64,000 bases of DNA from positions 62,001 through 126,000 of the forward strand of contig MVIG01000005.1 of the NCBI GenBank assembly GCA_002086835.1, read 5' to 3'. Shown piece after piece: positions 1-64,000 of this stretch (its first letter is position 1; each line of letters begins with the position of its first letter). The position numbers were made by a program, and so were the translations under genes. The DNA is from Mycolicibacterium porcinum. GTDB taxonomy: Bacteria > Actinomycetota > Actinomycetes > Mycobacteriales > Mycobacteriaceae. Under the pieces are notes generated by a model, which worked only from the letters and a program-made list of their open reading frames with translations, was not told the origin of the DNA and searched no databases.

Positions 1-813
1 CACGATGCCGTTGAAGATGACACCCACCAGAGCGATCGTGACGATGCCTGCGTACATGTTGGGGATCTGGAAGTTGAGCTGCGAGGCGGTGATCAGGTAC
101 CCCAAACCGGCTTTGGCGCCGACCATCTCGGCGGCGATCAGCACGAGGATCGAGGATGCCGCGGCCATGCGAAGGCCGGTGAAGATGGTCGGCACCGCTG
201 CGGGCAGGATCACCTTCTGGAACAGCCGGATCGGCGAAAGCCCCAGGGAACGTGCTGATTTGATCAGCAGCGGGTCCACCGTCCGCACCCCGGAGATGGT
301 GTTGAGCAGGATCGGGAACGACGCCGCGTAGATCACCAGGGCCACCTTGGAGGTCTCGCCGATCCCCAGGATCAGGATGAACACCGGCAGCAGGGCGAGT
401 GCGGCGGTGTTGCGGAACAGCTCCAGGATCGGGTTGAGAAACTCGGCGACCGGCCGGTACCAGGCGATCGCCACGCCCAGCGGAATGCTGACGACGATCG
501 CGATGGCCAGCCCGGCCAGGGCGCGCGACAGACTGGCCGAAACATGCTCCCACAGTTGGCCGTTGTGCAACAGGATGAACCACGCGCTGACCACCTCGGA
601 GAATGGCGGCAGAAAGACCTTGTCCACCAGCCCGATCCGCGGGGCCACCTCCCACAGCGCCAGGAACGCGCCGACGACGACCGTCGGGCGCAACAGGCGC
701 CACGCGAGGTGTTGGAGGCGGCGCCCGCGGCGCTCGGGGTCCGGTGCTGCCGGCGCCTCGGCCGGTGTTGCGACGTGCGATTCGGCGGGTGCCACCGCGA
801 TGGCGCTAGACAT
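1..813 (-). CDS. ABC transporter permease, SsuC/TauC type (partial)
   Basis: This is the membrane permease of a nitrate/sulfonate/taurine-type ABC importer. The frame opens with ATG at 813 and stays open to base 1, so the C-terminus lies outside the window; about 271 codons are visible. Hydrophobic helices are evident, and the cytoplasmic EAA loop that docks on the ATPase is visible as SARSLGLSPIRLF followed by ILPA. The start overlaps the stop of the ATPase gene by 8 bp (ATGTCTAG), so the two are translationally coupled. The family is clear, but the substrate (sulfonate, taurine or another small anion) cannot be read from the sequence. Confidence 0.9.
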   Translation of the reverse strand, partial: MSSAIAVAPAESHVATPAEAPAAPDPERRGRRLQHLAWRLLRPTVVVGAFLALWEVAPRIGLVDKVFLPPFSEVVSAWFILLHNGQLWEHVSASLSRALAGLAIAIVVSIPLGVAIAWYRPVAEFLNPILELFRNTAALALLPVFILILGIGETSKVALVIYAASFPILLNTISGVRTVDPLLIKSARSLGLSPIRLFQKVILPAAVPTIFTGLRMAAASSILVLIAAEMVGAKAGLGYLITASQLNFQIPNMYAGIVTIALVGVIFNGIV

Positions 814-1624
814 GTTGGACCTCCTCGGACCGGGCGCGTTCCACCTCGTCGTGCAGAAGCGACCAGATGTGGTGGCGTTGTGCCCGGAAGCCCTCGCTGG
901 AGCGGATGTCGTCGGTGCTGCGGTCGATGTCGACGTCGACGATCTTCTTGATCCGGCCCGGCCGCGAGGTCAGGACGGCGACCCGCTGGCCGAGGTACAG
1001 CGCCTCGTCGATGCCGTGGGTGATGAACAGAATGGTCTTGCCGGTGGCCTGCCAGATCCTCAGCAGTTCGTCCTGCAGGGATTCGCGGGTTTGGGCATCC
1101 AGCGCCGCGAACGGCTCATCCATCAGCAGCACCTCGGGGTCGAACGCCAAGCTGCGGGCGATCGCGACGCGCTGCTTCATTCCACCGGACAGCTCGTGCG
1201 GGTAGCGATCGGCGAACCCCTGCAGCCCCACCAGCTCGAGGTACTCCTCGGCCCGCCGGCGTCGCTCGGCCGAGGGTAGACCCTTTGCCTCCAGACCGAA
1301 TTCGATGTTCTTGCGGGCGGTGCGCCACGGCAGCAGCGCGTACTGCTGGAAGACGATTCCCCGATCCAGGCCAGGGCCGGTGATGGGCTTGCCGTCGAGC
1401 AGGATCTCCCCCGACGTCGGTTGAGTCAGCCCGCCGAGCAGGTCCAGCAGGGTCGACTTGCCGCAACCGCTGGGCCCGACCAGCACCAGGAACTCACCGG
1501 CCGTGACGTCGATGCTGATGTCCTGAATCGCCGTGAAGCTGGTCTTCTCACCGCGGATGGGGAACTGCTTGGTCACATTGCGCAGCCGCAGCTTGGGCTG
1601 CACGGTGTGGTCGTGGGTACTCAC
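806..1624 (-). CDS. ABC transporter ATP-binding protein, SsuB/TauB type
   Basis: This is the cytoplasmic ATPase that drives the importer encoded around it, 272 aa and full length for the family. Walker A is GPSGCGKST (about residues 50-58), the Q-loop is in VFQQYALLPW, the signature is LSGGM (145-149), Walker B is LLMDEP with D169/E170, and the switch His follows in LFITHG. The start is GTG at 1624, overlapping the TGA of the binding-protein gene by 4 bp (GTGA). The 3' end overlaps the permease start by 8 bp. The order binding protein, ATPase, permease indicates one operon for a complete importer. Confidence 0.93.
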   Translation of the reverse strand: MSTHDHTVQPKLRLRNVTKQFPIRGEKTSFTAIQDISIDVTAGEFLVLVGPSGCGKSTLLDLLGGLTQPTSGEILLDGKPITGPGLDRGIVFQQYALLPWRTARKNIEFGLEAKGLPSAERRRRAEEYLELVGLQGFADRYPHELSGGMKQRVAIARSLAFDPEVLLMDEPFAALDAQTRESLQDELLRIWQATGKTILFITHGIDEALYLGQRVAVLTSRPGRIKKIVDVDIDRSTDDIRSSEGFRAQRHHIWSLLHDEVERARSEEVQHV

Positions 1625-2679
1625 TTGTGCGCCAGCACTTTCCCGTCGGGGCCTGCACCTTCGGGATACGTGCCGTTGGCGTACGGGTTGAGATCGTTGG
1701 TGTAGAGGTCCTTGGCCTTCAACTGGCCCTCCTTGAGCTCGCCGTTACGCACCAGCCAGTCGATCCAGGTCTGCAGTTCGCGCTCGGCGATCACCGCTCC
1801 TGGAACCGGAATGCCTGAGCTGCGCCAGTATTCGATGGACTGCGTGTCCTCGTTACGCTTCCGCTTGTCGATGATCTCCCGGAACTTGGCCACCACCTCG
1901 TCGCGCGGGGTCACCTGGGTCCAGCGAATGGCCCGGGCGGTGCCCTGGACGTAATCGGCCACGGCGTCGCGGTTCTTGGCCAGGAAATCGTCGCGGACCA
2001 CGAAGGTGCCGTAGCTGAACGCCCCGAACAGCGACTTGTCGGTGAACAGCGGCCGGATCCCGCCGCGTTGCTGAGCGGTTTCGCGCCAGATCCCGTTCAG
2101 CGCCGCGACGTCGATCTGCTTCTCCCGCAACGCCTGCTCGGTGTTGACCGGCGGCACCACGGTGAGCGTCACCGTCTTGATCTCGTCGTTGGTCAGGCCC
2201 TCCTTGGCGAGCCATTCCCGGGTCAGGAACTCGTGGTGGGCGCCGAGGGTGTTCATCCCGACCTTCTTGCCGATCAGGTCACGGGCCGAGTGGATCGGGC
2301 TGTTCTCTAACACGAAGTAGCCGGTGTATTCGCCCTCATCGGCACCGTAGGAGCTGAGCACCGAGGTGATCGGCGCACCGGCCGCGTTGAGTTTGACCAC
2401 GGCACCGTTGAACGCCTCACCCACGTCGATGTCGCCGGTGGCCACCGACTGGATGTCCTGCGGCCCGCTGGTGGTGTTGCCCACCCAGTCGAGCTTGATC
2501 TTCTGGTAATAGCCGAGGTCCTCGGCCAGTTCCTGGAACCGCACCTCGCCGGCCCAGCCCTGGTAGCGCACCACCGTCTTGCCGTCTTCCGTGCGCGCCG
2601 ACTCACCCGAGGAGCCACACGCGGTCAGTACCAGCACGAGTGCGCTGAGCATCGCTAGTACCGAACTGAAAAGGCGCAT
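1621..2679 (-). CDS. ABC transporter substrate-binding lipoprotein, SsuA/NMT1 family
   Basis: This is the extracytoplasmic solute receptor of the importer. The N-terminus is a lipoprotein signal: a hydrophobic stretch ending in LTAC with the lipidated Cys at residue 21, followed by a Gly/Ser linker. The body (352 aa) has the two-lobed NMT1/SsuA-like organisation, for example DLIGKKVGMNTLGAHHEFL in the region that usually joins the lobes. It is the first gene of a three-gene minus-strand operon. A long inverted repeat lies upstream and separates it from the mce operon. The ligand is unknown; aliphatic sulfonate or taurine is the family default and is inference only. Confidence 0.9.
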   Translation of the reverse strand: MRLFSSVLAMLSALVLVLTACGSSGESARTEDGKTVVRYQGWAGEVRFQELAEDLGYYQKIKLDWVGNTTSGPQDIQSVATGDIDVGEAFNGAVVKLNAAGAPITSVLSSYGADEGEYTGYFVLENSPIHSARDLIGKKVGMNTLGAHHEFLTREWLAKEGLTNDEIKTVTLTVVPPVNTEQALREKQIDVAALNGIWRETAQQRGGIRPLFTDKSLFGAFSYGTFVVRDDFLAKNRDAVADYVQGTARAIRWTQVTPRDEVVAKFREIIDKRKRNEDTQSIEYWRSSGIPVPGAVIAERELQTWIDWLVRNGELKEGQLKAKDLYTNDLNPYANGTYPEGAGPDGKVLAHK

Positions 2680-2790
2680 GGCCGGTGTCCCCCATGGATC
2701 CGCACTGACTGGTGCGGCTCATGGTGGCAACAAACTCGTGCTGGGTAACCCTTTAGCCTCGCAAAGAATCGAAAGCGCTACGACTACAGG

Positions 2791-2849
2791 CCCAATGTGA
2801 AGAAGATCGCGAGATTTTCGAGGAATCTCGCGATCTTCTTCACAATGGG
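2791..2849. terminator. Long inverted repeat between mce operon and ABC operon
   Basis: Two 26-base arms (2791-2816 and 2824-2849) are complementary at 25 of 26 positions and are separated by a 7-base loop TTCGAGG. The core arm is GTGAAGAAGATCGCGAGATT. It sits 9 bases after the last stop codon of the mce operon, so it would fold as a strong hairpin in that minus-strand transcript. No U-run follows, which is usual for mycobacterial terminators. The length and near-perfection also fit a small palindromic mobile or repeated element. Confidence 0.75.
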
Positions 2850-2857
2850 CGCAGAGG

Positions 2858-3664
2858 TCAGAGGTACTGCGGCTGCAGCACCGGGGCCAGCGCTGAGAGC
2901 GGAATGTGCGCCTGCACGGTCCCGCCGTCCATCGACCACTGCATCCTGCCCGGCGTGAAATCGACCGGGGAATCGCGACCGACCGGATAGTCCGGCATGT
3001 AGAGGATGAGCTCGTCCGGCGTCAGCGCCCAGGCCTTGTAGCCGCCGGAGTACACCTTGTCCGGCGTCCAGCGGTCCGGGGTGAACGGATAGGTGCCGGG
3101 CTGGTGTGGCGGCGGCGCCGCATCGAGCGCGGCCACGATGAACGGCTCACCCAGGCGCGGAATCTCGGCCCGGTGGTCGACACCCGGTTTGAACAGGTCC
3201 GCCAGCTGCACCTGCCTGCCACCCGCGAACGTGAAGGTGCGGTAGGCGTCGCTGACGATCGGCGCGTTCGGGTGCGACAGGGCGTCGGTCCCGACCGTCC
3301 CGGAGTACATCTCATGGAACACGGCCGTCGTCGCGTCGCCGTGCTGGAAGATCTCGAACTGCTCCTCGCCGAAGCTGTCGGCAGCCATCTTCTGCGCGGC
3401 ATTGCGCCAGTTGTTCATCAGGTTGGTCAGGTACTGCCGGATCACCGGGTTCTCCACCAGATCGCCGGGCAACGCCATCTTGATGTCACGAACGGCGTTA
3501 CGGTCCGAGGTCACCGAGGTGTGACAGGACTGCCCGTCCCACTGTCCGGCCAGTTCATCACAGAACGATGCCGCGGACGCCGCGGCGGACGGGGCGGTCG
3601 CGACAGCCACCAGAGAGCCCGCGACCAGGGCCGCGACGCCGATGAGCTTGCTGATACGCATCAT
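2858..3664 (-). CDS. Secreted MPT64/RsiV-family protein at end of mce operon
   Basis: This is a 268-aa exported protein. Residues 1-33 form a Sec-type signal peptide (MMRISK, a hydrophobic core, then Ala-rich cleavage region). The mature part resembles the MPT64/TB22.2 family with a C-terminal RsiV/DUF3298 domain: FCDELAG near the start, an AYRTFTFAGG segment, and a PVGRDSPVDF motif near the end. Family members in mycobacteria are secreted antigens, some with esterase activity. I chose the ATG at 3664, 8 bp after the upstream stop; the second ATG at 3661 is equally possible. Its place as last gene suggests co-expression with the Mce complex, but no role there is established. Confidence 0.75.
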   Translation of the reverse strand: MMRISKLIGVAALVAGSLVAVATAPSAAASAASFCDELAGQWDGQSCHTSVTSDRNAVRDIKMALPGDLVENPVIRQYLTNLMNNWRNAAQKMAADSFGEEQFEIFQHGDATTAVFHEMYSGTVGTDALSHPNAPIVSDAYRTFTFAGGRQVQLADLFKPGVDHRAEIPRLGEPFIVAALDAAPPPHQPGTYPFTPDRWTPDKVYSGGYKAWALTPDELILYMPDYPVGRDSPVDFTPGRMQWSMDGGTVQAHIPLSALAPVLQPQYL

Positions 3665-3672
3665 CGACCCGC

Positions 3673-4389
3673 TCAGGCGAGTTCCACTTTGCTTGCGCGC
3701 CACTGCCCGTCGACCTTCTCCATCGTCATCTTGATGCGGCTGCGGTCGATCCGCGGGTCGGGAACGGTGGTGTTGGACACCGACTGGTCGACGAACAACA
3801 ACACCACGACCTTGTCCTTGCTCGCCGACTGCACGGCCGACTCCACCACTACGCCATGCGCGGAAGCCTTGTTGTCGATGAGCAGCTGCCGCAGCTGCAT
3901 GCTCGACTGTGAGTACATGTCCTTGAACTCGCCGGTCGCACCGGCGAGCACCTGGTTGAAATTCTCGTCGACCTTGTTGGAATCGATGCTGGTCAAGATC
4001 TGGGCGTAGCTCACCGCGGCGTCCTGCGCCTGCTTTCCGGCCTGCGCCACCTGGCGGGCCTGCCACGCGTTCCATCCGAGGAAGCCCGAAAGTGCCAGGG
4101 CGGCAATGAACACCGCGGCCAGAGCCCCCACGAGCATCCGCCCGCGCCAGCTCGGTTTCCCGGTCTGGGCTTCCGGTTCAGCTTCCGTCTTGTCCTCGGC
4201 CTCGGCCTTGTCCGCGGCGTCGACCGCCTCTTCATCGTCCTCGGATTCGGACTCGGCTTCCGACTCGGCTTCCGACTCGGCCTCGGGCTCGACGATCTCT
4301 TCGGCGGTCTCTTCGATACCGATGGCGTCGTCGACGGTCTCGGCCTTCTCGTCGTCTGCGCGCTTGTCAGCAGTCACGGTCACCGTCAT
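3673..4389 (-). CDS. Mce-associated membrane protein
   Basis: This 238-aa protein matches the Mce-associated (Mas) type found after mce operons, such as Rv0177/Rv0178. The first 75 or so residues are very acidic with a repeated EAESEAESEAES tract and are probably cytoplasmic. One membrane segment follows (MLVGALAAVFIAALALSGFL), then a VirB8/NTF2-like extracytoplasmic domain ending in DGQWRASKVELA. It lies 23 bp downstream of the MceF-type gene and 8 bp before the MPT64-like gene. Mas proteins are thought to stabilise the Mce transport complex; here that is inference from context. Confidence 0.85.
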   Translation of the reverse strand: MTVTVTADKRADDEKAETVDDAIGIEETAEEIVEPEAESEAESEAESESEDDEEAVDAADKAEAEDKTEAEPEAQTGKPSWRGRMLVGALAAVFIAALALSGFLGWNAWQARQVAQAGKQAQDAAVSYAQILTSIDSNKVDENFNQVLAGATGEFKDMYSQSSMQLRQLLIDNKASAHGVVVESAVQSASKDKVVVLLFVDQSVSNTTVPDPRIDRSRIKMTMEKVDGQWRASKVELA

Positions 4390-4412
4390 CTCCTTTGGGT
4401 GAGGTTGGGTGG

Positions 4413-5663
4413 TCAGCGGGGCGGTTCGATCGGCAGGGTCGGACCGCCGTAGGGAGTCGGAATGGTGTATCGCCCCCGCGGTGTCGGATCGGTGGTACGG
4501 CCGAGATCAGCCCCGGGCGGTGGGCCGGCCGTATCGTCATCTGCCGGCCGCGGCGCGTTCTTGGCACCGCGGACCAGGACGCCCGGGTGATCGTCCCGAC
4601 AATAGGTGTACATGTACGGCTCCGGGTAGTCGGCCGAGGCCGGCGGCCGGCGCGGCGTCCCGTAGTCACACGTGTAGCGCGGGTAGATGTCGGCGGTGGC
4701 CCACAGCCCGTTGTCATGCATGACGCTGCCCAGCGCGTCGAGCACCGAGGTGCGGTAGTTCGGGAAGAGCGCATTGAGCGCCGGCACCCGGAGATACAGC
4801 AATTGCGAAGTGCTGGCCAGGCTTCCGAGCAGCTGCACCATGGTGTCGGAGTTGTCGGCGAACAGGTTGTCGACCGAGTTCAGCGCCGCCGGGGTCTGAT
4901 TCGTGAGGCGGCGGAAGCCTTCCCGCATCTTGTTGATCCCGTCGAAGGTCGAGTCGAGATTGTCCGATGCCACGGCCACGCCCGCGTTCTTCTCCGACAT
5001 CAGGTTGAACACCACCCGGCTGTTGCGCAGCACGCTCACCGTCTCCGGCAGCACCGAATCCAGGGTGGAGAGAAGGAAGGTACCGCCGTCGATGACATCG
5101 CGAAGCTTGCCCGGGCCGGCCTGCGACATGCTCAGTTCTTTGCGGATCACCTCGAGCTTCTTGGTGTCGACCTGCGCCAGTGCGCCGTCGGCGTCGGCGA
5201 GCAGCTGGGCCAGGCTGACCGGCACGGTGGCCTTGCCCAGGCCGATCACGCTGCCGTCGGTCAGGAACGGGCCGTCTGCCGAGTTGGCCGCGAAGTCGAT
5301 GTACTGCTCACCCGCCGGGGACAGCCCCGACACCCGCACATCGCTGGACTTCGGTATGGGCACTGCCGAATTCACGTTCACCACTGCCTGGACACCGGTG
5401 GGGGTGATGTTGAGCCGTTCCACCTTTCCGACCCGCACGCCCCGCAACGTGACGTCCTGATTGGGCAGCAGGCCGGCCGATTCCGGTAGCTCGATGGTGA
5501 TGCGGTAGCTGGAGTCGAACGGCTTGACCCGCAGTGCCCCGATCAGCAGGTACGCGCCGGCCACGACCAGGGTCATCACCAGAGCACCGGCCGAAAGCCA
5601 GGAGCGACGCCGGTACCCGGCCCGGACCACGCCGACCACAAAATCCGCGACTGCGTTGATCAT
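4413..5663 (-). CDS. MceF-type MCE family protein
   Basis: This is the sixth MCE subunit (416 aa) of the lipid import complex. There is one N-terminal membrane helix (about residues 24-44), then an MlaD/MCE domain (RITIELPESAGLLPNQDV, LRGVRVGKVERL), then a long helical region and a Pro-rich, disordered C-terminus. The start ATG overlaps the TGA of the preceding gene by 4 bp. MCE subunits assemble as a hexameric needle bridging inner membrane and outer envelope; the lipid carried by this operon is not apparent. Confidence 0.92.
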   Translation of the reverse strand: MINAVADFVVGVVRAGYRRRSWLSAGALVMTLVVAGAYLLIGALRVKPFDSSYRITIELPESAGLLPNQDVTLRGVRVGKVERLNITPTGVQAVVNVNSAVPIPKSSDVRVSGLSPAGEQYIDFAANSADGPFLTDGSVIGLGKATVPVSLAQLLADADGALAQVDTKKLEVIRKELSMSQAGPGKLRDVIDGGTFLLSTLDSVLPETVSVLRNSRVVFNLMSEKNAGVAVASDNLDSTFDGINKMREGFRRLTNQTPAALNSVDNLFADNSDTMVQLLGSLASTSQLLYLRVPALNALFPNYRTSVLDALGSVMHDNGLWATADIYPRYTCDYGTPRRPPASADYPEPYMYTYCRDDHPGVLVRGAKNAPRPADDDTAGPPPGADLGRTTDPTPRGRYTIPTPYGGPTLPIEPPR

Positions 5664-6922
5664 CGCGGCGCCTCCGCCGATGCCGGAGCGGGAGCCGGAG
5701 GAGCCTCGGGCGGCGGGACCGGACCGGGGGCCTCCGGTGGCGCAGCGGGAGCCGGAATGATCTCGCCGGGTTCGGTGGGGCTGGGGATCACCGGCATCTG
5801 CGGCACCGACGGGCCACGCCCGACGACGCGCTCCTGCAGCCGAAGCAGCGTGTACTGCAGCGAGCCCACCAGCTGATGCCAGTTGTACCGCTTGGGGCCG
5901 TGCAATCCCGAGTCACCGGCGAATCCGATATCGGGAATCGACCCGAGAATCAGCCGGTCGATGCTGGCGCGCACCGAAAGGCCGCTGCCCGACGTCGCTT
6001 TCACCAAGGGCGGCATCAGCCGGTTGAGCGCGTACAGCGAGGCGTCCGGAGCCAGCGCCACATCATTCCAGGCGCCCGCGACCTTGTCGGCATCGGCGAT
6101 CACGCTGCGACCGCTGGCGTCGGTACCCGCGATCGAGGGGAACTTGCGCAACTGTGCCGAGGTGTCACCGATCTGGGTGATCAGATCCGCGATCTGGGTG
6201 GTGTGCTCGGCCAGCGTGTCGGTCGCCGGGCCCGCGGCGTCCATCAGCTCACTGACCGTCTGGTTCTTGGCTTCGATCTGCTGCAACAATCGCGACGTCT
6301 CGGTCATGGCGCTCGAAAGTTGGTCGGAGCGTGCGTTCATGGTGCCCAGCGTGTGGTTGGTCTTCGCGATCAGGTTCCCGAACGCCTGGCCCTGGTCGCC
6401 GGTGGCCTTACCGAGGCCGTTGATGATGTTGGTGAAGTTGCGCACCGCGCCGCCGTTGACCAGGATCGCCGCCGACCCCAGCAGGGATTCCACGGTCGCC
6501 GCGGCCCGGGTGTCATCCAGGCCGATGGTGTCGCCGTCCCTCAGGAGTGGCGCGTTCGGGTCGACCGGAGTGGGCGGCCTGACTGACACGAACACGTCAC
6601 CCAGCGGTGTGGCCGAACGCAATTCGGCGGTGGTGCCACGGGGCAGCCGGACGCCGTCCATGATGCGCAGCGTGGTCACGGCGGTGTAGTTGCTGGCCAC
6701 CATCGACTCCAGCTCACCCACGTCGGCACCGGCCAGCTTCACCTTGGCATTGGCCGGCAGGTTCAAGGCATTGGAGAAGATCGCGGTCAGCTTGTAGCCA
6801 CCGGAGCCGACACCGGGGGCCGGCAACGGCAGGCTGGCCAGGCCTTCGGAGGCACATCCCGAGATGGTCAGGCAAGCCGCCATCACCAGGGGCAGAACGT
6901 ATTTGCGCACCGGTCTGATCAT
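5660..6922 (-). CDS. MceE-type MCE lipoprotein
   Basis: This is the fifth MCE subunit and the only lipidated one, as in other mycobacterial mce operons (LprK/LprN type). I chose ATG 6922 (MIRPVRKYV) because it overlaps the upstream TGA by 4 bp and places a lipobox ISGC with Cys23 at the end of the signal. The frame is open further upstream but without a matching signal. The MCE domain (YKLTAIFSNALNLPANAKVKL, AGADVGELESM) is followed by a helical domain and a Pro/Ala-rich tail. Length is 420 aa. Confidence 0.92.
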   Translation of the reverse strand: MIRPVRKYVLPLVMAACLTISGCASEGLASLPLPAPGVGSGGYKLTAIFSNALNLPANAKVKLAGADVGELESMVASNYTAVTTLRIMDGVRLPRGTTAELRSATPLGDVFVSVRPPTPVDPNAPLLRDGDTIGLDDTRAAATVESLLGSAAILVNGGAVRNFTNIINGLGKATGDQGQAFGNLIAKTNHTLGTMNARSDQLSSAMTETSRLLQQIEAKNQTVSELMDAAGPATDTLAEHTTQIADLITQIGDTSAQLRKFPSIAGTDASGRSVIADADKVAGAWNDVALAPDASLYALNRLMPPLVKATSGSGLSVRASIDRLILGSIPDIGFAGDSGLHGPKRYNWHQLVGSLQYTLLRLQERVVGRGPSVPQMPVIPSPTEPGEIIPAPAAPPEAPGPVPPPEAPPAPAPASAEAPR

Positions 6923-8037
6923 CGCTGTCCCATCGCCGCCATGCCGTCGAGCATGTAGGACAGCCCGAAGTCCGGACCGAAGTCCTGCACCGTTCCGGTG
7001 CTGCATCCCAGCTGCCGCAGCCCCATCATGTTGCAGACCTCCTTGACGGTCTGCGAATCGAACAGCACCTTGTCCACCAGGACGTGTGCCCGCGCCGAGC
7101 CGTTCTTCTGATCGACGATGTTGTAGATGTTGTCCAGGGTCATCGGCGCGAGATCGAGGAACTCCGCCAGGTCGCGCCGCTGGTCCACCGACGTGGTCAG
7201 CGCGGTGTTGCCGTTGAGGACAATCTGTTTCACCTCGTCGCGGTGCGCCTGCAGCACCTCACCCACCTGGGTGATCACCTGATTGATCTTGTTGCCGGTG
7301 GTGCCGCTGCCGAAGTTCTCGTCGGCCAGGATCTGACTGAGCTGACGTACGGTCGACCCGAATTCGCGCAGGGTGGCGTCGTTGCGGGAGGCAGCGTCGA
7401 ACAGTGAGCTCAGGTTGCGCACGATCGTGGTGAGCTGATCGCGGGTCACCGCTCCCCGATCTGAACTGAGCCGCAACGCATCTGACAGTTCACCGAGGGC
7501 GTCCTTCATCTGCTGGCCGTTTCCGTCGGCGATCGCGGCGCTGGCATTGACCACGTCGGCGAGAGGTCCGTTGCCCTTACCGTCGCCCTTCAGAGAAGAG
7601 GACAACTTGTCCAGCACGTCGAGCACTCGGGCGAACTCGACCGGGGTCTTGGTCCGGTTGAGGCCGATCGTGTCGTGGTTCTGCAGGGTCGGCCCGCCGT
7701 GGTAGGCCGGGGTCAGTTCGATCTGGCGGTCGGTGAGGATCGAGTTGGAGATGGTGACCGCCTGCGCGTCGGCCGGCACCGAGACGTCCTTGTCGACCGT
7801 GAACTCGACCTCGACGTAGTTGCCCTTGGGCGTGATCTTGGTGACGCGGCCGACCTGCATACCCAGCACGGCCACCGTGTTTCCCTCGTAAAGCCCTGCC
7901 GCGCTGTCGAACTGAGCGGTCACCGTGATGGTGCTGGTGCGGTCCTTCAGGAACCACCAGCCGGCGCCGGCCACCGCGGCGACCAGCACCGCACCGGCCA
8001 CGCACACGGCCAGCAGCTTGCTACGGATCAGGCTCAT
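6919..8037 (-). CDS. MceD-type MCE family protein
   Basis: This is the fourth MCE subunit (372 aa). Start ATG 8037 (MSLIRSKLLAV) is chosen because it overlaps the upstream TGA by 4 bp and begins just before the single membrane helix (LAVCVAGAVLVAAVAGAGWW). The MCE domain has FDSAAGLYEGNTVAVLGMQV and GRVTKI. A long helical region follows with repeated DQL/DATLREFGS segments. Two Cys residues near the C-terminus (EVCNMM and LGCSTG) are typical for the subfamily. It is part of the same tightly coupled operon. Confidence 0.92.
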   Translation of the reverse strand: MSLIRSKLLAVCVAGAVLVAAVAGAGWWFLKDRTSTITVTAQFDSAAGLYEGNTVAVLGMQVGRVTKITPKGNYVEVEFTVDKDVSVPADAQAVTISNSILTDRQIELTPAYHGGPTLQNHDTIGLNRTKTPVEFARVLDVLDKLSSSLKGDGKGNGPLADVVNASAAIADGNGQQMKDALGELSDALRLSSDRGAVTRDQLTTIVRNLSSLFDAASRNDATLREFGSTVRQLSQILADENFGSGTTGNKINQVITQVGEVLQAHRDEVKQIVLNGNTALTTSVDQRRDLAEFLDLAPMTLDNIYNIVDQKNGSARAHVLVDKVLFDSQTVKEVCNMMGLRQLGCSTGTVQDFGPDFGLSYMLDGMAAMGQR

Positions 8038-9107
8038 TTGCAGTCCTTGTAGTACTGGATCATGTTGAACTGCTTGGCCCGGCCGCTGATCGCACACATC
8101 CAGGAGTCGATCAGCAACCCGTTACCGACGTGCATCTCGCCTGCGTTGCCGTTACCGGTGGCGTTGGCGAGTCCGCGCAGGGCCACCGGACCGGACTGCA
8201 GGACGCTGCGCAGCAGATCGTCGTGCTGACCCAGCATGTTCGACAGGTCCCTGAGATTCGTGAGCAGCTGCTCCAGCTGCGGCCGGTCGTCGACCACGAT
8301 GCCGGTGAGGGTCTGAACCAGATTGGTCAGGGCCGCCAGCATGGCCTGAAATGAGGCCCGGCGCATGACGAATTCGCCGACCAGGTCATTGCCCTGGTTC
8401 ACCAGGTTGCCGATGGTGGACTGCTGGCGACGCAGAGTGTTGCCGACGATGTTGGTGGTCTCCAGCAGAGACCCGAGCTGATCGCGCCGGTCGGCGATGA
8501 TGGTCGCCAGCGTATGGGTGTTCTGCAGCGCCCGCGGCACCACCGCAGGCAGACCTTCCATCTGCTTGCCGAGGATGCTCAGCGTCTGGGCGAACTTGTC
8601 GGAGTCGACCTGCTCGAAGGTGGTCGTGACGTCCCCCAGCGCCTCCTGCAGGTCATACGGAACCTCGGTATGGCTGAGATCAAAGGTGTTGTCCGGCAGA
8701 GAATCTGAGCCTGCGGGCTGCAGCGCCAAATAACGTGAGCCCAAGATGGTGGTGATCTTGATGACGGCCCGGGAGTCCTTGCCGAGCGGGACGTCGTCGC
8801 GCACCTTGAGTTTGGCCTCGACGTGGTCGCCGGCCAGCTTCATGCTCTTGACCTCGCCCACCGGCATGCCGGCAACGGTGATCGGGTTACCCGCCTTGAG
8901 CGCGGCGGCCTGCTGGAACCGCGCGGTGTACTGCCGATAGCCGACGTCGGCGACCTTGACGATCAGCATCGCCCCGATCAGCACGGTCACCACGGCGACC
9001 GCGATGATCCCGAGCCAGGTCCGGTTGTAGCTCTCCAGCGGACGCCGCGGTTTCTTCCGCGGCTTCGGTACGGTCGGCGTCTCCGCCTTCGTCAGTTGGT
9101 CAACCAT
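8034..9107 (-). CDS. MceC-type MCE family protein
   Basis: This is the third MCE subunit (357 aa). A Lys/Arg/Pro-rich cytoplasmic N-terminus (KPRKKPRRPLES) precedes a membrane helix (WLGIIAVAVVTVLIGAMLIV), then the MCE domain (FQQAAALKAGNPITVAGMPV, GEVKSMKL) and helical region. The C-terminus ends FNMIQYYKDCK with a conserved Cys. The start ATG at 9107 overlaps the upstream gene by 8 bp (ATGGTTGA). Confidence 0.92.
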   Translation of the reverse strand: MVDQLTKAETPTVPKPRKKPRRPLESYNRTWLGIIAVAVVTVLIGAMLIVKVADVGYRQYTARFQQAAALKAGNPITVAGMPVGEVKSMKLAGDHVEAKLKVRDDVPLGKDSRAVIKITTILGSRYLALQPAGSDSLPDNTFDLSHTEVPYDLQEALGDVTTTFEQVDSDKFAQTLSILGKQMEGLPAVVPRALQNTHTLATIIADRRDQLGSLLETTNIVGNTLRRQQSTIGNLVNQGNDLVGEFVMRRASFQAMLAALTNLVQTLTGIVVDDRPQLEQLLTNLRDLSNMLGQHDDLLRSVLQSGPVALRGLANATGNGNAGEMHVGNGLLIDSWMCAISGRAKQFNMIQYYKDCK

Positions 9108-10155
9108 TGGCCATGTTCCTGCACTTGGGGGTGTACTGCGCCTTGTTCCCCGGAGTGGCCGCGTCCACGATGATCGGGGTGACGTCGTTGAGGCCAGGGA
9201 AGAATCCCGTCGCGTTCAGGTCGCACGCATAGGTGGTGGCGTACGCGCCCTCATTGGTCATCCGGGCGAATCCCTTGAGCAGCAGCGGCAGATTCGCACC
9301 GGCGAACGCGAGCTGCGGTTCGATTCCCACCATGTGCGAGACGAAACCGGGCTGCCGGGTCACGAGCTCGTTCAGCGACGGGTACACCTGATCGCTGATG
9401 GTCGACAGCTGCTGCACCACCTTGGAGATCGAACCCAGCGAGTTCACCATCTCGGGCCGGCGGGCGTCGAATGTGGAGACCATGCCCCGGGTTTGGGTGA
9501 TCACCTCGTCGAGGCTGTCGTTGTGCTGGGCCAGGTTCTTGGCCACCGCGTTCAAGTTGTTGATCACCTCACCGAGTTCCTGATCCCGGCCGGCGAAGGA
9601 ATCGGTCAGCTGTGCGGTCTGGTCGACCAGCGCGACGATGGACGCGTCGTCGCCCTGCAGTGAGGCGATCACCCCTTTGGTGAGATTGTCGGCATCGCGC
9701 GGGTTGAGCACGCTGAACAATGGCTCATAGCCGTTGAGCAACGTTCCGACGTCGAACGACGGATCAGTCTGTTCGACCGGGATGACGCTGCCGGCCTTGA
9801 GCGGGCCAGGGTCACCGAGACTCCCCAGCGACAGGCCCAGATAGCGCTGGCCGACGATGTTCTGGTAGGTGACCGAGGCGACCGTGCGGCCATACATCGG
9901 CTGGTTCTCCTGCACCACGAACGACACCTTGGCCAGTGCGCCCTGCAGCTCGATCTTCTCGACCCGGCCGACCCGCACCCCGGCCATCCGGACGTCATCG
10001 CCCTCGCGCAGGCCGAACACGTCGGAGAACAGCGCCGCGTACGGCACCGTCTTGCCCGCCACGTCTCGGCGCAACGTGACATACACAAGCCACGTCAGCA
10101 CCAGCGCGACCACCATGAACAGGGACAGGCCTATCGCCGCACCGCGGTACTTCAT
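9100..10155 (-). CDS. MceB-type MCE family protein
   Basis: This is the second MCE subunit (351 aa). A short N-terminus leads directly into the membrane helix (GLSLFMVVALVLTWLVYVTL). The MCE domain shows FSDVFGLREGDDVRMAGVRVG and IVGQRYLGL, and the helical region carries NNLNAVAKNLAQ. The C-terminus has the CDLNATGFFPGL and KCRNM segments with conserved Cys. The ATG overlaps the upstream TGA by 4 bp. Confidence 0.92.
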   Translation of the reverse strand: MKYRGAAIGLSLFMVVALVLTWLVYVTLRRDVAGKTVPYAALFSDVFGLREGDDVRMAGVRVGRVEKIELQGALAKVSFVVQENQPMYGRTVASVTYQNIVGQRYLGLSLGSLGDPGPLKAGSVIPVEQTDPSFDVGTLLNGYEPLFSVLNPRDADNLTKGVIASLQGDDASIVALVDQTAQLTDSFAGRDQELGEVINNLNAVAKNLAQHNDSLDEVITQTRGMVSTFDARRPEMVNSLGSISKVVQQLSTISDQVYPSLNELVTRQPGFVSHMVGIEPQLAFAGANLPLLLKGFARMTNEGAYATTYACDLNATGFFPGLNDVTPIIVDAATPGNKAQYTPKCRNMANG

Positions 10156-11663
10156 CGGCCTCCCTCTCCCGAAACGGACTGTGCGGCAGCGGGTGCGGCC
10201 TCAGCGGGCAGCAACGGACCCGCAGGAGCCGGCGCGGGTGCACCGCCCGGGGGCGGTGCCGACCCAGGGACCGACGCCGCAGGCGGCGCGCCCTCGGGCC
10301 GGGGGGCCACCGGCGCGACCGGCGACAGCGGCACCGGTGGCGGGGGCGTCGGCGCCAGAGCGGGATTCGCCGTCCCCGGAACCGGCCCGGACGGCGGCAT
10401 CCACGGTGGCAGCGGCGGATTCGGGTCGGCCAGGTTCGGATTCGGATTCACCAGCGGCGGACCGACCGCGACCAGGTTCCCGTTGGCGCCCAGCGCTGTA
10501 CCCGGAGGTGGCGCGAGGTCTGCGGGCGGCTGATAGTTCTCCGGCAGCAGCACATCCGGCAGCGAGGGCCGGGTGGGCACCAGCGGGGCGGTGAAACAGC
10601 TGGGTCCCTTGAGACCGGCGTACTGCGGGCAGTCGGCCCGGGTGTAGGCGTAGCTCGGCGTCAAGGACAGGTTCACCCGCATGTTGCCGAAGTCATGGTC
10701 GGGCATCCAGACATGTTCGAAGAACTTGCCCGACAACTGATTCAGCTTGACGAACGCCGGAACCCAGTTGTTGGACGTGTCGGCCAGCACCCCCAGGACC
10801 GGCGTCAGGTTCGAGGTGGTCTTGACCAACTGATCGGTGTGGTTGTCCAGCGCGGTGTGTGTCGTGCCCACGGTGTTGATCCCGCCGTTGATCATCGTGT
10901 TGAGCTGTGAGCGTTGCTCGACCAGAGTCTGCATCGGCTGCACCGCCTTGTGCAGCGCATCGAGCAGGTCCGGCGCGGTCTGCTGCAGCCCGTGGGTCGC
11001 GTCGATCAGCGCGGAGACGGTCGTCGAGCCGGGATCGGTGGCCACCACCGAGTCGAGCTGATCGATCAGCCGGTTCAGTTGTGCTCCGCTGGTGAGCAAT
11101 TCGTTGCGCCGGTTCTCGGTCGCGGCGTTCACCGCTGCCAGGATGCCCACCGTCTTGTCCTCACGACCACGCCCGGTCGCGGCCAGCACGTCGCGCAGCT
11201 TGCTGATCGTGGTCTGGAACAACACCGTCGGCAGTTCGGTGTCTTCGGGGATCTGGGCACCGGCGGCGATCGGCGCGCCTGCGCCCCTATCGACGAGTTG
11301 CACCGACGACACCGCGAACACATTGCTGGGCACCACGCGTGCGGTCACTGTGTTCGGAATGGAGGACGCGTATTCGGGTTTGAGGTCGATGTGGACGAAG
11401 TTCGGGTCACCGTTGGCAGCGGGGATGACGTCGTCGACCATCCCGACCAGGACACCGTGGTACTTCACGTCGGACCGTTGCGGTAGCCCGTCACCGACGT
11501 TGACCAGGGCGGCCACCACCGGCACCCGCTCGTCGAGCCGCCCCGTCGCCTTCACCAGAAGGAACGTCGAAACCAGCACTGCGACAACGAGTACCGCGAC
11601 GCCACAGCCGAGCAGTTGACGGTCGCTCGGGCCGCGGCCGTCCATTTCCAGCGAGTTGCCCAT
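10152..11663 (-). CDS. MceA-type MCE family protein
   Basis: This is the first MCE subunit (503 aa). It has a membrane helix at about residues 18-38, an MCE domain (VNVGDGLPQRSDVKYHGVLVG), a helical mid-section, and a long Pro/Ala-rich C-terminal tail of roughly 130 residues (for example PPPPVPLSPVAP). MceA proteins commonly carry such a disordered tail, thought to reach into the cell wall. The start ATG directly abuts the TAG of yrbEB with no intervening base. Confidence 0.92.
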   Translation of the reverse strand: MGNSLEMDGRGPSDRQLLGCGVAVLVVAVLVSTFLLVKATGRLDERVPVVAALVNVGDGLPQRSDVKYHGVLVGMVDDVIPAANGDPNFVHIDLKPEYASSIPNTVTARVVPSNVFAVSSVQLVDRGAGAPIAAGAQIPEDTELPTVLFQTTISKLRDVLAATGRGREDKTVGILAAVNAATENRRNELLTSGAQLNRLIDQLDSVVATDPGSTTVSALIDATHGLQQTAPDLLDALHKAVQPMQTLVEQRSQLNTMINGGINTVGTTHTALDNHTDQLVKTTSNLTPVLGVLADTSNNWVPAFVKLNQLSGKFFEHVWMPDHDFGNMRVNLSLTPSYAYTRADCPQYAGLKGPSCFTAPLVPTRPSLPDVLLPENYQPPADLAPPPGTALGANGNLVAVGPPLVNPNPNLADPNPPLPPWMPPSGPVPGTANPALAPTPPPPVPLSPVAPVAPRPEGAPPAASVPGSAPPPGGAPAPAPAGPLLPAEAAPAAAQSVSGEGGR

Positions 11664-12521
11664 CTAGCCGCCGAACCTCGCTCCTGAATCGACCGTCCAC
11701 AGGGCCATGGTGAGCAGCATGTTCACGATGACCACCACGGTGATGCTGGCGCGCATGGCATGGCCGGCGGCCACACCTACGCCTACCGGCCCGCCCGAGG
11801 CGTAGAACCCGTAGTAGCACTGCACCGTGGAGGCGATCCACACGAAGATGACCGCCTTGAGCACCGAGTAGAGGATGTCCTGCCCGGACAGCATGAGGGT
11901 GAAGTAATGCAGGTAGGAGCCACTCGAGCCGCCGCTGATCAGGAAGACCACCACCTGGGTGGTCAGATAGCTCACCGCAAGACAGAGGGCGTACAGCGGG
12001 ATCACGGCGATCACCGCGGCCATCAGCCGGGTGGTGACGAGGTACGGGATCGGGCGAATGGCAATGGAATCGAGTGCGTCGATCTCCTCGGCGATGCGCA
12101 TCGAACCCAGCTGCGCGGTGAACCGGCAGCCGGCCTGCGTGGCGAAGGCCAGCGAAGCGGCGATCGGCGCCAGCTCTCGCGTGTTCACCAGTGACGAGAT
12201 GATTCCGGTTGCCGGGCCGAGGCCGAGCAGATCGAGAAAGTTGTAGCCCTCGATTCCGACGAGAGCTCCCATGGTGATGCCCAGCACCACCGCGACCCCG
12301 ATGGTGCCGCCGCCGACCACGAGTGAGCCATTGCCCCACGCGATATCGGACAGCAGCCGGACGAATTCCCCGCGGTAGTGCCGCAGCACGATGGGCACGG
12401 CGGTCAGCGCCCGGACGAAGAACACCATCATGTGTCCGAGCCGCATCACCGGCTTGGAGAACCGCCGGTAGAGCCGGACCCACGGCCCCAGCAGCGGTGG
12501 GACGAATGTCGATGCCGTCAT
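11664..12521 (-). CDS. YrbEB-type MlaE permease of mce operon
   Basis: This is one of the two MlaE-like permeases that form the membrane channel of the Mce transporter (285 aa, the usual length). Five or so hydrophobic helices are visible, and the conserved cytoplasmic segment EEIDALDSIAIRPIPYLVTTR is present. The gene begins 1 bp after the yrbEA stop and ends immediately before mceA. The ATPase partner (MceG) is not in the window; in mycobacteria it is encoded elsewhere. Confidence 0.93.
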   Translation of the reverse strand: MTASTFVPPLLGPWVRLYRRFSKPVMRLGHMMVFFVRALTAVPIVLRHYRGEFVRLLSDIAWGNGSLVVGGGTIGVAVVLGITMGALVGIEGYNFLDLLGLGPATGIISSLVNTRELAPIAASLAFATQAGCRFTAQLGSMRIAEEIDALDSIAIRPIPYLVTTRLMAAVIAVIPLYALCLAVSYLTTQVVVFLISGGSSGSYLHYFTLMLSGQDILYSVLKAVIFVWIASTVQCYYGFYASGGPVGVGVAAGHAMRASITVVVIVNMLLTMALWTVDSGARFGG

Positions 12522-12522
12522 G

Positions 12523-13392
12523 TCACAGCCCCACTCGGGGGAACAACATGATGTAGAGCTGGCTGATCGCCACGTTGACCACCATCAGCAACAGAATGGA
12601 TTCCACCACCGCGGCGTTCACGGAGTTCGCGACGCCGGTCGGGCCGCCCTTGGTGGACAGCCCCTTCTGGCACGACACCACAGCCACGATGGCGCCGAAG
12701 ATCACCGCCTTCACCAGAGCCACGATCATGTCGCCGGTCGTGGCGAACGACGCGAAGGTTGCCACGAAGCTGCCGGGGGCACCGTTCTGGAAGTAGACGT
12801 TGAACAGGAAGCTGGCCAGGAAGCCGACGAAGCACACCACCCCGGTGAGCGCGACGCCGATCATGATCGCGGCGACGAAGCGCGGCACGACCAGCCGCTG
12901 GATCACCGAGACGCCCATGACCTCCATGGCATCGGTTTCCTCACGCATGGTCCGCGAACCCAGGTCTGCGGTGATCGCCGACCCGACCGCGGCGGCCATG
13001 AGCACGGCCGCGACCAATGATGCGGCCTGGCGAATCACGGCCAGGCCGCTGGCCGCACCGGCCAGCGAGGTGGCGCCGACCTGTCCGGCCAGCAAGGCGA
13101 ACTGAATGGAGAGGGTGACGCCGATCGGCAGGGCCACCAGCACCGTGGGGAGCACGGCCGTGCCCGCCATGAAGGCGCCCTGCCGGACGAACTCCTGCCA
13201 CTGGAAGCGGCCCGTGACGAGGTCGAGGAAGAGGATCTGGACGGTTCGGACTCCGAGCACGAACTGGTCCCCGACCGTGGTGAGCGAAGCCAGCGGATGA
13301 CGCCTGGCATAACCGGTGGCCCAGTCCTCGATGGCGTCGATTCCCCGTTCCGGCTCGACCCCATCGGCCACACTCTCGGGCGGCGCCGTCAT
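12523..13392 (-). CDS. YrbEA-type MlaE permease of mce operon
   Basis: This is the first gene of the mce operon and the second MlaE-family permease (289 aa). The N-terminus is a 50-residue cytoplasmic extension. The conserved segment REETDAMEVMGVSVIQRLVVPR matches the EAM-type coupling helix that contacts the ATPase. Its start ATG is at 13392 and no further coding sequence lies upstream for 529 bp, so the operon promoter should be in that gap. No fadD5 or dedicated TetR/FadR regulator is adjacent, unlike mce1 and mce3. Confidence 0.93.
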   Translation of the reverse strand: MTAPPESVADGVEPERGIDAIEDWATGYARRHPLASLTTVGDQFVLGVRTVQILFLDLVTGRFQWQEFVRQGAFMAGTAVLPTVLVALPIGVTLSIQFALLAGQVGATSLAGAASGLAVIRQAASLVAAVLMAAAVGSAITADLGSRTMREETDAMEVMGVSVIQRLVVPRFVAAIMIGVALTGVVCFVGFLASFLFNVYFQNGAPGSFVATFASFATTGDMIVALVKAVIFGAIVAVVSCQKGLSTKGGPTGVANSVNAAVVESILLLMVVNVAISQLYIMLFPRVGL

Positions 13393-13921
13393 CCTCTCTC
13401 ATTAAGCAGCAGAACCAACACAGTGCAATCCCTCCCCAGGCCGAGATATGGCCACCGCCGGCCGGATAACTCGCAGTGGTTGGCACCGTAGCCTCGGCGC
13501 TCATCCCTCGTCAATGTTTTGCCGAATTATCATTCACTTAGCGAGCTTGGCTCATCAATTCCCGGCAAATCCGTAGCCGTCGGGGGCCGCACCGCCCAAT
13601 CCCGCTCGGTCGCGCGCGCGACGCCTTGTCACTTCCCGTTTCACCTGTAAATACGGTGTATTGGGGCCGCGGTGGAGGCTTTTCACGTTTGACGCCGACG
13701 TAAGAGCTGCCATCGGATCCGGCCGAGATTCGCGCTCCATGGACGAACTCGCCACGGAATCAGTACCCGGCACGCACGTTAACTTTGCCGATCGCGCCCG
13801 AACCGCGGAGAAGGTTGCCAGATCTTGCCGACGGCGTCACGTCCGATACCCGGCGCGCCGCTGCGCCGAAGTCTACTGACTACGGGCGATGTCAGTCGCA
13901 TTTCCGCAACATCTGACACAC
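13393..13921. other. Non-coding gap upstream of the mce operon
   Basis: No gene could be supported in these 529 bases; short open frames lack ribosome sites and look like chance. The gap separates the mce operon start from the arsR 3' end. An AT-richer patch lies at about 13505-13560. A weak minus-strand promoter candidate is TTGACG (13514-13509) and TACGGT (13490-13485) with an 18-base spacer. This should hold the mce control region, but I found no convincing KstR-type or other known operator in it. Confidence 0.5.
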
Positions 13922-14251
13922 TCAGCGCCTGCCGGACTCCCGGTTCGCCTGCTCCAGGATCGCATCCAGCAGACCCGGCATCGCAGCATCCACGTCATCG
14001 GCGCGCAGCCGCTGATAGATATGGCCCTCGCTGACCACCCGCTCGGTCAGTCCGGCGTCGCGCAGGATGTTGAAGTGGTGTGTGGCCGTCGACTTGTTGA
14101 TGCCGTCGTAGAGCGCCGCACACTTCACCGCCTCACCCGCCTCATGCAGACGACGCACCATCTCCAACCGGACCGGATCCTGCAGGGCGGCCAGTAGCTG
14201 AGGTAAGGCTCCGACCGGGCACCGTGCCTCGACCACCGGAGCATCTGCCAT
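13922..14251 (-). CDS. ArsR-family winged-helix repressor
   Basis: This is a small (109 aa) metalloregulator-type winged-helix protein. The recognition region is visible as INKSTATHHFNILRDAGLTERV followed by the wing SEGHIYQRLR. The ATG at 14251 (MADAPVV) is chosen over an upstream in-frame start that would fall inside a palindromic operator. No ArsR metal-binding CxC pair is visible in the recognition helix, so the signal may not be a metal. It is divergent from an MFS transporter and two similar palindromes lie between them, suggesting it represses both genes. Confidence 0.88.
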   Translation of the reverse strand: MADAPVVEARCPVGALPQLLAALQDPVRLEMVRRLHEAGEAVKCAALYDGINKSTATHHFNILRDAGLTERVVSEGHIYQRLRADDVDAAMPGLLDAILEQANRESGRR

Positions 14252-14277
14252 CTGTGTCCTCCGCCACCGGGAAATCA

Positions 14278-14295
14278 GTTTGATGAACGTCAAAC
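14278..14295. promoter_or_regulatory. Candidate ArsR operator 1
   Basis: The sequence GTTTGATGAACGTCAAAC is a near-palindrome with perfect 6-base arms GTTTGA/TCAAAC. It lies 27 bp upstream of the arsR start codon and shares the core GATGAAC with the second palindrome 37 bp away. Role as repressor site is inference. Confidence 0.6.
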
Positions 14296-14313
14296 CGGGC
14301 GTAGGCTCGGTCA

Positions 14314-14333
14314 GGTTCGATGAACATCAAACC
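14314..14333. promoter_or_regulatory. Candidate ArsR operator 2
   Basis: The sequence GGTTCGATGAACATCAAACC is palindromic except for one mismatched pair around a 2-base centre. It is 19 bp before the preferred MFS start at 14353 and overlaps an alternative ATG at 14320. Its similarity to operator 1 supports a shared regulator. Confidence 0.6.
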
Positions 14334-14352
14334 TACCGGACGGGACGTGAGG

Positions 14353-15573
14353 ATGACGCGGATTTCGGCGGACGGTGCGTTGAGCCTGGAACCCGAGCAC
14401 GCGCAGCGCTGGGCGTACCCGTTGCTCCTCATCCTCAGCGGCGTCGCCCTCGGAGTCTCCGGGGTGCCCGCGCCGCTGTACGGGATCTACGAAACCGCCT
14501 GGCACCTCACCCCTCTGGCCACCACGATCGTCTTCGCGGTCTACGCACTGGCTGCGCTGGCCGCGGTGCTCGTCTCCGGCCGCATCTCCGACGTGATCGG
14601 CCGCAAGCCCGTGCTGGTGGGCGCGCTCATCGCGATGATCATCGGACTCGCCGTCTTCCTGGTGGCCGACACCATGACGCTACTGCTGCTGGCCCGCACC
14701 ATCCACGGCGCTGCCGTCGGCTCGATCGTGGTGGTGTCCGCCGCCGCGCTGCTGGACCTGCGCCCGCATCGCGGTGTGCGGTCGGGACAACTCAGCGGCG
14801 TCGCGTTCAACATCGGCATGACCGTCGCGATCATCGGTTCCGCCGTGCTGGCGCAGTACGCGCCGCACCCGCTGCGCACCCCCTACGCCGTAGTGGCGGT
14901 GATCTGCGTCCTGGTCGGCGTCGGTGTCCTCGCACTGCGCGAAACCCACACCACCCGGTCCCCCGGGCCCATCCGGATCTCGAAACCCGCTGTGGCCAAG
15001 GAAATCCGGTCAGACTTCTGGTTCGCCGCCCTCGGCGCGATGGCTTCCTGGTCGGTGCTCGGCGTACTGCTCTCGCTGTATCCGTCACTGGCCGCGCACC
15101 AGACCCATATCGAGAACCTGGTGTTCGGCGGCGGCGTCGTGGCCATCACCGCGTTCTCCGCGGCAATGGCCCAACTGGCCGCCACCCGCATCCCGGCACA
15201 CCGCGCCGCGATCGCCGGCGACGTGGGCATGGCCATCGCCCTGGGGCTGACGGTGCCGGTGCTGCTCACCCAGTCGTGGCCGCTGGTGTTCGTGGCGGCG
15301 ACCATGCTCGGCGCGACGTTCGGGCTCGGATTCGGCGGTTCATTGCGGCACCTGTCGCACGTCGTCCCCGCCGACCAGCGCGGCGAGACCATGTCCGCGT
15401 TCTACCTGCTGGCCTATACCGCGATGGCCGTCCCGACCCTGCTGGCCGGCTGGGCCGCCACCCGCTGGGACCTGGCCACCGTCTTCCCGTGGTTCGCCGC
15501 CGCGGTGTCGGCGGCCTGCCTGGTCGCCGCGGGCATCGGGGCGCTGAGCCGGCGGGGAACCGTCACCGACTGA
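14353..15573 (+). CDS. MFS transporter (drug exporter type)
   Basis: This is a 12-helix major facilitator of 406 aa, probably a proton-driven exporter in the plasma membrane. The loop 2-3 motif is recognisable in SGRISDVIGRKPVLVG. I prefer ATG 14353, which has GTGAGG just before it; an in-frame ATG at 14320 would start within an operator. Divergent ArsR regulation with two operators between the genes suggests induction by an exported compound. The substrate is unknown. Confidence 0.87.
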   Translation: MTRISADGALSLEPEHAQRWAYPLLLILSGVALGVSGVPAPLYGIYETAWHLTPLATTIVFAVYALAALAAVLVSGRISDVIGRKPVLVGALIAMIIGLAVFLVADTMTLLLLARTIHGAAVGSIVVVSAAALLDLRPHRGVRSGQLSGVAFNIGMTVAIIGSAVLAQYAPHPLRTPYAVVAVICVLVGVGVLALRETHTTRSPGPIRISKPAVAKEIRSDFWFAALGAMASWSVLGVLLSLYPSLAAHQTHIENLVFGGGVVAITAFSAAMAQLAATRIPAHRAAIAGDVGMAIALGLTVPVLLTQSWPLVFVAATMLGATFGLGFGGSLRHLSHVVPADQRGETMSAFYLLAYTAMAVPTLLAGWAATRWDLATVFPWFAAAVSAACLVAAGIGALSRRGTVTD

Positions 15574-15627
15574 CCCAGTTCGACAACTTGGGCTCAGCAA
15601 CGGCGTCGCGGCAATACTCTGATCGCC

Positions 15628-16653
15628 ATGGCACCAGCGCAACGCGAACCCAACGTCGTCGTCCTCGGCGGAGGATCCTGGGGCACCACCGTCGCCTCCA
15701 TCTGTGCTCGGCGCGGGCCGACGCTGCAGTGGGTGCGCTCAGAAGAGACCGCCAAGGACATCAACGACAACCACCGCAACTCGCGCTACCTCGGGAATGA
15801 GGTCATACTCCCCGAAAGCCTCAAGGCCACAAACGATTTCAGCGAGGCCGCCAACTGCGCCGATGTGATCGTGATGGGCGTACCGTCGCACGGCTTCCGC
15901 GGGGTGCTCACCGAACTGGCCCGGGAACTGCGGCCGTGGGTCCCGGTCGTCTCGCTGGTCAAGGGCCTGGAGCAGGGCACCAACCGGCGCATGAGCGAGA
16001 TCGTCGACGAGGTGCTGCCGGGGCATCCCGCCGGGATCCTGGCCGGACCCAACATCGCCCGCGAGGTCGCCGAAGGGTATGCCGCCGCCGCCGTGCTGGC
16101 CATGCCCGACCAGCATCTGGCCGCCAACCTGGCACAACTGTTCCGCACCAAGCGATTCCGCACCTACACCACCGACGACGTGATCGGCGTGGAGATGGCC
16201 GGAGCGCTCAAGAACGTCTACGCCATCTCCGTCGGCATGGGGTACTCACTGGGCATCGGCGAGAACACCCGCGCCATGGTGATGGCCCGCGCGGTCCGCG
16301 AGATGTCCAAACTCGGCGAGGCGATGGGCGGACATCGCGACACCTTCGCGGGCCTGGCCGGCATGGGCGACCTCATCGTCACCTGCACCAGCCAGCGCAG
16401 CCGCAACCGCCACGTCGGCGAGCAACTGGGCGCCGGAAAGAAGATCGACGAGATCATCGCGTCGATGAATCAGGTCGCCGAGGGCGTCAAGGCTGCCAGC
16501 GTGATCATGGAGTTCGCCGACAAGTACGGGCTGAACATGCCCATCGCCCGCGAGGTCGACCGCGTGATCAACCACGGCGCGAAGGTCGAGGACGCCTACT
16601 ACGGGTTGATGATCGAAAAGCCGGGCCACGAGGTACACGGCTCGGGATTCTGA
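15628..16653 (+). CDS. gpsA: NAD(P)-dependent glycerol-3-phosphate dehydrogenase
   Basis: This enzyme reduces dihydroxyacetone phosphate to sn-glycerol 3-phosphate, the backbone for phospholipids and triacylglycerol. It is 341 aa, normal for the family. The Rossmann fold begins with VVLGGGSWGTT (residues 11-21); the catalytic Lys is in ALKNVYAI, and the second-domain signatures FAGLAGMGDLIVTCTS and SRNR are intact. It corresponds to Rv0564c (gpdA1), which also neighbours htpX and grcC1 in M. tuberculosis, though here a regulator, trcRS and a SulP gene come between. Confidence 0.95.
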   Translation: MAPAQREPNVVVLGGGSWGTTVASICARRGPTLQWVRSEETAKDINDNHRNSRYLGNEVILPESLKATNDFSEAANCADVIVMGVPSHGFRGVLTELARELRPWVPVVSLVKGLEQGTNRRMSEIVDEVLPGHPAGILAGPNIAREVAEGYAAAAVLAMPDQHLAANLAQLFRTKRFRTYTTDDVIGVEMAGALKNVYAISVGMGYSLGIGENTRAMVMARAVREMSKLGEAMGGHRDTFAGLAGMGDLIVTCTSQRSRNRHVGEQLGAGKKIDEIIASMNQVAEGVKAASVIMEFADKYGLNMPIAREVDRVINHGAKVEDAYYGLMIEKPGHEVHGSGF

Positions 16654-16672
16654 GCGCTCGGGCCCGCGCCGC

Positions 16673-17308
16673 TCAGGCGCCGCGCACCGCGGCCCGGAAG
16701 TCCTCGGCTCCGACCGGCGGCGCGATGGTCCAGAGCACCTCGGCCCCACCGTCGGTCGGGTTGTGCCAGTCGTGCAGCTGGGTCGCGCCGAAAGTCATGC
16801 TGTCACCGGTGTTCAGCAGGGTGGTCTGGCCGTCGACGGTGATGCTGAGCTCCCCCTTGAGCACGTAGACGAATATCGTTGTGGCGTCTAGTCGGTAGGC
16901 CCCGCCGGATCCGCCACCGGGCCGCATGACGGTGTGCATGACCTGGATCTGATGTTCGGACTTCGGCGTCAGTAGTTCTTCCCGGACCCCGTGTCCGCCC
17001 ATCTCCAGCGGCGCACCGGCCCCGCTGCGGACCACGGGCGCCGACGGGTATTCGAACAGGTCGCCTACGCCGATGCCGAGCGCGTCGCAGATCCGGATCA
17101 ATACCGGAACGGAGACATTGGTCATCCCGCGCTCGGCCAGGCTCAGGAAACCCTTGGTCACCTCGGCCCTGGCGGCCACCTCCGTCAGGCTCAGTCCGCG
17201 CTGACCGCGGAACTCGCGCAGCCGCGCCCCGGCCCGCACCATGCCGGTTTCCGTGCCGGTCTGCCGGCCATCCGTCACCGGACCCTCCCCCATCTGTTGA
17301 CGCCCCAT
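16673..17308 (-). CDS. XRE-family regulator with C-terminal cupin
   Basis: This 211-aa regulator joins an N-terminal Cro/CI-type helix-turn-helix (LREFRGQRGLSLTEVAARAEV, KGFLSLAERG) to a C-terminal cupin_2 ligand domain (FVYVLKGELSITVDG, LLNTGDSMTFGA, HDWHN). Such proteins often control amine, amino-acid or aldehyde catabolism and sense a small metabolite through the cupin. It is divergent from an alcohol dehydrogenase/APC permease pair, which is its likely target. The start used is ATG 17308; GTG or later ATG starts are possible. Confidence 0.87.
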   Translation of the reverse strand: MGRQQMGEGPVTDGRQTGTETGMVRAGARLREFRGQRGLSLTEVAARAEVTKGFLSLAERGMTNVSVPVLIRICDALGIGVGDLFEYPSAPVVRSGAGAPLEMGGHGVREELLTPKSEHQIQVMHTVMRPGGGSGGAYRLDATTIFVYVLKGELSITVDGQTTLLNTGDSMTFGATQLHDWHNPTDGGAEVLWTIAPPVGAEDFRAAVRGA

Positions 17309-17344
17309 CGTTTAGTGGTGTAAAACACGTTCATCGTTTTATGG
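17306..17344. promoter_or_regulatory. 13-bp direct repeat, candidate XRE operator
   Basis: CATCGTTTAGTGG (17306-17318) and CATCGTTTTATGG (17332-17344) are direct repeats with two differences, spaced 26 bp. The first overlaps the regulator start codon. Between them is the small palindrome GTGTAAAACAC (17318-17328). The position between divergent regulator and target genes suggests an operator region. Confidence 0.45.
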
Positions 17345-17392
17345 CATTGAACACTACAGGTGGCGATGCTCCCGAAGACAGAAAGGCACGCG

Positions 17393-18550
17393 GTGTCCGC
17401 ATCTGCAACCGAGTCCACCAGCACGCCGACGCGGATCCAGGCCGCTGTCTATGACAGCACCGGCACCATCAGCATCGAGCAGGTAGACCTCGCCGCCCCC
17501 GGCCCGGGTGAGGTCAGGGTCAAGATCGCGGCCGCCGGCGTGTGCCACTCGGATCTGCACGTCACCACCGGTGCATGGGATGTGCCCGCCCCGGTGGTGC
17601 TCGGCCACGAGGGCTCGGGCGTCGTGAGCGCAGTCGGCCCGGGCGTCGACGACCTCGAACCCGGTGACCACGTCGTGCTGAGTTGGGTACCGGGCTGCGG
17701 TGAGTGCCGCGCGTGCCGGGCCGGCCGCCCGGCGCAGTGCTCGCTGGTCGCCTCGGTCGTCGCACCCGGCGGGACGCTGTACGACGGGACCACCCGGCTG
17801 TCCAACGAACGCGGGACCATTCACCACTATCTCGGCGTCTCGTCCTACGCCGAAGAGGTCGTGGTGCCGCGCAGCGGCGCCATCAAGGTCCGCAAGGACG
17901 CACCGCTGGAAGACATCGCGATCGTGGGCTGCGCGATCGCCACCGGGGTGGGCGCGGTGCGCAACACCGCAGGCGTGCAACCCGATTCGACCGTCGCGGT
18001 GATCGGCTGCGGCGGGGTGGGTCTGGCCTGCGTGCAAGGCGCCCGGCTGGCCGGTGCATCGCGCATCGTGGCGGTGGACGTGGTCGCCGAAAAGCTCGAC
18101 CTGGCCCGGCAACTCGGTGCCACCGACGTGCTCGACGCGTCGAAGACCGACGACGTGGTCGCGGCATTGCGCGAGATCATCGCCGACGGTGAGGACCTCG
18201 GGTACGACTACGTGTTCGACGCCATCGGCAAGATCGCCACCACCGAACAGGCTGTCGCCGCACTCGGACTCGGCGGTGCCGCGGTGATCGTCGGCCTGCC
18301 CCCGCAGGGCGAGCGCGCGAGTTTCGAGCCGCTGGCGCTCGCCGAGGCCGATCAGCGGATCCTGGGATCCAACTACGGATCCGCCGTACCCGAGCGCGAC
18401 ATCCCCGCCCTCGTCGACGAGGTCATGGCAGGCAACCTCGACCTGGCCGCGATGATCTCCGGCCGCCGACCACTGGCCGAGGCCGCGGCCGCCCTCGACG
18501 ATCTCGCCGCCGGCCACGCCCTGCGGCAACTGCTCATCCCCTCCGCCTGA
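17393..18550 (+). CDS. Zinc-dependent alcohol dehydrogenase (MDR family)
   Basis: This is a medium-chain, zinc-dependent alcohol/aldehyde dehydrogenase of 385 aa. The catalytic zinc site is visible as GVCHSD (Cys, then Ser-Asp) and GHEGSG; the structural zinc loop has four Cys in CGECRACRAGRPAQC. The NAD-binding motif is VIGCGGVGLACVQGA. GTG 17393 is chosen because GAAAGG (17381-17386) lies 6 bases upstream; in-frame starts at 17360 and 17366 lack a site. It is followed 33 bp later by an APC permease, suggesting uptake plus oxidation of an amine-derived alcohol or aldehyde. The substrate is inferred, not shown. Confidence 0.9.
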   Translation: MSASATESTSTPTRIQAAVYDSTGTISIEQVDLAAPGPGEVRVKIAAAGVCHSDLHVTTGAWDVPAPVVLGHEGSGVVSAVGPGVDDLEPGDHVVLSWVPGCGECRACRAGRPAQCSLVASVVAPGGTLYDGTTRLSNERGTIHHYLGVSSYAEEVVVPRSGAIKVRKDAPLEDIAIVGCAIATGVGAVRNTAGVQPDSTVAVIGCGGVGLACVQGARLAGASRIVAVDVVAEKLDLARQLGATDVLDASKTDDVVAALREIIADGEDLGYDYVFDAIGKIATTEQAVAALGLGGAAVIVGLPPQGERASFEPLALAEADQRILGSNYGSAVPERDIPALVDEVMAGNLDLAAMISGRRPLAEAAAALDDLAAGHALRQLLIPSA

Positions 18551-18583
18551 CCCGCCACACCCTGACAAGAAACGAGAACCCCC

Positions 18584-20023
18584 GTGTCCGAAGACATTCA
18601 GACGGGTCCCGACCTCGCGACCGGTGACGCCGGGCTGCGGCGGGGCGCGATGGGCGGTGGCGAACTCGCCGCCCAGGCGATCGCCAACATCGCGCCGAGT
18701 GCGGTCATCGCATTCACCGCCGCCGCCATCTACACCACGGCGTCCAACGGCACCTGGATGTCGTTCGCACTGGCCACCGTCGTGATCCTGTCGGTGGGGT
18801 ACTGCATCTCGCAGTTCGCGAAACGTCGCTCGTCGGCCGGTTCGCTGTACAGCTACGCCGCCACCGCGCTCGGCCCGTTCGGGGCCTACCTGACCGGCAT
18901 CAGCCTGCTGATCGGCTGCTTCGGCATCGCCGCCGGATCGTTGAGCGGGTCCGTGGCCTACTCGGCCACCCTGCTCAACCAACTCGGCATCCCGGTGCAC
19001 GGAGTCGGCGCCCAGATCGTGCTGGCCATCATCCTCGGCAGCCTGGCGACCCTGTTCACGATTCGCGGCATCCGCCTGTCGGCGCGGGTTTCGCTTGTGC
19101 TGGAACTGATCTCGGTGTCAATCATCATCCTGCTGCTGGTCGTCACGCTGGTGCATCTGGGATCCGACGCGTTCGACGCCGATCAGTTCGAACTCAGCGC
19201 GGCAACCCCGTCGGGGATCGTGGTCGGCATGGTGCTGGCGATCTTGGGATTCGTCGGATTCTCCAGTGCCGACGCGCTGGCCCGCGAGGCGAAGGATCCC
19301 TACCGGGCCGTTCCGCGCGCGATCATGTGGAGCGCCGCAGGCGTCGGCGTGCTCTACATCTTCGCCGCCTACACCCAAGTGGCCGCTCTCGGACCGCAAC
19401 TCGGCGAATCCGCGCAGCCCCTCGACGACATCGCCACCATGGTCGGCATGCCCACCTGGTTCAACCCCATCCTGAATTTCGGGATCGCGGCCTCGTTCTT
19501 CGCCGTCGTCGTCGCCCCGATGAACGTCATCGGGCGCATCCTCTACGTGATGGGCAAGGAGGGTGTGGTTCCGGCGGCGATCGGCCGCACCCACCCGACA
19601 CACCTGACCCCGCACCGGGCGCTGATCTCGGTCAGCCCCCTGGTGATCGCGGTGCCCGTGGTCCTGTACCTGCTCGGGGTGGACGCGATGGACGTCGTGA
19701 CGTGGGTGGACACCTACGGCACGTACGGATACATGGTCGCCTACGCGGCAGCCGCGATCGCGTCCGTCGTGTTCCTGCGCGGTATCAACGCCCGGGTTCC
19801 GCTGGTCTGGCCGGCGGCAGTGGTAGCCGTCGCCTCGATGGCATATGTGTTCTACGCCAACGTCTATCCGGTACCCGCCTACCCGCTCAACGTGATCCCG
19901 TGGCTGTTCCTGCTCACGGTCGCCGCCGCTCTCGTCTGGTACTGGATCCTGAGCCGCCGGGCACCAGGGGTGATCGCCGGTATCGGGACCAGCGAGGTGG
20001 AGACCCTCGAAGGGATCGGCTGA
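18584..20023 (+). CDS. APC-family amino acid/amine permease
   Basis: This is a secondary transporter of 479 aa with about 12 hydrophobic helices. The APC signature is visible in the first helix, IANIAPSAVIAFTAAAIY, and the segment SSAGSLYSYAATALGPFGAYLTG is typical of the family. The start is GTG 18584 (with AACGAGAA upstream). It lies directly after the alcohol dehydrogenase and probably forms an operon with it under the divergent XRE-cupin regulator. Amino acid or polyamine import is the family expectation. Confidence 0.88.
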   Translation: MSEDIQTGPDLATGDAGLRRGAMGGGELAAQAIANIAPSAVIAFTAAAIYTTASNGTWMSFALATVVILSVGYCISQFAKRRSSAGSLYSYAATALGPFGAYLTGISLLIGCFGIAAGSLSGSVAYSATLLNQLGIPVHGVGAQIVLAIILGSLATLFTIRGIRLSARVSLVLELISVSIIILLLVVTLVHLGSDAFDADQFELSAATPSGIVVGMVLAILGFVGFSSADALAREAKDPYRAVPRAIMWSAAGVGVLYIFAAYTQVAALGPQLGESAQPLDDIATMVGMPTWFNPILNFGIAASFFAVVVAPMNVIGRILYVMGKEGVVPAAIGRTHPTHLTPHRALISVSPLVIAVPVVLYLLGVDAMDVVTWVDTYGTYGYMVAYAAAAIASVVFLRGINARVPLVWPAAVVAVASMAYVFYANVYPVPAYPLNVIPWLFLLTVAAALVWYWILSRRAPGVIAGIGTSEVETLEGIG

Positions 20024-20036
20024 GGTCAGCCGATCC
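20013..20036. terminator. Bidirectional terminator hairpin over two stop codons
   Basis: The arms GGATCGGCTG and CAGCCGATCC (20013-20022, 20027-20036) are perfect complements with the 4-base loop AGGT. The hairpin includes the permease stop codon and the last codons of the convergent secreted-protein gene, so it can stop transcription from both sides. Confidence 0.7.
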
Positions 20037-20541
20037 TGAAGGTCGGCTTGAAGTCCGACTCCTGCTCACCGATGACAAAGCTGCCCGCCGGGCTGATCAC
20101 GAATCCGGACTGGTTGCGACCGTCGATGCACGACGTCGACACCCCGTCGGTACCGCAGCTGATCGTCTGATAGCTGATCCGCGAATTCGGCGGCAACGGC
20201 TTGGGATTCTCGACGACGCCGAACACCGGAGCCGGCGAGCTGGCGAACCCGGGCACCCCGGGCCCGCCACTGACCAGATTGGCCCCGTTGGGAGCCGCCG
20301 GGATCGGTCCGCTGCAGCCGTAGCTGCCGCTGCGCTGCAGCACGCAGGTGATGCCCTCCGGGATGCTGAACGCATACCAGTTGTTGTCCATCACCGCGTA
20401 TTCAGAGGTCTTGACCGGCGCATACGCGTTCACGTTGGGGAGCGCAGGCGCCGGTGCGGGCTCCGCGACCGCCGTCGGCGGCACGCTCATCACTGCCGCC
20501 CCCGCGGCGCTCACCAGGCCAATCATCACTCTGCTCAGCAC
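20026..20541 (-). CDS. Secreted protein of unknown function
   Basis: I do not recognise a characterised family. The 171-aa product has a Sec signal peptide of about 26 residues (hydrophobic core, then AVAEPAP), a Pro/Ala-rich start to the mature chain, and two Cys pairs (ITCVLQ with YGCSG; TISCGTDG with TSCIDG) that probably form disulfides. It resembles mycobacterial exported conserved hypotheticals. It ends 2 bp from the APC permease stop in convergent orientation. Confidence 0.8.
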   Translation of the reverse strand: MLSRVMIGLVSAAGAAVMSVPPTAVAEPAPAPALPNVNAYAPVKTSEYAVMDNNWYAFSIPEGITCVLQRSGSYGCSGPIPAAPNGANLVSGGPGVPGFASSPAPVFGVVENPKPLPPNSRISYQTISCGTDGVSTSCIDGRNQSGFVISPAGSFVIGEQESDFKPTFRIG

Positions 20542-20592
20542 GCCGTCACCCTAACCCGGGGCGATGGTGCGGTCCACCGCACCGGGAAGGCG

Positions 20593-20904
20593 CTATCCGC
20601 AGGCGAGATCCACGTAAACCGTGGTGTAGCGGACCCGCTCCTCGGTATTGCCGCGCGGGGCGGCCTTGAGTTCGGTGATGTCGCGGCCCGGGCGCACCGC
20701 CTTGACGCTGCAGTTGTCGATCGAGCCGGTACCGACCCGGGTCTGGATGACGCGGTAGCCCTCGTCCTCCAACTGCTTGATGGTCTGCTGGGCCGAGCCC
20801 GCTCCGCCCGGTGCCGCGGCGGCCGGGCCTGCCAGCGCCAGCGCGCTCAGGGCCAGACCGGCGGCGGCGGTGGCGACAACGGTGTTTTTGACGGTGTTCC
20901 TCAT
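20593..20904 (-). CDS. Small secreted protein of unknown function
   Basis: This 103-aa product has a clear signal peptide (MRNTVKNTVVA, a hydrophobic Ala/Leu core, cleavage near AAAAPGG). The mature chain of about 70 residues has two Cys (DNCSVK and the penultimate C-terminal Cys) likely to form one disulfide. A GGAAGG site is upstream. Similar small exported proteins occur throughout mycobacteria without known function. A 17-bp palindrome lies 20 bp before the start codon. Confidence 0.8.
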   Translation of the reverse strand: MRNTVKNTVVATAAAGLALSALALAGPAAAAPGGAGSAQQTIKQLEDEGYRVIQTRVGTGSIDNCSVKAVRPGRDITELKAAPRGNTEERVRYTTVYVDLACG

Positions 20905-20923
20905 TGAACGACCTGCCTTCCTT

Positions 20924-20940
20924 GCTGAATTAATTTCAGC
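20924..20940. promoter_or_regulatory. Palindrome upstream of small secreted protein gene
   Basis: GCTGAATTAATTTCAGC has perfect 6-base arms GCTGAA/TTCAGC around a 5-base AT centre. It sits in the AT-rich leader between trcS and the small secreted protein gene. Operator function is a guess from position. Confidence 0.35.
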
Positions 20941-20998
20941 CTATGCAGGTAATTCGGCCGCGTCCATCAACTCATATTGAACGCATACGAAGAGGCGC

Positions 20999-21040
20999 AT
21001 ATGAATGGCCGCACATTGGAAATTCAGGCCGGATTCATAT
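20999..21040. terminator. Hairpin spanning the trcS stop codon
   Basis: ATATGAATGGCC (20999-21010) pairs with GGCC-GG-ATTCATAT (21027-21040), leaving a 2-base bulge and a 16-base loop. The stem includes the trcS stop region and would form in the trcRS transcript, so it is a candidate terminator. Confidence 0.5.
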
Positions 21041-22544
21041 TTTTCGAGCGCCCGCCGGCGGCGTCGGCAGGGTCCGCGCCCGCCAGCGGCAGACGCACGG
21101 TAAACACTGTTTCACCAGGCTTCGAGGCGACTGCCACGGTTCCCTTGTGGGCTTCGATGATCGACGCCACAATAGCCAGCCCCAAACCGGTGCTGCCCAA
21201 TTCACGCGACCGCGATTTATCCGCCCTGACAAATCTTCCGAATAGATTCGGCAACAATTCCGCATCTATTCCCGGCCCGTCATCGGTAACTGTCAATTCC
21301 GCGAATTCATCACCCTTGGTAAGCGCAATGGTGACCGTCACACCGGGCGGCGTGTGAATGCGGGCATTCGTCAACAAATTGCTGACCACCTGATGCAGCC
21401 GGGCCAAATCGCCGCGCACCCACAGCGGATCATCGGGCAGCTCGGCCACCCAGTGGTGTTCGGGCGCGCCCACCGCCACGTCGTTGACCGCGTCGACCAC
21501 CAGATCGCTCAGGTCGATGTCGTCGGTCTCCAGGTCCTGCCCCTCACTCAACCGCGACAACAGCAGCAGGTCACTGACCAGCCCCGTCATCCGGCGCGCC
21601 TCGGCCTCGATGCGGGCCAGCGCGTACTCGGTGGTCGGCGGCAGGTTCGCGCTGTCCTGGCGGGTGAGCTCGGCATATCCCTGGATCGCGGCCAGCGGGG
21701 TGCGCAGCTCATGGCTGGCATCGGTAAGGAACTGCCGGGTCCGCCGATCGGATGCGGCCAACTCGGCCAACGCGCTGTCGACATTGGCCAGCAGTTGGTT
21801 GAGCGTCTCCCCGACGACGCCGACCTCGTTGTCCGGATCGGTGTCCTTCTCGCGCACCCTGGCGGTGATGCGGTGATCGTCGCCGTCCAACCGCAGTGTC
21901 GCGACCTTGGCCGCGGTGGCCGCCACCCGACGCAACGGCCGCAGCGCGATCCGCACCACCGCGACGGTGCTCAAGGCGGTGGCGATCAGCGCGATGACGA
22001 TCATCACCGCGACGGTCACCGTCTTGCGGGCGATCACCCGGTTCGCGCTCTCCAGCGACACCCCGGACACCAGCACATCACCGTTGCCCGCGGACTGACT
22101 GGCCAGCCGGTACGAGCCGAGCACCGGAAGCTTCACCGTGTGCGGATGGCCGTCGGTCCAGCTGTACTGGTCGAGCGCACGCGTCACCGCGACCGGCGCC
22201 GTCCGCGGCTCGCCGTCGGAGAACACCGCGGACTGGATCACCTCGCCGTCGTGCAGTACCGCGATCAGATTGCCGGGCGCCTGCCCGACGAATGCCGTGA
22301 GCGCCTCGGCGTCGGCGGTGAGCTCGTGGCCGGCCTGGGCTTCACGCCATTTCTCGAACGAGTGACTGAAAGCCGCCAGCGACCGCGACACCTCGGCATC
22401 GCTCATCGTCGACACGTAGGTGTGCAGGCTGTACACCGACAACGCCCCGACCGCGGCCAGCGCCACCGTGACGATGGCGCTGACCCCCAGCACCAACTGC
22501 CGGCGCAGCGACCGGGGCCACCACCACTTGGGTCTCGGCGGCAT
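21024..22544 (-). CDS. trcS: Sensor histidine kinase TrcS
   Basis: This 506-aa kinase is the sensor partner of the regulator encoded 7 bp upstream. It has two membrane helices (about residues 18-42 and 172-200) bracketing an extracytoplasmic sensor of about 130 residues, a HAMP segment, the phosphoacceptor box with His278 (DASHELRTPLAA), and the ATPase motifs N (NLLTNARIH), G1 (DDGPGID), F (LFGRFVR) and G2 (GSTGLGLAIV). The TrcS assignment rests on the adjacent regulator, whose sequence closely matches M. tuberculosis TrcR as I recall it. The sensed signal is not known. Confidence 0.88.
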   Translation of the reverse strand: MPPRPKWWWPRSLRRQLVLGVSAIVTVALAAVGALSVYSLHTYVSTMSDAEVSRSLAAFSHSFEKWREAQAGHELTADAEALTAFVGQAPGNLIAVLHDGEVIQSAVFSDGEPRTAPVAVTRALDQYSWTDGHPHTVKLPVLGSYRLASQSAGNGDVLVSGVSLESANRVIARKTVTVAVMIVIALIATALSTVAVVRIALRPLRRVAATAAKVATLRLDGDDHRITARVREKDTDPDNEVGVVGETLNQLLANVDSALAELAASDRRTRQFLTDASHELRTPLAAIQGYAELTRQDSANLPPTTEYALARIEAEARRMTGLVSDLLLLSRLSEGQDLETDDIDLSDLVVDAVNDVAVGAPEHHWVAELPDDPLWVRGDLARLHQVVSNLLTNARIHTPPGVTVTIALTKGDEFAELTVTDDGPGIDAELLPNLFGRFVRADKSRSRELGSTGLGLAIVASIIEAHKGTVAVASKPGETVFTVRLPLAGADPADAAGGRSKNMNPA

Positions 22545-22551
22545 CAGCGGG

Positions 22552-23325
22552 TCACGAGGCGGGCCGCAGCATGTACCCCACGCCGCGCACCGTGTGGATC
22601 ATCGGCTCACGGTCGGTGTCAACCTTCTTGCGCAGGTAGGAGATGTACAGGTCGACGATGCTGGACTTGCCGCCGAACCCGTAGTTCCACACCCGGTCGA
22701 GAATCTCGGCCCGGCTCAGCGCCCGGCGCGGATTGCGCATCAGGTAGCGCAACAACTCGAACTCGGTCACGGTGAGGTTGATCGGTTCGCCGCCCCGGGT
22801 GACCTCACGGCTGGCCCCGTCGAGCACCATGTCGCCGACCTTGAGGGTTTCGTCGGCCGGCGGGGTGGTGTGGCTCGACCGGCGCAGCAGCCCGCGCAGC
22901 CGGGCCACCAGCTCTTCGAGGCTGAACGGCTTGGTCATGTAGTCGTCGGCGCCGGCCGTCAGCCCGGAAACCCGGTCGAGCACCGAGTCCCTGGCGGTCA
23001 GGAACAGCGTGGGCGTGTAGCCGTCGGCCTCACGGACGCGCTGCAGAATCTGCAGGCCGTCGATATCGGGCAGCATGATGTCCAAGACCACCACATCGGG
23101 TTCGATCTCGTCGAACTTTGCTACCGCGTCGTGGCCGTTGTGCGCCACATCGACTTCCCAGCCCTCGTAGTGCAGGGCCATCTTGACCAGGTTGGTCAGC
23201 GCCGGCTCATCATCGACCAGCAACACCCGGATAGCTGATCCGTCGGCGCGGTGGATCTTCGGCAACTGTCCGAGGATGGCCTGGCGGGGTTGCTGGGCAC
23301 GGGGTGAAACGGACATCGTCGTCAT
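22552..23325 (-). CDS. trcR: Two-component response regulator TrcR
   Basis: This OmpR-family transcription factor has a receiver domain with the phosphoacceptor Asp82 (VVVLDIMLPDIDG), conserved acidic pair VDDE, and Lys in MTKPFS, followed by a winged-helix DNA-binding domain (LTVTEFELLRYLM, VDLYISYLRKKVD). Its N-terminal extension (MTTMSVSPRAQ..RQAILGQLP) matches that of M. tuberculosis TrcR (Rv1033c) closely. The ATG at 23325 has GGAAAT just before it. TrcR is reported to autoregulate through an AT-rich site; an 11-bp direct repeat upstream fits that. Confidence 0.9.
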   Translation of the reverse strand: MTTMSVSPRAQQPRQAILGQLPKIHRADGSAIRVLLVDDEPALTNLVKMALHYEGWEVDVAHNGHDAVAKFDEIEPDVVVLDIMLPDIDGLQILQRVREADGYTPTLFLTARDSVLDRVSGLTAGADDYMTKPFSLEELVARLRGLLRRSSHTTPPADETLKVGDMVLDGASREVTRGGEPINLTVTEFELLRYLMRNPRRALSRAEILDRVWNYGFGGKSSIVDLYISYLRKKVDTDREPMIHTVRGVGYMLRPAS

Positions 23326-23360
23326 ATTTCCATTGTGCGGAGCGCACAGAGTGTTGTCAC

Positions 23361-23378
23361 GGAGTTCATATGGAGTTC
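23361..23378. promoter_or_regulatory. 11-bp-spaced direct repeat upstream of trcR
   Basis: GGAGTTC occurs at 23361-23367 and again at 23372-23378, exactly 11 bp apart, within GGAGTTCATATGGAGTTC. Direct repeats with one-turn spacing are the usual binding sites of OmpR-family regulators. It is 36 bp from the trcR start codon, so it is a candidate TrcR autoregulatory site. Confidence 0.55.
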
Positions 23379-23416
23379 TAAGGGAATGCCGTTTCTATGA
23401 GTCCCCTATGACTTGT

Positions 23417-23430
23417 GTCACGTTCGTGAC
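23417..23430. promoter_or_regulatory. Perfect palindrome GTCACGTTCGTGAC
   Basis: Two 6-base arms GTCACG/CGTGAC flank a TT centre. It lies in the trcR-SulP intergenic region, 92 bp from trcR. The arms point the opposite way to a CRP half-site (TGTGA), so CRP is not indicated. The regulator is unknown. Confidence 0.4.
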
Positions 23431-23802
23431 CATTGGTGATCCAGCTCAAAGCTGTTGCGATACATACTGTTTCAAACGAGTAGGTGAACAATTGGTGTCG
23501 CCCAATGTCAATTGTCGGGCGATTTAGCCTGCGCACCAGGCATATTCGCTGGGCGCGATACTCCACCGAAACATTTGGGTTCTCTATGCATGGCCCAAAC
23601 TTCCTTGCACCGGCTCACAGCGATAAATACGCTCGCCCACAGTAATTGAGTGTTGCCGAGCTACAACTGAGCCATAAGTCGACTTGTGTCGCACTGTGCT
23701 CCAACACCTTTCGAAGTTGTTTACCGACAACGGCGTCAATAACTTGAGCGGACTCGCAACGATGCGGGTCCGCGCATCACCGATTCCAGACGGAGGCGCG
23801 GC

Positions 23803-25968
23803 ATGCAGCAAACGACCCAACTAGCGGAACGGGCCAGATCGGTCCTGCGATACGACCTGCCCGCCTCACTGGTGGTGTTCCTGGTCGCCCTGCCGTTGTC
23901 GCTGGGTATCGCCGTGGCGTCGGGCGCCCCGGTGCTGGCCGGCATCATCGCCGCCATCGTCGGCGGCATCGTCGCGGGCGCCCTGGGCGGATCGCCGCTT
24001 CAGGTCAGCGGGCCCGCGGCCGGGCTGACCGTGATCGTCGCCGGCCTGATATCGCAGTTCGGCTGGGCGGTCACCTGCGCCATCACCGTCTGCGCGGGCA
24101 TCCTGCAGGTGCTATTCGGGCTGAGCCGCGTGGCCCGCGCCGCACTGGCCATCTCCCCCGTCGTCGTGCACGCGATGCTGGCCGGCATCGGCATCACCAT
24201 CGCGCTGCAGCAGATCCACGTGCTGCTCGGCGGCAGCTCCAACAGCTCGGCCTGGGCCAACGTCACCGAACTGCCGGGCCAGCTGATCAACGCTCACGGT
24301 CACGGCGTCATCCTCGGCGCCCTGGTGATCGCCATCCTGGTGGGCTGGCGCTGGGCGCCTGCGGCGCTGAAGAAGGTGCCCGGCCCGCTGGTGGCCATCG
24401 TCGGCGTCACCGCGCTCTCGTTGTTGGCCCCGTTCGGTGACGTCACCCGCATCCAGATCAACGGGTCACTGCTGGACGCGCTGGCCCTGCCCAGCCTGCC
24501 CGAGGGCAACTGGGGTGCGTTCGCCACCGGCGTGCTGACCGTCGCCCTGATCGCCAGCGTCGAGAGCCTGCTGTCGGCAGTGTCGGTGGACCGGATGCAC
24601 ACCGGCCCGCGCACCAACTTCGACCGCGAGATGATCGGCCAGGGCACGGCCAACATGGTTTCGGGCGCCATCGGCGGTCTGCCCGTCACCGGCGTCATCG
24701 TGCGCAGCTCCACCAACGTCGCCGCCGGAGCCCGTACCCGGGCGGCAGCGATCCTGCACGGTGTCTGGATCCTGGTCTTCGCGGTGCCGTTCGCCGGCCT
24801 GGCCCAGATGATCCCGACCGCCGCCCTGGCCGGTTTGCTGATCGTCATCGGCTGCCAGCTGGTCAAACGCGCACACATCGAAACCGCACGGCGCACAGGT
24901 GATCTCGCGGTGTATGCGGTGACGGTGGTCGGCGTGGTGTTCCTCAACCTGCTCGAAGGCGTGCTGATCGGCCTGGCACTCGCAGTCGCCCTCACCGTCT
25001 GGCGGGTGGTGCGCACCAACATCGTCTCGGAGGCCACCGGCGAGGACACCTGGCGCGTCGCCATCGAAGGCTCGTGCACGTTCCTGTCCCTGCCGACCCT
25101 GACCAGCGCGCTGGCCCGCGTGCCGTCCGGCACCGCCGTGACCGTCGAACTGTCGGTCGACTTCATCGACCACGCCGCTCACGAGACCATCGAAGAGTGG
25201 CAGCGCCAGCACGTGGCCACCGGCGGCACGGTCGAGATCCACGATGTCGGCGCGGTCGAGATGGGCAGCGCCGTCACCGGTCCGCCGATGCGTGGCTTCA
25301 CGCCGTTCGACAAGCGCTCCGGCGTGGTGCCGTGGAGTTCCTGGCAGGGCGAGGAGTCGGCGTCGGTGCTGCACGGCCTGGCCGCCTACCACCGCCGCAC
25401 CGCCCCGGTGCTGCGCCCGCACATGCAGGAGCTGGTGCATGCGCAGCGGCCCGAGACCCTGTTCCTCACATGCGCCGACTCACGGGTGGTGCCCAACGTC
25501 ATCACCAGCAGTGGCCCGGGCGACCTGTTCACCGTGCGCAATGTCGGCAACATGGTGCCCGCGGGCCAGGCCGACGCCTCGATCGAAGCGGCCATCGCGT
25601 TCGCCGTCGACAAGCTCAACGTCTCCTCGATCGTGGTGTGCGGGCATTCCAGCTGCGGCGCGATGACCGCGATGCTGGGCAAGACCGATGCGGGCGACGA
25701 GCACCTGGAATCCTGGCTGGCGCATGGCAATCCGTCCATCGCGGCCTTCGATGACGGCAACCACCCGGTGGCGCGCTCGGCTGCCGAGGCCGGCTTCGGC
25801 AAGGTGGATCAGCTGTCGATGGTCAACATCGCCGTGCAGGTGCAGACCCTGCAGGCCCACCCGTTGGCGCGGCGGGTCAACATCATCGGCCTGTTCTACG
25901 ACATCGCCAGCGCGGGCGTGCTGCGGGTGACGCCCACCCACATCGAAACCCTCGCCGACGCCGCCTAA
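23803..25968 (+). CDS. SulP anion transporter fused to beta-carbonic anhydrase
   Basis: This 721-aa fusion couples anion transport to CO2/bicarbonate interconversion. Residues 1 to about 390 are the SulP membrane domain (helices from DLPASLVVFLVALPLSLGIA). About 410-490 is a STAS-like domain. The C-terminal 190 residues are a beta-carbonic anhydrase with zinc ligands Cys557 (CADSR, with the Asp559/Arg561 dyad), His615 and Cys618 (GHSSCGA), all intact. The architecture matches M. tuberculosis Rv3273. Bicarbonate or sulfate import linked to hydration is the likely role. It is divergent from trcR and shares its control region. Confidence 0.93.
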   Translation: MQQTTQLAERARSVLRYDLPASLVVFLVALPLSLGIAVASGAPVLAGIIAAIVGGIVAGALGGSPLQVSGPAAGLTVIVAGLISQFGWAVTCAITVCAGILQVLFGLSRVARAALAISPVVVHAMLAGIGITIALQQIHVLLGGSSNSSAWANVTELPGQLINAHGHGVILGALVIAILVGWRWAPAALKKVPGPLVAIVGVTALSLLAPFGDVTRIQINGSLLDALALPSLPEGNWGAFATGVLTVALIASVESLLSAVSVDRMHTGPRTNFDREMIGQGTANMVSGAIGGLPVTGVIVRSSTNVAAGARTRAAAILHGVWILVFAVPFAGLAQMIPTAALAGLLIVIGCQLVKRAHIETARRTGDLAVYAVTVVGVVFLNLLEGVLIGLALAVALTVWRVVRTNIVSEATGEDTWRVAIEGSCTFLSLPTLTSALARVPSGTAVTVELSVDFIDHAAHETIEEWQRQHVATGGTVEIHDVGAVEMGSAVTGPPMRGFTPFDKRSGVVPWSSWQGEESASVLHGLAAYHRRTAPVLRPHMQELVHAQRPETLFLTCADSRVVPNVITSSGPGDLFTVRNVGNMVPAGQADASIEAAIAFAVDKLNVSSIVVCGHSSCGAMTAMLGKTDAGDEHLESWLAHGNPSIAAFDDGNHPVARSAAEAGFGKVDQLSMVNIAVQVQTLQAHPLARRVNIIGLFYDIASAGVLRVTPTHIETLADAA

Positions 25969-26003
25969 GGGGTTCCGCCCGCCTGCGAGGTACTCCCCAG
26001 CAG

Positions 26004-26072
26004 CACCGCGAGCGTGCGTGTCTGCTGCCCGACACACCGTGTTTGGGCAGCAGTTCACGCACGCTCGCGGTG
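26004..26072. repeat. Long-stem hairpin repeat, copy 1 (CGCGAGCGTGCG family)
   Basis: A left arm (26004-26030) starting CACCGCGAGCGTGCGTG pairs with a right arm (26045-26072) ending CACGCACGCTCGCGGTG, with one small bulge. The loop contains a further ACAC/GTGT pair. It lies 36 bp after the SulP-CA stop and can act as terminator. The same arm sequence recurs at 26170 and 37595. Confidence 0.75.
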
Positions 26073-26169
26073 TTTTGCCATGTCCTCCGGGCGTGGTGGG
26101 AAACGGTCGACCTGGTACCGGGCGTGACGGTCAGGCCGCACGAGCGTGCGGGAAATGCACGCAAAAGAA

Positions 26170-26212
26170 CCCGCGAGCGGCGTGTCTACCAGCAGACACG
26201 CACGCTCGCGGG
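26170..26212. repeat. Long-stem hairpin repeat, copy 2
   Basis: Arms CCCGCGAGCGGCGTGTCT (26170-26187) and AGACACGCACGCTCGCGGG (26194-26212) pair with one missing base and a 6-base loop ACCAGC. It shares the CGCGAGCG and CAGACACGCACGCTCGCG sequences with copies 1 and 3. It lies downstream of htpX, so copies 1 and 2 separate convergent genes. Confidence 0.7.
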
Positions 26213-26241
26213 GCGAAGGGGCGAAGGGGCGAAGGGGCAAA
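26210..26241. repeat. Tandem 8-bp repeat GGGGCGAA x4
   Basis: Three perfect copies of GGGGCGAA (26210-26233) are followed by GGGGCAAA (26234-26241), immediately next to hairpin copy 2 and 13 bp before the htpX stop codon. The unit is a simple-sequence tract that could vary in copy number between strains. Confidence 0.8.
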
Positions 26242-26254
26242 GACGCGAAAGGGA

Positions 26255-27145
<891 letters not shown>

Positions 27146-27204
27146 GGCAACTACTCGGCAACCATCGCTGATTAAACGCTCAGTTACCGCCCGTGGTTCC
27201 GGAT

Positions 27205-28212
27205 TCAGCCGTGACGGTTCACCGTGTAGTCCACGAGGGTGGCCAGCGCATCGCGCCCGGGCCCGGCCGGAAGGCCCGCCAGCTCGGCGCGCGCCTGGGC
27301 CGCGTACTCGGCCACCGTCTCCTTGGCGCGCGCCATCCCGCTCGACCGCCGCAGCAGGGTCAGTGCCTCGGCGACGTCCTCGTCCCGCTCGACCGGGCCG
27401 GCCAGCAACTCACGCAGCCGGTCCGAATCGGGACCCGGCTCGCGCAGCGCGTACAGCACCGGCAGCGTGTGTACGCCCTCACGCAGGTCAGTTCCCGGGA
27501 CCTTGCCCGATTCGTCGGGATCGCTGTCGATGTCGATGATGTCGTCGGAGATCTGGAACGCGGTGCCCACGATCCCGCCCAGGCGGTGCAGCCGGTCGAT
27601 CTGATCGTTGTCGGCACCCGAGAACGTCGCGCCGAACCGCCCGGAAGCGGCGATCAGGCACGCGGTCTTCTCGTAGACGACCTTGAGGTAATGGTCGACC
27701 GAGTCGACATGCTCGGCCGCACCGCGAGTCTCGCGCATCTGACCGGTCACCAGTTGGGCGAATGTGTCAGCAATCACACGCACCGCGTCGGGGCCGAGCA
27801 GCGAAACCAGCCGCGACGCCGTGGCGAACAGGTAGTCGCCGGCCAGGATCGCGATGTTGTTGCCCCACCGGGCGTTGGCGCTGGGCGCCCCGCGCCGCAT
27901 CTGGGCCTCGTCCATCACGTCGTCGTGATACAGCGTGGCCAGGTGCACCAGCTCGATGACCGCACCGGCGATCGCGACCTCCGGATCGTCGGGCCGGGGG
28001 CCCAGCGACGCCGAGAGCACGGTGAACAGCGGACGGAACCGTTTTCCGCCGGCCTGGAACAGATGCTGAACGGCCTCTGCCATGAGCTCGTCGGCTTTGC
28101 CCAGCTCGTCAGACATCAGTTGTTCGATCCTGGCGACGCTGTCCCGGACGTCGGCGGCGAACGCCGCGTCCCCGAAATCAACGCCTGCCACCACAGTCGC
28201 TGGTGTCCTCAT
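27205..28212 (-). CDS. grcC1: Polyprenyl diphosphate synthase GrcC1
   Basis: This E-type trans-prenyltransferase makes the isoprenoid side chain, probably the octa/nonaprenyl tail of menaquinone. It is 335 aa. The two Asp-rich motifs that bind the allylic and homoallylic substrates are intact: DDVMD (residues 97-101) and DDIID (223-227), with GGKRFRP before the first. The ATG at 28212 is used; the frame is open upstream but overlaps menJ and has no family similarity there. It matches Rv0562 and is divergent from menJ by 21 bp. Confidence 0.93.
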   Translation of the reverse strand: MRTPATVVAGVDFGDAAFAADVRDSVARIEQLMSDELGKADELMAEAVQHLFQAGGKRFRPLFTVLSASLGPRPDDPEVAIAGAVIELVHLATLYHDDVMDEAQMRRGAPSANARWGNNIAILAGDYLFATASRLVSLLGPDAVRVIADTFAQLVTGQMRETRGAAEHVDSVDHYLKVVYEKTACLIAASGRFGATFSGADNDQIDRLHRLGGIVGTAFQISDDIIDIDSDPDESGKVPGTDLREGVHTLPVLYALREPGPDSDRLRELLAGPVERDEDVAEALTLLRRSSGMARAKETVAEYAAQARAELAGLPAGPGRDALATLVDYTVNRHG

Positions 28213-28233
28213 TCGTCCAACATACTGGGAGCA

Positions 28234-29454
28234 ATGGATATCAAGGCAGACGTGGTCGTCGTCGGCGCGGGACCGGCCGGGTCGGCGGCCGCCGCATGGG
28301 CCGCCCGAGCCGGTCGTGACGTGCAGGTGGTCGACGCGGCGCAGTTCCCGCGGGACAAGTCCTGCGGCGACGGGCTGACCCCGCGGGCGGTTGCCGAGCT
28401 GGAACGGCTCGGCATGGGCGCGTGGCTCGACACCCGGATCCGGCACCACGGCCTGCGGATGTCGGGATTCGGCGCCGACGTCGAGGTGCCATGGCCCGGA
28501 CCGTCGTTCCCGTCCACCGGAAGCGCGGTTCCGCGCACCGAACTCGACGACCGGATCCGATCGGTCGCCGCCGACGATGGCGCCAAGATGCGCCTCGGAG
28601 CCAAAGTCGTTGGGGTCAGCCATGACTCACGCGGCCGGGTCGAATCCGTCCAGCTCGACGACGGCGCCACGATCGGCTGCAACCATCTGATCGTGGCCGA
28701 CGGGGCCCGTTCCACGCTGGGCCGCGTGCTGGGCCGCACGTGGCACAAGGAAACCGTCTACGGCACCGCCATCCGCGGCTACATCGCCACACCGCGTGCC
28801 AACGAGCCGTGGATCACCTCACATCTGGAGCTGCGCTCCCCCGAAGGCCAGGTGCTGCCCGGCTACGGCTGGATCTTCCCGCTGGGCAACGGTGAGGTGA
28901 ACATCGGTGTGGGCGCTCTGGCGACGGCGAAACGTCCGGCCCACGCCGCCCTGCGACCGCTGCTGTCGTACTACACCCAGCTGCGTCGCGAGGAATGGGG
29001 ATTTTCCGGGGAGCCGCGAGCGGCCCTGTCCGCGCTGCTTCCGATGGGCGGCGCGGTGTCAGGGGTGGCCGGCCCCAACTGGATGCTGGTCGGTGACGCC
29101 GCGGCGTGCATCAACCCGCTCAACGGCGAGGGCATCGACTACGGGCTGGAAACCGGCCGGTTGGCCGCCGAGATGCTGGGTTCCGGCGACTACGCGCACG
29201 CCTGGCCCGCGCTGCTGCGCGACCATTACGCCCAGGGCTTCTCGATTGCCCGGCGGTTGGCGATACTGCTCACCCTGCCGCGCTTCCTGCCCGCCACCGG
29301 CCCGGTCGCGGTCCGCTCGTCGTTCCTGATGCACATCGCCGTGCGGGTGATGGGCAACCTGGTGACCGAAGAGGACGACGACTGGGTCGCCCGGGTATGG
29401 CGCACGGCCGGAATGGCCTCGCGCCGGCTGGATCAGCGCACGCCGTTTTCGTGA
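28234..29454 (+). CDS. menJ: Menaquinone reductase MenJ (geranylgeranyl reductase family)
   Basis: MenJ is an FAD enzyme that saturates one isoprene unit of menaquinone, giving the MK-9(II-H2) form typical of mycobacteria. The protein is 406 aa: an FAD dinucleotide fold starts with VVVVGAGPAG (residues 7-16), the CGDGLTPRAV segment marks the geranylgeranyl reductase family, and the second FAD motif is VGDAAACINPLNGEGIDYGL. ATG 28234 follows GGGAG by 2 bases. It is the Rv0561c homologue and shares a short divergent promoter region with grcC1, fitting joint control of tail synthesis and saturation. Confidence 0.94.
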   Translation: MDIKADVVVVGAGPAGSAAAAWAARAGRDVQVVDAAQFPRDKSCGDGLTPRAVAELERLGMGAWLDTRIRHHGLRMSGFGADVEVPWPGPSFPSTGSAVPRTELDDRIRSVAADDGAKMRLGAKVVGVSHDSRGRVESVQLDDGATIGCNHLIVADGARSTLGRVLGRTWHKETVYGTAIRGYIATPRANEPWITSHLELRSPEGQVLPGYGWIFPLGNGEVNIGVGALATAKRPAHAALRPLLSYYTQLRREEWGFSGEPRAALSALLPMGGAVSGVAGPNWMLVGDAAACINPLNGEGIDYGLETGRLAAEMLGSGDYAHAWPALLRDHYAQGFSIARRLAILLTLPRFLPATGPVAVRSSFLMHIAVRVMGNLVTEEDDDWVARVWRTAGMASRRLDQRTPFS

Positions 29455-29481
29455 GTGACGCGTGGTGCGCCACGCCGTGGA

Positions 29482-30900
29482 TCAGACCGAGTCGGGGATC
29501 TCCTGGTACGAGGCGCGGCCTGCCGGGGTGTAGTAACGCCCCTTGGTCGCCACGGTCAAGGCAACATGGATGACCGGTCCGACGATCATCGCCAGGAACG
29601 ATGCATACGCGACGGGATAGATCTCCAGGATGCCCAGCGCACCAACGAACACCGCGACGGCGAGCGAAGTCAGTCCGCACGGATTCCATTCGCGCACTTC
29701 GCCTTCGCGGTACTCGATCTGATCGGCCCGGCCCAACTTGAGCCACCGCCGGCAGATGAAGTAGTCGGAGAGGATGATCAGCACCCACGTGTTGGTCAGC
29801 ACTCCGGTGATCGCGAGGAACGTACCGAGGTGGTTGATCACATTGGTGGCGTAGAAGATCACGCCGAACAGCCAGACCGCGAACATCCACCACGGCCGAC
29901 CAGGCCGGAAGTGCGCGATGACGTCGAATCCACTCGACAGCGTGATCGATCCGCCGTACAGGTTCATCACGTTGATGCGGATCTGGGTGACCAGCACGAA
30001 GACGACACCCGCCAGGCCCATGAGGTGGACGAACACGAAGCCGGGGTCCTGTGCCTTCTCCGAACCGAATTCGCCGACCAGCGAGGCGCCCAGCATCGCG
30101 CCGAGGAAGATCACCGCGAACATCGGGACCAACTCGAGCAACATGATCGATGCGGTACCGCGGTACCGGATCGCGCGTTTCGCGAATCGGCCGTAATCGG
30201 TGGCCATGAGCCCCTGGAAGATCATCTGCCCATTGGCGAAACTCATCGCGGTCCACAGTGCGGCACCGCCCGACGCGCCGGTGGCTGCCCAGCCGCTCGG
30301 GCCGACGACCGTGTGTTTCGAGCTCAGCGAGATCAGCGCCCACACCAGCAGACCCACGAAGATCGGGAAGCCCCAGGTCTGCAGCGCGGACATCGCGTAC
30401 ATCCCGCGCCACACGAAACCGATTGTCACCAAACCGATCAACGCGAAGATGGCGACACCGGCCAGCGAGCCGATCGGGATGTCGAAATAGAACGCCAGCG
30501 CATGGGACACGATGGTGCCCTCGAACAGGAAGTAGTACACGAAGTTGATCGCGTAGATGAAGGACGTCACCGCCGCGCCCCGGCTGCCGAATCCGAGTCC
30601 GCGAGAGATCAGGCTCTGCGACAACCCTTCCCGGCTGGCCATTCGCATCGTCAGCGCGCCGATCAGGATGGCGCCGAAGAAGAAGTAGCCGATCGGGATG
30701 AGCATCATCGGCCAGCCGACCAGGAATGTCTGCTGGGCACCGAACGAGAAGAAGAACATCGCCGTGGCGTTGCCCAACAGCACCAGGCTTATCGCCGGGA
30801 TCGGCCATCGCTTGTTGTCCGGCACCCGGTCGATGGCATAGCTCTCGATCTGATCATCGATCGAGGCCTCCGGACCGCGGAAAAGGCTGCGTAGAGACAT
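29482..30900 (-). CDS. NCS1-family purine/cytosine permease
   Basis: This is a nucleobase:cation symporter-1 family permease of 472 aa with 12 predicted helices. The N-terminal segment SIDDQIESYAIDRVPDNKR and the helix-1 region LVLLGNATAMFFFSFGAQQ are typical of the PucI/CodB type. ATG 30900 has GGAG 5 bases upstream. It ends a three-gene operon with a C69 dipeptidase and glycerate kinase, and is convergent with menJ (27 bp apart). Substrate may be a nucleobase, hydantoin or allantoin; the sequence alone does not decide. Confidence 0.87.
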   Translation of the reverse strand: MSLRSLFRGPEASIDDQIESYAIDRVPDNKRWPIPAISLVLLGNATAMFFFSFGAQQTFLVGWPMMLIPIGYFFFGAILIGALTMRMASREGLSQSLISRGLGFGSRGAAVTSFIYAINFVYYFLFEGTIVSHALAFYFDIPIGSLAGVAIFALIGLVTIGFVWRGMYAMSALQTWGFPIFVGLLVWALISLSSKHTVVGPSGWAATGASGGAALWTAMSFANGQMIFQGLMATDYGRFAKRAIRYRGTASIMLLELVPMFAVIFLGAMLGASLVGEFGSEKAQDPGFVFVHLMGLAGVVFVLVTQIRINVMNLYGGSITLSSGFDVIAHFRPGRPWWMFAVWLFGVIFYATNVINHLGTFLAITGVLTNTWVLIILSDYFICRRWLKLGRADQIEYREGEVREWNPCGLTSLAVAVFVGALGILEIYPVAYASFLAMIVGPVIHVALTVATKGRYYTPAGRASYQEIPDSV

Positions 30901-30934
30901 CACACTCCGTTGTTGAAAGGGTCTTCCGGACGGG

Positions 30935-32353
30935 CTAGACGGCGACGGCCGCGGCCCAGCGTGGGTCGACCGGTCGCCGGGGATCGGCGCCGAATCGCTC
31001 GATGAACTCTGTGGCGGCCCGGGTGGCCGCGCCGAGGCAGTAGTCGGTGAAGGCCGCGAGCTCGGCCGGCGCCACGCTGAGATCGGCACTGATGGTGAGC
31101 CATTCACGCTCGAGCGCATCGAAGTTCCGGCGGATTGCGGCGCCGCGGTTGGCGAAGTCGCGTGCCGCGGGGTCCTTGGCGGCATCGAGCAACTGCTGCC
31201 ACCGCCACCACGACGACACCGGATCGTATGTGGCCGCGGCATGGTCGCGCGGATCCCACGACGTCCCGGTGGGCAGCGGTCGTTGCGCGGCATCGGGCAG
31301 CCGACCCGATTCGACGAAGTACGGAACGTACACACCTGTACACGGCGTGACCGGGCACCACCACAGCGCCACCGGGCGGTCCGGGTCGGCATGCAGTTCG
31401 ACCACGAGCGAGGCCGCGGTGTTTCCCCAGGTGAAGCCGGACGGGTGCTCGTGCATGCACAGGGTGAGGAAGTCGGGACGCGCTGCGTCGAACGTCGGCC
31501 CGCCCAGGAACGTACCCTCCAGGTGGTCCCGCAGGATTCCGAACGCTCCGGGCACGTCGAGTCCGCCGCCGGCGCGGGCGGCGACGAGCAGCTCCTCGGC
31601 GCGCCGCCGACGGATGTGTGAAACCTGTAGCGGCGTACCGGGATCGGTGTAGGCATCGGCCACGTCGAAGGTTCTGTCGGCGGGGTACCAGCCAGCGTCT
31701 ACAGCCCTACGGCGAAGCCCGTCGCTCATGGCGTCGGGGTCGGTGCGGATCGAGAGCTCGTTGCTGACCGCGTACGGTCCGGTACGGACCCGCTTGGCCG
31801 CCCAGTCCGACCCGGCCGTCTCCAGGACCCAGACTTCTTGCGGATCGGCGATCAGGTACGCGTTGTCGTACGCGCCCGGCCCGTGGTCCTTTCCCACCAC
31901 CGCCGAACCCCACTGGCCGTGCTCTTCGAGCAGCCGGGTCATCACGGTCAGCGCCTGCTGCGCCGTCGCGCCGCGTTCGAGGCCCAGACGCACGAGTTCC
32001 ATGCCCAGCAGCCCGGGTTTCGGTCCCCGCCCAGCACTCTCGTCCGCGACCGCCGAAGCCCAGGAGCGGGTGAAGACGGCCTCGTTGCCGATCGCCACCC
32101 GACGTTCGTTGACTCCGATTTCGTAGCCCCAGCACCAGAACGGCGCCGAACCGATGTGCGCGTAGGCGTCGGCGTCGTCGATGGTCACGTACGCGAGCCG
32201 CAGCGGGGCACCCGCGCTACGCGGCGGGCTGTGCCGCAAGGGTTGCGCTTCGCCGGCGGGCCGGTCGCTGTTCTTGCCGAAGATCGTGGCGCCGTCACGC
32301 GTGGCATCAGGCAGCGCGACGAATGTGTCGCAGCTCCACGGTCGCTGGATCAT
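30935..32353 (-). CDS. C69-family dipeptidase (secernin-like)
   Basis: This 472-aa protein belongs to the N-terminal nucleophile peptidase family C69. The candidate nucleophile is Cys8 in WSCDTFVALP, followed by GATIFGKNSDRP and GYEIGVNERRVAIGNEAV, all family signatures. Unlike bacterial PepD, there is no signal peptide, so it is probably cytoplasmic, like secernins. Members cleave dipeptides or other amide bonds. It abuts the stop of the glycerate kinase gene with no gap and is followed 34 bp later by the NCS1 permease. Confidence 0.87.
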   Translation of the reverse strand: MIQRPWSCDTFVALPDATRDGATIFGKNSDRPAGEAQPLRHSPPRSAGAPLRLAYVTIDDADAYAHIGSAPFWCWGYEIGVNERRVAIGNEAVFTRSWASAVADESAGRGPKPGLLGMELVRLGLERGATAQQALTVMTRLLEEHGQWGSAVVGKDHGPGAYDNAYLIADPQEVWVLETAGSDWAAKRVRTGPYAVSNELSIRTDPDAMSDGLRRRAVDAGWYPADRTFDVADAYTDPGTPLQVSHIRRRRAEELLVAARAGGGLDVPGAFGILRDHLEGTFLGGPTFDAARPDFLTLCMHEHPSGFTWGNTAASLVVELHADPDRPVALWWCPVTPCTGVYVPYFVESGRLPDAAQRPLPTGTSWDPRDHAAATYDPVSSWWRWQQLLDAAKDPAARDFANRGAAIRRNFDALEREWLTISADLSVAPAELAAFTDYCLGAATRAATEFIERFGADPRRPVDPRWAAAVAV

Positions 32354-33529
32354 CTAGAGCACTCCTTCGAACTCGGCGGTGGCGGATGCCAGATGCTTCG
32401 TCACCAGGTCGGCGGTGACGCGACGCAACAGCGTCCGGGTGAGCGCTGGGTCGTCGACGCACCGGGGGTCGATCCGGTCGATCGCGACGACCTCGGCGAA
32501 GGGGGAACCGGATGAATCCGGGGCCAACCGGTTGGATCCCACCGCCGCGACGGTGGGCACGTCCAGCTCCGCAGCCAATGCGGCCACCCCGACCGGGGCT
32601 TTTCCGCGCAGGCTCTGTCCGTCGAGACGGCCTTCGCCGGTGAGTACGAGGCCGGCCCCGGTGATCAGCTCACGCGCACCGAGCATGTCCAGAAACAGCT
32701 CGGCGCCCGAACCCAGGTCGGCGCCGAGTATCAGTCCCGCCCAGGCGAGGCCGCCGGCGGCACCGGAACCCGGAGTGCGGTGCAGTCCGATCCGATCGAC
32801 GGCAGGTCCGACCATCTCCGCCAGATGCGCGAGACCCGCCGACAGCAGGCGGACGGCTTCGTCGTCAGCGCCTTTCTGGCGGGCGAACACCTCGGCGGAG
32901 CCATCGATTCCGACCATCGGGTTGTCCACATCGCAGGCCATCGTCAGGCGCGCCGAGCCCAGCCGGGAGTGCAGGCCGGTCGTATCGACCTCCGCCAGCG
33001 ACAACAATCTGACACCCGCGGGTTCGATCGTCATGCCTGCCGCGTCGCGGAGATTCATGCCGAGCGCCGCAAGCATCCCGGCACCGCCATCGGTGGTTGC
33101 CGAGCCGCCGAGACCGACTGTGATGTCATCGAATCCGTCATCGAGCAGGGCGGCGATGACCAGGCCGACCCCGCAACTCGACGCCGTCAGCGCCTGTTGC
33201 GGGCTGAGCCGCTTTCCCGCCATGCCGCAGATCGACGCGACCTCGACGATGGCGCGGCGCCCCGCAACTGCCACCGTCGTGGTGCACGCCAGTCCCCACG
33301 CGTCGACGCTCGACAGGCGCCGTGCTGACCACCCCGACCGCAGGGCGGCCTCGACGCTGCCGTCGCCGCCGTCGGCGATGGCCAGCGGTACGCACCGATC
33401 CCGCACTCCGACATCAGCGCACCCGGAAGTCATCGACTCGACAACTTCGGCGGCGGTCAGGCTGCCCTTGAACTTGTCGGGCGCGAGCACGATCCGGGTG
33501 GGTTCGGGGTTCAACGTGTCCTCCGTCAC
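32354..33529 (-). CDS. Glycerate kinase, GlxK/GarK family
   Basis: This kinase phosphorylates D-glycerate to 2-phosphoglycerate, linking glyoxylate or ureide breakdown to glycolysis. It is 391 aa. The family signature is visible in VLAPDKFKGSLTAAEV near the N-terminus, GLGGSATTDGGAGMLAALG in the middle, and VLTGEGRLDGQSLRGKAP near the C-terminus. It is the first gene of a minus-strand operon with the C69 dipeptidase and NCS1 permease and is divergent from a GntR regulator. Together they suggest use of a nitrogen compound whose carbon ends as glycerate. Confidence 0.92.
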   Translation of the reverse strand: MTEDTLNPEPTRIVLAPDKFKGSLTAAEVVESMTSGCADVGVRDRCVPLAIADGGDGSVEAALRSGWSARRLSSVDAWGLACTTTVAVAGRRAIVEVASICGMAGKRLSPQQALTASSCGVGLVIAALLDDGFDDITVGLGGSATTDGGAGMLAALGMNLRDAAGMTIEPAGVRLLSLAEVDTTGLHSRLGSARLTMACDVDNPMVGIDGSAEVFARQKGADDEAVRLLSAGLAHLAEMVGPAVDRIGLHRTPGSGAAGGLAWAGLILGADLGSGAELFLDMLGARELITGAGLVLTGEGRLDGQSLRGKAPVGVAALAAELDVPTVAAVGSNRLAPDSSGSPFAEVVAIDRIDPRCVDDPALTRTLLRRVTADLVTKHLASATAEFEGVL

Positions 33530-33576
33530 TGGATATTGTTCGTCAAGTTAGCACAACGGACAGATTGGTTGTCGGT

Positions 33577-33587
33577 CTGTCAGACAG
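33577..33587. promoter_or_regulatory. Candidate GntR operator CTGTCAGACAG
   Basis: The palindrome CTGTC-A-GACAG lies between the divergent glycerate kinase and GntR genes. Its core GTCAGAC fits the GTnnnAC core of FadR-type GntR sites. It is 47 bp from the kinase start and 41 bp from the regulator start. Confidence 0.5.
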
Positions 33588-33628
33588 CCGCCGATACACT
33601 GATGCCCTCACGCTGGAAGGACCCCGGA

Positions 33629-34282
33629 ATGACGTTCGAGCTCGATACGCGGTCCGTGGGAGAAGCACTCGTGGTGTCACTACGTGAGCGGATCCTCACC
33701 GAGGACATCCCTGCCGGGCGTCCCGTGACCGAGGCCTTGGTCGCGAGTGACTACGGCGTCGCCCGCCAAACGGCGAAAGCCGCGATCGAGCACCTGGTGG
33801 CCGAAGGGCTACTGAAGAGAACCGCCCACCGCAGCGCTCGGGTTCCGGTACTCGACATCACCCAGGTCCAGGATCTGTACTTCGCCCGGCGCTTCATCGA
33901 GAGCCAGACCTACCGGCTGCTGGCGCGCGAACGCGGCTATTCCGACGCGGCACGGTTGGCGCACAACGCGTTCCACGCGGCGATTGCGGGTGACGACGTC
34001 GTCGCCGTGGTCGAGGCCGATATCAACCTGCACACCGAGCTGGTACGCAGCCTCGGCAGTCCGCACCTGGACCGGGCGCACCGGCTGGTCATCAACGAGA
34101 TGCGGCTGTGCCTGGCGCAGGTGCAGAGCCACAACCTGCTCGACCCCGCGGTGATCCACGAAGAGCACAGCGGCATCTTGTCGGCGATCACCGAAGGTGA
34201 CCACGAAGGTGCGGCGCGGTTGGGCGACCAGCACCTGGAGCATGCCGAGCAAAGGCTCCTCGACTACCTCAGGAGCCGCTAG
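33629..34282 (+). CDS. GntR-family regulator, FadR/VanR subfamily
   Basis: This 217-aa regulator has an N-terminal winged helix (SLRERILTEDIPAGRPVTEALVA, VARQTAKAAIEHLVAEGLL) and an all-helical FCD ligand domain with the metal-binding type Asp/His residues (VEADINLHTELV, HEEHSGIL). I prefer ATG 33629 (MTFELDTRS), the usual distance before the DNA-binding domain; ATG 33602 is an alternative. It is divergent from the glycerate kinase operon, which it likely represses, and a palindrome with a GTnnnAC core is in between. Confidence 0.87.
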   Translation: MTFELDTRSVGEALVVSLRERILTEDIPAGRPVTEALVASDYGVARQTAKAAIEHLVAEGLLKRTAHRSARVPVLDITQVQDLYFARRFIESQTYRLLARERGYSDAARLAHNAFHAAIAGDDVVAVVEADINLHTELVRSLGSPHLDRAHRLVINEMRLCLAQVQSHNLLDPAVIHEEHSGILSAITEGDHEGAARLGDQHLEHAEQRLLDYLRSR

Positions 34283-34403
34283 CCACTGGTTCAGGAACCA
34301 CCGGCCGCCGCCTTCTACGCCGGGGTCGCGACATAGAACAACCCCAGGGCCTACATCGGCGAACCGACGGGCGCGCGGCCGGGATGGCCCCGCGCCGAAT
34401 GGA

Positions 34404-34883
34404 TCAGCGGTTGAGCATCCAGATCCGGGTGGACAACGCTGTCGCGAAACCACACCACAGCGGATACGGCGCCAGCACCGCGCCTGGGGCGCCCTGGGCC
34501 TGAACCGCGCGACGGGTCAGGTCGGCACTGCTGACGGTCAGCGCCGCGGCGGTGACGGCCGCGGCACCGAGTTGGCGCCGGGAGAAGAACACCCACGACC
34601 ACGCGGCGTTGACCGCCAGGTTGGCACCCAGCGCCGCCGTGTAGGCGCGGGCCTCGTCGTGGCGGCCGTCGGCACGCAGCCGGTCGATCGTACGGGCCGA
34701 GACCACCGCGATGCCGGCGTACAAAATCGGCCAGACGATCGGAAAGGCTTGCCGCGGAGGCTGAAACGACGGCTTGCGCAAGGACTCGTACCAGTTGGAC
34801 TGCGCGGGCCGGCTGGCCAGCCCGCCGACAAGCGCGGTGGTCAAAGCCGCAGTGGCCGTCTTGGCCAGGGTAATCGGTCGCAT
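34404..34883 (-). CDS. tspO: TspO/MBR-family tryptophan-rich sensory protein
   Basis: TspO proteins are five-helix membrane proteins that bind porphyrins and related compounds. The 159-aa product has the expected length and Trp-rich motifs: SNWYESLRKPSFQPP near helix 1, FPIVWPILYAGIAV, and NAAWSWVFFSRRQLG, plus PYPLWCGFATALS in the last helix. A perfect palindrome lies 28 bp upstream of its start and a second one further on in front of a divergent small HTH gene, suggesting shared control. Confidence 0.9.
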   Translation of the reverse strand: MRPITLAKTATAALTTALVGGLASRPAQSNWYESLRKPSFQPPRQAFPIVWPILYAGIAVVSARTIDRLRADGRHDEARAYTAALGANLAVNAAWSWVFFSRRQLGAAAVTAAALTVSSADLTRRAVQAQGAPGAVLAPYPLWCGFATALSTRIWMLNR

Positions 34884-34910
34884 GGGCGACTACATACCCG
34901 AATAGTCCCG

Positions 34911-34927
34911 CGTCAAAAAGTTTGACG
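34911..34927. promoter_or_regulatory. Palindromic operator upstream of tspO
   Basis: CGTCAAAAAGTTTGACG is a perfect 7+3+7 palindrome, 28 bp before the tspO start codon. The same arms CGTCAAA/TTTGACG recur at 35001-35023 in front of the divergent HTH gene. Confidence 0.75.
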
Positions 34928-35000
34928 ATGTTCCGCAGGATATGTCGCCCAGCGCGACGACCGGGCCGGACGCCCTCTCAGCCCATGGTGTGTCCGCAGG

Positions 35001-35023
35001 GATCGTCAAATACTTTGACGATC
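35001..35023. promoter_or_regulatory. Palindromic operator upstream of small HTH gene
   Basis: GATCGTCAAA and TTTGACGATC are perfect 10-base complements around TAC. The inner 17 bp match the palindrome near tspO in both arms. It is 43 bp before the HTH gene start. The two sites are 93 bp apart centre to centre. Confidence 0.78.
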
Positions 35024-35066
35024 GCCCACGCGGCGAGATGTCCCCACCGGTCGGCATACTCCGGAC

Positions 35067-35393
35067 ATGGGAGACAAGAGCGAGCCGTGGTGGGCGAACG
35101 ACCCTGAGCTGAAGGAATTCTTCCGACGCTCGCAAGAGCAACTGGAGCGGGAGATCGCCGCGCACGAACCCATTGCGTCCGACGACCCACCGGAGTCCGC
35201 TTGGGACCTGTCGATCGGGACACGGGTTCACGCGCTGGGGCTCGCCCGCGACGATCTCACCCGGGCCCAGGCACGCTACGAGCAGGCGATCCTCGCCGGT
35301 CGTCAGGCCGGTTTGTCGTGGGCACAGATCGGCAGAGTCCTCGGGGTGTCAAAGCAGAGGCTGCACAGCCGATTCCGCGGCCGCACCGGGTAG
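35067..35393 (+). CDS. Small helix-turn-helix protein, probable regulator of tspO
   Basis: I do not recognise a named family. The 108-aa product has a charged N-terminal half (ELKEFFRRSQEQLEREIAAHE), a central helix rich in Arg/Ala, and a C-terminal helix-turn-helix of the sigma-4/AsnC-like kind: GLSWAQIGRVLGVSKQRLHSRF. It is divergent from tspO and both genes are preceded by the same palindrome, so autoregulation and control of tspO is a reasonable inference. Its 3' end nearly touches the convergent ppnP. Confidence 0.8.
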   Translation: MGDKSEPWWANDPELKEFFRRSQEQLEREIAAHEPIASDDPPESAWDLSIGTRVHALGLARDDLTRAQARYEQAILAGRQAGLSWAQIGRVLGVSKQRLHSRFRGRTG

Positions 35394-35394
35394 C

Positions 35395-35676
35395 TCAGCG
35401 GTACTCGCACAGGTAGGCCGTCTCGGTCTCGACGCGCACCTGGAACTTGCTGTCGGCGGGCACGGTGAATTGCGTTCCGGCCGCGAATGTTTCCCACTCC
35501 TCGGTACCGGGCAGCTTGACCGTCAACCCACCGGAGACCACCTGCATGATCTCGAGCTGGGAGGTGCCGAACTCGTACTCGCCGACGGCCATGACGCCCA
35601 CGGTCGCATTGCCCTCCGGCGTCGTGAAACCGATCGAGGCGACGTCGCCACCGAAGTACTCGTTGACCTTGAACAA
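35395..35676 (-). CDS. ppnP: Pyrimidine/purine nucleoside phosphorylase PpnP
   Basis: PpnP (formerly DUF1255) is a small cupin that cleaves nucleosides with phosphate. The 93-aa product has the full family length and pattern: [13 protein letters not shown] near the start, [39 protein letters not shown], and a C-terminal YLCEY. It stands alone between a convergent HTH gene and the COG0523 gene upstream. Confidence 0.92.
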
Positions 35677-35737
35677 TGCGGCTCCTTGAAGTCGGGTGAG
35701 CGGTCAGGATACCGGGGCGAACACCCGCCGCACCCGG

Positions 35738-36679
35738 CTACACCACGTACTTGAGCACCGCGAGCATCGCGTTCTCGTCGGCCGGCTCACCGGCGCACCG
35801 CTGCAGTCCGGCCAGCACCGCCGACGGGTCCATCCCGGTGCCGATCAACACCAACTCGGTACCGGTGGAGCGCCGCTTCTCGAAGCGCAACGAGCTGCCG
35901 ACCAGCTGCAGCAGGAAGCGCTGCGCTCCGAAGTCGACGAAGCCCTTGGCGCGGTAGAGGCCAACGGGGCGGTCCCGCAGAAAGTCCATGAACATGCGCG
36001 GGTTCACCGCGACATCGGTGCGGAATTCGACGCTCTGATACTCCGGATGGTCGTGATCGTGCTCGTCGAGCAGCAGCTCGTCGAAGGACAGCTGGGCCTG
36101 CGGCGCGCGCTGCGGCGGGTCGATCATCAGCTCGGGGTCGATCCGGGCAAAGTCGGTGGGCAGCACGGGAACCCGAGGATTGAGCTCGCGGGTCTGCGCG
36201 ATCAGGCCGTCGACGTCGGGGCACGAGGACGCCTTGTTGAGCACCACCAGGTCGGCGACCCGCAGTCCGTGGCCGAGGTCGGGTTGCAGCCCGTCGAGGA
36301 CGAGAACCAGGCCGGCGTAGTGGAAGCGGGAATCGTCGGCGGTGATGATGGTGCGGGCCACGGCCGCCGGTTCGGCCACGCCGCTGGCCTCCACCACGAT
36401 CAGATCCAGCCGGGGCTTGACGGCGGCGAGCTTGCCCAGCATCTCGCCGACCTCGTCGTCGTCGACCGCACAGCAGATGCACCCGTTGGACAGCGACGCC
36501 ATCGCATCGACCTGGCCGGCCACCAGCATGGCATCGATGTTGACCGCGCCGAAGTCGTTGACGAGTGCCCCGATACGGACCCCGCGGCCGTTGCGCAGCA
36601 GATGGTTGAGCAGCGTGGTCTTGCCGGCGCCCAGATGCCCGGCGACCGCCAGCACGGGTACGGATCCGGTTGACGTCAC
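35738..36679 (-). CDS. COG0523 (CobW/ZNG/YciC-type) metal-chaperone GTPase
   Basis: This 313-aa protein is a G3E GTPase that delivers or allocates a metal, often zinc. Walker A is GHLGAGKTT (residues 14-22), the metal-binding motif is GCICC (Cys67, Cys69, Cys70), the NKAS element is the NKxD equivalent, and a His/Asp-rich stretch (DEHDHDHPE) lies before the C-terminal CobW domain. The start is GTG 36679. A Fur/Zur-like palindrome is 16 bp upstream, which would make it a zinc-starvation gene. Cobalamin or nitrile-hydratase chaperone roles are less likely as no such genes are near. Confidence 0.9.
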   Translation of the reverse strand: MTSTGSVPVLAVAGHLGAGKTTLLNHLLRNGRGVRIGALVNDFGAVNIDAMLVAGQVDAMASLSNGCICCAVDDDEVGEMLGKLAAVKPRLDLIVVEASGVAEPAAVARTIITADDSRFHYAGLVLVLDGLQPDLGHGLRVADLVVLNKASSCPDVDGLIAQTRELNPRVPVLPTDFARIDPELMIDPPQRAPQAQLSFDELLLDEHDHDHPEYQSVEFRTDVAVNPRMFMDFLRDRPVGLYRAKGFVDFGAQRFLLQLVGSSLRFEKRRSTGTELVLIGTGMDPSAVLAGLQRCAGEPADENAMLAVLKYVV

Positions 36680-36694
36680 CGGGCCATCGTAGGG

Positions 36695-36717
36695 TTATTG
36701 GGAACTGTTTTCAGTAA
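36695..36717. promoter_or_regulatory. Zur/Fur-like box upstream of COG0523 gene
   Basis: The 15-base core TGGGAACTGTTTTCA forms an imperfect palindrome (TGnnAAC-T-GTTnnCA) with TTA/TAA outer arms over 23 bp. Mycobacterial Zur boxes have the form TGAAAAtnATTTTCA, so this is a plausible but divergent match. Its position directly before a COG0523 gene supports zinc regulation. Confidence 0.55.
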
Positions 36718-36791
36718 GCGGGTCAGGTTGGCCACGGTGCCTGGAACCGCGAATGCAGCATCGCGCCGGTGCGCACCGTCAGAATGACCCG

Positions 36792-37481
36792 ATGCGCAGA
36801 CCTCGGATGTTGTGTGTGGTTGCCGTGACGGCGGCGCTGGTGGGAATGACCGGCTGCACCAGCACCGTGTCCGGCTCCGCCCTGAAGAAGACCCCCTCGG
36901 CCGAGGAGAACAAACTAGAGAAGATTATGTTGCCGATCGAGGAACTCAAGGCGATCGCCGGGGCCGACAACTTGGCGTTCACCAGCAAGTCCGCGGACCT
37001 GAACAACAATTTCTGGCGGATTCGCGACGAGAAGTGCCTGGGCGCACTGTTTCCCGCAGAGCGTCTCGTCTACCTGTTCAGCTACTGGGATGCGGTGCGG
37101 ACCCAGGTGGCCCAAGACCCTGACTCCGACCATCGCCACTGGGTACAGCAGGCCGCCGTGCTCCTCATGTCGGAGGACGAGGCCCGATCCACGCTGGACG
37201 GCTCCAAAAAGTGGTGGGGAAAATGCGCCGGATCCGAGGTCTCGCTTCGCGAGAAAACCGGTGACGAGACCAGCGACCGCACCTGGCGCATTGGCGATCT
37301 CGTCGTCGACGGCGATCTGATCACCCAGACGACCACCCGGAGCGGCAGCGACGGATGGGCATGTCAACGTGCCCAGTCAGTGGTGGGCAAGATGGCCGTC
37401 GATGCCAAGGTGTGCGGCTACCAGATCCAGGACCAGGCAGCCACCATCGTCAGCAAGCTGGTCGCCAACGCTCAGCGCTGA
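36792..37481 (+). CDS. Lipoprotein with PknH-like sensor domain
   Basis: This is a 229-aa exported lipoprotein. The signal ends MTGC with lipidated Cys22, then TSTVSGSAL, a start seen in many mycobacterial Lpq/Lpr proteins. The mature domain resembles the PknH extracellular sensor family (paired Cys: EKCLGALF with later KCAGSEV, and ACQRAQSVV with KVCGYQIQD; C-terminal helix VSKLVANAQR). ATG 36792 is chosen to start just before the signal. Function unknown; such domains may bind envelope ligands. Confidence 0.82.
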   Translation: MRRPRMLCVVAVTAALVGMTGCTSTVSGSALKKTPSAEENKLEKIMLPIEELKAIAGADNLAFTSKSADLNNNFWRIRDEKCLGALFPAERLVYLFSYWDAVRTQVAQDPDSDHRHWVQQAAVLLMSEDEARSTLDGSKKWWGKCAGSEVSLREKTGDETSDRTWRIGDLVVDGDLITQTTTRSGSDGWACQRAQSVVGKMAVDAKVCGYQIQDQAATIVSKLVANAQR

Positions 37482-37594
37482 ACCGCCTATCGGTCCATGG
37501 TCACCAGGTGATTGCCGAACTTGATGATCGAGTAGCCCTGTTCGCCGCACATCCGACGATCGACCTTGAGGCGGCTGCTCCGCCGGATGAGTTA

Positions 37595-37659
37595 CGCGAG
37601 CGTGCGCAAACTGCCGGCGATCCACGGCGTGCCGGGCAGCAGACACGCACGCTCGCGGT
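37595..37659. repeat. Long-stem hairpin repeat, copy 3 (CGCGAGCGTGCG family)
   Basis: CGCGAGCGTGCG (starting at 37595) pairs with CGCACGCTCGCG (ending 37657), and the inner CTGCC-GGC pairs with GCC-GGGCAG. The right arm CAGACACGCACGCTCGCGG is identical to that of copy 2. It sits between the lipoprotein gene and convergent menG, again in an end-of-gene position. Pairing is less perfect than in copies 1 and 2. Confidence 0.65.
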
Positions 37660-37686
37660 GCTGGGGGACGCGGTCGCTCGGGGTGC

Positions 37687-38379
37687 CTAGGAGCCAGGCT
37701 TCGTCGCCGCGTGCAGGGCCACGATCCCACCGGTCAGGTTGCGCCACTTGACCTGGGACCAGCCCGCGTCTGCGATGCGCCGGGCCAGCTCGGCCTGATC
37801 CGGCCAGGCCCGGATCGACTCGGCCAGATACACATAGGCGTCCGGGTTGCTCGACACCGCGGTGGCCATCCGCGGCAGGGCCTGCATCAGGTACTCCTTG
37901 TACAGCGTGGCGAACGCACGGTTGGTCGGCGTCGAGAACTCACACACCACCAGGCGGCCACCGGGGCGGGTCACCCGGGCCATCTCACGCAGGCCCGCCA
38001 CATGGTCGACCACATTGCGCAGCCCGAAGCTGATCGTCACCGCGTCGAACACCCCGTCGGCGAACGGCAGCCGCGTGGCGTCGGCGCCCACCTTGGGCAC
38101 GGGCCGGGACGCCCCGGCCGCGAGCATGCCCACCGAGAAGTCCGCAGCCACACACCACGCACCCGAGCCGGCCAGCTCGACCGTCGACACCGCGGTGCCC
38201 GCCGCCAGGTCCAGCACCTTGTCCCCCGGGCCGATGCCCAGTGCCGCACGGGTCTGGCGACGCCAGAACCGGTCCTGCCCGAGCGACAGCACGGTGTTGG
38301 TCAGGTCGTAGCGCCGCGCCACGGCATCGAACATCGAAGCCACTTCGTGGGGGTTCTTCTCCAGGCTCGCTCGACTCAC
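37687..38379 (-). CDS. menG: Demethylmenaquinone methyltransferase MenG (UbiE)
   Basis: This SAM-dependent enzyme does the last step of menaquinone synthesis, methylating demethylmenaquinone. I chose GTG 38379 ([18 protein letters not shown]) because it matches the N-terminus of the M. tuberculosis protein (Rv0558); ATG 38403 is an alternative. The 230-aa product has the SAM motif [15 protein letters not shown], the UbiE signature [13 protein letters not shown], and [17 protein letters not shown]. It is one of several men genes spread over this region and is divergent from an SDR gene. Confidence 0.94.
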
Positions 38380-38461
38380 GCCGCCGACGCTACCCGTAGC
38401 CATCCCTGTGAACTTCCTGCGACCGGGAATTGGTGCCCACCGGGGCGACTTGAACCTGATC

Positions 38462-39286
38462 ATGAGCGAAAAAGTGTGGTTCATCACCGGTGCATCGCGA
38501 GGCTTCGGCCGGGAATGGGCGATCGCCGCCCTGGAGCGTGGCGACAAGGTGGCCGCCACAGCGCGGGACACCGCGACGCTGGCCGACCTGGCCGACAAGT
38601 ACGGCGACGCGCTGCTGCCGATCAAACTCGACGTCACCGACCGCGAAGCGGACTTCGCCGCCGTCAAAGCAGCCCACGATCACTTCGGCCGGCTGGACAT
38701 CGTCGTCAACAACGCGGGCTACGGCCAGTTCGGCTTCATCGAGGAGCTGTCCGAGGCCGACGCCCGCGATCAGATCGAGACGAACGTCTTCGGCGCACTC
38801 TGGGTCACCCAGGCCGCGCTGCCGTACCTGCGGGCCCAGGGCAGCGGGCACCTCATCCAGGTGTCCTCGATCGGCGGCATCACCGCGTTCCCGTTGGTCG
38901 GCATTTACCACGCGTCCAAATGGGCGCTGGAAGGCTTCTCCCAGTCACTGGCTCAAGAGGTCGCGCCGTTCGGTGTGCACGTGACGCTGATCGAGCCGGG
39001 CGGGTTCTCCACCGACTGGGCCGGTTCCTCGGCCAGACACGCTGCCCCGCTTGCCGATTACGACGAGGCCCGCGCCGCCGCGCAACGCGCCCGCGCACAG
39101 CGCAGCGCCAAGCCCGGTGACCCCAAGGCCTCGGCCGAGGCGGTGCTGAAGATCGTCGACGCCGAGAACCCGCCGCTGCGGGTGTTCTTCGGCGAGCTGC
39201 CGCTGCAGCTCGCCAAGGCCGACTACGAGAGCCGGCTCGCGACCTGGGAGCAGTGGCAGCCGGTGTCGGTGCTGGCCCAGGGCTAG
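38462..39286 (+). CDS. Short-chain dehydrogenase/reductase
   Basis: This is a classical SDR of 274 aa. The cofactor motif is [20 protein letters not shown] marks the NAG segment, the catalytic Ser lies in IQVSSIGG, and the Tyr/Lys pair is in YHASK. ATG 38462 ([11 protein letters not shown]) is chosen because the Rossmann fold begins right after it. The substrate is unknown. It resembles oxidoreductases often annotated as NAD(P)-dependent SDR of the Rv0484c/YusZ type. It stands alone. Confidence 0.88.
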
Positions 39287-39326
39287 CAGCGGTTTCATCC
39301 GACAATCCCCGGGGAAGCCTGGGTAT

Positions 39327-41282
39327 ATGCCGGAAAGCGTCACACAAAAGCTGATCGGATCCCATCTCGTCTCCGGGTCGATGACGCCCGGGGACGAGAT
39401 CGCGATCCGGATCGACCAGACGTTGACGCAGGACGCCACGGGAACACTGGTCATGCAGGAGCTCGAGGCACTCGGGCTCGACCGGGCCCGCACCGAGGTC
39501 AGCGTGCAGTACGTCGATCACAACCTCTTACAGACCGACGAGAAGAACGCCGAGGACCACGAGTATTTGCGGACCGCCGCGCAACATTTCGGGCTGTGGT
39601 TCTCCAAGCCCGGCAACGGCGTCTCGCACCCCACGCACATGCAGCGCTTCGGCATACCGGGCAAGACCATGGTGGGGTCGGACTCGCACACCCCGGCCGC
39701 CGGATCGCTGGGGATGCTGGCCATCGGGGTCGGCGGGCTCGAGGTGGCACTGGCCATCGCCGGCGAACCGCTGCACCTGCGCACACCGGAGGTGTGGGGC
39801 ATCCGATTGGAAGGCACGCTCCCGCAATGGTGTTCGGCCAAAGACATCATCCTGGAGATGCTCAGGCGCCACGACGTCAAAGGCGGCGTCAACCGCATCA
39901 TCGAGTACCACGGCCCTGGGCTCGCGGGTCTGTCGGCCATGGACCGGCACGTCATCGCCAACATGGGCGCCGAGCTCGGCGCGACCACGTCCGTCTTTCC
40001 CAGCGACGACGCGGTACGGAACTTCCTCACCGCCGAAGACCGTGGCGACGACTGGGTGGAACTCGTCGCCGACGACGGCGCGGAATACGACATCGACGAG
40101 GTCATCGATCTTTCCGAACTCGAACCGCTGATCGCCAAACCGTCGTCCCCCGGCAACGTCGTCCCGGTGTCCGAGGTGGCCGGAGAGCCCGTGTCGCAGG
40201 TGGTCATCGGCTCCAGTGCCAACCCGGGATTGCGTGACTTCGCGATCGCAGCGGCCATGGTGCACGGCCGACAGACTTCGCCCGGCGTCAGCTTCGACGT
40301 CAACCCCACCTCCCGCGAGATCCTCACCGACCTGACCAGGATGGGCGCCACGACCGAACTCGTCATCAACGGTGCACGCATCCACCAGGCCGGCTGCATG
40401 GGCTGCATCGGCATGGGCCAGGCGCCGGCCACCGGTCGCAACTCGCTGCGGACCATGCCCCGCAACTTTCCCGGCCGGTCGGGCACCAAGGAGGATTCGG
40501 TGTGGCTGTGCTCACCGGAAACCGCTGCGGCATCGGCCATCACAGGTGTCATCACCGATCCGCGGCAATGGGCGGCAGACAACGGCATCGAGTACCCGGA
40601 ACTCGATCTGCCCAGCCACTTCAGCGTCAACACCGCCATGCTGGTCGCCCCGCCCGCGCCCGAACGGGCCCGCGCCGTCGAAGTCATCAAGGGGCCCAAC
40701 ATCTCCAGTCTGCCCGAGCTGACGCCGCTGCCCGATGTGATCGAGGCGCCGGTCCTGCTCAAGGTCGGCGACAACATCTCGACCGACGAGATCTCGCCGG
40801 CCGGCGCGCGTGCCCTGCCGTTCCGGTCGAACATCCCCAAACTCGCGATGTTCAGCTTCACCCAGATCGACGAGACCTATCCGGAACGAGCGCAATCCGC
40901 TCGATCCGGCCACCTCATCGTCGGCGGCGAGAATTACGGTCAGGGCTCGTCCCGCGAACACGCCGCGATCGCGCCCCGGTACCTCGGGCTGCAGATGGTG
41001 ATCGCCAAATCGTTCGCGCGCATCCATTGGCAGAACCTCGCCAATTTCGGCGTACTCGCAGTGGAATTCGCCGATCCCACCGATTACGACTCGGTGGCCC
41101 AAGGCGACGTACTCACCCTCGCCGACCTGCGCCGGGCATTGGCCGACGGCGATCCGATCACCGTGACCAACGCCACGCGAGGTACGTCATTCGTGGTGCG
41201 CCATCGTCTTTCGCCACGGCAGATCCGGCATGTGCTGGCCGGTGGTCTCATCCCGTGGCTGGCCGCACAGCAGAAAGACTAG
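39327..41282 (+). CDS. Aconitase-family hydratase (fused LeuC/LeuD type, 651 aa)
   Basis: This is a stand-alone aconitase-superfamily protein, much shorter than the usual 900-aa AcnA. The LeuC-like part (about 1-440) has VGSDSHTPAAGSLGMLAIGVGGLEVA and an iron-sulfur CxxC (Cys357, Cys360 in GCMGCIGMG); the LeuD-like swivel domain carries GGENYGQGSSREHAA. Oddly, the loop that normally supplies the third cluster Cys (SCTN) reads SSAN (Ser296-Ser297-Ala298-Asn299). It resembles the Aquifex-type or putative aconitate hydratase subfamily. Citrate/isocitrate isomerisation or another hydro-lyase reaction is possible. Confidence 0.85.
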   Translation: MPESVTQKLIGSHLVSGSMTPGDEIAIRIDQTLTQDATGTLVMQELEALGLDRARTEVSVQYVDHNLLQTDEKNAEDHEYLRTAAQHFGLWFSKPGNGVSHPTHMQRFGIPGKTMVGSDSHTPAAGSLGMLAIGVGGLEVALAIAGEPLHLRTPEVWGIRLEGTLPQWCSAKDIILEMLRRHDVKGGVNRIIEYHGPGLAGLSAMDRHVIANMGAELGATTSVFPSDDAVRNFLTAEDRGDDWVELVADDGAEYDIDEVIDLSELEPLIAKPSSPGNVVPVSEVAGEPVSQVVIGSSANPGLRDFAIAAAMVHGRQTSPGVSFDVNPTSREILTDLTRMGATTELVINGARIHQAGCMGCIGMGQAPATGRNSLRTMPRNFPGRSGTKEDSVWLCSPETAAASAITGVITDPRQWAADNGIEYPELDLPSHFSVNTAMLVAPPAPERARAVEVIKGPNISSLPELTPLPDVIEAPVLLKVGDNISTDEISPAGARALPFRSNIPKLAMFSFTQIDETYPERAQSARSGHLIVGGENYGQGSSREHAAIAPRYLGLQMVIAKSFARIHWQNLANFGVLAVEFADPTDYDSVAQGDVLTLADLRRALADGDPITVTNATRGTSFVVRHRLSPRQIRHVLAGGLIPWLAAQQKD

Positions 41283-41297
41283 GCCGCGATCCGGCCT
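41281..41297. terminator. Short terminator hairpin after aconitase-like gene
   Basis: AGGCCG and CGGCCT form a 6-bp perfect stem with loop CGATC, starting inside the stop codon. No U-run follows. Weak but well placed. Confidence 0.4.
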
Positions 41298-41329
41298 CCA
41301 GCAACCAAAACGAGCGTACCGTCGAACCC

Positions 41330-42166
41330 ATGCCGACGATCACGACTTCTGACAATGTCGAGATTTTCTACCGAGACTGGGGTTCGGGCCAGCCAATAGT
41401 CTTCAGCCACGGTTGGCCGTTGTCCGCCGATGACTGGGACACCTTCATGCTGTTCTTCCTGCAGCACGGCTACCGCGTCGTGGCCCACGATCGCCGCGGC
41501 CACGGACGCTCCTCGCATGTGGCCGACGGCCACGACATGGATCACTATGCCGACGACCTCGCCGCCGTGGTCCAACACCTGGACCTGCACGACGCCATCC
41601 ACGTCGGGCACTCCACCGGCGGCGGTGAGCTGGTGCACTACCTCGCCCGTCACGGGCTGGACCGGGCGGCTCACGCGGTCCTGATCAGCTCGGTGCCGCC
41701 GCTGATGGTTCAGACCGACGCCAACCCGGGCGGGCTGCCCAAATCGGTGTTCGACGACCTTCAGGCCCAGTTGGCGGCCAACCGCTCGGTGTTCTACCGT
41801 GCGCTGCCCTCAGGCCCGTTCTACGGCTTCAACCGGGAACAGGAGACGACCCCGCAGCCTGCCCGCGAGGCGATCATCGCCAACTGGTGGCGTCAGGGCA
41901 TGATGGGCGACCCCAAGGCGCACTACGACGGCATCGTGGCGTTCTCCCAGACCGATTTCACCGAGGATCTCAAGAAGATCACCCTGCCCTCACTGGTGAT
42001 GCACGGCGACGACGACCAGATCGTGCCGTACGCGGACTCCGGGCCGCTGTCGGCCGAACTCCTGCCGAACTCGACTCTCAAGACCTACGCGGGGTTCCCG
42101 CACGGCATGCCGACCACCCAGGCCGAGACGATCATGGCCGATCTGCTGGAGTGGCTGCGCTCCTGA
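41330..42166 (+). CDS. Alpha/beta hydrolase, non-haem chloroperoxidase/esterase type
   Basis: This 278-aa hydrolase has the complete fold and triad: nucleophile Ser in GHSTGGGE, acid in MHGDDDQIVPY, and His near the end in FPHGMPTT. The oxyanion motif SHGWPLSADDW near the N-terminus is typical of the non-haem haloperoxidase/arylesterase group. Any peroxidase activity is a side reaction; the physiological role is probably ester hydrolysis. ATG 41330 begins at the first beta strand. It is convergent with mgtA. Confidence 0.9.
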   Translation: MPTITTSDNVEIFYRDWGSGQPIVFSHGWPLSADDWDTFMLFFLQHGYRVVAHDRRGHGRSSHVADGHDMDHYADDLAAVVQHLDLHDAIHVGHSTGGGELVHYLARHGLDRAAHAVLISSVPPLMVQTDANPGGLPKSVFDDLQAQLAANRSVFYRALPSGPFYGFNREQETTPQPAREAIIANWWRQGMMGDPKAHYDGIVAFSQTDFTEDLKKITLPSLVMHGDDDQIVPYADSGPLSAELLPNSTLKTYAGFPHGMPTTQAETIMADLLEWLRS

Positions 42167-42189
42167 GACAGGTTGTCCCCGAAGGGCGA

Positions 42190-43317
42190 TCAGGCCGCAC
42201 GCAACTGACGCATGCCCTGCACGGCCTCGTAGTGCCCGATCAGCTCATCACAGATGGCCGGCCAGGTGCGGCTCAGGACGCTGCGCCGGGCGGCCACCGA
42301 GTAGCGCGACCGCTCCGCGATCAGATGATCGACGGAAGCCGGCAACGCCGACTCGAATTCGCCGACCGGTAGCAACAACCCGGTACGGCAGGGCGTCACC
42401 AGATCCCTGGGCCCGCCGGCATCGGGCGCGATCACCGGCAGCCCGGAGGCCATCGCCTCCTGCACTGCCTGGCAGAACGTCTCATGTTCACCCGGGTGGA
42501 CGAAGACGTCCATGCTGGCGTACGCCGAAGCCAGGGCCTCGCCGTGCAGTTCACCGGTGAAAACAGCTGTGGGCAGCACAGTTTGAAGCTTGGCGCGGTC
42601 CACCCCGTCACCCACCACGACCAGCTGCAGATCATCACGCCCGGCCAGCGCGGCCAGTCGCTCGACGTGCTTCTCCGGGGCCAAACGTCCGACGAACCCG
42701 ACGACCGGCTTGCCCTCGGGTGACCACGCGGCACGCAGCCGCTCATCGCGGGCCGACGGCGCGAACCCGGTGATGTCGACCCCGCGCCCCCACTTGAACA
42801 CCCGCGGAATACGGTGGGCTTCAAGGTTTTCCATCGCCGAGGTGGACGGGGCCAGGGTGCGGTCGGCCTTGCTGTGCAGGCGCCGCGTCCACGCCCACGA
42901 GGCCCGCGACAGGATGCCCACACCGTAGCTTTCGGCGAAGCCCGCCACATCGGTCTGGAACACCGCCACCGACGGCACACCCAGATAACGCGCGGCGTGT
43001 ACGCCACCCCAGCCGAGCAGTGCCGGTGACGCCAGGTGCACCACGTCGGGATCGAATCCGCGGAGCACATTCACCATCCGGGGCCGCGGCACACCGAGCG
43101 GGAGCGAGGTCACCTTGGGGAACATCCGCGAGGGCACGCGGTGCACCCGCACACCGTCATGCACGCGGTCGGCCGGCGGCTGGCCCCGCGGCGTGTCCGG
43201 GGCGATGACGAGTACCTCGTGGCCGGTGCGGCGGAGATGCTCGATCACCCGAAGCACCGAGTTGGTGACGCCGTTGACATTCGGGAGGAAGGACTCGGCA
43301 ACGATTGCAACGCGCAC
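42190..43317 (-). CDS. mgtA: GDP-mannose-dependent alpha-mannosyltransferase MgtA
   Basis: MgtA (Rv0557, formerly called PimB) adds mannose to a glucuronosyl or related diacylglycerol acceptor in envelope glycolipid synthesis. The 375-aa GT4 enzyme has an N-terminal Rossmann domain ([21 protein letters not shown]), the donor-site segments [14 protein letters not shown] and [26 protein letters not shown], and the EX7E motif in [17 protein letters not shown]. The start is GTG 43317, giving a length close to the M. tuberculosis protein. It is syntenic with Rv0556-menD. Confidence 0.92.
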
Positions 43318-43406
43318 ACCTGGATGCTCCCAGCGGCACCTGTCCCCGAGGTAGCGTCCGGGGATACGACACGCTAAAACCTGATGCGCGGGGCTAGGGT
43401 TGCCAC

Positions 43407-44099
43407 ATGCGATTGTCCCGTGTTGCTGCAGCGATGCTGGCCGTGCTGGCCTTGTCCGTTGCGGGCTCCACCGCGGGCTGCACCCGGCTCGTCGACGGCA
43501 GCGCACAGGCCAACGGGAACAAGCCCGGCAGCGAGATCACCGAGGACGGCTCGGGAGTCCAGATCGGCTATCCGGATGCGCCCGCGCGGATCGAGTTCTT
43601 CACCGAACCGCAGTGCCCGGCCTGTGCGCACCTGCAGCATGAGTCCGGCGACGCCATCGCCGCCGCGGTCGGCCAGGGCCGGCTGGCGGTGACATACCGG
43701 CCGCTGACCTTCCTGGACAGGTCGGTCACCGAGTACTCGGCCCGCGTGGCCAACGCCCTGTTCCTGGCCGCCGGCCCGAACACGACCGGGACGGCGTTCC
43801 AGGCCTTCGTGCAGGACCTGTGGGGCCATCAGCAACCCGAGGGTTCGCCCGGCCCGACCGCCGACGCCATCGCCGCCATGGCGTCGGCGAGCGGGGTCGG
43901 CTCCGAGCAGACCGACAAGATCGCCGCCGGCGAGCAGATCATCGACGCCGACGAGCTGAACGACGCCAACGCCGAACTGCTCAGCGAAACGCAGTACGAG
44001 GTGTCCACCCCGGCGATCTATGACCTCGTCGGCGAGCAGGTGGTCGACACCAGCGACCCGGACTGGCTGGCCAAGCTGCTGGCTACGCCGAGGAGTTGA
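43407..44099 (+). CDS. Secreted DsbA/thioredoxin-like protein
   Basis: This 230-aa exported protein has a signal peptide ending STAGC (Cys25, a non-classical lipobox with Thr at -3) and a thioredoxin-fold domain with the redox motif CPAC (Cys70, Cys73) in [16 protein letters not shown]. The cis-Pro is in VSTPAIYD. It belongs to the DsbA/Thioredoxin_4 type that handles disulfide formation outside the membrane. Its last 17 bp overlap the 3' end of the convergent Rv0556-like gene. Confidence 0.85.
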
Positions 44100-44613
44100 C
44101 GGCGCCGGTTGAAGTCAGCCGTCGCTGCAGGAACGCCAGCAGCGTCAGCGCGGCGGCCGCCACCAGCCAGCCCACCACCGCGATCGACCCGGCCGGGATG
44201 ATCGCCAGCGACGCGTCGCGGTCGCGGACCCGAACCAGATCGGGATTGTTCTTGTCGTACTCGACGTAGATCCGCATCCCGGTGTCGAGTTCGGACGGAT
44301 ACAGCACACCAAGCTCGGGGCGGTAGGTCACGCGGTCGGGTGTCACGAACTCGATGGTCGAGCGGCGCGGCCCGGCGCTGAGCACCTCGGCGGCGGCCAC
44401 ACCCATGTTGCGCTCGATCTGCTGGTCGTTGCGCCAGGCGCCGACCACCAGCAGCACCGACTGCAACGTGACCAGACACGCGGCGATCACCACACCGATC
44501 CGCACCCGGCGGATGATCCGCTGCGACCGCGTCTCGCCCGGTTCGCCGTACAGATGCGGAATCAGCGGTTGCACCCACGCCCGCAGCCGCGCCGCGATCT
44601 GCGCGGGCCTCAC
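44083..44613 (-). CDS. Rv0556-like conserved membrane protein
   Basis: This is a 176-aa membrane protein with two hydrophobic helices ([19 protein letters not shown] and [19 protein letters not shown]) framing an extracytoplasmic domain of about 70 residues ([25 protein letters not shown] in DUF3592-like style). GTG 44613 is used because it overlaps the menD TGA by 4 bp, giving translational coupling; the open frame upstream lies inside menD. It matches the position of Rv0556. Function unknown. The 3' end overlaps the convergent DsbA-like gene. Confidence 0.83.
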
Positions 44614-46259
44614 AGGGCCGCCTTGATCGACGCGTGCAGGGCACGTAACGACGACCGGTCGGCCTTCACCTCCAGCACCCGCATGCCCTCGAAGGGTTCG
44701 GCCAGCGCCGCGGCGAGATCGCCGATCTCCAGCTGCCGGCTGTCGACGTGATAGGCGCGGCACAACGCCGCAACATCGACATCGTGCGGGGTGCCGAAGA
44801 TCCGCGACGAGACGTCGGCGAACCGTGGATCGCCCTGCTCGAGCAGCTCGAAGATGCCGCCACCGTTGTCGTTGGACACCACGATCGTCAGATTGCGCGG
44901 CGTCGGCTCGGTGGGCCCGATCAACAGGCCCGAGCTGTCGTGCACGAAGGTCAGATCCCCGATCAGGGCGATGGTCCGACGTGTCCCGTCCCCGCCACCC
45001 GACCGATCATGCGCCAGCGCGGCACCGATCGCGGTCGACACCGTGCCGTCGATACCGGCCACCCCGCGGTTGGACCGCACCTTGACGCCCTCGGCGCTCA
45101 GCCCGACCAGGGCGGCGTCGCGCACCGGGTTGGACGCCCCCAGCACCAGCTGGTCGCCGGGACGCAGTGCGTCGGCGACGACCGCGGCCACGTGCAGACC
45201 GGTGGTCAGCGGATGCGACGCGAGTTGCTGCCGGACCGCGGCCACAGCGTGCTTGTTGAGCTCGGCGCAGCGGTCCAGCCAGGCCGGGTCCGGAGTGCCG
45301 GTGGTCACCGCACGGGTGCCGGTCGCCATTGAATTACCCGAGACGTCGGGCCAGCGCGGGCCGGTGGTCAGGGCGTACACCGGCACCGCCGGATCGGCCA
45401 GCAGCGCCGAGACCGGCCGATGCAGGGTGGGACGGCCCAGCATGATGACCTGCTTGGGATGCACGAGGCGCAGCGCCAGCGGGTGCAGCGGGGTCTCCGG
45501 ACGCGGCGCCGTGGGTTCGGCCACCGTCGGCAACCCGGCCAGATTCGGGTGCACGCCGGCACCGTGGCCGGCGATCACCACAGTGTCCGGGATGAGGTCG
45601 ATCTCCAACGGCTGGTCGAAGCTCACCGGAGGCGTGAAGGTCCAGGGCTTGCCGTCCGGGCGGCCTGGCGGAAACGACGCGTCCCCGTGCGCATTGTCGG
45701 GCACCAGCGGTTCGCGCAGCGGGATGTCGAACTGCACCGGCCCGGCGTTGGCCGTACGCGATCCGGTGGCCGCCGCCAGCACCCGGCAGGTCGCCGAGCG
45801 CCACTGGGCGTTCAGCGAGTCAAGCTGATCCGGGCGGTCTTCCGCCAGGCCGAGGCTGATGTTGGCCCGCACCTGGGTGCCGAAATAGCCCAGCTGCTCA
45901 AAGGTCTGGTTGGCGCCGGTGCCCAACATCTCATAGGGCCGGTTCGCGCTCAGCACGATCAGCGGCACCCGGGCGTAGTTGGCCTCGACCACCGCGGGCC
46001 CGAGGTTGGCCACCGCCGTGCCCGAGGTCATCGCGATACAGACCGGTGCCCGCTCGGCCACCGCGAGCCCGACAGCCAAGTAGCCGGCCGTGCGTTCGTC
46101 GATGCGCACGTGCAGGCGGATGCGGCCGGCGCGGTCGGCGTCGGACAGCGCGAACGCCAGCGGGGCGTTGCGCGAGCCCGGGCACAGCACGACATCGCGG
46201 ACACCGCCGCGGATCAGTTCGTCGACGACTACGCGCGCCTGTGCCGTCGAGGGGTTCAC
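44610..46259 (-). CDS. menD: SEPHCHC synthase MenD
   Basis: MenD is a thiamine-diphosphate enzyme that joins isochorismate and 2-oxoglutarate, the committed step of menaquinone synthesis. The 549-aa protein aligns with M. tuberculosis MenD throughout: catalytic Glu region [16 protein letters not shown], the TPP/Mg motif [13 protein letters not shown] with SNDNGGGIF, and the C-terminal [19 protein letters not shown]. Two GTG codons occur in tandem (46262, 46259); the second gives the family N-terminus [14 protein letters not shown] and has better spacing from AAGGTGGA. It is coupled to the Rv0556-like gene. Confidence 0.96.
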
Positions 46260-46275
46260 CACTCCACCTTATTCG

Positions 46276-47076
46276 TCAGTACTGACCGGTTTGACCGGCC
46301 TGACCGGCGAGAAACTCGAGCAGCGCGGCGTTGACCTCCTCGGGCTTCTCGATGAAACCCAGGTGCCCGGTGTCGGGGATCTCCAGATACCGCGCGGTGG
46401 GGATCGCGTCGGCCACCTCGCGACCGAGATGAGCGGGCAACACCACATCGTCGGCGAATCCCATGACCAGTACCGGAGTGGTGATGGACCGGTAGGCCGG
46501 AAGCCGGTTGTCCTCGGGCCCGACATCGAGCTGTGTGAGCAGCCCCGGGGTCTGCTTGGTGGGCCACATGGTGAACATCTCGGCCCAGTCGCGCACCAGG
46601 CGGTCGTCGTTGAGCGTCTTGGGCGAGAAGCTCTCCAACATCCGCATCTTGGCGTCGAACTTCGGCGGCAGCTGAACCCCCGAGGTCGCGAAGTCCCGCT
46701 CGGCGTCACGGAAGAACTCGCGGGCCCGGTCGTGCCGGCCGCGAGTTGCCATCAGTACTGCCGACCGCACCAGGTCAGGGCGGGCCAGCATCAGTTCCTG
46801 GGCGATGTAGGAGCCCATCGACACACCCACGACGTGCGCGGGCGCGGCTCCGAGCTTCTCGATCAGCTCGGCGGTGTCGGCCACCATCTGCGCGGTACCG
46901 AACCCCGCGGCGTTCTCTGTCGCACCGACCCCGCGGTTGTCGAAGGTGATGACGCGGTAGCCGGCGCGCTGCAACGCCGGGACCTGATGCAGATGCCAGG
47001 TGCGGCCGGCACCGCCGCGGCCGGCGATGAACAGCACCGGCTGACCCTTGCCTCGGTCGTCATAAGCCAGATTCAC
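46276..47076 (-). CDS. bpoC: Alpha/beta hydrolase BpoC, candidate MenH
   Basis: This 266-aa hydrolase corresponds to Rv0554 (bpoC). The triad is intact: Ser in GVSMGSYIAQ, acid in GFADDVVLPA, His in TGHLGFIEKP. Although named for a bromoperoxidase, its place between menC and menD and its fold fit MenH (SHCHC synthase), the only menaquinone step without another candidate here. The start is GTG 47076. It ends 16 bp before menD and probably shares its transcript. Confidence 0.88.
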   Translation of the reverse strand: MNLAYDDRGKGQPVLFIAGRGGAGRTWHLHQVPALQRAGYRVITFDNRGVGATENAAGFGTAQMVADTAELIEKLGAAPAHVVGVSMGSYIAQELMLARPDLVRSAVLMATRGRHDRAREFFRDAERDFATSGVQLPPKFDAKMRMLESFSPKTLNDDRLVRDWAEMFTMWPTKQTPGLLTQLDVGPEDNRLPAYRSITTPVLVMGFADDVVLPAHLGREVADAIPTARYLEIPDTGHLGFIEKPEEVNAALLEFLAGQAGQTGQY

Positions 47077-47113
47077 CCGGCCGACGCTACTTGATGACGC
47101 TCAGTGCAACAGC

Positions 47114-47848
47114 TCACGCGCTGACCCGCTTGTGGCGCCCCCGCACCCGGCGGATCGCCTGATCCCACGCCAGCAGCACCCCCGCCTTGAGCGGTTCGGG
47201 TTTGATCATGTCCTTGCTCAGCAGCGCTGTGGCACCGGCCTTGGTAGCCGCGCTGGCCTTCGACATGTGGCCGGAATCGAACGGCGGCTGCGGGTCGTAC
47301 TCGATCATCAGCTGGATGGCCTTGGCTTTCGCCTCGCCGCCGATCTGACCGGCGAGCCACATGGCCAGGTCGATCCCGGCCGAAACACCCGCTGCCGTGA
47401 TCACCTTGCCATCGGCTTCGGCGCGCACGATGCGCTGATCCCCCACCGGCTTCGCCCCCATCAGCTTCAGTGCGTTCAGCACCGACCAGTGGGACGTGGC
47501 CGGCTTCCCGTCGAGCAGGCCCGCCGCGGCCAACGCCACCGAGCCCGAGCACACCGACGCCATCCAGGTGGTCCCCGGATACACCTGACGCAGCCAGTCG
47601 AGCACCTTTTCGTCGCGGGCCACCATCGTCGTCCCGGGCCCGCCCGGCACCAGCACCACATCGGGCGACGGGGTTTCGTCGAAACTGTGGGTGGCCCCCA
47701 CCGTCAGCACGCCGGAGTCGGCGGTGACGGGGCCCGGCTCGTGCCAGACGAACCGCACCTCCGCGTCAGGCAGGTTGCGCAGCACTTCGTAGGGCCCGAT
47801 GAAGTCGAGCGCGGTGAAGCTGGGGTACAACACGATTGCGATCTGCAT
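47114..47848 (-). CDS. DJ-1/PfpI-family protein (isonitrile hydratase-like)
   Basis: This 244-aa protein has a DJ-1/PfpI fold with the nucleophile-elbow Cys100 in SVCSGSVALAAAGLL and Asp15 in TALDFIGPYEVL. That pair matches isonitrile hydratase-type members. AAAGGAA lies 6 bases before ATG 47848. It directly follows a GlxA-type AraC regulator that carries the same fold, so the regulator likely controls it. A C-terminal extension of about 40 basic residues follows the core. Substrate unknown. Confidence 0.87.
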   Translation of the reverse strand: MQIAIVLYPSFTALDFIGPYEVLRNLPDAEVRFVWHEPGPVTADSGVLTVGATHSFDETPSPDVVLVPGGPGTTMVARDEKVLDWLRQVYPGTTWMASVCSGSVALAAAGLLDGKPATSHWSVLNALKLMGAKPVGDQRIVRAEADGKVITAAGVSAGIDLAMWLAGQIGGEAKAKAIQLMIEYDPQPPFDSGHMSKASAATKAGATALLSKDMIKPEPLKAGVLLAWDQAIRRVRGRHKRVSA

Positions 47849-47860
47849 TGTTGGTTCCTT

Positions 47861-48856
47861 TCAGGCGGAAAACTCTGCGCTCCTCGCATGCGAGGAGATC
47901 TTGCGGTACTGGTCAGGTGAAATACCCAGGCGCCGAACAAAATTGCGCCTCATGGTCTCCGCGGTGCCGAACCCGCAGCGCACGGCGATCGCCGTGACGG
48001 TGTCATCGGATTCCTCGAGCTGGCGGCGCGCGGCATCGGTGCGGATGCGCTCCACGTAGGCGCCCGGCGCCTCGCCGACCTCGTCGGTGAACACCCGCGT
48101 GAAATGCCGCGGGCTCATCGCCGCGCGCCGGGCCAGCTCGGAAATGCTGTGTGTTCCACCAGGTTCGAACTCGATGGATTCCTGCACCGCACGGATCGGG
48201 GCCCGCTTGGCCCTCGGCATCCACACCGGCGCGGCGAACTGCGTCTGCCCACCGGGCCGGCGCAAATAGAGCACCAGGTACCGAGCGACGGTCTGGGCGA
48301 CGTCGGTGCCGTAGTCATCCTCGACCAGTGCCAGCGCCAGGTCGATGCCCGCGGTGACACCCGCCGCGGTCCACACCCGCTCGGAACTCCGGACGAAGAT
48401 CGGCTCCGGATCGACTGCCACCGAAGGGAATTCCGCCGCCATCCGCCGCGCTTCGGACCAGTGGGTGGTGGCCGGGCAGCCGTCGAGCAGGCCGGCCTGC
48501 GCAGCCAGGAACGCGCCGGTGCAGACACTCACCACGCGACGGGCGTGGCGCGAGGCGGTGCCGATCCATTCGACGACCGCGGGGTTGGCCCGGGCGGCGT
48601 CGGCACCGATACCGCCGGGGATGACGATTGTGTCGATCGGATCGTGGGGATCGGGCAGCGGCGCGGCGACGAACTCCAAGCCGGTGAGAGTGGTGACGGG
48701 CTGACCGTCCACCGAGGTCAGCGTGACGGCGTAGCCGTCGTCGGGCCTGTCCAGACCGGCCAGGGCCAGCGTGGCGGTGGCGAACACGTCGAACGGCCCC
48801 ACCAGGTCCAGCCCCTGCACCCCGGCGTAGCCCAGGATCACCACCGATCGCCTCAC
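47861..48856 (-). CDS. GlxA-type transcriptional regulator (DJ-1 domain plus AraC)
   Basis: This regulator of about 331 aa has an N-terminal DJ-1/PfpI-like domain (VVILGYAGVQGLDLVGPFDVF, Cys in SVCTGAFLAAQAGLLDG) and a C-terminal AraC domain with two helix-turn-helices (SISELARRAAMSPRHFTRVF and TAIAVRCGFGTAETMRRNFVRRLG). GTG 48856 is used; GTG 48844, preceded by AGGTGAGG at ideal spacing, is equally good. It is followed 12 bp later by a DJ-1 enzyme gene that is the likely target. Confidence 0.87.
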   Translation of the reverse strand: MRRSVVILGYAGVQGLDLVGPFDVFATATLALAGLDRPDDGYAVTLTSVDGQPVTTLTGLEFVAAPLPDPHDPIDTIVIPGGIGADAARANPAVVEWIGTASRHARRVVSVCTGAFLAAQAGLLDGCPATTHWSEARRMAAEFPSVAVDPEPIFVRSSERVWTAAGVTAGIDLALALVEDDYGTDVAQTVARYLVLYLRRPGGQTQFAAPVWMPRAKRAPIRAVQESIEFEPGGTHSISELARRAAMSPRHFTRVFTDEVGEAPGAYVERIRTDAARRQLEESDDTVTAIAVRCGFGTAETMRRNFVRRLGISPDQYRKISSHARSAEFSA

Positions 48857-48957
48857 CTCTTCAGTGTTCGCGACCTCGGCGATGGCGTCTATGCCATGCA
48901 CCCCACAAATCAGGACATGGGCTGGGTTTGTCGGACCACGTCGCGATGATCGGCGGC

Positions 48958-49305
48958 ATGACCGAGTACACCTACCGCGCGCAATGGTCGTACGAGGACC
49001 GCTGGTACAAGGGGCTGTGTCTGGAGTTCCCGAACCTGTCGGCGAACGCATTCACGGCGCATGAGGCGATCGCGGCGGTCTAGAAGATGGTCGCCGAAGA
49101 GGTGGCGATGATCCAGGCGGCCGACGACACCCCGCCGCGTTCGTTGAGCGACCATCGGTACAGCGGGAAGTTCATGGTGCGGGTCTCACCGTCGCTGCAC
49201 GCCCGGCTCGTGGTGGAGGCTGCTGAACAGGGAGTGTCGTTGAACCAGTGGGTGGTTCAGAAACTCGTCAGCCGGCCCTCGGTGTCCCTGGCTGATCTGT
49301 ACTGA
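48958..49305 (+). pseudogene. HicB-family antitoxin gene with in-frame TAG stop
   Basis: A single reading frame encodes a HicB-type protein from ATG 48958 (MTEYTYRAQWSYEDRWYKGL, then LEFPNLSANAFTAHEAIAAV) but TAG at 49081-49083 interrupts it after 41 codons. The same frame continues to 49305 with KMVAEEVAMIQ, RYSGKFMVRVSPSLHARL and EAAEQGVSLNQWVVQKLVS, the C-terminal ribbon-helix-helix part. Family members read straight through here (for example AAVxKMVAEEV). One base change explains the stop. An ATG at 49087 could restart the C-terminal half. No HicA toxin gene is adjacent. Confidence 0.8.
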
Positions 49306-49310
49306 TACTG

Positions 49311-49349
49311 AAACCGGTATCACCGGCGGTACCAGATTCCGAGACCACA
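49311..49349. repeat. About 40-bp direct repeat, copy 1
   Basis: This copy contains GGTATCACCGGCGGTACC and ends CGAGACCACA. It matches 49429-49468 with 5 mismatches and one gap. It lies 6 bp after the stop of the broken HicB gene. Confidence 0.65.
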
Positions 49350-49428
49350 CCCCATGTCCCGGATCGGTACTGAAGTGACGAATGTGACGCGAAGCCATCC
49401 AGCCCGCGGGAAGCAATAGCCAACCTCA

Positions 49429-49468
49429 AAACCTGGTACCACCGGCAGTACCACTTTTCGAGACCACA
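49429..49468. repeat. About 40-bp direct repeat, copy 2
   Basis: This copy contains GGTACCACCGGCAGTACC and ends CGAGACCACA. It starts 118 bp after copy 1 and lies 27 bp before the menC 3' end. Each copy holds a GGTAC/GTACC-type inverted repeat. Confidence 0.65.
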
Positions 49469-49494
49469 GACTGAGTCCGTGGTAGAGCCCTACG

Positions 49495-50469
49495 TCAACT
49501 TTGTGGCAGGCAGCCGTAGCACTCGCGTACGCGCTCGATCCACCACTGCCGCCGCTGCGGCGCCGCTGCCAATGCGGACAGCCGCGCCGGATCCGGCACG
49601 ACGGCCTCGACCGGCAGGTACCCGTCGACCGGAGCGGCCACCTCGGCCACGTCCTCCACGAAAAATCCGCCGGTGCCCAGCCCACACGCGTGCCGCAATT
49701 CGGGTAGCGCGGCGGCGGCCAGCAGCCCGCAGGCAATGCCCACGGCGGAGTCCAGCGCGCTGGACACCACGATCGGGATGTCGATCTGCGCGGCGATGTC
49801 GAGCATGCGGCCCACCCCGCCCAGCGGCGCCACCTTGAGCACCGCGACATCCGCCGCGCGAGCCCGCACCACCCGCAGCGGATCGGATGCCTTACGGATC
49901 GACTCGTCCGCGGCGATCGGCACATCCACCTGCCTGCGCAATGCGGCGAGTTCCTCGACCGTCGCGCACGGCTGTTCCAGATACTCCAGGGGTCCGTCGG
50001 CGGTGAGCGCGGTGGCCGCGGCCGTGGCCTCGTGCACCCTCCAGCCGCCGTTGGCATCCACCCGCACCACCGGGATCAGGGCGCGCACCGCGTTGACCCG
50101 CGCGACGTCGTCGGCCAGGGTCTGCCCCGGCTCGGCAACCTTGACCTTGGCCGTACGTGCGCCGGGGAACCGCGTCAGGATCTCAGGCACCTGACCGGCA
50201 GGCACCGCAGGCACGGTGGCGTTGACCGGGACACGGTCCCGCCGCACGACGGGCGGCGGTCGATACGCGGCCTCCACCGCCGAGGCCAGCCACGCCGAAG
50301 CCTCCGGCGCCTCGTATTCGAGAAACGCCCCGAACTCACCCCAGCCCGCCGGGCCGTCGATCAGCGCCACTTCACGAACAGTGATGCCGCGGAAGCGAAC
50401 CCGCATCGGCAGCGCCACGACGTGTAGACGCTCGAGAAGGTCGTCAAGCGTCGCCGTCGCGTCAGTCAC
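49495..50469 (-). CDS. menC: o-Succinylbenzoate synthase MenC
   Basis: MenC is an enolase-superfamily dehydratase that converts SHCHC to o-succinylbenzoate. The protein (about 324 aa) matches M. tuberculosis MenC along its length. The catalytic Lys pair lies in ARTAKVKVAEPG, metal ligands in VDANGGW (Asp), LEQPCAT (Glu) and AADESIR (Asp), and the second base Lys in AVLKVAPLGG. I chose GTG 50469; an in-frame TTG at 50487 is weaker. It is separated from bpoC and menD by the DJ-1/GlxA pair and the broken HicB gene, unlike in M. tuberculosis where they abut. Confidence 0.94.
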   Translation of the reverse strand: MTDATATLDDLLERLHVVALPMRVRFRGITVREVALIDGPAGWGEFGAFLEYEAPEASAWLASAVEAAYRPPPVVRRDRVPVNATVPAVPAGQVPEILTRFPGARTAKVKVAEPGQTLADDVARVNAVRALIPVVRVDANGGWRVHEATAAATALTADGPLEYLEQPCATVEELAALRRQVDVPIAADESIRKASDPLRVVRARAADVAVLKVAPLGGVGRMLDIAAQIDIPIVVSSALDSAVGIACGLLAAAALPELRHACGLGTGGFFVEDVAEVAAPVDGYLPVEAVVPDPARLSALAAAPQRRQWWIERVRECYGCLPQS

Positions 50470-50491
50470 GCTGTCAATGATGCCCAAACGA

Positions 50492-51538
<1,047 letters not shown>

Positions 51539-53104
51539 CTACACGGTCGCGCGATCGCGGCCCTCCCAGTACGGCTTGCGGAGGTCCTTCTTGAGGATCT
51601 TGCCGGTGGGGTTGCGGGGCAATTCATCGACGATGTCAACAGATTTGGGACACTTGTAGGCCGCCAGGTGCTCGCGGGCGAACGCGATCAGGTCAGGCTC
51701 GGAGACCTCACCTTCCAGTGTCACAACGGCTTTCACCGATTCGCCCCATTTTTCGTCGGGCACCCCGATCACCGCGACGTCGACGACGGCCGGATGCTCG
51801 GCCAGCACCCGCTCGACTTCGATCGAGTAGATGTTCTCTCCACCGGAGATGATCATGTCCTTGAGCCGGTCCTCGACGAAGATGTACCCGCCGTCGTCGA
51901 CGCGGCCGATGTCACCGGTACGGAACCACCCTTCGGGCGTGATGGCCTCGGCCGTGGACTCGGGCCGGTTCAGATAACCCTTCATCAATTGCGGTGAACG
52001 GAACCACAATTCACCCTGCTCGCCGATGGGCACCTCGGCGCCGGTGTCGGGATCGACCACTTTGACCTCGGCGCCGGGCACCACGGTGCCCGCGCTCATG
52101 AGCCGCTCTTCACTGGCCTCGCGGTGATCATCGGGGCCCAGCCGGCTGATCGCCCCGGACACCTCGGTCAGACCGTAAACCTGGATGAATTCCGTCTCCG
52201 GCCACGCCTGCAGCGCAGAACGCAACAGCGGCAACGGCATTGGTGAGGCGCCGTAGGCGAACGTCTTCAGGGCCCCGAACAGCTTGACGGCATCGTCGCC
52301 GGTGTCGAACACCTTGGCCAGCACCGCGGGCACGAGGAACGTCCGATTCGCCCCGGCCAGAATGCCACCGGCCAACGCCATCCCGTCGACATCACGCGTC
52401 ATGTACGTCGGAGCCCCGTGATGCAGGCCCCACTGCATGTACGACGACCCACCGACATGGAACAGCGGCATGGCCACCAGGCTCTTGTCGCCGGCACTGA
52501 GCGTCCAGCCCTCGAACGCGTTGATGGTGTGGGCGATGACGTTGGCATGGGTCAGCGCAATGCCTTTGGGCCGGCCGGTGGTGCCCGAGGAGTACATGAC
52601 GATGGCCGTGTCATCGGGTTGGACGTCCGGCGACCGGCCCACCGGAGACGCACCGGCCAGCAGCGCCTCGTACTCGTCCCCGTCACCGCCCTCGGGTGTC
52701 ACCGTGACGATGTGCTCGACGGATGCCAGCTTGCCCGCGATGGCGTCGATGCCGCCCCGCAGCTCCTCGCCGACCACCAGCACCTTGGCCCCGGAGTCGT
52801 TGATCACGTAATCGAGCTCGTCGGCGGCGAGCCGGAAGTTGATGATGGCGGTGGCCGCCCCCAGTGACGCGGCGGCGATGGTCGTCTCGACACACGCCGG
52901 GTGGTTCTTGTCCAGGAATGCCACGGCGTCACCCCGGCCGACACCCCATGCGCTGAGCGCCCCGGCCAACCGCTGGATGCGGTCATACCACTGCGACCAG
53001 GTCCAGGTGCGGCTCAGATAGGTGACCGCCTCCTCGTCAGGCTTGGTGGCCGCCCAATGAGCGACGCGTTCGTCGAGAAACTTCGGTGCCGGCAAATCTG
53101 ACAT
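51539..53104 (-). CDS. Fatty-acid/aryl-CoA ligase (FadD-type AMP-binding)
   Basis: This ANL-superfamily ligase (521 aa) activates a carboxylic acid with ATP and CoA. The ATP loop is YSSGTTGRPKG, the adenine motif is VYGLTEVSG, the hinge Asp region is GWFRTGDIGRVDDGGY followed by DRLKDMIISGGENIYS, and the catalytic Lys is in NPTGKILKKDLR. ATG 53104 (MSDLPAPKFLDE) is chosen from family length. It follows the Rv0552-like gene by 29 bp on the same strand and may share its transcript. It is distinct from the FadD8 encoded at 55656. Confidence 0.9.
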   Translation of the reverse strand: MSDLPAPKFLDERVAHWAATKPDEEAVTYLSRTWTWSQWYDRIQRLAGALSAWGVGRGDAVAFLDKNHPACVETTIAAASLGAATAIINFRLAADELDYVINDSGAKVLVVGEELRGGIDAIAGKLASVEHIVTVTPEGGDGDEYEALLAGASPVGRSPDVQPDDTAIVMYSSGTTGRPKGIALTHANVIAHTINAFEGWTLSAGDKSLVAMPLFHVGGSSYMQWGLHHGAPTYMTRDVDGMALAGGILAGANRTFLVPAVLAKVFDTGDDAVKLFGALKTFAYGASPMPLPLLRSALQAWPETEFIQVYGLTEVSGAISRLGPDDHREASEERLMSAGTVVPGAEVKVVDPDTGAEVPIGEQGELWFRSPQLMKGYLNRPESTAEAITPEGWFRTGDIGRVDDGGYIFVEDRLKDMIISGGENIYSIEVERVLAEHPAVVDVAVIGVPDEKWGESVKAVVTLEGEVSEPDLIAFAREHLAAYKCPKSVDIVDELPRNPTGKILKKDLRKPYWEGRDRATV

Positions 53105-53133
53105 GTCCAGAGCGTGCCATGGTGCGCGAGCCG

Positions 53134-54753
53134 TCAACCGGCTTTCGGGTAAACCTGCCGCCCAGCCAGGAACGTGGCCCGTACTTCCAGGTCGGCGATG
53201 GCTTCCGGCGCGGTTTCGCGCGGGTCCCCCGACACGATCACCAGGTCGGCGTACTTGCCCACCTCGAGCGAGCCGATCACGTTGTCGGCGAACAACTGCC
53301 ACGCCGCGTCGATGGTCTGCGCCCGAATCCCCTGCTCGACGGTGAGCCGCTCGTCGGGGGCCAGTACGCGACCGCTCGGCGCGGTGCGGGTGACCGCCAC
53401 GCTGATGTTGCGCAGCGGTTCCTCCGGGGTCACCGGCGGATCGTTGTGCAGCGAGATCCGCATGCCGGTAGCGACGGCCGAACCCGCGGGCATCCACCGA
53501 CTGCCGTGCTCGGGGCCGAACAGCCCGTCGACGAGCACGTCGCCCCAGTAGTGCAGATGGTCAACGAACAGGCTGCACGTGACGCCGAGAGCGTGCGCCC
53601 GCCGCAACTGCTCGGACGTGATGGCGCCGACGTGTTCCAGCCGCAGCCGGTGATCGTCGCGGGGGTGTGCACGCAAGACCTCCTCGTAGACATCGAGGAT
53701 GGTGTCGACCCCGGCGTCGCCGTGCACATGGCAGGCCAGCTGCCAGCCCTGCGGAAAGAACGTGCCGACGATCTCGGTGAGCTGCTCCTTGGTGTAGTTG
53801 GCGTGCCCGCAGGAGCCGGGCACCACCCCGATGGTCCGGGTGGCATCGGTGTCCAGGTACGGGAACGTCAGGTCGATGTTGCCGACCCACGGCGACCCGT
53901 CGACCCAGATCTTGATGCCGACCTGGCGCACCATGTCATCGCCCTCGGACGGAACGGCATCGGTGCGTAGTTCCGCGGCGGACATCTCGTAGGTCCGCAG
54001 CCGCACCGTGAGCTGGTCGTGCATCTGTGCGAGCAGCGGCCGGAACATCGGGTCGAACGCCATCTCCGAACAGGTGGTCAACCCGGCCTGGTTCAGCCGC
54101 GCGCACTCGGCGGCCAGCATCGCCGGATAGTCGTTCACCGCGATGGCGTCACCCAGCAGCGGGAACACCGCACCGGTCTCCTCGGCCGTGCCGTCGAGGT
54201 TGCCGTCGGCGTCACGGCCGTACTTGGCGCCCTTGGGATCCGGCGTGTCTCTCGTCAGGCCGGCACGCCGGGCCGCCGCGGAATTGAAATACGCCTTGTG
54301 GCCCGAGTTGTGCACGATCACCAGCGGGGTATCGGGGGCGAGACCGTCCAGCCAGGCCAGGGTCGGGTCCGGCAAGCCGTGCTGCAGCAGCGGGTCCCAG
54401 CCATTGAGGAAGGCGCCGTCGGCGCCGCGTCGGGCAACCTCGGCGCCGATCGCGTCGAGCACCGTCTCGGCCCGCGGCAGGGTGACCGGACGGATGTCGA
54501 CGATGCGCCCGGACAACGCCACCGCCTCCATCAACGGGTGGCCGTGCGCCTCGACGAAACCGGGCATGATGCAGCCGTCGACCTCGCGGACGTCGGTACC
54601 GGGCCCGGCCCAGGCCGCCACCTCGGCCCGGGAGCCGACCGCCACGATGCGGCCACCGGACACCGCGACCGCCTCGGCGGTCGGCTGCGCCTCGTTGACG
54701 GTCAGGACGGTTCCGTAGAGGACGAGATCAGCTGGCGCAGCAGGGCTGGTCAT
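53134..54753 (-). CDS. Amidohydrolase family protein (Rv0552-like)
   Basis: This is a 539-aa metal-dependent hydrolase of the YtcJ/amidohydrolase_3 type. The first metal pair is in VEAHGHPLME, further ligands are in CHVHGDAGVDT and LRLEHVGAI, and the C-terminal Asp region is SLHNDPPVTP. No signal peptide is present. The substrate is unknown; relatives hydrolyse N-substituted amides. It is the Rv0552 homologue and is divergent from the DGPF gene. ATG 54753 is the first start that matches family length. Confidence 0.88.
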   Translation of the reverse strand: MTSPAAPADLVLYGTVLTVNEAQPTAEAVAVSGGRIVAVGSRAEVAAWAGPGTDVREVDGCIMPGFVEAHGHPLMEAVALSGRIVDIRPVTLPRAETVLDAIGAEVARRGADGAFLNGWDPLLQHGLPDPTLAWLDGLAPDTPLVIVHNSGHKAYFNSAAARRAGLTRDTPDPKGAKYGRDADGNLDGTAEETGAVFPLLGDAIAVNDYPAMLAAECARLNQAGLTTCSEMAFDPMFRPLLAQMHDQLTVRLRTYEMSAAELRTDAVPSEGDDMVRQVGIKIWVDGSPWVGNIDLTFPYLDTDATRTIGVVPGSCGHANYTKEQLTEIVGTFFPQGWQLACHVHGDAGVDTILDVYEEVLRAHPRDDHRLRLEHVGAITSEQLRRAHALGVTCSLFVDHLHYWGDVLVDGLFGPEHGSRWMPAGSAVATGMRISLHNDPPVTPEEPLRNISVAVTRTAPSGRVLAPDERLTVEQGIRAQTIDAAWQLFADNVIGSLEVGKYADLVIVSGDPRETAPEAIADLEVRATFLAGRQVYPKAG

Positions 54754-54881
54754 GCTCGCGATGCTAGGGCGTGGCGACGTCGGCCCGGGTGCGTCCACAG
54801 AAATCCGTGTCGCCGACATCCGGATCGCGGTGGCCCGTCTGGCCTGCTGATTCGAAAAACTTCACAAAGTTTCTCGAGCCA

Positions 54882-54909
54882 TGTCGATTTCGGCGGGTTG
54901 TCGTTCGAC
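54882..54909 (+). promoter_or_regulatory. ECF42-like promoter of the DGPF gene
   Basis: TGTCGA (54882-54887) is followed after 18 bases by CGAC (54906-54909). As I recall, ECF42 promoters described in Streptomyces have TGTCGA at -35 and CGA/TC at -10 in front of DGPF genes. The pair lies 67 bp before the YCII/DGPF start, and an ECF42-type sigma factor is encoded 2.4 kb downstream. Confidence 0.6.
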
Positions 54910-54976
54910 GTAGTAGCGAGGGCCACTTGAACAACAATGAACGGGCCCCTTCCCGACACCAGAAGGAGACACCCAC

Positions 54977-55435
54977 ATGTCGCGCTACATGCTGATCATG
55001 CGTTCCACCCCCGAGGCCGAGGCCGAGATGGCGAACCAGGACATCGACTTCGACGAGATCATCGCGTCGATGGGCCGCTACAACGAAGAGCTCATCAAGG
55101 CCGGTGTGCTGCTGGCCGGTGAGGGGCTGACCGGCCCGGAAGAAGGCTTCGTCGTCGACTTCAACGCCGATCCCCCGGTGGTCACCGACGGGCCCTACAC
55201 CGAGGCCAAGGAGCTGTTCAACGGGTTCTGGATCCTCGACGTGTCCTCCAAGGAGGAGGCCAAGCAGTGGGCGCGGAAATGCCCCCTGGGCTGCGGTGTG
55301 AAGCTGGAGGTTCGCCGGGTGCACGAAACCGACGAGTTCCCGCAGGACAACGAGTGGGTTCAGAAAGAGATCCAGTGGAAGGCCGAACTGGCCGAGAAGC
55401 TCGCTCAGCAGGCCCGCGAGGCCGCCAACCGCTGA
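54977..55435 (+). CDS. YCII/DGPF-domain protein
   Basis: This 152-aa protein has a single YCII-related (DGPF) domain: MSRYMLIMRSTPEAEAEM at the start and the motif TDGPYTEAKELFNGFWILDV in the middle. A strong AGAAGGAGA ribosome site lies upstream. The family is tied by genome context to ECF42 sigma factors, one of which is encoded downstream after fadD8. Its chemical role is not known. A Lys/Glu-rich C-terminal helix follows the domain. Confidence 0.92.
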   Translation: MSRYMLIMRSTPEAEAEMANQDIDFDEIIASMGRYNEELIKAGVLLAGEGLTGPEEGFVVDFNADPPVVTDGPYTEAKELFNGFWILDVSSKEEAKQWARKCPLGCGVKLEVRRVHETDEFPQDNEWVQKEIQWKAELAEKLAQQAREAANR

Positions 55436-55447
55436 TCGGGGCACAGG

Positions 55448-55473
55448 CCCCGGCGGTCCCTAACCCGCCGGGG
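55448..55473. terminator. GC-rich terminator hairpin after DGPF gene
   Basis: CCCCGGCGG and CCGCCGGGG form a perfect 9-bp stem with an 8-base loop TCCCTAAC, 13 bases after the DGPF stop. It would isolate the DGPF transcript from fadD8. Confidence 0.75.
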
Positions 55474-55630
55474 TCTGGCTCCCACCCCCACAATCAGTCA
55501 CATTAGGCAGCGTCAACCCCGGTCGACGCGAGTAGTGCGCTACCTGTATTTCGATCTCCATATCGGACCCCGGTGACCTCCCGTTACATCCGGCGTCATG
55601 CCCTTATCGGGGGATCGCCTGAACTATTTC

Positions 55631-55644
55631 TGGAACACGTTCTA
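55631..55644. promoter_or_regulatory. KstR-type box upstream of fadD8
   Basis: TGGAACACGTTCTA fits the reported KstR palindrome TnnAACnnGTTnnA at every fixed position. It ends 11 bp before the fadD8 ATG, where a bound repressor would block transcription or initiation. KstR controls sterol and lipid catabolism genes in mycobacteria. Confidence 0.7.
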
Positions 55645-55655
55645 ATCTGGACTCC

Positions 55656-57299
55656 ATGACTCAGGTCGATGTCTCCTCGAGCGAGCGCTCGTCGGAAGCG
55701 CTGCTGCACCATCCCATCCATTCCGGCCACCTCACGGTCGCCGCGCTCAAGCGCAACAAAGACAAACCCGTGCTGTTCCTCGGCGACACCACCCTGACCG
55801 GTGGTGAACTCGCGGAACGCATCAGCCAGTACATACAGGCCTTCGAGGCACTCGGCGCAGGCACCGGCGCAGGCGTCGGCCTGCTGTCGCTGAACCGCCC
55901 CGAGGTGCTGATGATCATCGGCGCCGGCCAGACCCAGGGATACCGTCGCACCGCACTACACCCTCTCGGTTCGCTGGACGACCACGCCTATGTGCTGTCC
56001 GACGCCGAGGTGACGACGCTGATCATCGACCCCACCCCCGCGTTCGTGGAGCGGGCCCTCGGGTTGCTGGACAAGGTGCCCTCACTTCGCCAGGTGTTGA
56101 CGATCGGCCCGGTGCCCGAGGCCCTGGCCGCCTCCAGCGCGTCGGTCTCCGACCTGACGGCCGAGGCCGCCAAGTACTCCCCTGTGCCCCTCGTGGCCGC
56201 CGAACTGGACCCCGATCACGTCGGCGGACTGACCTACACCGGCGGCACCACCGGTAAGCCCAAGGGCGTGATGGGCACGGTTCGCTCGATCTCCACCATG
56301 ACCACCATTCAGCTCGCCGAATGGGAGTGGCCCGAGAATCCGCGCTTCCTGATGTGCACGCCGCTGTCGCATGCCGGGGCGGCGTTCTTCACGCCCACCA
56401 TCGTCAAGGGCGGCGAACTGGTGGTACTCACCAAGTTCGACCCGGCCGAGGTGCTGCGCGTCATCGAGGAGCAACGCATCACCGCGACCATGCTGGTGCC
56501 GTCGATGATCTACGCGCTGATGGACCACCCCGACTCGCACACCCGGGACCTGTCGTCGCTGGAGACCGTGTACTACGGCGCCTCGGCGATGAACCCGGTG
56601 CGACTGGCCGAGGCGCTCAAGCGCTTCGGGCCGATCTTCGCGCAGTACTACGGCCAGTCCGAAGCCCCGATGGTGATCTCGTACCTGGGCAAGAAGGACC
56701 ACGACGAGAAGCGACTGACCTCCTGCGGCCGGCCGACGCTGTTCGCGCGCACCGCGCTGCTGGACGCCGAGGGCAACCCGGTGCCCCAGGGCGAGGTCGG
56801 CGAGATCTGCGTGTCCGGGCCGCTGCTGGCCGGCGGCTACTGGAAACTGCCCGAGGCCACCGCCGACACCTTCAAAGACGGCTGGCTGCACACCGGCGAC
56901 ATGGCCCGCGAGGACGAGGACGGTTACTGGTTCATCGTCGACCGGGTCAAGGACATGATCGTCACCGGCGGCTTCAACGTGTTCCCGCGCGAAGTGGAAG
57001 ACGTTGTGGCCGAACATCCTTCGGTGGCCCAGGTATGCGTGATCGGCACCCCCGACGAGAAGTGGGGCGAGGCCGTCACCGCGGTGATCGTGCTGCGGCC
57101 CGACGCCGCCTCCGACGATGAGGCGGTCGCGAAGGTCACCGCCGAGATCCAGTCCGCGGTCAAGGACCGCAAGGGCTCGGTGCAATCGCCCAAGCAGGTG
57201 ATCGTCGTCGACTCCGTGCCGGTGACCGCGCTCGGCAAGCCGGACAAGAAGGCCGTCCGGGCCCAGTTCTGGGAGGGCGCAACCCGCGCGATCGGCTGA
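55656..57299 (+). CDS. fadD8: Acyl-CoA synthetase FadD8
   Basis: This 547-aa ANL-superfamily ligase activates a fatty or sterol-derived acid to its CoA ester. Motifs are the ATP loop YTGGTTGKPKG, the adenine site YYGQSEAPMV, the hinge region GWLHTGDMAREDEDGYW with DRVKDMIVTGGFNVFP, and the catalytic Lys in ALGKPDKKAVR. It corresponds to Rv0551c by position next to the Rv0552-like gene. A KstR-type box lies directly in front of it. It separates the DGPF gene from the ECF42 sigma factor gene. Confidence 0.9.
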   Translation: MTQVDVSSSERSSEALLHHPIHSGHLTVAALKRNKDKPVLFLGDTTLTGGELAERISQYIQAFEALGAGTGAGVGLLSLNRPEVLMIIGAGQTQGYRRTALHPLGSLDDHAYVLSDAEVTTLIIDPTPAFVERALGLLDKVPSLRQVLTIGPVPEALAASSASVSDLTAEAAKYSPVPLVAAELDPDHVGGLTYTGGTTGKPKGVMGTVRSISTMTTIQLAEWEWPENPRFLMCTPLSHAGAAFFTPTIVKGGELVVLTKFDPAEVLRVIEEQRITATMLVPSMIYALMDHPDSHTRDLSSLETVYYGASAMNPVRLAEALKRFGPIFAQYYGQSEAPMVISYLGKKDHDEKRLTSCGRPTLFARTALLDAEGNPVPQGEVGEICVSGPLLAGGYWKLPEATADTFKDGWLHTGDMAREDEDGYWFIVDRVKDMIVTGGFNVFPREVEDVVAEHPSVAQVCVIGTPDEKWGEAVTAVIVLRPDAASDDEAVAKVTAEIQSAVKDRKGSVQSPKQVIVVDSVPVTALGKPDKKAVRAQFWEGATRAIG

Positions 57300-57310
57300 C
57301 TTTCTCTGCG

Positions 57311-57368
57311 CGAGCAGACGCAAATGTCCGCTGCACACGGCGTGTCGCGGGACATTTGCGTCTGCTCG
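57311..57368. terminator. Long hairpin between fadD8 and the ECF sigma gene
   Basis: CGAGCAGACGCAAATGTCC (57311-57329) pairs perfectly with 57350-57368, a 19-bp stem with a 20-base loop; flanking CTGC/GCAG extends it. It lies 12 bp after the fadD8 stop and ends 5 bp before the sigma factor ATG. The arm resembles a common mycobacterial intergenic hairpin sequence. It can serve as terminator. Confidence 0.75.
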
Positions 57369-57373
57369 GCAGA

Positions 57374-58639
57374 ATGGGTGAGGTGGCTGAAACCCCGGCG
57401 CCCGCTTCAGACATGCGCACGACACTCGACGCGGTGTGGCGGATGGAGGCGGCCAAGATCCTGGCCACGCTGACCCGCACCGTCGGTGACGTCGCCCTGG
57501 CCGAGGACCTGGCCTCCGACGCCCTGCTCGACGCGCTGACGCAATGGCCGCAGACCGGGGTGCCGCGCAATCCCGGCGCCTGGCTGACCACGGTGGCCAA
57601 ACGCAAGGCGATCGACCACTGGCGGCGGGCGGAGAACCTCGACGCCAAATACGCGGTGCTGGCCCGTGATCTGGCCGAGCATGTCGAGGAAGCCTGGGAT
57701 CCCGACCGGATCGACGACGATGTGCTGCGGCTGATCTTCATCGCCGCCCACCCGGTGTTGTCCCGCGAGGCCCAGATCGCGCTGACGCTGCGCATGGTCG
57801 GCGGGTTGAGCACCGACGAGATCGCCCGGGCCTTCCTGATCTCGACCGCCACCGCTGCCGCGCGCATCACCCGGGCCAAAAAGACTCTGGCCCAAGCCAA
57901 CCCGCCCTTCGAACTGCCGCCGCGCGACGAGTACCCGCAGCGACTGTCGGCGGTGCTGTCCGTCATCTACCTGATCTACAACGAGGGCTACTCGGCGTCG
58001 TTCGGCCATCGCTGGATCCGTGACGAATTGTGCACCGAGGCATTGCGATTGGGCCGAGTGCTGGCCGCACTGATACCCGAGGAGCCCGAGGTGCACGGCC
58101 TGCTGGCGCTGATGGAGTTCCAGTCCTCACGGTTTGCGGCCCGCACCGACGCCGAGGGCCGGCCCATCCTGCTGGAAGACCAGAACCGCTCCCGCTGGGA
58201 CCGCGCGCAGATCCAGCGCGGCGTCGCCGCGCTGGAGCGCTCCAGTGCCGAACGGCAGCAACGAGGTTGGGGCCCGTATGCACTGCAGGCCGCGCTCGCC
58301 GAATGCCACGCGGTGGCCCCGACCGCGGCCGACACCGACTGGGCCCGCATCGTCGCCCTCTACGACGCCCTGCTGCAGATCACGCCGTCGGCCGTGGTGC
58401 AGCTCAACCGCGCGGTGGCCGTCGCGATGCGCTCGGGCCCGCAGGAGGCGCTGGCCCTCGTCGAGGGCATCGAGGGCCTCGACGGCTCCTATCTGCTGCC
58501 CAGCGTCCGCGGCGAACTGCTGTCCCGGCTGGGCCGGCACCAGGACGCGGCAGAGCAGTTCGACCGGGCCGCGGCCCTGGCCGACAACGAACGCGAACGA
58601 CAGGTGCTGGTGGACAAGGCCATCCGCGAACGCGGCTGA
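57374..58639 (+). CDS. ECF42-type sigma factor with C-terminal TPR-like extension
   Basis: This 421-aa sigma factor has region 2 (VWRMEAAKILATLTRTVGDVALAEDLASDALLDAL, AWLTTVAKRKAIDHWRR), region 4 (LTLRMVGGLSTDEIARAFLIS, ARITRAKKTL), and a 230-residue helical TPR-like/DUF6596 domain (VIYLIYNEGYSASFG, ALIPEEPEVHGLLALMEFQSSR). This is the COG4941/ECF42 architecture, in which the extension replaces an anti-sigma factor. I chose ATG 57374; the open frame starts at TTG 57356 inside a hairpin. A DGPF partner gene lies 1.9 kb upstream with an ECF42-like promoter. Confidence 0.9.
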   Translation: MGEVAETPAPASDMRTTLDAVWRMEAAKILATLTRTVGDVALAEDLASDALLDALTQWPQTGVPRNPGAWLTTVAKRKAIDHWRRAENLDAKYAVLARDLAEHVEEAWDPDRIDDDVLRLIFIAAHPVLSREAQIALTLRMVGGLSTDEIARAFLISTATAAARITRAKKTLAQANPPFELPPRDEYPQRLSAVLSVIYLIYNEGYSASFGHRWIRDELCTEALRLGRVLAALIPEEPEVHGLLALMEFQSSRFAARTDAEGRPILLEDQNRSRWDRAQIQRGVAALERSSAERQQRGWGPYALQAALAECHAVAPTAADTDWARIVALYDALLQITPSAVVQLNRAVAVAMRSGPQEALALVEGIEGLDGSYLLPSVRGELLSRLGRHQDAAEQFDRAAALADNERERQVLVDKAIRERG

Positions 58640-58661
58640 CACCGGCCGGTGTCATGGCACC

Positions 58662-59351
58662 ATGGCAGACATGGTGGCGGCCGTGTTGTTCGACTACTCC
58701 GGGACCCTGTTCCGCCTCGAGGAACAGGACAGCTGGTTCGCCGGGATGGCTGTCGACGAACAAGCGGTCGACGGCCACGTCCAGACCGAGCTGATGCGCC
58801 GCCTGACCGCCCCGACCGGCCGCTCCGTGGAGATGACCGAAGACCAGTACCGGGCCTGGGCCAACCGAGACCTGGCGCCCCATCTGCATCGCGAGGCCTA
58901 TCTCCATGTGCTGCGGGAATCCGGGCTGGCCGACCATCACGCGGAGTCGCTGTACAACCGGGTGATCGACCCGGCCAGCTGGACCGCGTACCCCGACACC
59001 GCGCGCGTGTTCAAAAGCCTCAAAGCACAAGGAGTCCGGACGGCCGTCGTCTCCAACATCGCCTTCGACGTGCGGCCCGCGTTCGCCGCGATCGGCGCCG
59101 CCGAGCACGTCGACGCCTTCGTGCTGTCCTTCGAAGTCGGTGCCATCAAACCCGACCCGGCGATCTTCACCACAGCGCTGGACCGCCTCGGCGTGGCTGC
59201 GCCGGACGCGCTGATGGTCGGTGACAGCGAAGAGGCCGACGGCGGCGCCCGCGCGGTGGGCTGCCAGTTCGCGTTGGTCGACCCGCTGCCCACCGCGGAG
59301 CGGCCCGAGGGGCTGATCGCGGCCCTGCAGACCGTCGGTATCCGCGCCTAG
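58662..59351 (+). CDS. HAD-superfamily hydrolase
   Basis: This 229-aa protein is a haloacid dehalogenase-type phosphatase. Motif I is LFDYSGTLF with a Tyr in place of the usual second-position hydrophobic, motif II is TAVVSNIAFD, motif III Lys is in GAIKPDPAIF, and motif IV is MVGDSEEADGGARAVG. A cap domain lies between I and II. ATG 58662 (MADMVAAVLFDYSG) is chosen; MVAAV at 58671 is possible. It follows the sigma gene by 22 bp and may be cotranscribed. Substrate unknown. Confidence 0.88.
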   Translation: MADMVAAVLFDYSGTLFRLEEQDSWFAGMAVDEQAVDGHVQTELMRRLTAPTGRSVEMTEDQYRAWANRDLAPHLHREAYLHVLRESGLADHHAESLYNRVIDPASWTAYPDTARVFKSLKAQGVRTAVVSNIAFDVRPAFAAIGAAEHVDAFVLSFEVGAIKPDPAIFTTALDRLGVAAPDALMVGDSEEADGGARAVGCQFALVDPLPTAERPEGLIAALQTVGIRA

Positions 59352-59360
59352 GGTGGAGCC

Positions 59361-59810
59361 ATGGCTGACGACCGCATCCGGCCACCGTGGTGGCTGAAAT
59401 ACGTCAACAAGGTGATGATCGGGCTGAACAAGCTCGGCGTCGGCGGCGACAAGGGGCCCGTGGTGCTGACGGTGCCGGGCCGTAAGACCGGGAAGCCCCG
59501 CTCGACGCCGGTCACCCCGATGACCGTCGACGGCCACCGCTACATCGTCGGCGGGCTGCCGAAAGGTGACTGGGCAGCCAACGCCCGCGCCGCCGGCGAG
59601 GCCACCGTGCACCAGGGCCGCAAGGACCAGCGGGTGCGCGTCGTGGAGATCCCCGTCGAGCAGGCCCGGCCACTGCTACGCCAGTTCCCGGTGCTGGTGC
59701 CGACCGGCGTGGGTTTCATGCGTAACGCCGGTCTGGTGACCGGGCCCAATCCCGACGAATTCGAGGCCCTGGCCGGACGCTGTCCGGTGTTCCGGCTGGA
59801 CCCGATCTAG
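59361..59810 (+). CDS. Deazaflavin-dependent nitroreductase-type protein (Ddn/DUF385)
   Basis: This 149-aa protein is in the F420-dependent Ddn-like family common in mycobacteria. Family features are the N-terminal helix with KYVNKVMIGLNKLGVG, VLTVPGRKTGKPRSTPVTPMTVDG, and the YIVGGLPKGDWAANARAAGEATVHQG segment that contacts the cofactor. It follows the HAD gene by 9 bp. Members reduce quinones or nitro compounds, so a menaquinone link is possible but not shown. Confidence 0.88.
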   Translation: MADDRIRPPWWLKYVNKVMIGLNKLGVGGDKGPVVLTVPGRKTGKPRSTPVTPMTVDGHRYIVGGLPKGDWAANARAAGEATVHQGRKDQRVRVVEIPVEQARPLLRQFPVLVPTGVGFMRNAGLVTGPNPDEFEALAGRCPVFRLDPI

Positions 59811-59815
59811 CCGCG

Positions 59816-60094
59816 TCAGCTCAGGTGCGGGGCCTCCTTGATCTTGGAGTCCTGCTTGCCGACCGTCTGACAGAAGGTCTGCACCGCCAACCGGGTGCCG
59901 GTGATCTCCAACTGTGCGGCATCGGTGCCCTTCTCGTCCTTGAGCATCTTGGACACCGCTTCGTTCTGCGTCTTCTCGTCCTGCCCGATGAAGTCCTTGC
60001 ACTTGGTGTCACCGCCGGTGATCGCCGGTGAGCATCCGACGAGCACCAGGCCCGTCGCCAATCCCGACATCAACACACTCACTGACCGCTTCAT
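59816..60094 (-). CDS. HdeA-like small lipoprotein
   Basis: This 92-aa product has a lipoprotein signal ending LVGC (Cys21). The mature part, TKCKDFIGQDEKTQNEAVSKML with a second Cys in VQTFCQTVG, resembles HdeA/HdeB acid-stress chaperone domains, whose two Cys form a disulfide. AGAGGGGA precedes the ATG at 60094. It is convergent with the Ddn gene (5 bp apart) and divergent from menB. Chaperone function is by similarity only. Confidence 0.8.
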   Translation of the reverse strand: MKRSVSVLMSGLATGLVLVGCSPAITGGDTKCKDFIGQDEKTQNEAVSKMLKDEKGTDAAQLEITGTRLAVQTFCQTVGKQDSKIKEAPHLS

Positions 60095-60205
60095 CGTGGT
60101 CCCCTCTGATCCTGGTGATGCGCGGTACGCATCATCGCGCCGGGTTTACTACCCCGCGACGGTACCTGTGAAACCTCGCATCGCACTCGATCTACAGTCG
60201 AGCAC

Positions 60206-61123
60206 GTGAGTGCAGACAACCCGTTCGACCCGACAGCGTGGGAAACGGTCCCCGGCTTCGACGATCTGACCGACATCACCTACCACCGCCACGTCGCCGA
60301 CGGCGCCCGGCAGCCCACGGTGCGGGTCGCGTTCGACCGGCCCGAGGTGCGCAACGCCTTCCGGCCGCACACCGTCGACGAGCTGTACCGCGTCCTCGAC
60401 CACGCCCGGATGTCTCCCGATGTCGGCGTCATCCTGCTGACCGGCAACGGCCCCTCGGCCAAGGACGGCGGCTGGGCGTTCTGCTCCGGTGGGGACCAAC
60501 GCATCCGCGGCCGGTCCGGCTACCAGTACGCAGACGGGGAGACCGCCGAGACCGTCGATCCCGCGCGCGCCGGAAGGCTGCACATCCTCGAGGTGCAGCG
60601 GCTGATCCGGTTCATGCCGAAGGTGGTCATCTGCCTGGTCAACGGTTGGGCGGCCGGCGGCGGGCACAGCCTGCACGTCACCTGCGATCTGACCCTGGCC
60701 AGCCGACAGCACGCCAAGTTCAAGCAGACCGACGCCGATGTGGGCAGCTTCGACGGCGGATTCGGCAGCGCGTACCTGGCCCGCCAGACCGGGCAGAAGT
60801 TCGCCCGCGAGATCTTCTTCCTGGGCCGCGCGTACGACGCCGAGACCATGTACCAAATGGGCGCGGTCAACGAGGTCGTCGACCATGCCGAGCTGGAGTC
60901 CGTCGGCCTGCAGTGGGCCGCCGAGATCAACGGCAAATCGCCCCAGGCGATCCGGATGCTGAAGTTCTCGTTCAACCTGATCGACGACGGCCTGGTGGGC
61001 CAGCAGGTGTTCGCCGGCGAGGCCACCCGCCTGGCCTACATGACCGACGAGGCCGTCGAGGGCCGCGACGCGTTCCTGCAGAAGCGCGACCCGGACTGGA
61101 GCGGTTTCCCGCGCTACTTCTGA
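60206..61123 (+). CDS. menB: 1,4-Dihydroxy-2-naphthoyl-CoA synthase MenB
   Basis: MenB is a crotonase-fold enzyme that closes the naphthoate ring from o-succinylbenzoyl-CoA. The 305-aa protein starts at GTG 60206. Signatures are RPEVRNAFRPHTVDEL, the oxyanion segment FCSGGDQRIRG, NGWAAGGGHSLHVTCDLTLAS, and FGSAYLARQTGQKFAREI followed by YDAETMYQMGAVNEVV. It corresponds to Rv0548c. MenE, which supplies its substrate, is not in the window. Confidence 0.95.
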   Translation: MSADNPFDPTAWETVPGFDDLTDITYHRHVADGARQPTVRVAFDRPEVRNAFRPHTVDELYRVLDHARMSPDVGVILLTGNGPSAKDGGWAFCSGGDQRIRGRSGYQYADGETAETVDPARAGRLHILEVQRLIRFMPKVVICLVNGWAAGGGHSLHVTCDLTLASRQHAKFKQTDADVGSFDGGFGSAYLARQTGQKFAREIFFLGRAYDAETMYQMGAVNEVVDHAELESVGLQWAAEINGKSPQAIRMLKFSFNLIDDGLVGQQVFAGEATRLAYMTDEAVEGRDAFLQKRDPDWSGFPRYF

Positions 61124-61176
61124 GTGATTTGTGCACGATTACCCGCGCTGACCGCCGATAATCGTGCACAAATCGC
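61124..61176. terminator. Bidirectional hairpin between menB and PPOX gene
   Basis: GATTTGTGCACGATTA (61126-61141) pairs perfectly with TAATCGTGCACAAATC (61159-61174), a 16-bp stem with a 17-base loop; a G-U and a G-C pair extend it to 18. It starts right after the menB stop and ends 5 bp before the convergent stop. Confidence 0.78.
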
Positions 61177-61180
61177 TGGG

Positions 61181-61675
61181 TTAGAAGCGAAAACCGGTCT
61201 GGCCGTGCGGCGACTTCGCGAACGCGAGCACCTTGGCCGGGGTGACCCGGTAGACGATCGCGGCCTCACCCTGCGGGTCGAAAACCTCGTCGTCGCAATC
61301 GAAATCCCAGTCGTCGCCGTACTTCGCCCGGTACGCATCAGCCAAAGCCCTCAGCCGGGCACCTCCGGTCACCCGCGCGGCCGTGCCCTCGACGACGACG
61401 TCGAGGCCGGCGTTCCAGGTGTTGGTACCCGTAGTGACGGCGACGGCCGCCCCGTGCTGCAGGTTGCGGAACTTCTGCTCGGTGGACCCCGTGCAGAACA
61501 CGAAGGTGTCGTGGATCCACACCCCGACCAACGGGGTGACGTGCGGTCGCCCGTCGGCGCGCACGGTCGTGAGCCAGTACAGCCCGGCAGCGGTGAGTGC
61601 GGCCGCGGCGGCCTCCCAACTCGTCGCCTCGGTCGCCTCGCTGAAGCGCTGGTCAAGCTTGCCGGTGATGGTCAT
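61181..61675 (-). CDS. Pyridoxamine 5'-phosphate oxidase-family protein
   Basis: This 164-aa protein has the flavin-binding split-barrel of the PPOX family: YWLTTVRADGRPHVTPLVGVW, STEQKFRNLQHGAAVAVTTG, and VVVEGTAARVTG. Actinobacterial members often use F420 or FMN. ATG 61675 (MTITGKLDQRF) is chosen. It is convergent with menB and divergent from the SDR gene. Substrate unknown. Confidence 0.87.
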   Translation of the reverse strand: MTITGKLDQRFSEATEATSWEAAAAALTAAGLYWLTTVRADGRPHVTPLVGVWIHDTFVFCTGSTEQKFRNLQHGAAVAVTTGTNTWNAGLDVVVEGTAARVTGGARLRALADAYRAKYGDDWDFDCDDEVFDPQGEAAIVYRVTPAKVLAFAKSPHGQTGFRF

Positions 61676-61740
61676 ACCGGTATCGACTCGGCAGAGGCCC
61701 ACAAGTCATCGCGGAAAGGTAGGCGACCTAAACTCGGCGC

Positions 61741-62610
61741 ATGAGCAAGAGCCCGCTGCGCCGGCTGTCCGAACAGCTGTTGCTGACCAGCATGCGTCCG
61801 CCGCTGACCGAACGGCTGCAGGCCCGCGACGACATCGACGTCGCAGGCAAACGAATCCTGCTGACCGGTGCTTCGTCGGGCATCGGTGAGGCCGCGGCGG
61901 AGAAGTTCGCCGCGAAGGGTGCCACTGTCGTCGCGGTGGCCCGCCGTCAGGAGCTGCTCGACGATCTGGTCGGCCGGATCACCGCCAAGGGCGGCGACGC
62001 CCGCGCCATCGCGGTGGACCTGTCCGACATGGACGCCATCGATGAACTCGTCGCCACCGTGGAACGCGACCTGGGCGGCGTCGACATCCTGATCAACAAC
62101 GCGGGCCGGTCCATCCGGCGTCCGTTGGCCGAGTCCCTGGACCGCTGGCACGACGTCGAGCGCACCATGACGCTCAACTACTACTCCCCGCTGCGGCTCA
62201 TCCGCGGCCTCGCCCCGGGCATGCGCGACCGCCGCGACGGGCACATCATCAACGTCGCCACCTGGGGCGTGATGAACGAATCCTCGCCGCTGTTCGCCGT
62301 GTACAACGCCTCCAAGGCCGCCCTGGCCGCGGTGAGCCGGGTCATCGAGACCGAATGGGGCGCAGTCGGTGTGCATTCCACGACGCTGTACTACCCGTTG
62401 GTGAAGACCCCGATGATCGCGCCCACCCGGGCCTACGACGGGCTGCCCGGCCTGTCGGCCTCCGAGGCCGCCGACTGGATGCTGACCGCGGCGCGCACCC
62501 GCCCGGTGCAGATCGCCCCACGCATGGCGGTGACGGCCAAGGCGATCAACACCGTGGCCCCCGGGCTGGTCGACGCCGTGATGAAACGGCAACGCGTCCA
62601 ACCGGTCTGA
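61741..62610 (+). CDS. Short-chain dehydrogenase (Rv0547c-like)
   Basis: This 289-aa SDR has a 38-residue N-terminal extension, then the cofactor motif LLTGASSGIGEAA, NNAGRSIRRPL, catalytic Ser region INVATWGVMNESS and YNASK. It matches Rv0547c by position next to menB. Its stop (TGA) abuts the stop of the convergent deacetylase with no gap, forming TGATCA. The substrate is unknown; lipid metabolism is a common role for similar enzymes. Confidence 0.9.
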   Translation: MSKSPLRRLSEQLLLTSMRPPLTERLQARDDIDVAGKRILLTGASSGIGEAAAEKFAAKGATVVAVARRQELLDDLVGRITAKGGDARAIAVDLSDMDAIDELVATVERDLGGVDILINNAGRSIRRPLAESLDRWHDVERTMTLNYYSPLRLIRGLAPGMRDRRDGHIINVATWGVMNESSPLFAVYNASKAALAAVSRVIETEWGAVGVHSTTLYYPLVKTPMIAPTRAYDGLPGLSASEAADWMLTAARTRPVQIAPRMAVTAKAINTVAPGLVDAVMKRQRVQPV

Positions 62611-63453
62611 TCACGGCCTGGTGATGGTGCGCGGCGCAAGTCCGAGCTTGCGCACATGCTCGGCGATGGCACCGAGATTCGTGGTCCACACGTCCGTGTG
62701 CTCACGCACGTACCGCATCAAGTCGTCCAGTTCGGCTGCCCGCGAAGCCCGACCGGACAGGAACGGGTGATTGGTCAGCACCCAGCACGCTCCGACGCGG
62801 CGCAGAGCGTCGAACTCCAGCTGCCAGATTTCGCGGGCCTTGCGCGGGCTCTCGATCAGGCCGGACCCGGAGATGTCGGGCAGATAGCAGTACTGCTCCC
62901 AGTCGTCGAGCGCCCACTGGATCGGAATCTCCACCAGCGAGCTGTCGCCGACCGCCAACTCGTACGGCGTGTCGGCATCCATCAGGCTCGAGTCGTACAG
63001 GAAGCCGCGCTCCGCGAGCAGCGACGAAGTATGCCACGACAGGTCCCACATCGGCGCGCGATAGCCGACGGGCCGCACCCCGGCCACCTCAGCCAGCGCC
63101 TCCAGTCCGCGGTCGAGCGCGTCGACCTCCTCCTGAAGGGTCAGGGCCGTCGGCTGCTCGTGCAGGTAACCATGGTGGGCGATCTCGTGCCCGGCCGCTG
63201 CGATCGCCCGCACCGCCTCGGGGTACCGGTGCGCGGTGTGGCCGGGGACGAAGAACGTGGACGGAATCTGGTGACGGTCCAGCAGATCCAGGATCCGGGG
63301 AATGCCCACCAACGGCCCGTAGGCCTGGTGGGACATCACACTCATCCTGGCCGCGGCCCCCTCATTGCCCCACAGCACCGCCGATTCGGCATCGACGTCG
63401 AAGGTGAAGGACGCGGCCGCGGTTTTGCCTTCCGGCCAACGGAATTCAGTCAT
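62611..63453 (-). CDS. Polysaccharide deacetylase-family hydrolase
   Basis: This 280-aa protein has the NodB-homology fold. Metal and catalytic residues are visible in SFTFDVDAESAVLWG and HEIAHHGYLHEQP, with GYRAPMWDLSWHT and YDSSLMDADTPYEL. There is no signal peptide, so it is cytoplasmic and more like the PuuE/allantoinase-type subgroup that acts on small amides than cell-wall deacetylases. Its start overlaps the agmatinase stop by 8 bp, so the two are one operon. Confidence 0.88.
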   Translation of the reverse strand: MTEFRWPEGKTAAASFTFDVDAESAVLWGNEGAAARMSVMSHQAYGPLVGIPRILDLLDRHQIPSTFFVPGHTAHRYPEAVRAIAAAGHEIAHHGYLHEQPTALTLQEEVDALDRGLEALAEVAGVRPVGYRAPMWDLSWHTSSLLAERGFLYDSSLMDADTPYELAVGDSSLVEIPIQWALDDWEQYCYLPDISGSGLIESPRKAREIWQLEFDALRRVGACWVLTNHPFLSGRASRAAELDDLMRYVREHTDVWTTNLGAIAEHVRKLGLAPRTITRP

Positions 63454-64000
63454 CGTCAGCCATCAGCGTAACCAGTTCGTAGGCCAGATTGGCCGCCGCC
63501 ACGGCGGTGACATCACCGCTGTCGTAGGCCGGGGCGACCTCCACCACGTCGGCACCGACGATCGGCAACCCACGCATGGCCCGCAGCACCGCCACCAACT
63601 CGCGGCTCGTCATCCCACCGATCTCGGGCGTCCCGGTGCCCGGTGCGAATGCCGGATCCAGCACGTCGATGTCGATCGAGACGTACACCGGGTGCTCCCC
63701 CACCCGCGCGCGAATCCGCTCGATGACACCGTCCACACCGATGCGGTCGATATCGCGGCAGTGCACCACCGTGAACCCCAGCGACTCGTCGCCCAGCAGG
63801 TCGGCGCGATCGTAGAGCGAGCCGCGAATCCCGATGTGCGCCGAGTGGCCCTTGACGATCAGGCCCTGCTCGGAGGCCCGGCGGAACGGAGTGCCGTGCG
63901 TGCACGGCGCACCGAAGTAGGTGTCCCAGGTATCGAGGTGGGCGTCGAAGTGCACCAACGCCACCGGACCGTGCACCGCATGCATGGCCTGCAAGGCCGG
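63446..64000 (-). CDS. speB: Agmatinase/ureohydrolase family protein (partial)
   Basis: This ureohydrolase removes urea from a guanidino compound. The frame runs off the right edge, so the N-terminus is missing; 185 codons are seen. Manganese ligands are intact in HFDAHLDTWDTY and SIDIDVLDPAFAPGTGTPE. It is translationally coupled to the polysaccharide deacetylase gene. Agmatine is the default, but guanidinobutyrate or related substrates are possible, so the symbol is provisional. Confidence 0.85.
   Translation of the reverse strand, partial: PALQAMHAVHGPVALVHFDAHLDTWDTYFGAPCTHGTPFRRASEQGLIVKGHSAHIGIRGSLYDRADLLGDESLGFTVVHCRDIDRIGVDGVIERIRARVGEHPVYVSIDIDVLDPAFAPGTGTPEIGGMTSRELVAVLRAMRGLPIVGADVVEVAPAYDSGDVTAVAAANLAYELVTLMADDD

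Follow-up and report, generated by a model that had tools for sequence, protein, structure and literature searches.

What do two palindromes with identical arms in the spacer between tspO and a small helix-turn-helix (HTH) gene of Mycolicibacterium porcinum control, and which protein recognizes them? We addressed this question in a 64-kb stretch of DNA (64,000 nucleotides, hereafter the window), in the 6.96-Mb genome from which it comes and in other genomes of the same genus.

Twin palindromes in the spacer

The initial annotation described twin palindromes with identical arms, CGTCAAA and TTTGACG, the second extending to 10-base perfect arms, and both descriptions were borne out (P1 and P2, Table 1). 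The palindromes are spaced 93 bp apart, between tspO on the minus strand and a 108-aa HTH gene on the plus strand. The core of P2 (35004-35020) has the form CGTCAAA-N3-TTTGACG and lies 46 bp before the HTH start codon. When up to two mismatches were allowed, P1 and P2 were the only two matches to this form in the window, compared with a mean of 0.10 matches in shuffled windows, none of 100 shuffles reaching two. Genome-wide, five exact copies and 11 copies with at most one mismatch were found (reversed control, 0), one of the 11 (L007) being inside a predicted coding gene. With three mismatches allowed, specificity was largely gone, at 336 matches versus 159 in the control among the matches listed.

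Table 1 Features of the tspO-HTH region, with positions counted from the first base of the window.
Feature	Position	Strand	Basis and remarks
tspO, 159 aa	34404-34883	-	PF03073, E 5.5e-35; possible clade-specific target of P1
TATGTA, probable -10 box of tspO	34891-34896	-	Predicted; 7 bases before the start codon, 14 from the TTGACG of P1
Palindrome P1, CGTCAAAAAGTTTGACG (CGTCAAA-AAG-TTTGACG)	34911-34927	none	Forms the left end of the repeat; precedes the tspO start codon by 27 bp
Operator-repeat unit, about 110 bp (P1, interior, P2)	34911-35020	+	Alignments; covariance model R1, E 2.5e-23, this copy itself being in the model
GATATGTCG, degenerate copy of the second recurrent motif of the unit	34939-34947	none	Alignments
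Palindrome P2, GATCGTCAAATACTTTGACGATC (GATCGTCAAA-TAC-TTTGACGATC)	35001-35023	none	Closes the repeat unit on the right
CATACT, probable -10 box of the HTH gene	35055-35060	+	Predicted; start codon 6 bases later
HTH open reading frame, 108 aa	35067-35393	+	ORF list; ClpC2/RelI-related HTH
			

A relative of ClpC2 and RelI

The HTH gene ends at 35393, beside the end of the convergent ppnp gene at 35395. With a dN/dS of about 0.1 to 0.15 against four relatives, it appears to be a genuine gene kept by purifying selection; homologues differ mostly at silent sites (for example, dS 0.47 and dN 0.06 relative to M. peregrinum, L161). Homologues were present in 38 of 248 same-genus genomes, with others in further genomes. 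In one of them (L033 in G111) an in-frame stop falls within the recognition helix, and the exact upstream palindrome is retained. The protein consists of a PWW motif, a helix at residues 13-32, a long helix at 43-80 and the HTH at 85-92 and 96-103 (predicted fold: mean pLDDT 83.5, pTM 0.49). Searches of Pfam and NCBIfam returned weak general HTH or sigma matches, all below cut-offs, PHROGs returned HTH proteins (best E 2.5e-6), and a PDB fold search with the model gave none at E ≤ 0.001, its best, weak rows including sigma region-4 domains. A defence role and a plasmid origin were rejected, since PADLOC and the plasmid collection searched, respectively, gave no match.

The initial annotation placed the protein in no recognised family, but comparisons at the level of profiles related it to a known group. 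The family profile matched RelI of M. tuberculosis (Rv2664, RelS-RelI, PDB 9sdc) with an E value of 6.8e-11 over the long helix and the HTH, and the single sequence did so with 0.00075; the profile matched a ClpC2 chain (8ada) weakly (E 0.012). The genome's own ClpC2, identified by its matches to Rv2667/ClpC2 chains and its Clp_N domain, aligned with the HTH family in hhalign at a probability of 95% (E 2.1e-8, 34 columns). In a single BLASTP comparison, 12 of 25 residues were identical between the HTH protein and the N-terminal HTH of this ClpC2 (E 1e-6), and the same ClpC2 matched RelI weakly (E 2.2e-4).

Nor is the site without a described counterpart, as had been supposed: a similar operator, CGTCAAC-n5-GTTGACG, is published for ClpC2. 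According to that study, ClpC2 represses its own gene through this operator, with binding seen in a gel shift, the operator is often doubled and the clpC2 transcript is probably leaderless (PMC10030653). The authors of the RelI paper assign RelI to a small HTH family of actinomycetes that partly resembles ClpC2, and they report no evidence of DNA binding by RelI and no likely inverted repeats upstream of RelSI (PMC13284704). Among the literature matches listed, from a scope that leaves most subscription journals outside, only the work on ClpC2 and RelI was relevant to this palindrome or HTH family. The exact pair of ClpC2 operators was found in all nine genomes tested, this one included, and the operator directly precedes a clpC2-like start in the three loci that we read, in two of which the simple gene caller found the gene. 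At L338:1501-1550, the genome's own clpC2 is preceded by two exact CGTCAACn5GTTGACG operators.

The HTH protein and ClpC2 are alike in their related HTH, in the outer half-site CGTCA/TGACG common to their sites and, by the description of ClpC2 in PMC10030653, in an operator upstream of the own gene that is often doubled and in a probable leaderless transcript. They differ in their sites, which span 17 bp with A at position 7 at the HTH gene and 19 bp with n5 spacing and an inner C for ClpC2. The HTH protein has an N-terminal PWW motif, unlike ClpC2, and no Clp_N (cyclomarin-binding) domain among its Pfam matches to E 0.1, whereas the genome's own ClpC2 has one. The operators of the HTH gene, again unlike those of ClpC2, are set in repeat units with a period of about 92 bp and with related units elsewhere. 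The likeness to RelI is one of sequence; in the window the HTH gene is flanked by tspO and ppnp, with no toxin gene (neighbours of homologues were taken from ORF lists only).

The palindrome follows the HTH gene

We compared 37 homologue loci, comprising 30 of the 41 places from the 248-genome search (best first) and seven of the 13 from a second search; six places, at E 6.9e-10 or worse, were left out. A CGTCA-N6..9-TGACG site lay within 400 bp upstream of the HTH match in 30 of the 37, and the upstream bases (15,294) held 55 such sites versus one in the 93,657 other bases. Among the seven loci without a site of this pattern, L035 and L036 have near-misses, L054 lies near the locus end and L050-L053 have none. 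At least one site was found upstream in 17 of 18 named mycobacterial loci, a set that overlaps the 37, the exception being L170. Of the six homologues that come next in similarity, five (L028, L029, L030, L032 and L033) carry the exact CGTCAAA-N3-TTTGACG a short distance before the HTH gene; the sixth, L031, with R at residue 101, has CGTCATCAAACTATGACG, a CGTCAT variant. The comparison supports the palindrome as the cognate site of this HTH protein family. The expectation that it would recur across mycobacteria both upstream of the HTH family and upstream of tspO thus held for the former and not, in general, for the latter. At L042 and L048 a single open reading frame contains the palindrome and a KPWW stretch twice, copied together as a unit, and the operator is therefore translated.

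The exact palindrome was sought in 396 same-genus genomes, versus the 248 and 18 (overlapping sets) in which HTH status was determined, and it occurred in 24 among the matches listed. Twelve of these genomes carry an HTH homologue of at least 51% identity (G000, G087, G111, G133, G236, G269, G312, G331, G359, G368, G380 and G385), nine have a single copy inside an unrelated predicted coding gene, and three lack a close HTH gene but have non-coding copies (G020, two of three copies; G330, three of four; G404, one of one), G404 having a weak HTH relative at 37% identity. Non-coding copies were found in 15 of the 396 genomes, among the matches listed, 12 of them with a close HTH homologue. Two genomes, G141 and G119, have an HTH homologue of more than 50% identity but no exact palindrome among the matches listed, and residue 101 is R in both (L031 and L034). 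Pattern counts are inflated by a coding coincidence: CGTCAAAATCTTTGACG also provides the codons for NVKIFDG in one conserved protein (L023, L024, L245, L246, L250 and L256), and this is what the copy amounts to in five of the nine single-copy genomes. Coding coincidences also occur among the copies of HTH-bearing genomes (L283 in G312 and L291 in G331).

Site type varies with residue 101 in the recognition helix (96-103 of the model). Where this residue is S or N (LH[SN]R), 19 of 19 sites are of the 17-bp CAA type; where it is R, 30 of 31 sites are 18 bp long and, likewise, 30 of 31 have C at position 7 of the left half. Five further sites belong to loci with an unparsed helix, one of them L033 with its stop codon, and L050-L052, with S at residue 101, lack a CAA-type site. 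The coupling may stem from one evolutionary change in the tree.

P1 and P2 as the ends of a repeat unit

Alignments indicate that P1 and P2 are the two ends of one repeat unit, the second recurrent motif of which reads GACATGTCG in several relatives. In M. peregrinum, four palindromes spaced 91-93 bp apart precede the HTH gene as tandem units. Alignable units are present at the HTH gene in G000, G359, G380, G312 (two, one at a paralogue), G331 and G368 (three), and elsewhere at a DUF1707 gene (G000, G359 and two in G368), at a uvrD-type helicase gene (G000 and G330) and at L279 in G380; their number ranges from one to two at the DUF1707 locus and from one to three at the HTH gene. The second HTH paralogue of G312 (L284/L162), some 6 kb away from the main one, has an unrecognisable C-terminal HTH and its own palindrome pair.

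Sixteen units were aligned, 15 of which entered the model alignment, the DUF1707 unit of G000 being left out for its long insert. In the forward direction, unit interiors beat shuffles in 18 comparisons (z 2.5 to 6.2). Some reverse-complement interior comparisons, chiefly of the uvrD units, also attain z values of up to 5.0, and these units, for which the reverse complement scored equal or better in some comparisons, are the least certain in orientation and homology. The 15-unit covariance model found four places at E < 1e-5 in this genome: the HTH and uvrD units, which were in the model, the DUF1707 unit and C81:109273. The best E value was 0.076 or worse in 11 comparison genomes, and 0.002 and 0.04 in G020 and G021, which are without the HTH gene. 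None of the 16 predicted pairs in the aligned units had changes on both sides, and an Rfam search of 34500-35700 gave no match.

Dispersed copies often lie near gene 3' ends

Outside the HTH arrays, 32 of 45 non-coding sites in set A and 18 of 25 in set B lie at most 100 bp from a predicted gene 3' end, a bias that is uncalibrated since the loci were chosen for holding a site and no null model was applied; L283, within the NVKIFDG codons, was nevertheless counted as non-coding, and without it set A stands at 31 of 44. By context, the 71 rows of set A comprise 29 convergent, 24 tandem, 12 divergent, 4 coding and 2 undecided, and the 34 rows of set B 16 tandem, 7 coding, 6 convergent and 5 divergent; some HTH-array sites count as convergent or tandem in these tallies because the simple gene caller misses the HTH gene in some loci. 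At some dispersed copies the pairing continues outward into a longer hairpin, by up to 12 bases. Three species retain a palindrome on the 3' side of a DUF6319 gene (L010:5493, L274:2041 and L278:1958), most of the surrounding spacer being not alignable; its outer arm bases change on both sides with pairing kept, a pattern that fits either protein binding or a terminator-like hairpin. CGTCATC-type palindromes are also present at L144:2527, L123:2532 and L121:2495: two lie 24 and 26 bp after tRNA-Leu genes, the one at L144 being followed by TTTT, and one is inside a long inverted repeat, 19 bp after a gene. Three CGTCAT-type palindromes with 75-bp spacing follow a gene in G189 (L148:2350-2500).

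The DUF1707 copy is present in G000, G359 and G368, and the DUF1707 loci of five other genomes (L343, L345, L349, L350 and L351) have no site within two mismatches. Extra sequence of about 930-990 bp lies between the two genes of this locus in 10 of 13 genomes; at L345:2346-3116, the relatives' extra ORF (256 aa, DUF559/REase_MTES_1575) occupies the place where G000, G359 and G368 have the repeat. In G020, 116 bp of unrelated sequence are found where the cassette would be. Because of this replacement in G020 and the extra sequence at the DUF1707 locus, no insertion boundary, clean empty site or target duplication was readable at either.

Two further ideas were set aside. Replication-terminus sites were provisionally dropped on the scattered coordinates of the matches listed, and a dispersed repeat with no link to the HTH protein was abandoned on reading the homologue loci, where the palindrome is upstream of HTH genes.

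tspO is a local neighbour of the palindrome

A sigma-70 consensus scan of 34850-35120 found no promoter-like match, including at CATACT and TATGTA. GCATACT recurs before the HTH gene in many relatives, and the TATGTA box before tspO is also found in relatives and in G021, which is without the palindrome there. The HTH transcript is probably leaderless, because the start codon follows so closely on CATACT; relative to its predicted start, P2 is at about -63 to -47, which is not the classical place of a repressor. The position of the TATGTA box just before the tspO start puts P1 over the probable -35 region of tspO, with a short spacer of 14.

P1 is found 26-28 bp before tspO only in the M. peregrinum-type clade (also in G359, G380, G331 and G368/M. 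peregrinum), so local co-regulation of tspO by P1 is possible in this clade. The M. brisbanense-type clade has the HTH gene at the tspO 3' end and convergent with tspO, with the palindrome on the far side of the HTH gene and not upstream of tspO. The tspO loci most similar in DNA among the genomes compared are those of G020 and G021, which have no HTH match in the genome and no palindrome at tspO. In G312 (M. frederiksbergense; L162), tspO was matched only for residues 45-94 and looks degraded, and the array and HTH gene persist. More distant HTH genes adjoin other genes and have the same kind of site. The TspO switch suggested in the initial annotation was not supported by these comparisons as a general role, and the link between palindrome and tspO looks like a local matter of position.

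A probable autorepressor and its alternatives

Our combined findings are best explained by a stand-alone ClpC2/RelI-type autorepressor with repeated operators, an explanation that, taken whole, we consider probable. The 108-aa protein would be a stand-alone relative of the ClpC2/RelI HTH proteins that binds CGTCAAA-N3-TTTGACG as a dimer and represses its own gene, as ClpC2 does via a similar site. P1 and P2 would form the ends of an operator-repeat unit that stands in tandem at the HTH gene in some species, and the HTH protein may also occupy the related units at other genomic places, which often closely follow genes. The position of the HTH gene between tspO and ppnp in this clade puts P1 over the tspO -35 region, and co-repression of tspO may on that account occur as a by-product local to the M. 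peregrinum-type clade; this is the weakest step of the explanation and a tentative one, which we would not yet favour over its opposite.

It is quite unlikely that the HTH protein instead senses porphyrin or redox state and controls the divergent tspO and itself through P1 and P2, with TspO control as the main purpose. The distance of P1 from the tspO start in the M. peregrinum-type clade would suit such a switch, as would the adjacency of tspO and the HTH gene in the M. brisbanense-type clade too. However, the site in the latter clade is not upstream of tspO, distant HTH genes with the same kind of site are beside other genes, the G312 array persists while tspO looks degraded, and tspO of G020 and G021 has no site. 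Since the palindrome goes with the HTH gene and not with tspO, we rejected a TspO/porphyrin switch as the main role. That the palindrome is bound by ClpC2 or another regulator and not by the adjacent HTH protein appears very unlikely: ClpC2 is encoded in this genome and its operator has a similar half-site (PMC10030653), but its sites differ in spacing and inner base, its exact operator pair is present in nine of nine genomes, two of which (G020 and G021) have no HTH match, and the non-coding palindrome, among the matches listed, is confined to the 15 genomes in which a close HTH homologue accompanies it 12 times.

The notion that the palindromes are RNA hairpins (terminators), and look like operators only in appearance, is highly improbable. 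Longer hairpins do lie 3' of genes at some dispersed copies, outer arms change on both sides at the DUF6319 locus, and the L144 hairpin, 24 bp after tRNA-Leu, is followed by TTTT, but the sites recur upstream of the HTH gene, 34850-35120 holds no terminator-like site, and hairpins were rejected on the lack of two-sided pair changes in the unit and of an Rfam match. More weight attaches to a REP- or MIRU-like interspersed repeat, in which the palindromes would have spread as a repeat and the HTH protein would be a by-product or a repeat binder, not a regulator, although we consider this, too, unlikely. Sequence-related units at several loci speak for it, as do the nearness of dispersed sites to gene 3' ends (in loci selected for a site), the variable number of units and the presence of the DUF1707 copy in three genomes but not at the loci of five others. 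Against it, this genome has only four places at E < 1e-5, the operator accompanies the HTH gene even among members that differ in site sequence, and neither a transposase domain nor a clean empty site or target duplication was seen. In REP/REPIN systems with RAYTs, short palindromes in spacers flank the gene of their cognate protein, as here; unlike RAYTs, which are Y1/HUH transposases, the HTH protein has no transposase domain in Pfam or NCBIfam, and the copies are few. The MIRU repeats of mycobacteria are tandem and interspersed spacer units of similar size, a likeness in size and arrangement, and they are not known to have a binding protein.

A bolder extension of the autorepressor explanation, to which we give limited credence, is that the operator array of a ClpC2/RelI-type self-repressor has turned into an interspersed repeat, with protein and palindromes diversifying together between mycobacterial lineages and the dispersed bound copies serving to mark transcription boundaries between convergent genes or to titrate the repressor as decoys.

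These findings correct the idea of a general TspO switch. They would also widen the ClpC2 operator, described for a single gene, into a type of site used by a family of small stand-alone HTH proteins. The readable recognition rule, which relates residue 101 to the inner base and the spacing of the site, makes protein-DNA specificity in this group directly testable, and the repeat units would give mycobacteria a dispersed repeat that probably has its own cognate DNA-binding protein.
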